Part shown: piece after piece, positions 1 to 35,691 of the stretch
Numbering within the stretch: the stretch's first letter is position 1
Layout of the letters: each line of letters starts with the position of its first letter
Assembly: GCA_913041065.1 (NCBI GenBank)
Contig: CAJWII010000004.1
Span: 1-35,691 of the forward strand
Direction of reading: 5' to 3'
Length of the DNA stretch: 35,691 nt
From: an uncultured Flavobacteriales bacterium
GTDB lineage: Bacteria; Bacteroidota; Bacteroidia; Flavobacteriales_D; Sanyastnellaceae
Translations under genes and position numbers: made by a program
The notes under the pieces: model-generated
Databases searched by the model: none
Told to the model about the DNA's origin: nothing
Seen by the model: the letters and a program-made list of their open reading frames with translations, nothing else

Positions 1-273
1 CGGTCGTCTCCATGACAACACAGACCTCCCAAAAGGAGCGCCAAGGATGTCGTACCACTCCAATGTGTTGTCAGAACCCTCCGCGAGGGTCGAGCCGTTG
101 ACATTCCACTGGAAGGAAGCATTAATGGCATCGGTGGAGGCTTCGAACAGATACGCACCGTTGGGTCCGACCCCGAGTTCGGCATCCAATTCCACGTCAC
201 AATCGGACTGCGCCAAAAGGGGTGAAGCCAAAGTCCACAACAAGATGAGCAAGGGGGTCACAAAAAATCGCAT
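1..273 (-). CDS. Secreted protein, N-terminal part only (runs off the window start)
   Basis: Reverse strand is open from ATG at 271-273 to the window edge: MRFFVTPLLILLWTLASPLLAQSDCDVELDAELGVGPNGAYLFEASTDAINASFQWNVNGSTLAEGS... Clear signal peptide followed by an Ig/PKD-like stretch. Missing from the ORF track because it is truncated. Confidence 0.7.
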   Translation of the reverse strand, partial: MRFFVTPLLILLWTLASPLLAQSDCDVELDAELGVGPNGAYLFEASTDAINASFQWNVNGSTLAEGSDNTLEWYDILGAPFGRSVLSWRRP

Positions 274-328
274 GGGCAAGGTGTTGGTTCGAAAACGATA
301 GGGTGACGTCCTTGGTTGCACCACCACG

Positions 329-862
329 TCAATCCACAAAACGTGGGTCGGCCTCCATCACTTGACCACATGAATCGCAGGTGCGCAGTTCTTCGCTTCC
401 GTAGAACTCCCGAAAACGCGGGAGAAAGTCCTTTTCAATGTCGGTGAGCTCGAAGTAGGTCTCGTGAAGTTTGTGGTTGCACTTGTCGCAAAACCACATC
501 AGACCGTCCTTCATGGGGGTGCCCTTCCGCTTGCGTTCAATCACCAAGCCCAACGATCCCGCTTCCCGCATCGGGCTGTGGGGCACACCTGCCGGGTGCA
601 AATACATGTCGCCCGGGCCGAGCTTCATGTCCACAGCTTGGCCATCTTCTTGGATGCGCACGGTGATTTGGCCTTCCAATTGGTAAAACAGCTCCTCCGT
701 CTCGTTGTAGTGGTAATCCTTGCGGGCGTTGGGGCCGGCCACAATCATGACGATGTAATCGCCACTTTCCACGTAGAGGTTCTTGTTCCCCACGGGGGGC
801 TTCAACAACTCGCGGTTCTCTTCAATCCACGAGGTCAAATTGAGTGGTTTCCGAATGGCCAT
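329..862 (-). CDS. 3-hydroxyanthranilate 3,4-dioxygenase
   Basis: Cupin with NxxExFYQLEG...GDMYLHPAGVPHSP and a C-terminal rubredoxin-like CxxC...CxxC (FCDKCNH...TCDSCGQ), typical of bacterial 3-HAO. Start chosen at MAIRKPLNLTSWIEEN. Confidence 0.93.
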   Translation of the reverse strand: MAIRKPLNLTSWIEENRELLKPPVGNKNLYVESGDYIVMIVAGPNARKDYHYNETEELFYQLEGQITVRIQEDGQAVDMKLGPGDMYLHPAGVPHSPMREAGSLGLVIERKRKGTPMKDGLMWFCDKCNHKLHETYFELTDIEKDFLPRFREFYGSEELRTCDSCGQVMEADPRFVD

Positions 863-886
863 GCCTCCAAGGTACGCCAAGCAACT

Positions 887-1828
887 TCAGGCCGCGCCCC
901 TCCTTCTCGGCGGCACACTGACGAGCCACACGCCGGTGGCGATGACTGCGGCGCAACCCGCCTGAAGCCACCCCATGTCCGCCATGTAATCCGCCCCTCC
1001 CAAGCGCGCAGCGAGCCACACCATGGTGCCGACCAACAACGGTTGGAGGTAGATGTAAATGCTCACCACCGTGGGTTGGACCCTCCCCAGGGCGTAGATG
1101 TTCAGCAGGTAGACCAAAAACGTGGTGCACAACACCACAAACGCCACGGCCGACCAATCGCCACCGTCAAACGAGGCCCAATCGATGGCCAATGCCTGGG
1201 GAAGGCCCACAGGCAAGCCCATGAGTCCCCCAAACAAGAACACCCAAGAAATCACCGTCAAGGGCCTGTATTTGGCCATCAGAGGCTTCACCACCACCAA
1301 GTACACGCCGTAACTCGCCGCGTTCAAGAGGACCATCAGGTCGCCTTGCCACGACGCGTGGGTCATCCCTTCCGTTTGGGCACCCTGCAACAGCAGCGTC
1401 AATGCCCCCGCCGCGCCCAATCCAATGCCGGCCACCTTTCGGCCTGTGATGGCGGTACCCAGCAGTCCTGCGCTGATCAACAACACCAGCACAGGGTTGA
1501 TGGTCATGATGATGGACGCATGCACGGGACTGGTGATCGCGAGGCCATTGAAGAACAACAGTTGGTTCACCGTCACGCCGGTCAACCCGCACAACCAGAG
1601 CCGGCCCAAATCGGCGCGCGCCACACGCTCCCAGCGGAACGCGTAAAGCAGCCAAAACAACGGCGTGGCCCCAGCCACACGCAATACGATGAATCCTGAA
1701 GGGCCCACTTTCTCGGGCATGACGCCCTTGGCCACCAAGTAGTTGTACGCGTAAATCAACCCCACACCCCAAAGGGCGAGGTGCGCATTCCACGGCGAGG
1801 AGGATCCGGAACTGCGGACGTCCCCCAC
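887..1828 (-). CDS. EamA/DMT-family transporter
   Basis: About 10 hydrophobic segments, EamA-like repeats; GTG start immediately downstream of the preceding gene's stop. Confidence 0.85.
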   Translation of the reverse strand: MGDVRSSGSSSPWNAHLALWGVGLIYAYNYLVAKGVMPEKVGPSGFIVLRVAGATPLFWLLYAFRWERVARADLGRLWLCGLTGVTVNQLLFFNGLAITSPVHASIIMTINPVLVLLISAGLLGTAITGRKVAGIGLGAAGALTLLLQGAQTEGMTHASWQGDLMVLLNAASYGVYLVVVKPLMAKYRPLTVISWVFLFGGLMGLPVGLPQALAIDWASFDGGDWSAVAFVVLCTTFLVYLLNIYALGRVQPTVVSIYIYLQPLLVGTMVWLAARLGGADYMADMGWLQAGCAAVIATGVWLVSVPPRRRGAA

Positions 1829-1830
1829 GC

Positions 1831-2184
1831 TCAGGAAATCAAGTCCCGGGCGCGGGCCACTTCCGCCTTGGCCGACCCGGCGGTCACGCCCTCGTCAGTC
1901 AAAAACACGGGGCGCTTGAGGAAGGTGTATTCCTCCAAAATAAGGGCGCGGTACTCCTTCTCAGTCAGCGTTTTGTCCGCCAATCCCATGCTTCGAAACT
2001 TCATGGCGCGGCGGCTGAACAGCGCTTCGTACGACCCCGCATGTGCCTTCATCGCGTCAAGGTCGTCGGCAGAAACGCCCTCGGCTTTGATGTCCACCAC
2101 CTCACATCCGTGGTCTGCAGGGGTCAATTCGTCAAAAATGCGTTGGCACGTTTTGCATGTGGGAAGGGTGAATGCCTTTTTCAT
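1831..2184 (-). CDS. ArsC/Spx-family thioredoxin-fold protein (arsenate reductase-like)
   Basis: MKKAFTLPTCKTCQRIF...FSRRAMKFRSMGLADKTLTEKEYRALILEEYTFLKRPVFL, the ArsC/Spx pattern. Confidence 0.75.
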   Translation of the reverse strand: MKKAFTLPTCKTCQRIFDELTPADHGCEVVDIKAEGVSADDLDAMKAHAGSYEALFSRRAMKFRSMGLADKTLTEKEYRALILEEYTFLKRPVFLTDEGVTAGSAKAEVARARDLIS

Positions 2185-2200
2185 GTTCAAGGGGGTTTCC

Positions 2201-2809
2201 TCAAGAAGCGCCCAAGGCCTCGAGGTGTTCAATGAGTCGCTTCAAGCCAAGCGTCCAATCGTGGTCGTTGTCGATGACCACGTCGCATTGCGCTTGGTGG
2301 GGTTCGATGTGCGCGCTGTAGGCTGGCGACACGTGGTGCTTCCACTGGTAATCCACCTCCGCTGGGGCGTAGCCACGCACGTTCAGGTCGCGGTCTTTCC
2401 TGCGGGCCAAACGGACCTCCGGCGACGCGTGGATGAAGGCCTTGACGTCGGCCATCTCGACCACGTCGGGGTAACACATCACAAACAACCCCTCCACGAT
2501 GAGCCACTCGCGGGGCTCCACCACCGTCAATTCGGACGTCATCAGGTCCTTGTTGTACGTGTAGGATTGGAACGAGACCTGCTCTCCCCGGCCGAGTTTG
2601 AGGATGTCTCTGCGAAGCGCCACGTGGTCGATGGCCTCGGGCACGTCAAAGTTGGTTTCGCCGTGGCCATCCACCGGCAACTCCTCCTTGGGACGGTAGT
2701 AGTCGTCCAGAGAAAGCATGGACGCCCGCGGCCCCAAATGGTCGGCGAGGGCGCAAAGGACGGTGCTCTTGCCAGAGCCACTTCCTCCCGTGATGGCGAG
2801 GATCTTCAT
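2201..2809 (-). CDS. Uridine kinase-like P-loop kinase
   Basis: P-loop GGSGSGKST, LDDYYRPKEE, NFDVPEAID, IVEGLF; uridine kinase/PRK family. ATG overlaps the stop of the upstream GH3 gene (ATGA). Confidence 0.82.
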   Translation of the reverse strand: MKILAITGGSGSGKSTVLCALADHLGPRASMLSLDDYYRPKEELPVDGHGETNFDVPEAIDHVALRRDILKLGRGEQVSFQSYTYNKDLMTSELTVVEPREWLIVEGLFVMCYPDVVEMADVKAFIHASPEVRLARRKDRDLNVRGYAPAEVDYQWKHHVSPAYSAHIEPHQAQCDVVIDNDHDWTLGLKRLIEHLEALGAS

Positions 2810-4320
2810 GGTTGTTGAATCGAATGATGCACCGCCAACAAGGTGTCGGCCATGTTGCGGTCGTTGGCGAGGCGGGGGATTTTGTTTTGGCCTCCCAGCT
2901 TGCCCAGACGCCTCATGGCTTCCACGAAGCAATCGCTGGCCACAGGGGTCAACACTGCTGGCCGAAGCACGGCGCCTTGGATAAGCTCTTTGTAGTAGGG
3001 GTTGCGAGACTGGAGTCCGGCGTCCAACGCCATTTCAAAGGCCGTCACGTCTTGGGGCAGCTGCTCAAACGCCACCACCCATTCGTGATGGGGCAGCCCG
3101 TCCTCCGGCGTCACTTGAGGGGCCACGTGAAATTCGGACACCACGCCACCGTGGGCCGACATGGCCTCTTGGGCGGCTCCTTCCACTTCTTCGGCGATCA
3201 CGTGCTCCCCAAAAGCCGAAGTGTAGTGCTTGATTCGGCCTGTGACCAACACCCGTGGTGGATTCAACGACACAAATTTCACCGTGTCGCCAATGTCGTA
3301 AGCCCAAAGGCCGGCGTTGGTGCTGAGCACCACAGCGTATTGCACGCCAAGCTCCACTTCAGAGAGGGTCAACCTTCGGGGACACTCATCCAAGTATTCG
3401 CTGGCCGGGATGAATTCGAAGAAAATGCCGTCGTTGACGTTGAGCAGCATGCCTTCTGCGTCAGGTGCATCTTGGTAAGCCAAAAAGCCCTCCGACGCCG
3501 GGTAGAGTTCGACGCGGGAAATCTCAAAGCCCAACAGCTGCTTGAACCGTTCGGCGTAAGGGCCATAGGCCACACCGCCGTGGACGAACAAAGACAGGTT
3601 GGGGAAGACCTCCTGGACCGTGGCTGCCCCAGTGTGCTCCAGCAGCCGCTCGAAGTACATCTGCACCCAGGAAGGAATGCCACTCACCAGCCGCAAATCC
3701 TCGGTGCAGGTCTCTTTCACAATGGCGTCCACCTTCGTCTCCCAGTCTTCGATGCAGTTGGCTTCCCAAGAGGGCATTCGGTTGCGCTGCAAATACGCGG
3801 GAACATGGTGCGCAACAATGCCACTAAGCCTGCCCAAATGCACGCCGCCTTCCGTCTTCGCCAACTCGGGGCTCCCTTGCAAAAAGATCATCTTCCCGTC
3901 CACAAACGAAGCGTCCCCCGTGCCGGCGATGTGGCCTAACAATGCGTTGCGCGCGCTGCCGATGTGGTTCGGCATGCTCTCCGCCGTCAGCGGGATGAAC
4001 TTCGCGCCTGACGTTGTCCCGCTTGTCTTGCAGAAATAGAGGGGCTCGCCCGGCCAAAGGACATTCTGTTCACCCACCACAGCCCGGTCCACGTAGCGTT
4101 TCAAGCCCTCGTAGTCCCGAACAGGGACATGCTTCTGAAATTCTCGGACCGTCATGCCCGACTGGAATCCATGATCTCGACCAAACGCCGTATCCCAAGC
4201 ACGCTCCACCAGGTTGGACAAAACCGCGCGTTGGGCCGCCGCCGGGTGTGCCACTTGGCGCCGAACCCGACGCATGGTTGCCAGTGCCAACGGTTTGCTC
4301 AGCCACGCTTTCCATCCCAT
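2806..4320 (-). CDS. GH3-family (auxin-responsive GH3-like) acyl-adenylate/amidosynthetase-like protein
   Basis: KTSGTTSGAKFIPLT, YPASEGFLAYQD, LWAYDIGDTVKFVSLNPPRVLVTGRIKHYTSAFGEHVIAEEVEGA: GH3 motifs. Start chosen at MGWKAWLSKPLALA. Confidence 0.88.
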   Translation of the reverse strand: MGWKAWLSKPLALATMRRVRRQVAHPAAAQRAVLSNLVERAWDTAFGRDHGFQSGMTVREFQKHVPVRDYEGLKRYVDRAVVGEQNVLWPGEPLYFCKTSGTTSGAKFIPLTAESMPNHIGSARNALLGHIAGTGDASFVDGKMIFLQGSPELAKTEGGVHLGRLSGIVAHHVPAYLQRNRMPSWEANCIEDWETKVDAIVKETCTEDLRLVSGIPSWVQMYFERLLEHTGAATVQEVFPNLSLFVHGGVAYGPYAERFKQLLGFEISRVELYPASEGFLAYQDAPDAEGMLLNVNDGIFFEFIPASEYLDECPRRLTLSEVELGVQYAVVLSTNAGLWAYDIGDTVKFVSLNPPRVLVTGRIKHYTSAFGEHVIAEEVEGAAQEAMSAHGGVVSEFHVAPQVTPEDGLPHHEWVVAFEQLPQDVTAFEMALDAGLQSRNPYYKELIQGAVLRPAVLTPVASDCFVEAMRRLGKLGGQNKIPRLANDRNMADTLLAVHHSIQQP

Positions 4321-4333
4321 GGCCCGAAAATAA

Positions 4334-4362
4334 CAAGGCACCGCCACGGGGGCGATGCCTTG
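4334..4362 (-). terminator. Intrinsic terminator of the T9SS gene 4388-6463
   Basis: caaggca-c-cgcc-acggg-ggcg-a-tgccttg: near-perfect hairpin followed on the minus strand by TTATTTT. Confidence 0.65.
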
Positions 4363-4387
4363 CTGAGATCAAATGGTGAAACCTCGT

Positions 4388-6463
4388 TTACTTCACCGTC
4401 ATCTTCTTGGTGGTGCGGAAGTTGTCCGCCACCAAAGTGTAGGTGTACAAGCCAGAAGCCCAACCACTCAAGTCAAGGGTGGTGTTGTGCTGACCTGCAC
4501 CGAGTGTGCCCATGTCCTGGGTCGACACAAGGCGGCCCATGCCGTCGCGCACCTCCAAGGTGACGTCACGGGGCTGGCCCAACTCAAAGCGCACCAAAGT
4601 GCTTTCAGAGGCGGGGTTTGGCATGCACTGCTCGAGACGGATGCCTTGGCTGGCTTCCAACAACTCGACTGCTTCACGCTCGCTGGTGATGAGTCGCACG
4701 GCGGGGGTGGACGTTTGGCTTGTGAACCAAACAAAATTTCCTTCCCCTGTCTGGTTGAAGTTCCCTGTGCTGTTGTCCGTGTCGCTGTTCAACTGTGTCA
4801 ACACAGTCAATTGGGTGGGTGATTCATATTCGTTGATCACAGCTGCGTAGTAGAACGCGTCTTCGTCCATTTCGATGGCGTCTTCAAAAGAAAGGTACAC
4901 TTCAAAGTCTGACGTGCCGTCCAAGTTGCTCCACTCCACATCGTACAACCAATAGTTGGCGTCGAAAGGACTGTCAGTCAGGCCCACTGCCCCGTCGTAG
5001 GAATAGAGACGCGTTTCAAACTCCAATTCGCCAGGGTTGCCGCCGATGTCCAATCCGCAGTTTGGTCCAAAACGCACAGCCACGCCGTACGCCATGGTGC
5101 CCGGGTTGGGGCAATGGAAGTACGACCCGTAACCTGTTGGATCATAGTAATCTGCAATATCTTCGCTTTCACGGGGTCCGAGTTCGCCGTCCAAGACGTT
5201 CTCGTCGTCGTGGCCGTAAATGTCGTCGGTGTACAAGATGTTCTTGAACAACGTGTTGTTCTCGGGGGTCACATCTGTGCTGTCGCCCGTCAACGTGATG
5301 CGCAAGCCGTAGGTGCCTGTTGCGTTGGGCTCCCAACCCGTCGCCAGGTACAAGGTGTCTTGGGTGTTGGCGGGGCAAGTGAGCGCGTTGGCGTAGGTCA
5401 ACACGGTGTCGAGCACCTCGGTGGTGGTGTTCAAGACCATGCCGGACTCGTCGAGCACCTCCACAAGCACCTCCACATTGGTTTGGTTCACGGTTCCGAC
5501 GTTCTTGTACATCACTCCGGCCAACAAGCCGCCATCGCTGTCGAGGATGGCTTGCTCGAGCGGGGTGATGCGGTATTCGAACACATTGTACACGTCGCCG
5601 TTCACGATTTGGGTGATTTCCACGTCATTCATGACTTGGTTAGAACTCACCGTCACATCGTCGATGCCCCAGAAATAGTGACTGAAACCGGCGCCTGTTT
5701 CAGGAGCTTGACGGTAGGCGAAGCGCAGTTGGACTGAGTCCTGGCTTGCAGCTACGCAGCTCACATCCAGACTCACAGGGAGTGGGTTGGCAGAAATGGT
5801 GTTGGCCGACTCGATGAAGTCGCCGTGGGCGTCGAAGGTGGTCCATGCAGTCACCCCCTCGTTGGTGGTGCCCACTTCGAGGTACACCGGTGCGTAGGGG
5901 AAGCAGCAATAGCGGAAGTACGACTCCCAACTGACGATGACCGATGCGTTGTCCGCGAGGTTCAACCAAGGGCTTGTGATGGAGCCCTCTGTGTCGACCG
6001 CAGCGTTGTCAGCCGTGATGGGACCTCCATGGAAAAAGTCGTTGTCAAACACCACCCATCCGTCGAACGCGGTTTCAGAAGCCAGTTGAGCCGTGTTGCC
6101 GCTGTACGCGCCCGCTGGATGAGTTGCCTTGCCCGTAGGGGTTCCATCCTCGTAGTAGCCTAAGCCCCCTGGAGCCACCCACACCCAGATCTCTTCGCTG
6201 TTGATGCCTTCCACGTTGTCTTCCACAGTCCACGCACCGTTGCCGTTGCTGCCGTCAAAGCCGTTGGCGAATGTTTCTTGGTACACCACATTGCGGGCGC
6301 CTCCTTGGTTGGCCAAAGCCTCTTGACCTTGCAAAAGAGAAGCTTGGTTTTCAGCTCGGGTCACCGTTGTGGGGACCATTGCTTTGTCTGTGTCGGCGGG
6401 GCGCTGAGCCACCGCGGCCGTCATGCTCAAGGCAAGGGCGGCAAGCATTGAAATGCGTTTCAT
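4388..6463 (-). CDS. Secreted choice-of-anchor-J-like protein with T9SS type A C-terminal sorting domain
   Basis: Signal peptide MKRISMLAALALSMTAAVAQ; C-terminus NPASESTLVRFELGQPRDVTLEVRDGMGRLV...GLYTYTLVADNFRTTKKMTVK. Confidence 0.87.
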   Translation of the reverse strand: MKRISMLAALALSMTAAVAQRPADTDKAMVPTTVTRAENQASLLQGQEALANQGGARNVVYQETFANGFDGSNGNGAWTVEDNVEGINSEEIWVWVAPGGLGYYEDGTPTGKATHPAGAYSGNTAQLASETAFDGWVVFDNDFFHGGPITADNAAVDTEGSITSPWLNLADNASVIVSWESYFRYCCFPYAPVYLEVGTTNEGVTAWTTFDAHGDFIESANTISANPLPVSLDVSCVAASQDSVQLRFAYRQAPETGAGFSHYFWGIDDVTVSSNQVMNDVEITQIVNGDVYNVFEYRITPLEQAILDSDGGLLAGVMYKNVGTVNQTNVEVLVEVLDESGMVLNTTTEVLDTVLTYANALTCPANTQDTLYLATGWEPNATGTYGLRITLTGDSTDVTPENNTLFKNILYTDDIYGHDDENVLDGELGPRESEDIADYYDPTGYGSYFHCPNPGTMAYGVAVRFGPNCGLDIGGNPGELEFETRLYSYDGAVGLTDSPFDANYWLYDVEWSNLDGTSDFEVYLSFEDAIEMDEDAFYYAAVINEYESPTQLTVLTQLNSDTDNSTGNFNQTGEGNFVWFTSQTSTPAVRLITSEREAVELLEASQGIRLEQCMPNPASESTLVRFELGQPRDVTLEVRDGMGRLVSTQDMGTLGAGQHNTTLDLSGWASGLYTYTLVADNFRTTKKMTVK

Positions 6464-6543
6464 GATGAGGAACAGGTTTTTGTTTGCAGCGAAAAATAAT
6501 GACCGGAGGGCATCCGCGCACCATGCCGGGAGCCGAACACAAA

Positions 6544-6571
6544 AAAAGGGGAAGCCAAAGCCTCCCCTTTT
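6544..6571 (-). terminator. Intrinsic terminator after the T9SS gene 6606-8525
   Basis: AAAAGGGGA / TCCCCTTTT arms with a short inner stem; the minus-strand transcript ends in a 7-T tract. Confidence 0.75.
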
Positions 6572-6605
6572 AGGAAATCCCCAGGCGGGGACATCAAATT
6601 CAATC

Positions 6606-8525
6606 TTACTTCACCATCAACTTCTGGGTGATGCGGGCGCCGTTCACCACAAGGGTCGCGGTGTAAGAGCCTGCGCCAAACGCTGAAGTCTCCACCATGA
6701 AGTTGTTCATGCCGGCAGGCTGGGTGCCCAACTCGAGGACCTCCACCAACTTGCCCGTGATGTCGCGCAACTCGAACGTCACCTCAGCCGCCTGATCCAA
6801 ACGGAACTGGAAGCGCGTGTTGTCGGTGGTTGGGTTCGGGAAGGCTGGGAACATTTCGAAACCTTCGCTGGCCATCGCCTCATTGGTGTTGGTCACCGCG
6901 TCAGGGTTCAAGTTCAAACGAACCATGGGCACTTCTGTGGTGTAGTACCAGTCGTACGCCTGGCCAGAACCGAATGGGCCGTACACGAAGGCTGTCTGCG
7001 CTTCGGTGTCCTGGGCCTCTCCGATCTGCACGTTGGCGCCACCGTAGTGCTCAAATGCCGCACCGAGGAAGTCACCCTCGACAGCTTCGTAAGGCTCATC
7101 GAACACGAAGGTGTACCATGTGATGTCACCTGCGCTGCCGTTGGTGTTGCCAGGAACCAAGGCAATCTCAGGAGAAGAGGTCAACTCACCGCCATATTGC
7201 TCAGTCAAGGCTTCGTCAGCGTTCACATCCACCAAGAAACCACGCACTGGCGTGAAGTCTTCGCTGCCGTCCATGATGGCCACATCCACACCGTACACGG
7301 TGACGTCCGCCAACACTTGGTACAAAGGCATCTGAATGTAGTCCACCGTCCCATCCGCCGGCGCCAAGTTGGACACCTCGCCATTGTCACGTCCCCACTG
7401 GAGGCCGGTGACTTCGAACTCAGCACTCACTGTGTTGTTGCTCATGTCGGCGTCCATGGAGTCCATCTGAAGCGTGAGTGACATGTTGACCATGCCGAAT
7501 GCGCCGCCTGTCGGATAATCAACATACACCGTGTCAGTTTCCCCGGTGGCCAAATCTGCCTCGAGCGCGGCGCCAGAAGTCACTTCTCCATTCACGTCCA
7601 ATATGCCGTACACCCCTGAGGTGGCGTTGTTGCCGAAGTTGGACGCTTCAGCTGCGAAAGTCAACGTGTCAGGCAACTGAGACTCGGCCCACGCGCCGTA
7701 CTCGTAAAGGTTGCTAGTCGCGGTCGCAGTGTAGCTGGTGTAGTTGCCCAAGGTCAAGTCGTTGTCGGGGGCGTCGAACACCTCCAGGTCGTCAATCATC
7801 CATGCGTAACCCCAAATGCCCTTCCAGCGGAAACGGATGTACACCGTCTCCTGGTCGCCAGCGATGCCGGTGATGTTGAAGGTCTTCTGGGTGGGGTTCG
7901 CCACAGGGTCCTGGGTCTGCATGTCGGGCCACAATTCCCAACGGGCCTGCACTGGGCCTTCCATCTCGTCGTAGGTCACGAAGCCCTCAGACACCTCGAA
8001 GGTGTTCAAGTCTGGCCATGTGGTGCCGTCGCGAGAGACTTCCACCAAGCAGTACTCGTTGCCGTCGCTGTTGCCGTTGTCCCACATGCGGTACTGGTTG
8101 GCGAAGGTGATCGCCACGCCAGGGTGTCCCACTGTGGAGAACGGAGTCACGAGGTCGGCCCATGCGTTCTCGACCACGCCCAAGCCAGACTCGCCGCCGG
8201 CAAGGTCGGAGTCGATCATCAAGAACCCGTCGTCTGCAGTGGCACTGTTGATGGCTGCGATCGCGGCAGGTCCGCTTGGTGCCAAGCCAGGTCCGCACTG
8301 CCAGTCCAGCTCGATGCCAGGCTCATTCTGTTCGTCGAAGGCCCACTCGTCGCAGTTGGCGAAGGTGGTGGCCCAAATGGTTTCGCGGTCTCCGTCCAGG
8401 GCGGGGGCCACAGCTTTCACGTCGCGCAACTCGGTGCGGACAGCTTCAGCAGGAGCGCACACTTTTTGGGCGGCCGCGCCGAAGCTCATGAGGCCGGCAA
8501 GGGCCAAAATGTAAAATTGCTTCAT
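6606..8525 (-). CDS. Secreted protein with T9SS type A C-terminal sorting domain (relative of the downstream 4388-6463 gene)
   Basis: MKQFYILALAGLMSFGAAAQ signal peptide; C-terminus FPNPTTDNTRFQFRLDQAAEVTFELRDITGKLVEVLELGTQPAG...YTATLVVNGARITQKLMVK. Confidence 0.87.
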   Translation of the reverse strand: MKQFYILALAGLMSFGAAAQKVCAPAEAVRTELRDVKAVAPALDGDRETIWATTFANCDEWAFDEQNEPGIELDWQCGPGLAPSGPAAIAAINSATADDGFLMIDSDLAGGESGLGVVENAWADLVTPFSTVGHPGVAITFANQYRMWDNGNSDGNEYCLVEVSRDGTTWPDLNTFEVSEGFVTYDEMEGPVQARWELWPDMQTQDPVANPTQKTFNITGIAGDQETVYIRFRWKGIWGYAWMIDDLEVFDAPDNDLTLGNYTSYTATATSNLYEYGAWAESQLPDTLTFAAEASNFGNNATSGVYGILDVNGEVTSGAALEADLATGETDTVYVDYPTGGAFGMVNMSLTLQMDSMDADMSNNTVSAEFEVTGLQWGRDNGEVSNLAPADGTVDYIQMPLYQVLADVTVYGVDVAIMDGSEDFTPVRGFLVDVNADEALTEQYGGELTSSPEIALVPGNTNGSAGDITWYTFVFDEPYEAVEGDFLGAAFEHYGGANVQIGEAQDTEAQTAFVYGPFGSGQAYDWYYTTEVPMVRLNLNPDAVTNTNEAMASEGFEMFPAFPNPTTDNTRFQFRLDQAAEVTFELRDITGKLVEVLELGTQPAGMNNFMVETSAFGAGSYTATLVVNGARITQKLMVK

Positions 8526-8617
8526 AGATGTAGGTTTTGAATTCAGATACAATTCTTGGCGAAAATAGGCTCGTTCACTTTAAGTCGCCTCTTCAGGCCC
8601 AAGGGTTGCGAACACCC

Positions 8618-11494
8618 TCAGGTGAACGCTTCCTCAAACGCGGAGAGTGGCGGGCAAGAGCATACGAGGTTGCGGTCCCCATGGGCGTTGTCCACGCGGG
8701 CCACCGAGCTCCAGAACTTTCGTCCCACCAAATCGCGCACAGGGTACACCGCTTTCTCGCGGCTGTACACGTGGTTCCATTCGGTCGCGGTGGCCTCCTC
8801 CACGGTGTGGGGTGCCATTTTCAAGACGTTGTCGTGGGCGTCGGCCTCGCCGCGTTGCACCGCCGCGATTTCTTCCCGGATGGCGAGCATGGCCTCGGCG
8901 AAGCGGTCCAACTCCTCCAAGCTTTCGCTCTCGGTCGGCTCCACCATCAACGTGCCAGGCACGGGCCATGACACCGTTGGGGCGTGGAATCCGAAGTCGA
9001 TCAACCGCTTGGCGATGTCCATCACCTCGATGCCCACCTCCTTGAATGCGCGGCAATCCAAAATCATCTCGTGCGCCACCGTGCCATTTTTGGCTTGATA
9101 CAGCACGTCGTACGCCCCTTCAAGCCGTGCTTTCAAGTAGTTCGCATTCAAAATGGCCACCTTGGTGCTCTCCGTCAACCCGCTTTGGCCGAGCATCTTG
9201 ATGTAGGCGTAAGGGATTTGGGCAATCAACGCGCTTCCAAACGGCGCGGCGCTGACCGCGTCGATGGACGTGTCCTCGCCCACCGCCACCACCTCGTGGC
9301 CGGGCAAGAAGGACACCAAGTGCGCCGCGACCCCTATCGGGCCCACGCCAGGGCCGCCGCCGCCATGCGGGATGGCGAAGGTCTTGTGGAGGTTGAGGTG
9401 ACACACGTCGGCCCCAATCATGCCCGGGCTGGTGAGTCCCACCTGGGCGTTCATGTTGGCCCCGTCCATGTACACCTGCCCGCCATGGGCGTGAATCATC
9501 TCCGTGACTTCGAGGACCGAGCTCTCAAACACCCCGTGGGTGGACGGGTAAGTGATCATCAAAGCCCCGAGGTTTTCACTGTGCTGCTCGGACTTGGCGC
9601 GCAAGTCGTCGACGTCGATGTTGCCATGCTTGTCGCATCCAACCACCACCACTTTCAGGCCCGCCATGACGGCACTCGCAGGGTTGGTGCCGTGGGCGCT
9701 GTTGGGGATCAAACAAATGTTCCGGTGGCTCTCCCCGCGGGCCGCGTGGTATGCCCGAATCACCATCAACCCGGCAAATTCTCCTTGGGCGCCGCTGTTG
9801 GGCTGGAGAGAAATTCCAGCGAAACCGGTGATTTCTGCCAGGTCGCGCTCGAGCTCGGTGAGCATGGCGCGTGTGCCTTTGGCCTGATTCACGGGACAAA
9901 AGGGGTGCAATTCTGCAAACGCCGCCCACGTGATGGGAATCAATTCTGTCGCCGCGTTCAGCTTCATCGTGCACGACCCAAGTGGAATCATGGCGTGGGT
10001 CAAGCTCAAATCTTTGTTCTCCAGGAGCTTGATGTACCGCATCATCTCTGTCTCCGAGCGGTAACGGTTGAAGACCGGGTGGTGGAGGTAATCCACAGGC
10101 CTGGCCAGGGGCCCCAAGAAGGTTTCCTCAAAGACCACCCCTTGGACGGGGCTCACTCCGAGGACCGAGCACAACGTCGCAAAGTCGTTGCGGTTGGTGC
10201 GCTCGTGAAGAGAAATCCCCACGTGCTCTCCATCAGGGTAGTAACGCAGGTTGACACGCTTGGATTCGGCGCGGGCTCGCAGCGCCTTCATGGCGTCTTG
10301 GCCCCCTGCCACGTGCACCTTGAGGGTGTCGAAATAGCACGTATTCACCACGGTGAGCGACTCGTTGGCACCCAACGAAACGGCCAGCGTGCGGGCGTAC
10401 GTGTGGATGCGTTCTGAAATGGCACGAAGCCCCTGAGGACCGTGGTAGACCGCGTACATAGACGCCATCACCGCGAGCAAACTTTGGGCCGTGCAAATGT
10501 TTGAAGTCGCCTTGTCCCGGCGAATGTGCTGCTCTCGGGTCTGAAGCGCCATGCGCAAGGCTTGCTTGCCGAGGCGGTCGACCGAGACACCGATGATGCG
10601 TCCTGGGAAGTGACGCTTGAACGACTCTTTGGCGGCGAAGAAGGCAGCGTGCGGACCGCCATAGCCCATGGGCACGCCGAAGCGCTGGGAACTTCCGACC
10701 ACGACGTCCGCGCCCATTTGGCCTGGGCTTTTCATGACCAACAAGGCCATCAAATCCGTGGCAAACACGCTGCGAACATCTAAGGCGGCAAGGCTGGCCA
10801 TCAAGTCTGTCAAGTCTTGCGCCTCCCCATTGGCGTCCGGGTACTGCACCAAGCATCCGAACACGCCGCCCTGTTCTGACGAGGCCTGCATGTCCTCTCG
10901 GGCCATGAGTTCGAGATTGATCTCCAGGTGCGCCGCGCGGGTGCGCAGCACGCTCAGGGTTTGGGGGAATACCGCATTGTCCACCAAGAACCGCGTCAGG
11001 CCTTCCTTCACTTGAGGACGGGGACGTGCGGCAAACAACATGGCCATGGCCTCCGCGGCCGACGTGCCCTCATCCAGCAAGGATGCGTTGGCCACTTCCA
11101 TGCCGGTCAAGTCCATGACCATGGTTTGGAAATTCAACAGGGCCTCGAGACGGCCTTGGGCAATCTCCGCCTGGTACGGGGTGTACGCCGTGTACCATCC
11201 CGGATTCTCAAGCACGTTGCGGCGGATGACGCTGGGCACCTCGGTGGGGTAGTAGCCCATGCCGATGTAGTTGCGAAACAGCGTGTTCTGGGATGCCAAC
11301 CCGTCGATGTGCTCGAGGTACTCACTTTCGGTCAACGAGGTGGTGACGTCCAACCGCTCACGCAAGCGAATGCTTCCAGGCACCACGCGTTCGATGAGTT
11401 CGTTCAGGGAGGGTTCTCCAAGGGTGCGGAGCATGCTGTTTTGGTCCTCGAGGCGAGGACCCACATGGCGGGACACAAAGTTTCCAATCTTCAT
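8618..11494 (-). CDS. gcvP: Glycine dehydrogenase (decarboxylating), P protein
   Basis: Full-length 958 aa; NFVSRHVGPR, PLGSCTMKLNAATEL, PLP site HLNLHKTFAIPHGGGGPGVGPI. Confidence 0.97.
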   Translation of the reverse strand: MKIGNFVSRHVGPRLEDQNSMLRTLGEPSLNELIERVVPGSIRLRERLDVTTSLTESEYLEHIDGLASQNTLFRNYIGMGYYPTEVPSVIRRNVLENPGWYTAYTPYQAEIAQGRLEALLNFQTMVMDLTGMEVANASLLDEGTSAAEAMAMLFAARPRPQVKEGLTRFLVDNAVFPQTLSVLRTRAAHLEINLELMAREDMQASSEQGGVFGCLVQYPDANGEAQDLTDLMASLAALDVRSVFATDLMALLVMKSPGQMGADVVVGSSQRFGVPMGYGGPHAAFFAAKESFKRHFPGRIIGVSVDRLGKQALRMALQTREQHIRRDKATSNICTAQSLLAVMASMYAVYHGPQGLRAISERIHTYARTLAVSLGANESLTVVNTCYFDTLKVHVAGGQDAMKALRARAESKRVNLRYYPDGEHVGISLHERTNRNDFATLCSVLGVSPVQGVVFEETFLGPLARPVDYLHHPVFNRYRSETEMMRYIKLLENKDLSLTHAMIPLGSCTMKLNAATELIPITWAAFAELHPFCPVNQAKGTRAMLTELERDLAEITGFAGISLQPNSGAQGEFAGLMVIRAYHAARGESHRNICLIPNSAHGTNPASAVMAGLKVVVVGCDKHGNIDVDDLRAKSEQHSENLGALMITYPSTHGVFESSVLEVTEMIHAHGGQVYMDGANMNAQVGLTSPGMIGADVCHLNLHKTFAIPHGGGGPGVGPIGVAAHLVSFLPGHEVVAVGEDTSIDAVSAAPFGSALIAQIPYAYIKMLGQSGLTESTKVAILNANYLKARLEGAYDVLYQAKNGTVAHEMILDCRAFKEVGIEVMDIAKRLIDFGFHAPTVSWPVPGTLMVEPTESESLEELDRFAEAMLAIREEIAAVQRGEADAHDNVLKMAPHTVEEATATEWNHVYSREKAVYPVRDLVGRKFWSSVARVDNAHGDRNLVCSCPPLSAFEEAFT

Positions 11495-11535
11495 GAAACC
11501 AAGGTTTTTTGCGAGAGATTCCTTGTGAGGAAGCG

Positions 11536-11543
11536 CAAAAATA
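11536..11543 (-). promoter_or_regulatory. Bacteroidota -7 box for gcvP (TATTTTTG, followed by CGC)
   Basis: Exact TAnnTTTG on the minus strand, 41 nt upstream of the gcvP ATG. Confidence 0.55.
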
Positions 11544-11632
11544 CACTTGGAGTTCTCTGGGTGGTATCCAAACCGTCAACATCCAGTCCACCAAAGGTCC
11601 AACGGCGGCCACGGGCGACCGAATTTTGTCCC

Positions 11633-12547
11633 ATGCTTTGGCGGATTCTGTCCTTCACCCACCTCTGGATTGCCCTTGGCGCCTTTGTCACCACCATGTT
11701 CAGTTGGATGTGGTGGGCGGAAGGGGCAGCCATGGAGCGGGGCGGCGTGGAAGATGCCTTCTGGGTCGCCACGGCCACAGGGCTGGGGTACACCGTCCAA
11801 CGCGCCATCAAGCACACCCGCCACCCCCAAAACATGCCTGAAGGGCGGCGGCGGTTTTGGGACAGCGCCAAATGGCCCATGGTCGCAGCCTGGGGCCTCG
11901 CATGGGCGGGCTGCACTTGGGTTCACTGGGACGAGTTGGGCCTGGAAGAGCCTCGGCGCGTGGCGGTGCTCGGTGTGGTGGCCCTCGCCTCCCTGGCCTA
12001 CGCCGTGGTGCCTGGCTGTGGAGGTGGGCTTCGGAAGGTCGTTTGGGCGAAAACCCCCTTGATCGCAGCGGTGTGGGCGACCGCCACCACACACCATCCG
12101 GAGCTGGGCTGGGACGGCGTCCTATGGATCCAGCGGTTCGTGTTCATCGCAGGGCTGACCCTGCCCTTCGACATTCGGGATCTCGACGTCGACAGGCACC
12201 ACATGGAGACTTTGCCCCAAGTCACGTCCCCGGAGCAGGTCCTTTCTTGGGCCCGGCACTTGCTTGCCGGCGCAGGGCTTTTGAGCCTGGCCGTGGGGGG
12301 CTGGCGTCTCGACCAACACGGGGTCCGTCTAATCGACGCCACACCGATGTTGCTTGCCCTGCAATGTGGGTGGGCCATGTGGTTGATGCGGCCCAAGGTG
12401 GCCCTGGGTGCCTTGATGAGTTCCGACGAATGGACGCGTGAGCGCAAGACGGGCTGGCAGCTCGACGGCGTGCTTGTGATGCCCTACGTCGTGTACCTGA
12501 CGCTGTACGTCGTGCTCTTGATGCTGGCGCCCGTAATGCGAGGCTGA
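11633..12547 (+). CDS. UbiA-like polytopic membrane protein
   Basis: About 9 hydrophobic segments; DIRDLDVDRHHMETLPQ resembles the second Asp-rich motif of UbiA prenyltransferases. The ORF-track N-terminal extension runs antisense to gcvP; start placed at MLWRILSFTH. Confidence 0.65.
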   Translation: MLWRILSFTHLWIALGAFVTTMFSWMWWAEGAAMERGGVEDAFWVATATGLGYTVQRAIKHTRHPQNMPEGRRRFWDSAKWPMVAAWGLAWAGCTWVHWDELGLEEPRRVAVLGVVALASLAYAVVPGCGGGLRKVVWAKTPLIAAVWATATTHHPELGWDGVLWIQRFVFIAGLTLPFDIRDLDVDRHHMETLPQVTSPEQVLSWARHLLAGAGLLSLAVGGWRLDQHGVRLIDATPMLLALQCGWAMWLMRPKVALGALMSSDEWTRERKTGWQLDGVLVMPYVVYLTLYVVLLMLAPVMRG

Positions 12548-12596
12548 ATACGGGACGCTTGGGATTTGTCTTACATTCACAGTCAACCAACAAGCC

Positions 12597-15500
12597 ATGA
12601 TTTTGACCCGACTCTCCTGTGCGGCTCCCACGATGGGACTCTTCGTGATGCTCCTCTTGGCAGGGCTTCCCATTGCCCATGCGCAATGGCTGGAGTGGGA
12701 CCTTCAAACCGACAGCCGCCTGGTGCTTTACTCGGTGGCCCAATCGGACGACGAAGAAAAAGACATGTGGCCGGCCGACTTGAATCAAGACGGATGGACC
12801 GACGTGATTGTGGTCCGGAAAGAGCCCTTTTCTGCGGCGACCGAGCCCGCCAAATCTGACCTCTTGCTCATGAATCAGGAGGGCACGTTGGTGGACATGA
12901 CGGAGGAGTTGGCCCCTGAGTTCTTGACCAACCTCAGCTTCGCAAGGGACGTCTACACCGTGGACGTAGATGGCGACACGTGGGACGACGTGGTCATCAT
13001 CAACACGTTCAACCAACAACCCATGCTTTACATGAACCTCGGAGTCGACGAGGACGGAGCGTGGTTGGGTCTGGCGGACCAATCGGCCGAGCGGTTCCCT
13101 GAATTGACAAGCGACCAGCCGTTGATGTGTGCGGTGTGGGCCGGAGACTTGACTGGCAACGGCGCCCAGGATTTGTACTTCGTGAACTACCGGGTCAACA
13201 GCGGTGGTGGCACGGCCAAGGACTTCCTGCTCATCAACGACGGCACCGGGCACTTCACCGACGAGGGCGAAGCCCGGATGGGCGATTTGCTGCACAGCGC
13301 ATTTGGCACGGCAGGCCAAATCCACGACATGGACGGCGACGGCGACCTGGACATCGTCAAAAACACCACACTGTACAACGTGGCGCCTTGGAACAGCCGC
13401 GGGGTCTTGGTCCTCTTCAACAACGGGGAAGGGCACTTCAGCAACTGGCAAAACTTGGTGCCCAACGCCTCCCCGTACATGTTCGAGGTGGCCGATTTCA
13501 ACGGCGACGGCCTGCTGGACCTCTACGTGGTCGACGACGGAAGCGACAAGCTGCTCACCGCCACCGAGCACGTCGCAGACACCGAGCTTGGGTTCACCAC
13601 TGTGAACCTGGGCTTCCCCTCTTCCAACGGGTTTGGAGGAAACGTGCACGCCGCGGACTTGGACTTGGACGGCGACGTGGATGTGGTGGTTTCCGACGTG
13701 GATGTGGACATCCCCCCGTGCAACAGCGGACGGCGCATGGCGATCTACGAGAACGTGGACGGCATGCTGTCCGACCCTTACGGCACGACCACATTCGATT
13801 GGGTTACGAACAGTTACGATGTGGCCTTGCTCGACATCAACAACGACGGGCTTGTGGACATCTTGAGCGGAAAGTGCGCCGGCTATGAGGTAATCATGTC
13901 CGACAACTGCGCGCTTGCGTCGAGCTCGGCGGATTACGATTTGGACGGGGTGCCCGACGCCTGCGACGAGTGCCCCAACAACCCCGACCCCGACTGCGAA
14001 GTGCAAGGTTCTTACCCTACGGTGAGTACGGACCACAGCATGGCCCGGCAATGGAACGACATGCTGCTGGAAAGCATTCGGGCCGACTTCGCCCGCCCCA
14101 CGGTGCATGCCAGGAACCTGTGGCACAGCTCCCTGTTGATGTGGGACGCATGGGCAGTGATGGACAGCGCCGCATGCCCGGCATTCTTGGGACAGGACTT
14201 GGGCGGATTTGTGGCCGCGTTCGACGGATTCACCCCGGCGACCGATGAGGAAACGGCGCGTAATGAAGCCATCGCCTTCGGGATGTACCGGCTCTTGAGC
14301 CACCGCTTCGCCAACGCCCCAGGCGTGGACGACCTCCTGGTCGGCTACGACATCCACATGGGCATCTTGGGCCACGACGTGAACTTCACAAGCACAGACT
14401 ACTCGAGTGGCGACGGACGGGCGCTTGGCAACCATCTCGCGGAGCAGCTGATTGCGTTTGGCCTTCAAGACGGGGCCAACGAAGCCAGTGGGTACGCCAA
14501 CACGGTGTACGAACCTGTGAATCCCTCCCTGATTGTCGATTTGGATGGCAACGAAGCCGTGGAAGACTTGAACCGGTGGCAGCCCCTCACACTGGATCTG
14601 TTTATCGACCAAAGCGGCAACGTCATCCCCGGAGAAACCCCGCCATTCCTGTCGCCAGAATGGGGCCAAGTGACGTCGTGGGCGCTCGGCGACGAAGACC
14701 TCAACACCTACACCCGAGACAGCTTCAACTACCAGGTCTACCACGATCCTGGACAGCCGGCATTGCACGCCATGGATGGCTCAGGGACCTCGGAGATTTA
14801 CCAAGGGGGGCACAGCATGGTGGCGCTTTGGTCGGGCATGTTGGACCCCACTGACGGGGTGATGTGGGACATCAGCCCCGCGTCGATTGGCAATCGCACC
14901 TCCTACCCCACCACGCTTGAGACGTACGCCACCCTGTACGACGCCACAAACGGCGGATCGCCCAGCCCGGGCCACGACGTCAATCCGTCCACTGGAGACC
15001 CCTATACGCCCAACACGGTGCCCCGTGGCGACTATGCACGTGTGCTCGCTGAATTTTGGGCGGACGGGCCAGATTCAGAGACCCCTCCCGGCCACTGGTT
15101 CACCATCCTGAACTACGTCAGCGACCACCCCCAACTGCTGAAGCAATTCCAAGGTGAAGGTCCAGTGTTGGACGACTTGGAATGGGACGTCAAAGCGTAC
15201 CTCGCCCTCGGATCCGCCATGCACGATTGCGCCATCTCAGCGTGGGGCGTCAAAGGCTGGTACGATTCGTCGCGGCCCATCACGGCCATCCGAGGCATGG
15301 CCGAACTTGGGCAAAGTTCAGACCCCACCTTGCCGAGCTACCACCCAGGAGGGTTGCCGCTGGTGCCTGGCGCCATTGAATTGGTGGAAACCGGAGACCC
15401 GTTGGCCGGTCTTGCAGGCCAACATGTGGGCGAAGTAAAGCTTTGGGCCTGGAAGGGAAGCGACGCCATCAACAACGTGGACACCGAATTCGCAGGGGTA

Positions 15501-16097
15501 GGCTGGATTCTGGCCAAAGCATGGGAGCCCTACCAACGTCCGTCCTTCGTCAGCCCAAACTTCGCCGGCTACGTGAGCGGGCACAGCACCTTCTCGCGCG
15601 CCGCCGCAGAGGTCCTGACCGCCTTCACCGGCGACGCCTATTTCCCTGGCGGCATGGGGAGATTCATCGCGCCAGCAGGCGAATTCTTGGTTTTTGAAGA
15701 CGGCCCCAGTGTCGACGTCGAATTGCAATGGGCCACCTACCGAGATGCCTCAGACGAATGCAGCCTGTCTCGCATCTACGGCGGAATCCACCCGACGTTT
15801 GACGACGTGCCAGGACGACTCATGGGCATCGACATTGGGCTGGACGCCTTCCAGCGAGCCGTGTCGTTTTACGGCGGCGACGCGGCCGAAGGTCCGTGCA
15901 CGTCCACCCCAGAGCCGGTGACCTGCCCCGGGGACCTCGACAACGATGGCTTCGTGACCATCTCCGATGTGCTCATCTTGTTGGGCGACTTCGGGTGCAC
16001 CAGCGCATGCGTGGGTGACGTGGACGGAGACGGGGTGGTGACGGTGGCGGACCTCTTGGGAGGCATCTTGGCGTCCTTCGGCGAAGTTTGCCTTTGA
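12597..16097 (+). CDS. Secreted multidomain vanadium-dependent haloperoxidase (FG-GAP/VCBS - TSP3-like - PAP2/VHPO - dockerin-like)
   Basis: Signal peptide; repeated DxDGDxxxD FG-GAP units; SSADYDLDGVPDACDECPNNPDPDC (TSP3-like); VHPO triad KGWYDSSRP (KxxxxxxRP), VSGHSTFS (SGH), SRIYGGIHPTFD (SRxxxxxHxxxD); C-terminal GDLDNDGFVTISDVLILLGDFG...GDVDGDGVVTVADLLGGILASFG. Confidence 0.88.
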   Translation: MILTRLSCAAPTMGLFVMLLLAGLPIAHAQWLEWDLQTDSRLVLYSVAQSDDEEKDMWPADLNQDGWTDVIVVRKEPFSAATEPAKSDLLLMNQEGTLVDMTEELAPEFLTNLSFARDVYTVDVDGDTWDDVVIINTFNQQPMLYMNLGVDEDGAWLGLADQSAERFPELTSDQPLMCAVWAGDLTGNGAQDLYFVNYRVNSGGGTAKDFLLINDGTGHFTDEGEARMGDLLHSAFGTAGQIHDMDGDGDLDIVKNTTLYNVAPWNSRGVLVLFNNGEGHFSNWQNLVPNASPYMFEVADFNGDGLLDLYVVDDGSDKLLTATEHVADTELGFTTVNLGFPSSNGFGGNVHAADLDLDGDVDVVVSDVDVDIPPCNSGRRMAIYENVDGMLSDPYGTTTFDWVTNSYDVALLDINNDGLVDILSGKCAGYEVIMSDNCALASSSADYDLDGVPDACDECPNNPDPDCEVQGSYPTVSTDHSMARQWNDMLLESIRADFARPTVHARNLWHSSLLMWDAWAVMDSAACPAFLGQDLGGFVAAFDGFTPATDEETARNEAIAFGMYRLLSHRFANAPGVDDLLVGYDIHMGILGHDVNFTSTDYSSGDGRALGNHLAEQLIAFGLQDGANEASGYANTVYEPVNPSLIVDLDGNEAVEDLNRWQPLTLDLFIDQSGNVIPGETPPFLSPEWGQVTSWALGDEDLNTYTRDSFNYQVYHDPGQPALHAMDGSGTSEIYQGGHSMVALWSGMLDPTDGVMWDISPASIGNRTSYPTTLETYATLYDATNGGSPSPGHDVNPSTGDPYTPNTVPRGDYARVLAEFWADGPDSETPPGHWFTILNYVSDHPQLLKQFQGEGPVLDDLEWDVKAYLALGSAMHDCAISAWGVKGWYDSSRPITAIRGMAELGQSSDPTLPSYHPGGLPLVPGAIELVETGDPLAGLAGQHVGEVKLWAWKGSDAINNVDTEFAGVGWILAKAWEPYQRPSFVSPNFAGYVSGHSTFSRAAAEVLTAFTGDAYFPGGMGRFIAPAGEFLVFEDGPSVDVELQWATYRDASDECSLSRIYGGIHPTFDDVPGRLMGIDIGLDAFQRAVSFYGGDAAEGPCTSTPEPVTCPGDLDNDGFVTISDVLILLGDFGCTSACVGDVDGDGVVTVADLLGGILASFGEVCL

Positions 16098-16100
16098 TGG

Positions 16101-16108
16101 TACTTTTG
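16101..16108 (+). promoter_or_regulatory. -7 box (TACTTTTG) immediately upstream of kynU
   Basis: Exact TAnnTTTG, 6 nt before the ATG at 16115. Confidence 0.5.
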
Positions 16109-16114
16109 GAAGCC

Positions 16115-17416
16115 ATGCAAGAGCTTCCAACCCGCAACGAGGCGCGAAGTCTCGACCAAGCCGATCCGCTCAGCGCGTTTCGGGCTCGGTTTCACATCCC
16201 CCAGCACCAAGGGGAGGACGCCATGTATTTCACAGGCAACAGCCTGGGTCTGCAGCCCAAACGCGCCACCGATGCGCTCCAAGTCGAGCTGGAAGATTGG
16301 GCCACCCACGGCGTGGAAGGCCATTTTCAAGGGCGCAACCCTTGGGTCAACTACCACGAGCGATTTGCCTCCGGACTGTGCCATCTGACAGGCGCCCACC
16401 CCCACGAGGTCGTGGCCATGAATGGCCTGACCGTCAACCTCCATCTTCTTCTGATCAGCTTCTACCGCCCCTCTGGTCGCCGGAGGAAATTGATGTGCGA
16501 GGCCAAGGCCTTCCCCAGCGACCGATACGCCTTGTGCAGCCAAATTCGCATGCACGGCGGCGACCCTGCGGAGGACCTCATCGAGGTCGCCCCAAGGGAA
16601 GGGGAGCACCTCATCCGCGAAGAAGACTGGCTGGCGGCGATCGCGCAAGCCGGCGCTGAACTCGCCACCGTGATGGTGGGCGGGGTGAACTACTACACTG
16701 GGCAATGGCACAACCTCGAAGCCATCACCAAGGCCGCGCAAACGGTGGGTGCGACCTGCGGGTTTGATTTGGCCCACGCCGTGGGCAACGTGCCGCTCCA
16801 GTTGCACGACTGGAACGTCGACTTCGCCTGCTGGTGCTCGTACAAATATGTCAACTCAGGCCCGGGCGCCGTGTCTGGCGTGTTCGTGCATGAACGGCAC
16901 GTCCGGGACAAAGAGGGCCAAGGCACCCTGATGCCTCGTTTGGAAGGTTGGTGGGGCCACGACGCGGCCAGCCGCTTCAACATGGACCCCGAGTTCATGC
17001 CCATGCCGACGGCCGAAGCATGGCAACTCAGCAACGCACCCGTGTTGAACATGGCGGTGCACAAGGTCGCTCTCGACCTGTTCGAAGAAGCCGGCATGGA
17101 CGCCCTTCGCAAACGTTCCTTGCGCCTGACAGCCTACCTCGAACGCGTCGTCCAAAGCGTCGCCAGACGCACCAGCACCAACCTTGAGATCTTGACTCCG
17201 AACGATCCCGAACGACGCGGATGCCAATTGAGCATCGTGGCGCACGGGCACGGACGATCTTTGTTTGACCACCTTATGGCACATGGCGTGGTGGTGGACT
17301 GGCGAGAGCCCGCGGTCATTCGCATGGCGCCAGTCCCTTTGTACAACAGCTTCGAGGACATCGCACGCTTCGGCAAGGTGCTTGAAGAAGGGCTCCTGGC
17401 GCACGACCAAGGCTGA
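16115..17416 (+). CDS. kynU: Kynureninase
   Basis: MYFTGNSLGLQPK, NGLTVNLHLLL, FDLAHAVGNVPLQLHDWNVDFACWCSYKYVNSGPGAVSGVFVHERH (PLP Lys region), RRGCQLSI. Start at MQELPTRNEARSLDQADPLSAFRARFHIP; the in-frame ATG at 16097 is an alternative. Confidence 0.95.
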   Translation: MQELPTRNEARSLDQADPLSAFRARFHIPQHQGEDAMYFTGNSLGLQPKRATDALQVELEDWATHGVEGHFQGRNPWVNYHERFASGLCHLTGAHPHEVVAMNGLTVNLHLLLISFYRPSGRRRKLMCEAKAFPSDRYALCSQIRMHGGDPAEDLIEVAPREGEHLIREEDWLAAIAQAGAELATVMVGGVNYYTGQWHNLEAITKAAQTVGATCGFDLAHAVGNVPLQLHDWNVDFACWCSYKYVNSGPGAVSGVFVHERHVRDKEGQGTLMPRLEGWWGHDAASRFNMDPEFMPMPTAEAWQLSNAPVLNMAVHKVALDLFEEAGMDALRKRSLRLTAYLERVVQSVARRTSTNLEILTPNDPERRGCQLSIVAHGHGRSLFDHLMAHGVVVDWREPAVIRMAPVPLYNSFEDIARFGKVLEEGLLAHDQG

Positions 17417-17445
17417 GGAAAGGGTTTTCTTTCGTCCTTTGCACC

Positions 17446-18144
17446 ATGGCAAGATCACGCTACGCAGTGTTCGGCGCGGGCCGATACGGCACCCAAATTG
17501 CATTGTCGCTGGCCCAACGAGGGGCCGAAGTCTTCACCTTTGACGCAGACCCCGGACGGGCCGAATTGCTGAAAGAAGACGTGGCGTTGGCGGTCACCTT
17601 GGACACCACAGACAAGAAAGCACTCATGGCGCAGCACGTGGAAGACCTCGACGCCGCGGTGGTGGCCATTGGGGAGAATTTTGAAGCCACGGTGCTGACG
17701 ACCCTCAACCTATTGGACCTGGGGCTGCCTCGCGTCATCGTGCGGGCCAACGACGCCAACCAAGAACGCATCCTCTTAAGCCTTGGTGTCACCGACATTT
17801 TGCGGCCCGAAAGCGAGGTGGCTGAAGTCGTCAGCGAGCGACTCATCAACCCCAACATTCGTGGCTTTTTGACCCTTCCGGACGACTACGAAATCGCAGA
17901 AATCAAGGCCCCCGAAGCGTGTCACGGCCGTCGATTGGCAGAACTGGATTTGGCCAACCGCTACGAGTTGCGGCTCATCACCATCCGACGCGAGTTCAAG
18001 GAAACGGGGGACGACGGCGCCCCTTGCGTGCGGGAACACATCTTGGGCGTGCCCAAGCCCGACACCACCATTGAAGCCACGGACACCCTTGTCGTGTTTG
18101 GCTCCCTCGGGGCGGTTCAGCGGTTCTTGGACATCAACGGCTGA
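17446..18144 (+). CDS. TrkA/KtrA-like (RCK) K+ transport regulatory protein
   Basis: Rossmann GAGRYGTQIALSLAQRG...D, RCK_N followed by RCK_C-like domain. Confidence 0.88.
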   Translation: MARSRYAVFGAGRYGTQIALSLAQRGAEVFTFDADPGRAELLKEDVALAVTLDTTDKKALMAQHVEDLDAAVVAIGENFEATVLTTLNLLDLGLPRVIVRANDANQERILLSLGVTDILRPESEVAEVVSERLINPNIRGFLTLPDDYEIAEIKAPEACHGRRLAELDLANRYELRLITIRREFKETGDDGAPCVREHILGVPKPDTTIEATDTLVVFGSLGAVQRFLDING

Positions 18145-19780
18145 CTTGGTCGCGAACGCAGGCCGCAGAATCCAGCCGCCACACCGTCTCCACTTCCCAG
18201 TTCGCCCGAATCGCCACTGGATCGAGGTGCAGTACCGGCTCGGGCGCCTCCCATCGGGCCACGTTCACTTGCTCCCAGACGCCATTTCCGTTGGGGTCGC
18301 CCCACCACGTCGCGTTCAGAGACCTAGGTTTCAGGCCTGCCCATGTGAGGATGGTGTCGGCATGAATGCGAACCAAATCGACCTGGTCTGGGCCAAGCGC
18401 CACTTCGAGCCATCCTGGACAAGCCACGTCTTCCAGCTTCAACCGCCACGTGGACAAGGCGTCTTGTGGGAGGGTGCTCCACACCAAGTCCACCGTGTCT
18501 TGGGGCCAGATGCCCGAAGCATCTTCTCGGAACAAAGCCCCTGGCCTGAATGAGACCTGAACAGACGCCCCCGGCCGCTTCACTTGGAGGCTGTTCAGCC
18601 GAACCTCAGACCATGTGAGGTCCCAGTCGGCATCCACTTCCACGCTGTCCACCCACAACGTCATTTGGGTTTCGTCCAAGCTGTCCAACGGGGCCGAAAA
18701 CTCGAAGACGGGCTCCTCGCCAGGCATGAGCCGCCCTTGGGGTTTGGCCAGCAAACGCAACGAATCCATGTCCACCAACCGAGGTCTGGGCACCGCCATG
18801 GTGTCCACGCGGCCTTGCCGTTGGCCCCAAACTGGCGCCCTGTGCCACACCAATTGAATGCCCGCACTGTCCAAGTCCGAGCGCCATCTTCGTGCGTGCA
18901 CCGTCCCATCGGAAGGGGCGAGCTCGGAAGGCTGCAACGTCTTTTCATCGGGGGTCAGCCATTCCAAAGAATCTGACTTCGACCAAGGCTCACTCAAGCG
19001 CCACGAGGCCCAGCCCCACTCGTCCCGCACAGCCTCAGACATGTAAGGGGTTGAAGGTGCTGGCGTGGCCCCAGACCAAAGCACCCACGATGTGGTGTCC
19101 GTCGACGAGGCCTGCCGCACCAAGAGTGCGACGTCTTCCCCAGGTTCCCAGGCATAATTGCGGTTCTCGTCGCGCAACGCCAGCACGTGGAACGATGCGC
19201 TGGGCAGAAACGACACGTCGAACCTCCCGTCTACCAGGGTGGTGGCCACGTACGACGGGGTGGCCCCCGCCAGCACACTGTCCACCGTCCAGGACCCAGG
19301 GAACAGCATGACCCTCATCCCTGACTGGGCGCCTCCTGTAAGGGCGTCCAGCACCCTGCCTCGAATGGAAAGGGTGTCCAACACCGGGCCTGTGGAGAAG
19401 GCATGCCGCAAGTTGGTGGCTGCATTTCCTTCGTTCACATCTGCGACCGCGTCGCCGAACTGAAACACGTACGTCGTTTGGGCACGCAACGCCTCGTCCC
19501 AACTCACCCACACTTCCCGGCCACGGACCTCCAACTCCACCGTACCACTCAAGGGAGGACTCACCAACAATTGAGATCTCCAGTTGGACGCCTTCACGTA
19601 CTCGTCAAACCCCAAGACCAAGCGCTGGTCGTCGACCTCAGTGGCCCCCAACGCGGGAAAGGCTGAAACGAGCTCCGGGGGCGTCTCGTCTTTGGGGCCG
19701 CCGGACGGCGAACCGACCTGGGCACAAGAGGCCAACACGATGCATGCCAACATATCTCCCCATGTTCGCGTCCGCTTCAT
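18134..19780 (-). CDS. Ig-like (SbsA/Big_5-type) domain lipoprotein
   Basis: Lipobox LASC; GSPSGGPKDETPPELVSAFPALGATEVDDQRLVLGFDEYV... typical of Bacteroidota Ig-like lipoproteins. Confidence 0.8.
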   Translation of the reverse strand: MKRTRTWGDMLACIVLASCAQVGSPSGGPKDETPPELVSAFPALGATEVDDQRLVLGFDEYVKASNWRSQLLVSPPLSGTVELEVRGREVWVSWDEALRAQTTYVFQFGDAVADVNEGNAATNLRHAFSTGPVLDTLSIRGRVLDALTGGAQSGMRVMLFPGSWTVDSVLAGATPSYVATTLVDGRFDVSFLPSASFHVLALRDENRNYAWEPGEDVALLVRQASSTDTTSWVLWSGATPAPSTPYMSEAVRDEWGWASWRLSEPWSKSDSLEWLTPDEKTLQPSELAPSDGTVHARRWRSDLDSAGIQLVWHRAPVWGQRQGRVDTMAVPRPRLVDMDSLRLLAKPQGRLMPGEEPVFEFSAPLDSLDETQMTLWVDSVEVDADWDLTWSEVRLNSLQVKRPGASVQVSFRPGALFREDASGIWPQDTVDLVWSTLPQDALSTWRLKLEDVACPGWLEVALGPDQVDLVRIHADTILTWAGLKPRSLNATWWGDPNGNGVWEQVNVARWEAPEPVLHLDPVAIRANWEVETVWRLDSAACVRDQVSR

Positions 19781-20286
19781 GACCAAGACCACGTTGGCCA
19801 AGCGCGTTCCACCATAGCCCTTAACGCCTCCAAGCCTTCCACCTCTTCCTGAGAAAAATCGTCGGCCACAGCGCTGTCGATGTCAAACACCGCCACCACC
19901 ACGCCGTTGGACGCGCAGATGGGCAGCACCACTTCACTCAAGCTCGCGCTGCTGCACGCCACGTGGCCAGGAAAGGCATGCACGTCGGGCACCACCTGAG
20001 TGGTGTTGGTTTCCCAGGCTGCCGCGCACACCCCTTTCCCACGGTGCAGGCGGGTGCAGGCCACGGGGCCTTGGAACGGGCCCAGAACCAAATTGTCCGC
20101 GCTTTGGTCGACGAGGTAAAACCCCACCCAATGCCACCCTGTGGCGGACCACAAGGCCGCAGCCACGTTGGCCAAATTGGCAATGCCTGACGGTTCGCCC
20201 GTCAACAGCCCCTCAAGGGCAGGCAACAACTGGTGCAACCGGGCTGCACGGGGCAGGGAAGGGTCGATGGGGAGATCTTGCGCCAC
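19777..20286 (-). CDS. GAF-domain free methionine-(R)-sulfoxide reductase-like protein
   Basis: WHWVGFYLVD, LVLGPFQGPVACTRLHRGKGVCAAAW, HVACSSASLSEVVLPI: fRMsr GAF with conserved Cys residues. GTG start. Confidence 0.88.
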   Translation of the reverse strand: MAQDLPIDPSLPRAARLHQLLPALEGLLTGEPSGIANLANVAAALWSATGWHWVGFYLVDQSADNLVLGPFQGPVACTRLHRGKGVCAAAWETNTTQVVPDVHAFPGHVACSSASLSEVVLPICASNGVVVAVFDIDSAVADDFSQEEVEGLEALRAMVERAWPTWSWS

Positions 20287-20298
20287 GCCTCAAAAGTA
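20284..20298 (-). promoter_or_regulatory. Leaderless-type promoter TACTTTTG-AGGC-GTG
   Basis: Exact TAnnTTTG 4 nt before the GTG start; a TTG lies 21 nt upstream of the box. Confidence 0.5.
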
Positions 20299-20307
20299 CG
20301 ACCTGCG

Positions 20308-20952
20308 TCAAGCCATGGCCAACCACACGCCACCGATGCATGTGTGGCCTTCAGCCTCCAAAGCCTGAGCGCAGGTTCGGTACGTCGCACCCGTGGTCAA
20401 CACATCGTCGACCACCACCACCCTCCTCGCATTCGGGGTGGGCATGCCCACGTAGCACGCCTCCAACACACGCATGCGCTCCACCCGCGAGGACCCCGTC
20501 AGCGAGCGTCGGTGGGCTGCCCTGACCAACAAGGAAGGCTCCACCGCAAGCCCCCAGTTGCAGGCCAAGCCACACGCCAGCGATTCCGACGGATTGAACC
20601 CTCGTCGAAGTCGCCGGCGCCAATGGGAGGGCACAGGCACAAGCACCGTGTCTGGAGGTGGAGATGGCCAAGCTGCGGACATCCAGCGCCCAAGCCGCTG
20701 TGCAGGATCGATCAGGCCGCCGTATTTCATCCGGTGCAAGACTTGGGACGTTCCCCGCTCGGCACACAAGCGAAAACCAAGCGCCCACGGCAGCGCCCCG
20801 GCGCGCATTTGTCCCAACGCCTGGCTGCCTGCGCCTGGCGGCAAAACTGGCCAAGCCAAACGGCACCCTGGGCACGTCCCCGCCACTTCGTTCGCCAGCA
20901 ACATGGTCCCGCACTCCCAACACCGACCCAAGCCCAACCACGCCCGCAACAT
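20308..20952 (-). CDS. ComF-family phosphoribosyltransferase-like protein
   Basis: N-terminal CWECG...CPGC, MKYGG, VPVPSHWRRRLRRGFNPSESLA, PRPP motif VVVVDDVLTTGATYRTC. Internal ATG (MLRAWLGLGRCWECG) preferred over the GTG at 21003. Confidence 0.88.
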   Translation of the reverse strand: MLRAWLGLGRCWECGTMLLANEVAGTCPGCRLAWPVLPPGAGSQALGQMRAGALPWALGFRLCAERGTSQVLHRMKYGGLIDPAQRLGRWMSAAWPSPPPDTVLVPVPSHWRRRLRRGFNPSESLACGLACNWGLAVEPSLLVRAAHRRSLTGSSRVERMRVLEACYVGMPTPNARRVVVVDDVLTTGATYRTCAQALEAEGHTCIGGVWLAMA

Positions 20953-21046
20953 GAACCCAAGTTGCTCGCGTGGCGCGAAGGTTGCCGCGGTGATTTCACG
21001 CACGTGGGTGCCTGACTTGCCTGCGTGACGAACGTACCTTCAAGGT

Positions 21047-21973
21047 GTGAAATTTGGGAAACTCGACGACGCCCCGGAAAGCATGGACTGGACACTTCCT
21101 GCAGGTGCCCCGGGCTTCAGCATGGCCGATGTGAGGTCATCCACCAAGCGCTCCTCTGCAGAAGTGCGGGTGGGCGGAACCATGTGGACCATCCGACCCT
21201 GGCGCGGAACCGTGTACCCTGCGAAAGACCCGCAACGGACCTGGCCTGCACACTACGGGCGACAGTTTGACACCCTGGAATTCAACGCCACACACTACCG
21301 CATCCACCCCGCGGCTCGCATGGCGGCATGGGCGAGCGAGATGCCCGAGAGGTTCAGGTTTTGTCCCAAGTTTCCTCAAATCATCACCCACTTCCGGCGC
21401 TTCAACGGATGCGAAGGCCACACCGACGATTTCATTGAAGGGTTGTTGGCCCTGGGGGACAACCTTGGGCCCGCCTTCATCCAATTGCCGCCCAATTTTG
21501 CGCCCCATCACGCGGAGGCCATGAAAACGTACCTGGCCAAATGGCCGCGTGAACTGAAGGTGGCCGTAGAGTTCCGGCATCCAGGGTGGTTTGAAGGTTG
21601 CCCTGAGGCCGAGGCGGTTTGGGGGCTCATGAAAGATTTGGGCATGGGGGCCGTCATCAGCGACACCGCGGGCCGTCGCGACGCCTTGCACATGCGTGTC
21701 ACGGCGCCGTTTGTGTTGGTCCGGTTCGGGGGGTACGAAGGCCACGCCTCGGACGAGGCACGCCTGGACGCGTGGGCGCAGCGCATTGCTTCCTGGCAAG
21801 ACGAGGGGTTGGAAGAATTTCACCTCCTGGTCCACCAGCCGGACAGCGTGCACACCCCTGAAACGAGTCGGCAATTCGCCCGCTTGGTGCATGCGCGCGC
21901 AGGGTTGAAGGTGCTAGCTCCAGCCGACGTGGGCGGCGGCTCTGGCGGCGCCAACCTGTTCAGTGGGTTTTGA
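21047..21973 (+). CDS. DUF72 (YecE-like) protein
   Basis: GTG start giving (M)KFGKLDDAPESMDWTLP, matching the N-terminus of Bacteroidota DUF72 proteins; FIQLPPNFAPHH, VEFRHPGWF. Confidence 0.87.
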   Translation: MKFGKLDDAPESMDWTLPAGAPGFSMADVRSSTKRSSAEVRVGGTMWTIRPWRGTVYPAKDPQRTWPAHYGRQFDTLEFNATHYRIHPAARMAAWASEMPERFRFCPKFPQIITHFRRFNGCEGHTDDFIEGLLALGDNLGPAFIQLPPNFAPHHAEAMKTYLAKWPRELKVAVEFRHPGWFEGCPEAEAVWGLMKDLGMGAVISDTAGRRDALHMRVTAPFVLVRFGGYEGHASDEARLDAWAQRIASWQDEGLEEFHLLVHQPDSVHTPETSRQFARLVHARAGLKVLAPADVGGGSGGANLFSGF

Positions 21974-21983
21974 CCCCACGATT

Positions 21984-23636
21984 TCAGCTCCAGAACATGG
22001 CGTAGAGCGCCACCAAGACGAGCAAAACAGCAAAGGCCCCAACGTTGTACAATCCCTCGGTGCGGAAAGTGTCGCGCGACAACTCAATCGCTTTGGCGTC
22101 GTGGGTGCCGCGGCCGCCGCGTGCACTCATCAAGGCGATGATGCCCATGGTGATCAAGGACGTCAAGCCCATTTGGTCCAAGAAGGGCAGGTCCAAAAAC
22201 AAAAGGCTCTCTGACCATCCCTTGGGGGCCACCTTGAAATACATGGCCACTGGAATGCTCAGAAGTGCACCCCAAATGGCCCCTCGGTTTGTGGCTTTTT
22301 TCCAAAAAAGGCCCATCAGAAAAACCGCCAAGATGCCCGGGCTCACGACCCCGGTGTATTCTTGGATGAACTGAAAGGCCTGGTCGATGCCCCCGAGGAG
22401 CGGCGCCATGCATGCCGCCAACGCCAGCGCGGCCGCCGCCGACAGCCGCCCCACATTCACGGTGGTCCGGTCGTCCGCATCTGGACGGATGTGCTGCCTG
22501 TAGATGTCCATGGTGAAAATGGTGGACGTGGAGTTCAACATGGACGCCAACGACGACACGATGGCGGCCGTCAATGCCGCAAATGCCAAACCTTTGAGGC
22601 CTGTTGGCAGGAATTGGAGCAGCCAAGGATACGCCTTGTCCGCCTCGGAGAGGGAGGGCATGTTCTGGGTGGCGTCTTCGCCCAGCGCCGACATCACGGC
22701 AGGATCGTTCACCATCACAAACGCGGCGATGCCCGGAAGCACCACCACCAGCGGCAAGATCAGCTTGAGGCCTGCAGCAAAGAGGATGCCGCGTTGGGCC
22801 TCTTTCAGCGATTTGGCGGCGAGCGTGCGCTGAATGATGTATTGGTTGAAGCCCCAGTAATACAGGTTGGCCACCCACATGCCCCCAACCAGCACCCCAA
22901 TGCCTGGGAGGTTGTTGTATTGGGGATGACCGCGTTCGAGGATCATTACAAAGCGCTCCGGTGCAGCGTCCATCAAGGCCTGCATGCCCGCCCACATGCC
23001 GGCTCCGCCTGACACGGTGTCCAGCGCCAAATACGTCGTGACCAAACCTCCCATCACGAGGAAGACCACCTGGATGACGTCGGTCCAGGACACCGCGCTC
23101 AACCCACCGTACAGGCTGTAGGCCGCCGCAAACAAGGCGAGCCCCAAGACCCCGAAGACCATGGGGACACCCATGATGGTCTCCAAAGCCAACGACCCCA
23201 AATACAAGACTGAGGCGAGGTTAACAAACACGTACAAACCGATCCAAAAGACGGCCAGGATGGTTTTGAGCTGCGGGCTGTACCTCTTCTCCACAAATTC
23301 TGGAATCGTGTACAAGCCCTTCTCGATGAAAATGGGCAGCAAGAATTTTCCCACGACAAGCAGCGTCAGCGCCGCCATCCACTCGTAAGACGCGATGGCC
23401 AACCCCAACGTGAAACCACTTCCAGACATACCGATGAATTGCTCGGCGCTGATGTTGGCCGCAATCAAACTGGCGCCAATGGCCCACCATGGCAAGCTCT
23501 TGCTCGCCAAGAAGTAGTCTTCGGCGCTTTTTTCTTGGCCGTCTTTGGACCTGGACACCCAAAGGCCCACACCCAAAATCAGCAAGGCGTAGGCGGCGAA
23601 AATGAGGCTGTCGAGCGTCGAGAAAGTCGTGTTCAT
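21984..23636 (-). CDS. Sodium:solute symporter (SSS family, SGLT-like)
   Basis: FLASKSLPWWAIGASLIAANISAEQFIGMSGSGF, YTIPEFVEKRY, LSAVSWTDVIQ. Confidence 0.9.
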   Translation of the reverse strand: MNTTFSTLDSLIFAAYALLILGVGLWVSRSKDGQEKSAEDYFLASKSLPWWAIGASLIAANISAEQFIGMSGSGFTLGLAIASYEWMAALTLLVVGKFLLPIFIEKGLYTIPEFVEKRYSPQLKTILAVFWIGLYVFVNLASVLYLGSLALETIMGVPMVFGVLGLALFAAAYSLYGGLSAVSWTDVIQVVFLVMGGLVTTYLALDTVSGGAGMWAGMQALMDAAPERFVMILERGHPQYNNLPGIGVLVGGMWVANLYYWGFNQYIIQRTLAAKSLKEAQRGILFAAGLKLILPLVVVLPGIAAFVMVNDPAVMSALGEDATQNMPSLSEADKAYPWLLQFLPTGLKGLAFAALTAAIVSSLASMLNSTSTIFTMDIYRQHIRPDADDRTTVNVGRLSAAAALALAACMAPLLGGIDQAFQFIQEYTGVVSPGILAVFLMGLFWKKATNRGAIWGALLSIPVAMYFKVAPKGWSESLLFLDLPFLDQMGLTSLITMGIIALMSARGGRGTHDAKAIELSRDTFRTEGLYNVGAFAVLLVLVALYAMFWS

Positions 23637-23704
23637 GAGAAAGTGAGGTGGTGTTCGTCCGTCAAGCTAAGCCACACGAGAACACCTTGATGTACTTTGG
23701 GCGC

Positions 23705-24364
23705 ATGGCATCTTCCGTGCGCATTCTGAACGAACATCCGGGCATGGCCGGCCAACTCCTGTTGAACCTTCGAGATGCGTCCGCACACCAGGACAAGGCC
23801 GCCTTCCGGTGGAACATGCAACGCTTGGGCCGAGAATTGGGCAGCGCCCTGGCGCAATCTTGGGAGATGGCGGAAGTGGCATGCCAAACCCCTTTGGGGG
23901 AAGCCACCGAACGCGTCCCGTCAGGGCAGCCTGTGCTGGCCTGCATCCTCAGGGCCGCCATGCCCCTTCATCAGGGGATGCTGGACGTGTGGGACAAGGC
24001 GGATTCGGCGTTTGTGTCGGCCTACCGAAAACACCACGATCGGGGGTTCGACATTGAAGTCGAATACCTTGGTGCGCCAAGCGTGGCCGGAAGGCAACTT
24101 GTGCTGGTGGATCCGATGCTGGCTACGGGAGCCTCCCTGCAGGCTGCATACGACGCCCTATGCGAGCAAGGCGCGCCGGATCAACTTCATGTGGTGAGCG
24201 CCATCGCCAGCCGAGACGGGTTGCGCAACGCCCAAGCTTGGCTGCCGGAAGGAACCGCCTTCCTTGTGGGCGGTGTGGACCCCACTTTGGACGAGCGCGG
24301 GTACATCGTACCGGGGTTGGGAGATGCCGGCGATTTGGCCTTTGGGCCCAAATCACGAAGCTGA
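23705..24364 (+). CDS. upp: Uracil phosphoribosyltransferase family
   Basis: LACILRAAMPLHQGML, LVLVDPMLATGASL (PRPP motif), C-terminal YIVPGLGDAGDLAFG (cf. YIVPGLGDAGDRIFG). Confidence 0.85.
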   Translation: MASSVRILNEHPGMAGQLLLNLRDASAHQDKAAFRWNMQRLGRELGSALAQSWEMAEVACQTPLGEATERVPSGQPVLACILRAAMPLHQGMLDVWDKADSAFVSAYRKHHDRGFDIEVEYLGAPSVAGRQLVLVDPMLATGASLQAAYDALCEQGAPDQLHVVSAIASRDGLRNAQAWLPEGTAFLVGGVDPTLDERGYIVPGLGDAGDLAFGPKSRS

Positions 24365-24376
24365 CCTCCCCTCAAT

Positions 24377-24844
24377 TCAGACCAGCTGGAACTGGTGAAA
24401 GTGGTGTGTCGTATGGTGGCGCACCAACGCCTTGGCGTCCTCCGCTTTCATCGCTCCGTACATGGCGTGCTGCACAACACCACCCAAGGCCTCGACGTCC
24501 GCCAGGGCCTTCAAGAACCGGGCGACTTCCTCGTCGAAGTCCAACTCCGACCCTGGTCGGGCCTTGATGGCCGGCATGGTGCCCAAGTTGCGCGGGGTGG
24601 CGCCAATAGGTTTGGTGAGGAACGACCTCAAAAACAGCGGCCCGATGAGCCTAGAAAGCAGACGAGCCCACCCGGGGACGGCGATTCTACCGAGGTACAA
24701 GTCCATGAACCTGGAACAATGCCGCAACATCTGCGCCGCATTCATGGTGCCCCAGTTGGGGGCGCTCCTCTGATGAAGCAAAGACAAGGTTTCGCGCAAC
24801 GCCTCGAAAGACGGGGTGTCGCAAGAAAGAGGCGGGAGTGTCAT
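24377..24844 (-). CDS. DUF1569 (DinB-like fold) protein
   Basis: NWGTMNAAQMLRHCSRFMDLYLG and overall size. Confidence 0.8.
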   Translation of the reverse strand: MTLPPLSCDTPSFEALRETLSLLHQRSAPNWGTMNAAQMLRHCSRFMDLYLGRIAVPGWARLLSRLIGPLFLRSFLTKPIGATPRNLGTMPAIKARPGSELDFDEEVARFLKALADVEALGGVVQHAMYGAMKAEDAKALVRHHTTHHFHQFQLV

Positions 24845-24862
24845 GAATGACGGTTGTCGCCC

Positions 24863-27800
24863 TCAAGAATCTTCAAGAAGCCACCCTTGGCTCAACAAAG
24901 GCTCTGCCTTTTTGAATTTCAAGGTTTGCACCTCGCTTCCCTTCCGAATGGTCACCATCTCGTTGCGACCAATCTTCTTGTCGGTGCGAATGGGTGCGAC
25001 AGGCTGAGGACGTGGCGGGCGCTGTTGGGGCATGCGACCGGGGGCGATGCCCCCTGGACGAGGCATCCCGCCTTGCGCGACCGCGGCACGAGCTGCGGAA
25101 CCTTGCTCGGCGGTGTTCTGAACCCCGGCCTTCTGTTCCTGCACACGAGGCGCCGCAGAGGGTCGAGGGGCTTGACGGGGCTGTTGGGCCGACGCGCCGG
25201 TCGGAATGGTGCACTTCATCAAGAACGACGCCACTTGGGCGTTGACCTTTTGGACCATTTTTTGGAACAGCTCGTACGACTCAAACTTGTAAATGAGGAG
25301 CGGATCCTTTTGCTCAAAGCGCGCATGCTGCACGTTGCTCCTCAGGTCGTCCATGTCGCGAAGGTGCTCTTTCCAGTGTTGGTCGATGATGGCGAGCACC
25401 ACGGCCTTCTCCAAGGTGTCAAGCACGCTCTTGCCCTCGGTCAAGACACTCTGCTCGATGTCCGCGCCGACCTGAAGGGTCTTGCGTCCGTCGGTGAACG
25501 GGACCAAGATGTTCTTGAAGTCGTTCTTCTCGTCGTCGTGCACGCGTTGAATCACCGGGTGGGCGCGCTGGGCAAGGTCCACCAACTTGGCCTGGTACAA
25601 CTCCTCTGCACGCAGGTAGGTCTGATACGCCAACTCCTCCGGCTTCCCCGACGCAAACCCGTCGACGTCCACCGTGGGCTCGATGCCAAAGTCGCTCAAC
25701 AAGGCCATTCGGAAGGCCTCGTAGTCCTTCTCGGGATGCGTCGCCAGCACGTGAGCTTCGATGAGCTCGTAGAACATGTTGGCGATGTCGGTACGGATGC
25801 GGTCGCCGTGCAGGGCGTTGCGGCGGCGTTTGTAGATGACTTCACGCTGGGCGTTCATCACATCGTCGTACTCCAAGAGGCGCTTCCGGATGCCGAAGTT
25901 GTTCTCCTCCACCTTCTTTTGGGCCCGCTCGATGCTCTTGGTGATCATGCCGGCTTGGATGACCTCCCCTTCTTTGTGGCCCATCCGGTCCATCATCTTG
26001 CTCACGCGCTCCGAGCCAAAGAGCCGCATCAGGTCGTCCTCCAAGCTCACGTAGAACTGGCTCGACCCAGGGTCTCCTTGACGGCCTGAGCGGCCTCGCA
26101 ATTGGCGGTCCACCCGCCGGCTGTCGTGACGTTCAGTGCCGATGATCGCCAATCCACCAGCGTCCTTCACCTCCTTGGACAGCTTGATGTCCGTGCCTCG
26201 ACCCGCCATGTTGGTGGCGATGGTCACTGTGCCGGGCTTGCCGGCTTCGGACACCACCTCCGCCTCACGTTGGTGCATTTTGGCGTTGAGCACTTGGTGC
26301 TTGATGCTGCGCATGCCAAGCATTTTCGAGAGCAGTTCGCTGATTTCAACGGTCGTCGTGCCGACCAGCACAGGACGCCCTTGCTTGCTCAACTCCACCA
26401 CGTCGTCGATGACGGCGTTCAACTTCTCACGCTTCGTCTTGTAGACCAAATCGTCCCGGTCCTTCCGCGCGATGGGGCGGTTGGTCGGAATGACCATCAC
26501 GTCCAACCCGTAGATGTCCCAAAACTCGCCCGCCTCCGTCTCCGCCGTTCCGGTCATGCCAGCCAGCTTGTGGTACATCCGGAAGTAGTTCTGGAGCGTC
26601 ACCGTGGCGTAGGTCTGCGTGGCGGCTTCCACCTTCACCCCTTCTTTGGCCTCGATGGCCTGGTGCAGCCCGTCGCTGTAACGGCGGCCGTCCATGATGC
26701 GGCCGGTCTGCTCGTCGACAATCATGACCTTGTTGTCCATCACCACGTACTCGATGTCCTTCTCGAACAAGGTGTAGGCCTTCAGAAGCTGGTTCATGCT
26801 ATGGATGCGGGCGCTCTTGACGCCGTAGTCCTGCATGAGTTGTTGCTTCTTCTCGAGCTTTTCCTCTTCCCCCGACTCGCTGTTGTCGATGCCGACCAAT
26901 TCTGTGGCCAAATCCGGCATCGTGAAGAAGTGCTCGTCCTCCATGTTTCGGACGAGGTACTCGATGCCTTTCTCGGTGAGCTCGATTTGATTCTGCTTTT
27001 CGTCGATCACGAAGAAGAGCTCCGCGTCGGCCTTGTGCATCTCCCGCTGGTTGTCCGCGAGGTAATACCCCTCTGTCTTGAGGAGTTGCTGACGCATGCC
27101 GTCTTGGCTCAAAAACTTGATAAGTGGCTTGCTCTTGGGCAAAGCTCGGAACGCCCGGTACAACGCCAACCCGCCAGCTTCAATGTCGTCCTTCGAAGCC
27201 CCGTCCACCAACAGCTTCTTGGCGTCGGACAAGAACCCTTGGGCCGCCTGCTGCTGCACCTTGACAATGCTGACCACCCTGGGCTTGAGCTGGTCAAATT
27301 CGTGCTCATCGCCTTTGGGCGTCGGTCCGCTGATGATGAGTGGGGTCCGGGCTTCGTCGATCAACACCGAGTCGACCTCATCGACAATGGCGAAGTGGTG
27401 CTTGCGCTGCACGAGTTGTTCAGGCCGTGTGGCCATGTTGTCCCTCAAGTAGTCGAACCCAAACTCGTTGTTGGTGCCGAACGTCACGTCGCACTTGTAC
27501 GCCTGACGACGCGCCTCGCTGTTGGGTTGGTGCTTGTCGATGCAGTCTACGGTCAATCCATGGAATTCGTAGAGCGGACCCATCCACTCGGCGTCGCGAC
27601 GTGCGAGGTAGTTGTTGACGGTCACCACGTGAACGCCACGTCCTGCCAGGGCGTTGAGGAACACCGGCAGCGTGGCCACCAGGGTCTTTCCTTCCCCCGT
27701 CTGCATCTCCGCCGCCTTGCCGCGGTGGAGGGCAACGCCTCCAATCAGCTGCACATCGTAGTGGACCATGTCCCACGTCACCTCCGACCCCGCAGCCGTC

Positions 27801-28279
27801 CAGGACTTGGCCCAGCAGGCCTTGTCCCCCTCGACACGCACCAGGTCACGCGACGCAGCAATCTCTCGGTCCAATTCGGTGGCGGTCACCTCCACATCGC
27901 CTTCCGCCGAGAAGCGGCGCGCCGTCTCCTTCACCAAGGCAAACGCCTCGGGCATCACTTCTTCCAGCACCTCTTCCAACCTTTCGTTCACCTGAAGCTC
28001 CAAGGCGTCGATTTGCTCAAAGAGCGCCTCCTTTTGGTCCAGCTGAGACAACGGAAGTTCTGCCGCTTGGGCATGCAACAGATCGATCTGGGTCAATTCC
28101 GACTCGACGTGTTTCCGAATGCGTTCACGCAAGTCTGAGGAGAGGCCTCGCAGGTCATCCGCGGACAAGTTCCCCAACGATTTTTCCGCCTCTTTCACCC
28201 GGTCCACAACGGGCTGAACCTCTTTGATGTCGCTGGCCGATTTGTCCCCGACAAAGGCCTTGAAAAGCTTTGCAAGCAT
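24863..28279 (-). CDS. secA: Preprotein translocase subunit SecA
   Basis: [78 protein letters not shown]. Start at [11 protein letters not shown]. Confidence 0.97.
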   Translation of the reverse strand: [1138 protein letters not shown]

Positions 28280-28291
28280 GACACAAAAGTA
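28277..28291 (-). promoter_or_regulatory. Leaderless-type promoter TACTTTTG-TGTC-ATG for secA
   Basis: Exact TAnnTTTG 4 nt before the ATG. Confidence 0.5.
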
Positions 28292-28440
28292 CAACGTGAA
28301 CCACCCGGGGGTTTTCCAAAAATCGTTGCACGAAAAACCGTGCCAAAAAAACAACTCCCCATCACCTTTTCCAGGTATTTTCAAGCACACGCAACACCTC
28401 CCTTTGTGCTGATTGTCAGACAATTTTAAGCGGTGTCGGA

Positions 28441-28474
28441 GGGCGATTGTTAAGAACTCTGGGCGATTGTGAAC
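28441..28474 (+). repeat. Direct repeat GGGCGATTGT x2, exact 20-bp period, upstream of nrdB
   Basis: GGGCGATTGTTAAGAACTCT / GGGCGATTGTGAACTTTTCA; the first 10 bp are identical. Confidence 0.75.
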
Positions 28475-28481
28475 TTTTCAA

Positions 28482-28514
28482 TTTGCCCGCTAATGGGGTT
28501 GCGAAGTTTCTTTG
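28482..28514 (+). promoter_or_regulatory. Putative nrdBA promoter TTTG-N21-TTTCTTTG
   Basis: Near-match to the Bacteroidota -33 (TTTG) and -7 (TAnnTTTG) elements. Confidence 0.4.
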
Positions 28515-28667
28515 AAGGGCTGCTGAGAGGCATTCCATTTGCCACTCATAAAGCACCCCTTTAGCCTACACAGCCAAACCTCAATTCGTCTGCGACCTCA
28601 ACCCTCGCAGCCGGCCCCACCCTCCCCTGAACATTTGGACAGGGAACCTTCAAGAAAACCCACGACC

Positions 28668-29726
28668 ATGGACAACATCGATAACCACAACGAAGAAGCC
28701 ATCGACAACAAACAAACTGCCATCGAGGAGGTGTTGCCTGAAAACACCGCGGTGGTGGAACCCATTTTGGAGGACAACCCCAACCGCTTTGTCCTGTTTC
28801 CCATCGAGCACAACGACATCTGGAACTTCTACAAGAAATCCGAGGCGAGCTTCTGGACTGCGGAAGAGATTGACTTGGCGGCCGACATCGTCGACTGGAA
28901 CGACAAGCTCAACGACGACGAGCGCTACTTCGTCAAGCACATCCTGGCCTTCTTTGCCGCCTCCGACGGCATCGTGAACGAGAACCTCGCGGAGAACTTC
29001 GTGGCCGAAGTGCAGTACACCGAGGCGAAGTTTTTCTACGGCTTCCAAATTATGATGGAGAACATCCACAGCGAGACCTACTCGTTGTTGATCGACACCT
29101 ACATCAAGGACAAGGCCGAGAAAGACAAGTTGTTCAACGCCATCGAAACCCTCGATTGCGTCAAGGAAAAGGCCAACTGGGCCCTCGAGTGGATCGAGAA
29201 CGGCAGCTTCGCCGAGCGCATCGTGGCCTTCGCCGCGGTGGAGGGCATCTTCTTCTCAGGCAGCTTCTGCTCCATCTTCTGGCTCAAGAAGCGCGGCCTC
29301 ATGCCAGGTTTGAGCTTCTCCAACGAGCTCATCAGCCGCGACGAGGGCATGCACTGCGACTTCGCGTGCATGTTGTACACGGACCACATCGTGAACAAGC
29401 TGCCCAAGAAGACAATCGAGAAAATCATCCTCGACGCGGTGGCCATTGAAAAGGAATTCATTTGTGAAGCGTTGCCTGTGCGCTTGATCGGCATGAATGC
29501 CGACCTCATGAGCCAGTACATCGAATTTGTGGCCGACCGCCTGTTGGTCGAACTCGGCAACGAAAAGGTCTTCAACGTGACCAACCCCTTCGATTTCATG
29601 GACATGATCAGCCTCCAGGGCAAGACCAACTTCTTCGAGAAGCGCGTCGGTGAATATCAAAAGGCCGGTGTCCTCAACAACTCTTCCGAGGAAGACAACA
29701 GCTTCAGCCTCGACGCGGACTTCTGA
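28668..29726 (+). CDS. nrdB: Class Ia ribonucleotide reductase beta subunit (eukaryote-like)
   Basis: [18 protein letters not shown] (radical Tyr), [47 protein letters not shown]-terminus SFSLDADF. Confidence 0.95.
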
Positions 29727-29773
29727 TGTCCTCCTGATTCGAACCTCTCCCCAACCCTCTCTTTCCTCTTCGC

Positions 29774-32161
29774 ATGTATGTATTGAAGCGCGACGGCCGA
29801 AATGAACCGGTCCAGTTTGACAAGATCACAGCCCGCATCAAAAAGCTGTGCTACGGCTTGCACGCTGCTGTAGACCCCACCAAAGTCGCCATGCGCGTCA
29901 TCGAGGGGGTGTACGACGGCGTGACGACGACCGAACTTGACAACCTCGCCGCCGAAGTCGCAGCAACCAACGCCGTGACCCACCCGGACTACGCGCAGCT
30001 CGCCAGCCGCATCGCGGTGAGCAACTTGCACAAGGCGACCAAGAAGTCGTTCACCGAAACCATGGAGGACCTCCACAACTACGTGGACCCTGTCACCGGT
30101 GAGAACGCAAGCTTGATTGCCGACGACGTGTGGGAGATCATCCAGAAGAACGCCGAATTGCTCGACTCGAGCATCATCTACGACCGGGACTTCAACTACG
30201 ACTTCTTCGGATTCAAGACCCTCGAGCGTTCGTATTTGCTCAAGATCAAGGGAGAGATCGCCGAGCGCCCGCAACACATGCTCATGCGTGTGGCTGTCGG
30301 CATCCACAAGGACGACATGGAGAGCGCCATCGAGACGTACAACATGATGAGCGAAGGCTGGTTCACGCACGCCACGCCCACCCTGTTCAATGCAGGCACC
30401 CCCAAGCCCCAGATGTCCAGCTGCTTCTTGCTGACCATGAAAGAGGACAGCATTTCCGGCATCTACGATACGCTCAAACAATGCGCGAAAATCTCGCAAA
30501 ACGCAGGAGGCATCGGCTTGGCCATACACGACATCCGCGGCACCGGCTCCCACATCAAAGGCACCAACGGCACATCCCACGGCATTGTCCCCATGTTGCG
30601 CGTCTTCAATGACACCGCACGTTACGTGGACCAAGGGGGCGGCAAGCGCAAAGGCTCCTTTGCGATTTACATCGAGCCTTGGCACAGCGACATCTTCGAC
30701 TTCCTCGAGCTTCGCAAGAACCACGGCAAGGAAGAGCAGCGCGCCCGCGACTTGTTCTACGCCTTGTGGACCCCCGATCTGTTCATGAAGCGTGTCGAAG
30801 AGAATGGCGACTGGACGCTCATGTGCCCCAACGAATGCCCAGGCCTGGCCGACAGCTGGGGACCCGAGTTTGAAGCACTGTACACCAAGTACGAAGCAGA
30901 AGGCAAAGGACGCAAGACCATCAAGGCGCAAGACTTGTGGTTCAAGGTCCTCGAAAGCCAAGTGGAGACTGGCACCCCTTACGTGCTTTACAAGGATGCC
31001 GCCAACGGAAAGTCCAACCAGCAGAATTTGGGCACCATCCGCTCGTCCAACTTGTGCACCGAGATCATCGAGTACACCTCACCCGACGAAGTGGCGGTGT
31101 GCAACTTGGCCTCCATCGCCATCCCCAAGTTTGTCAAGGAGGACCGCACGTTCGACCACGACAAGCTCTTCGAAGTCACTTACCGTGTGACGCGCAACCT
31201 CAACCGAGTCATCGACCGGAACTACTACCCCATCCCCGAGGCGCGCAACTCCAACATGCGCCACCGTCCCATCGGCTTGGGCGTGCAAGGGTTGGCGGAC
31301 GCGTTCATCTTGATGCGTTTCCCCTTCGACAGCGACGAAGCGCGCCAGCTGAACAAAGACGTCTTCGAGACCATCTACTACGCCGCCTGCACCGCGTCCA
31401 AGGACATGGCCAAGGAGGAGGGGGCGTACGAGACGTTTGAAGGCTCACCCGCCAGCGAAGGCAAGCTCCAGTTTGACCTTTGGGGCGTGAAACCATCCGA
31501 CCGCTGGGAGTGGGACATCTTGAAGGACGAAATCAAGGAGCACGGCATGCGCAACTCGTTGCTCATGGCCCCCATGCCCACCGCATCCACAGCCCAAATC
31601 CTCGGCAACAACGAGTGCTTCGAGCCTTACACAAGCAACATCTACACCCGTCGCACCCTCTCAGGAGAGTTCATCGTGGTGAACAAGCACTTGTTGCGCG
31701 ACTTGACCAAGCTGGGCTTGTGGGACGACGACATGAAGAACCGCCTCATCGCGGCCAACGGCTCCATTCAGAACATCCCTGAGATTCCTGAAAACCTCAA
31801 GGTCTTGTACCGCACAGCCTGGGAGATTTCCCAGAAGTCCATCCTCGAGATGGCGGCCGACCGTGGCGCGTACATCTGCCAGAGCCAGTCGCTCAACATC
31901 TTCATGGAGAACGTGAACAACTCCAAGTTGACGTCCATGCACTTCTACGCGTGGAAGAAAGGCTTGAAGACCGGCATGTACTACCTCCGCACGAAGGCGG
32001 CCACCGACGCCATCAAGTTCACCGTGGACAAGAAGTACAAGGAACAGCCTCAAGGCGAGCAAGCCGCTGCGTCAGCCAAGCCTGAGGAGATGACCTACGA
32101 GCAGCAAGTGCAAGCGTGCAGCATCGAAAACGGCCCCGACTGCGAGATGTGCAGCGGCTGA
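29774..32161 (+). CDS. nrdA: Class Ia ribonucleotide reductase alpha subunit with N-terminal ATP-cone
   Basis: [29 protein letters not shown] (ATP-cone), [38 protein letters not shown]-terminal CEMCSG redox tail. Confidence 0.97.
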
Positions 32162-32181
32162 TTCCAGCGACAATTTCTGCG

Positions 32182-32211
32182 AAAAAAGGCCTCCTGATGG
32201 GGGCCTTTTTT
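32182..32211. terminator. Bidirectional intrinsic terminator between convergent nrdA and the redoxin gene
   Basis: AAAAAAGGCCTCC-TGAT-GGGGGCCTTTTTT: hairpin with flanking A and T tracts. Confidence 0.9.
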
Positions 32212-32215
32212 GTGC

Positions 32216-32776
32216 TCATCCCTTCCATTTGATGTTGCAGCCGAGCGACGGCGCTTGGCCTGTCGAAGGCACCTCCTCCCCTGCCAACAACAAATCGACA
32301 ACGCCCCGGAGGTCGTTGCCAGTCACGGACACGTCGTTGCCTGGTCGGGACCCGTCGTATTGCCCGCGGTAGACGCACTTCGAGTCGCGGTCGAACACAC
32401 TGAAATCTGGAGTACACGCCGCATTGTACGCGCGGGCCACCTCCTGGGACTCGTCGTACAAGTAAGGGAAGGTGAAGCCATGACGTTGGGCTGGCGCTTG
32501 CATGTGCTCAAAGCTGTCCCGCGGATAATTCGCCACGTCGTTGCTTGAGATCGCCACCACGTCCACTCCCCGCACCTTGAAATCCGCCGCAAACGCCACG
32601 AACGACTCCAGCAAGTGAATCACAAATGGACAGTGGTTGCACATGAGCACGACCACGGTTGGCTGACCTGCGAACACGTCCTTGGCGCGGACCATGCCTT
32701 CTTTGGTGGCGTTGGGAAGTGAAAAGTCGGGGGCCGTATAGCCCAAAGCGAGGTTGGTGGTTTCGGTGGCGGCCAT
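32216..32776 (-). CDS. Thioredoxin-fold redoxin (AhpC/TSA-like)
   Basis: APDFSLPNATKEGMVRAKDVFAGQPTVVVLMCNHCPFVIHL...ISSNDVANYPRDSFEHM. Confidence 0.88.
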   Translation of the reverse strand: MAATETTNLALGYTAPDFSLPNATKEGMVRAKDVFAGQPTVVVLMCNHCPFVIHLLESFVAFAADFKVRGVDVVAISSNDVANYPRDSFEHMQAPAQRHGFTFPYLYDESQEVARAYNAACTPDFSVFDRDSKCVYRGQYDGSRPGNDVSVTGNDLRGVVDLLLAGEEVPSTGQAPSLGCNIKWKG

Positions 32777-32804
32777 GGACTTGTGTTGAGTTTAAGGGCT
32801 AAGT

Positions 32805-33824
32805 TCAGGACGACGTGGTCCGCCAGAACAACCCCCAGGTGGTCAAAAACAAGCCCACCCCCATCACGAGGTGAATGGGTTGGGCCCAAGCAGGAAAGGC
32901 GCCGTAGGCGAAGAGCAGGCCCGTGCACAGTTGCGCCACGAGGAGCAGAAGGGTGGCGTTGCGGGCACGCAGCACGTGGCGCTTGCCGAACGGCCCCATG
33001 CGCCAAATCCAAAACAGGTGGGCGGCCATGACCACCCAATACCCCGAACGATGGATGAGGTACAGCACTTCACTGGAGGCCATAGAAGTGGCCAAGTCGG
33101 GCCTGTCGAACCCTTGCTTCAGCAACACGTCGACAAGCTCGCGGACTTCGGTGCCGGTGACGATTTGGGCCAAAGTCACCACCAAGGCCAGCATCAAGCC
33201 CCAACGCGCGGACCGGTGCCAACGTACAGTCAGTCCTTTCAACCTCTGGATGATGACGCTGTCGATGGCCAGGATGGCCAAGGCTCCGAGCATGTGGATC
33301 GTGATGCTATGCGGGATCAAGTTGCCGTCCACCACAAGCTTGCCCAGCCACGCCACAAACCCGAGGGCAAGAACGCCAAGCAAGGCCAACAACGTCGTTC
33401 GGAGATCACCCGCCAGCATCGCCGTCCCGAGCAAAAGCAACGCAGGAAGGCCCGCCAGCGCCCCGAGCATGCGGTTGATGAATTCCACCCACGTGTGCAG
33501 CGGGTTGAACATGGCGTAGTCATGTTTGGTGTAGGGCGACCATGCACCCTGGGCTTGCTCCGCCTGGAAATCCACAGCGACCAAGTCGGTTTGGGCCACC
33601 CAAAATTGGTCCTCCATCAACAGCATGCGCCCCGCCTCGTAGGACTCTCCTGGGGTGTAGGTCACTTGGGCGACATCGGTGGGCGGGACAAGCAGGCCGA
33701 AACACTTGGGCCAATCCGGGCAACCCATGCCACTGCCGGTCATGCGCACGACACTCCCCGCAAGCACCACGAGCAAGGCCAACCAAAACGACGCCCGAGC
33801 AAGGGGCAGGAGGAGTCGGGTCAT
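32805..33824 (-). CDS. COX15/CtaA-family heme A synthase
   Basis: GSVVRMTGSGMGCPDWPKCFG, HTWVEFINRMLGAL, GTEVRE, IHRSGYW. Confidence 0.92.
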   Translation of the reverse strand: MTRLLLPLARASFWLALLVVLAGSVVRMTGSGMGCPDWPKCFGLLVPPTDVAQVTYTPGESYEAGRMLLMEDQFWVAQTDLVAVDFQAEQAQGAWSPYTKHDYAMFNPLHTWVEFINRMLGALAGLPALLLLGTAMLAGDLRTTLLALLGVLALGFVAWLGKLVVDGNLIPHSITIHMLGALAILAIDSVIIQRLKGLTVRWHRSARWGLMLALVVTLAQIVTGTEVRELVDVLLKQGFDRPDLATSMASSEVLYLIHRSGYWVVMAAHLFWIWRMGPFGKRHVLRARNATLLLLVAQLCTGLLFAYGAFPAWAQPIHLVMGVGLFLTTWGLFWRTTSS

Positions 33825-34213
33825 GGCTGGACTTCGACCTCGCCAAAGTGGGTCACCGCCATGCGTTCCACCGGGTACATGCCGTCCCCGATGGCCGTCA
33901 CTTTGGCCACGAGCGCCTCTGCGTCCACCACCGCAGGGTCGTACTCCACTTTCGCCACATTCACGCTCCGGTCCTTTTCAAAGTCGATGGTGGCCGTCGC
34001 CACGCCAGGAACTTCGAGCAGCTCCTTGCGCACTTTGGCCACACACCCCACTTCGCACATCATGCCTTGAACGGACATCTCCGCCACCGTGCGTTCGATG
34101 GCACCCTCCACGCGGGTCTCTTCGTAGACCGTGGGAACCATGTCGGCAGAAGGGCCTCCACACGACATCCAGATGAGGGCCAGCATTGTGCAAAGGAGAG
34201 AGGGGATTCGCAT
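33821..34213 (-). CDS. Heavy-metal-associated (HMA) domain lipoprotein
   Basis: Lipobox-like IWMSC; MSVQGMMCEVGCVAKVRKELLEVPGVATATIDFEKDRSVNVAKVEYDP. Overlaps the COX15 start by ATGA. Confidence 0.82.
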   Translation of the reverse strand: MRIPSLLCTMLALIWMSCGGPSADMVPTVYEETRVEGAIERTVAEMSVQGMMCEVGCVAKVRKELLEVPGVATATIDFEKDRSVNVAKVEYDPAVVDAEALVAKVTAIGDGMYPVERMAVTHFGEVEVQP

Positions 34214-34225
34214 GAGTCAAAGATA
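34211..34225 (-). promoter_or_regulatory. Leaderless-type promoter TATCTTTG-ACTC-ATG for the HMA/COX15 unit
   Basis: Exact TAnnTTTG 4 nt before the ATG. Confidence 0.5.
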
Positions 34226-34258
34226 GCGGGTCCCCGGGCGACACCATGGGCCTTGTGC

Positions 34259-34266
34259 TAATTTTG
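34259..34266 (+). promoter_or_regulatory. -7 box TAATTTTG for the EamA gene
   Basis: Exact TAnnTTTG, 7 nt before the ATG at 34274. Confidence 0.45.
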
Positions 34267-34273
34267 CAACCTC

Positions 34274-35197
34274 ATGGGGACCTCCAACTCCAAAATGTGG
34301 CTGGCGCTGTTGGCGCTTGGGTTTGTGTGGGGCAGCTCCTTCATCCTCATGAAGATGGCGTTATTCGACACCGCCGGAGAGCGTCTTTTCCTCGCCTTGG
34401 ACGTCGCCCTGGGCCGCATCGCGATCGCCGGATTGGCCATGGCCCCATTGGCGTGGACCCACCGCACCTACCTCACGCGCCAGAACTTGCCCTGGCTCCT
34501 CGTTGTAGGCGGATTGGGCAACATGCTTCCTGCGTATTTCTTCACCACAGCCCAAACCTTGATCCCCTCCTCCGTGGCCGGCATGCTCAACGCCCTCACG
34601 CCCATGTTCACCCTGATCGTGGGGGTGCTGCTCTTCCAGACCCGGGCCCACGCCCTGCAGATGGCCGGCATTGCCGTGGGGTTGGTGGGGGCTGCCATAT
34701 TGGCCTTCCAGCCCGGCATGGGCGACGTGCTGGGTCAAGAAGCCCTCGGCGGGGCGGGGCGCGTGCTCGCGGCCACGGTATGCTACGGGGTCAGTGTGAA
34801 CGTGATTCGACACAAACTCCACGCCGTGCCTGCCGCCGGCGTTGCGGCATTGGCCCTGGGGTTGATGGGGTTGCCCGCGGCGGCGTTGGGCCTGTCAGGA
34901 GACCTGCCCACCTTGGCGTTCACCCACCCGGACGGCCTTCGAGGGTTGTGGGCCATGGTGGTGCTCGCTGTGGTCGGAACGGGCCTGGCCTTGGTGGCCT
35001 TCAACCGCATCATTCAACGCACCAGCGCCCTGTTTGCAAGCACCGTCACGTACATCATTCCCCTCTTCGCCACGATGTGGGGGTGGCTTGATCAAGAGCC
35101 CTTGACGCGTTGGCACCTATTGGGCGGGACGGTCGTGTTGATGGGGGTTTGGCTTGTGAATCGAGGTGGGCGAAAGGCCTCGGAAAAGGCCCTCTGA
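34274..35197 (+). CDS. EamA/DMT-family transporter
   Basis: [22 protein letters not shown]...; two EamA repeats, about 10 hydrophobic segments. Confidence 0.88.
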
Positions 35198-35200
35198 CGG

Positions 35201-35232
35201 TTTGGGGGTTTCAGACTTTCCCACTATCTTTG
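35201..35232 (+). promoter_or_regulatory. rplU promoter TTTG-N20-TATCTTTG (then CG)
   Basis: Match to both Bacteroidota promoter elements with expected spacing; -7 box ends 30 nt before the rplU ATG. Confidence 0.7.
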
Positions 35233-35262
35233 CGCTCCCTTTGTGGGAAAAATTCAATCCTC

Positions 35263-35691
35263 ATGTATGCAATCGTAGAGATCGCAGGGCACCAATACAA
35301 GGTAGAGAAAGACCAGCAGATGTTCGTCAACCGCCTCGACGCAGAGGAGGGCAAGAAGGTCAAGTTTGACCGAGTGCTCCTCGTCGACAAAGGTGGTGAC
35401 GTAACTGTTGGCGCCCCCGCGGTAGACGGCTTGGCCGTCCACGCCGTCGTTGAACGGCACCTGAAAGGAGACAAGGTTCTTGTCTTCAAGAAAAAGCGTC
35501 GCAAAGGATACCAGAAGCTCAACGGCTTCCGCGCGTCCTTGACGGAAATCAAAATCACCGACATCAAGAAGGCCACCGCCAAGAAGGCAGCGCCCAAGAA
35601 GGATGCGGAAGCGGCTCCTGCAAAGGAAGCAGTTACAAAGAAGCCTGCGGCCAAGAAGCCCGCAGCCAAGAAGGCTGCGCCCAAAAAGACT
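35263..35691 (+). CDS. rplU: 50S ribosomal protein L21 with Lys/Ala-rich C-terminal tail (truncated by the window end)
   Basis: [40 protein letters not shown]...[27 protein letters not shown] followed by AKKAAPKK-type repeats. Confidence 0.96.

Follow-up and report, generated by a model that had tools for sequence, protein, structure and literature searches.

A probable exported vanadium haloperoxidase with a lineage-specific, exchangeable C-terminal module in a marine Flavobacteriales bacterium

Vanadium haloperoxidases (VHPOs) are enzymes that make bleach-like halogen oxidants, and their vanadate ligands are common to them and the PAP2 phosphatases. Among bacterial VHPOs, the Zobellia iodoperoxidase (PDB 4cit and 4usz), NapH1 (3w35) and XhnO11 (9l8x) share with the protein studied here the whole-core fold and motifs 1 and 3, at 15–19% identity to its core, which is ~110–220 residues longer; their solved chains match the core part only. 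The Curvularia inaequalis vanadium chloroperoxidase (1vnc and mutants) has the same fold (E 1e-13 to 1e-12) at 13–14% identity to the core, and its solved chain carries neither an FG-GAP region nor a dockerin-like module. Like our core, it has a Trp three residues before the active-site Lys (K-3), as do chlorinating VHPOs, while red-algal and cyanobacterial bromoperoxidases have Arg there (PMC11871015); its residue F397 is named in PMC10427571. A further group, the FG-GAP/UnbV_ASPIC–VHPO–T9SS proteins of Flavobacteriaceae and Cytophagales (e.g., L053, Reichenbachiella agariperforans), has a core 54–58% identical to ours behind an FG-GAP region but, unlike our protein, contains UnbV_ASPIC and ends in a T9SS-type tail. 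For the C terminus, the described counterparts are Dockerin type I (PF00404) and the GC-type dockerin (NF041540), which like our module consist of two EF-hand-like repeats in a C-terminal place; in our case, however, conserved cysteines bound the repeats and the genus is without cohesin matches. Literature searches returned no paper using the term "GC-type dockerin" and none joining a haloperoxidase with FG-GAP, and searches of structures and papers found no characterized member of this VHPO branch.

We analyzed a window of 35,691 nucleotides, the whole stretch of DNA examined, from a marine Flavobacteriales bacterium and found in it a gene for an exported VHPO-type enzyme (Table 1). We read the product as an exported haloperoxidase whose terminal tag is specific to the lineage and probably serves surface attachment (a probability of roughly 0.65), and the exchangeable tag is its most interesting feature, more so than the enzyme itself. 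The preliminary description had the extent of the ORF exactly right, and its division into parts held up. The signal peptide consists of a hydrophobic stretch and an AxA/QW-like site conserved in orthologues. FG-GAP_3 matched the ORF at 2.9e-27 in 6 stretches (Pfam), and seven D-x-[DN]-x-[DN]-type calcium loops lie at residues 61, 123, 184, 244, 300, 354 and 413; their spacing of 54–62 residues suggests a seven-bladed propeller. The TSP3-like linker, DYDLDGVPDACDECPNNPDPDC, is real and nearly invariant across 22 orthologues; Pfam TSP_3 gave no score on it when the full protein was searched. The dockerin-like module has four cysteines in two EF-hand-like repeats (residues 1110–1165), and a single residue separates the last cysteine from the stop codon. 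The ORF thus ends with this module, and the T9SS type A tail (PF18962), absent in the earlier account as well, had no Pfam match in the protein. The AlphaFold check proposed at that stage succeeded for the core alone (pLDDT 90.6, pTM 0.93) and failed for the full-length protein (pLDDT 40 from 14 sequences), so the module assignments draw on the sequence and the core model. Phage records contained no match to the protein.

Table 1. Parts of the haloperoxidase gene in window coordinates
Feature	Position	Strand	Basis
VHPO gene, 1166 aa, ATG start	12597..16097	+	ORF call; full-length orthologues
Signal peptide, residues 1–29, site AHA/QW	12597..12683	+	Sequence reading; site conserved in orthologues
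FG-GAP region, seven calcium loops, residues 54–436	12756..13904	+	Pfam and loop pattern; conserved in step with core
Cysteine-rich TSP3-like linker, residues 445–467	13929..13997	+	Nearly invariant in orthologues
VHPO catalytic core, residues 475–1096	14019..15884	+	Pfam, core profile, AlphaFold core model, Foldseek
Motif 1 KGWYDSSRP, residues 886–894	15252..15278	+	K886, R893, P894 and W883 invariant in 79 cores
Motif 2 SGH, residues 994–996	15576..15584	+	Invariant in 79 cores; Phe 989 seven residues before His
Motif 3 SRIYGGIH, residues 1058–1065	15768..15791	+	R1059 and H1065 invariant in 79 cores
Terminal two-repeat dockerin-like module, residues 1110–1166	15924..16094	+	Profile, Dockerin_1, dockerin_GC and structure-profile matches

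The core was compared with known VHPOs by motifs and overall fold. Pfam placed VCPO_2nd in the protein above its cut-off (2.2e-8), bearing out the VHPO domain proposed earlier; DUF6851 gave a weak match, and PAP2 stayed below its cut-off (E 0.09, 13 bits against 27.2). Using the core model, Foldseek recovered NapH3, NapH1, XhnO11, the Zobellia iodoperoxidase and the Curvularia chloroperoxidase (1e-18 to 1e-12; best E 1.5e-18) in alignments spanning 620–730 columns, with TM-scores to the target of up to 0.77, while algal and cyanobacterial bromoperoxidases matched more weakly than these. When a profile was built from 79 cores spanning several phyla, VHPO structures were its sole significant matches (8.5e-15 to 4.7e-7). 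That the core has the VHPO fold is next to certain.

The vanadate-binding motifs K-x6-RP, SGH and SR-x3-G-x-H are all present and, as had been described, intact (residues 886–894, 994–1000 and 1058–1069). Across the 79 cores, 153 columns are at least 97% conserved and include every vanadate ligand: K886, R893, S994, G995, H996, R1059 and H1065 are invariant in 79/79, and so are the halide-site residues W883 (K-3) and F989 (H-7), the second of which we take, from the motif spacing, to be equivalent to F397 of the Curvularia chloroperoxidase. An exported acid phosphatase with PAP2 chemistry would share the vanadate/phosphate ligands and is hinted at by the PAP2 trace. The title of PDB entry 3bb0, moreover, indicates that apo-chloroperoxidase can dephosphorylate, acting on phosphoesters. 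The acid phosphatases, however, matched the core model at E 0.29 or worse and over ~110 columns, against the whole core for VHPOs, the PAP2 score lies far under its cut-off, and the halide-site Trp and Phe do not vary. Of the two activities that the preliminary description had offered, halide oxidation or phosphatase, the first is favored: given the halide-site residues and a fold match that covers the whole core, the core is very probably a haloperoxidase, and the phosphatase reading, rejected on fold coverage, is most unlikely.

The best structural matches being NapH3 and NapH1, the enzyme might also be a VHPO homologue that oxidizes or rearranges a defined substrate at a specific site, with no release of diffusible hypohalite. 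We consider this very unlikely: the core keeps the motif 2 His, whereas the alignments have SGF in NapH3 and SGS in 9l8x at the same place, the protein is exported, and no biosynthetic cluster was found around the gene. The fold, the invariant residues, W883 and the motif 2 His favor instead a haloperoxidase of the hypohalite-releasing kind. On halide preference the sequence points two ways: Trp at K-3 accompanies chlorination capacity among characterized enzymes, but SGH and Phe at H-7 are shared by this core and the Zobellia iodoperoxidase. The gene order GcvP / UbiA-like / VHPO / kynureninase / TrkA does not extend beyond the genus, and we therefore drew no pathway from it; "UbiA-like" is our own reading of a hydrophobic ORF that has no Pfam match.

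A scan of genomes yielded 137 confirmed relatives, and the best 80 of them were kept. Beyond close relatives, the core occurs at ~53–64% identity in Bacteroidota, Rhodothermota, Calditrichota, Planctomycetota, Pseudomonadota, Gemmatimonadota, Acidobacteriota and Candidatus Eiseniibacteriota. Of the 11 genus genomes, 10 have a whole-protein orthologue, one of them truncated at a contig end, and the family has further ones, 61–65% identical, in five other genera; their presence there and in further families rules out a one-off or misassembled fusion. In one of these five genera (genome G024, L140), the dockerin-like end is absent within the available stretch. Two paralogues in the window genome, C49 (51%) and C44 (45%), both end in dockerin-like repeats. 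Conservation of the FG-GAP/linker/core unit extends across the genus to other families of the order, and the identities of the FG-GAP region and the core to the window protein fall together (0.66 and 0.67 in L135; 0.58 and 0.64 in L143), which argues that the unit is old and fixed. Fusions of FG-GAP and VHPO with UnbV_ASPIC are also found in Flavobacteriaceae, Cytophagales and Gammaproteobacteria, L062 (Alteromonadales) has the two parts in reverse order, and the N-terminal label (FG-GAP or short N terminus) changes at least six times on the core tree. The architecture had been called unusual; since FG-GAP–VHPO fusions recur in Bacteroidota and Gammaproteobacteria, the word holds for the four-module combination only, and even that is the norm in the genus and also occurs in several other genera of the family.

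The C terminus behaves differently from this fixed unit. Orthologues end in a T9SS tail or a dockerin-like module at the same position: three proteins from other families of the order (L141, L142 and L143) together with L013 and L014 carry a T9SS-type tail in place of the dockerin-like pair and share the FG-GAP/linker/core unit at 58–64% identity in both halves. A quick tree of 101 cores (LG+G4, SH-aLRT support only) requires no fewer than 11 switches of tail type, with tail classes assigned by simple sequence patterns, three hand corrections (L013, L074 and L077) and a Pfam check on eight representatives including L014; the supported branches force at least five changes for the dockerin label. 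T9SS tails prevail in the VHPOs of Bacteroidota, dockerin-like modules in those of Phycisphaerae and this family, and many Gammaproteobacteria VHPOs have nothing after the core. L076 has an apparent PEP-CTERM-like tail by our own reading of its sequence. Loss of a T9SS tail by frameshift is unlikely for the window protein, because the kynureninase ORF overlaps the VHPO stop and all genus orthologues end alike. The lack of a T9SS tail and the presence of the dockerin-like pair, listed earlier as separate features, are thus linked: each orthologue with such an end has either tail or module at this position, and judged by sequence, the module is a family-wide terminal tag.

To follow the module beyond the VHPO, we built a profile (A2) from 15 modules of the window genome. 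It gave 43 matches in that genome, 32–68 per genome in the 11 genus members, 22–74 in many other genomes of the family and few in the rest, and 0–3 in other families of the order. In the window genome the module was C-terminal in 20 of the 20 ORFs inspected, 0–11 residues before the stop and usually ending in "...FGxxC" plus 0–2 residues. In the complete genome of a relative (G021), 28 of the 30 best among 62 matches ended at most 9 residues from the stop; L198, which would make 29, has the stop inside the matched stretch, and L176 has 46 residues after the module. The proteins carrying it include an endonuclease I, CotH, esterases, an M12B peptidase, an FG-GAP/ASPIC protein and a CBM48 protein, all of them kinds that are typically secreted. 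SprA and 42–45 T9SS tails are present beside the module proteins in the window genome, so both tags coexist there. The density of T9SS tails, counted as first-look candidates given a ceiling of 78 scored matches, is inversely related to that of dockerin-like modules over the whole family (rho -0.61); once the genus of the window is left out, the relation is gone (rho -0.22, p 0.27), and a general trade-off between the two is therefore unsupported outside it.

The dockerin-like pair named in the preliminary description was recovered by Dockerin_1 in the VHPO module alone (8.7e-5, 23.1 bits against a cut-off of 22.9), although not when the full protein was searched. The dockerin_GC model scored 24.9 bits (2e-5) on the module alone and 17.1 bits on the full protein, both below its 29-bit cut-off. 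At E up to 0.1, Dockerin_1 matched 14 and dockerin_GC all 15 of the 15 window-genome modules, and the solved structure closest to the module profile was the dockerin 2y3n (1e-8). These similarities speak for a true dockerin that would dock the enzyme on a surface cohesin scaffold in the manner of a cellulosome, the cohesin being divergent or in missing parts of the drafts. Within the family, a G018 protein resembles a scaffoldin in that it has four cohesin-like repeats (Pfam 9.6e-14) and ends in a dockerin-like module, and a G025 protein has a cohesin followed by a dockerin-like stretch; scaffold-like proteins therefore exist in parts of the family. Noncellulosomal cohesin–dockerin systems have been proposed elsewhere (PMC6461901; PMC8542988). 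Against this, neither cohesin PF00963 nor a local cohesin profile (A4) matched anything in the window genome and its 10 genus mates, incomplete drafts in which divergent cohesins could escape both, or in the complete G021 with its 62 modules. Docking in the genus is thus without a known partner, and we regard a true dockerin as unlikely and binding by a classical cohesin in this genus as distinctly improbable. The modules of the genus look orphaned, with a cohesin that is too divergent, another binding target or a role as sorting signal as the candidate explanations.

The last of these would make the module a further type of C-terminal signal for the T9SS or another outer-membrane route, with no docking involved. 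Its strict C-terminal position, its exchange with the T9SS tail on orthologues, the usually exported nature of its cargo and the presence of SprA are all consistent with this. Against it, known T9SS signal domains are unlike calcium-loop EF-hands. The excerpt of PMC10202324 describes T9SS signals of types A, B and C and has no EF-hand pair among them; it also describes these signals as confined to one phylum, to which the Phycisphaerae, whose VHPOs end in the same kind of module, do not belong. We hold this explanation to be doubtful, if somewhat less so than true docking. In broader terms, that the module acts in targeting or attachment is probable. Tentatively, and at less than even odds, we propose that the EF-hand pair of this family is a cohesin-independent sorting or anchoring signal, functionally swappable with the T9SS type A tail, that each genome places on dozens of exported proteins and that a putative receptor recognizes.

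For the VHPO itself, an exported haloperoxidase with a terminal tag would work as follows. The signal peptide would direct export via Sec. The ~620-residue core would bind vanadate through K886, R893, S994-G995-H996, R1059 and H1065 and use H2O2 to oxidize halide to hypohalous species outside the cytoplasm. The FG-GAP region and the cysteine linker may form a calcium-stabilized companion domain serving stability or contact with substrate or surface. The dockerin-like module, observed in exchange with the T9SS type A tail at the same place, would be the lineage's alternative to it and probably keeps the enzyme at or near the cell surface via a putative receptor, in line with the surface tethering suggested earlier as one option.

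Through secreted VHPOs, reactive halogen species arise outside the cell, where they may contribute to chemical defense and to marine halogen chemistry, and the branch described here spans several phyla. The dozens of terminal dockerin-like modules raise the concrete question of what they are used for in genomes with no recognizable cohesin, and the further one of whether T9SS-bearing bacteria have another terminal targeting route. The exchange of tails on an otherwise fixed protein, which some families end with a T9SS tail and another with a dockerin-like module, amounts to a natural experiment.

Length and module order varied among the relatives of the window's vanadium haloperoxidase (VHPO). 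Two very long forms (L013 and L143; open frame of 2182 aa) ended in a T9SS-type tail and carried additional sequence N-terminal to their FG-GAP region. The Alteromonadales-type proteins (L062, L063, L067 and L072; about 1813–1835 aa) reversed the order of the window protein, with the core first, at the N-terminal side; in L062, the one placed with Pfam, it was followed by PKD, FG-GAP and UnbV_ASPIC modules.

Kynureninase lies directly 3' of the VHPO gene in the window and also adjoins a VHPO gene in Gilvibacter. Seen in two lineages only, this adjacency could be due to chance.

Coordinates of VHPO and kynureninase genes outside the window
Feature	Location	Match	Details
VHPO paralogue, own genome (G000)	C49:3559-5658	51%	without FG-GAP region; C-terminal dockerin-like repeats
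VHPO paralogue, own genome (G000)	C44:3077-4975	45%	without FG-GAP region; C-terminal single dockerin-like repeat
Long VHPO form	L013 3271-9816		
Gilvibacter kynureninase	L027 4545-5789; L032 4554-5798	48% identity	divergent from adjoining VHPO gene

Within the window's family, contig C45 of genome G018 (loci L166/L200) encodes a scaffoldin-like protein of about 618 aa, in which four cohesin-like repeats precede a terminal dockerin-like module; a second dockerin-like module lies about 5 kb away.

Five ORFs of the window's own genome (L097 and L099–L102) end in one cysteine-bounded EF-hand-like repeat rather than two, with the pattern CPxDLDxDGxVxxxDLLxLLxxFGxxC. Because some of its proteins end in this way, half a dockerin may be sufficient.
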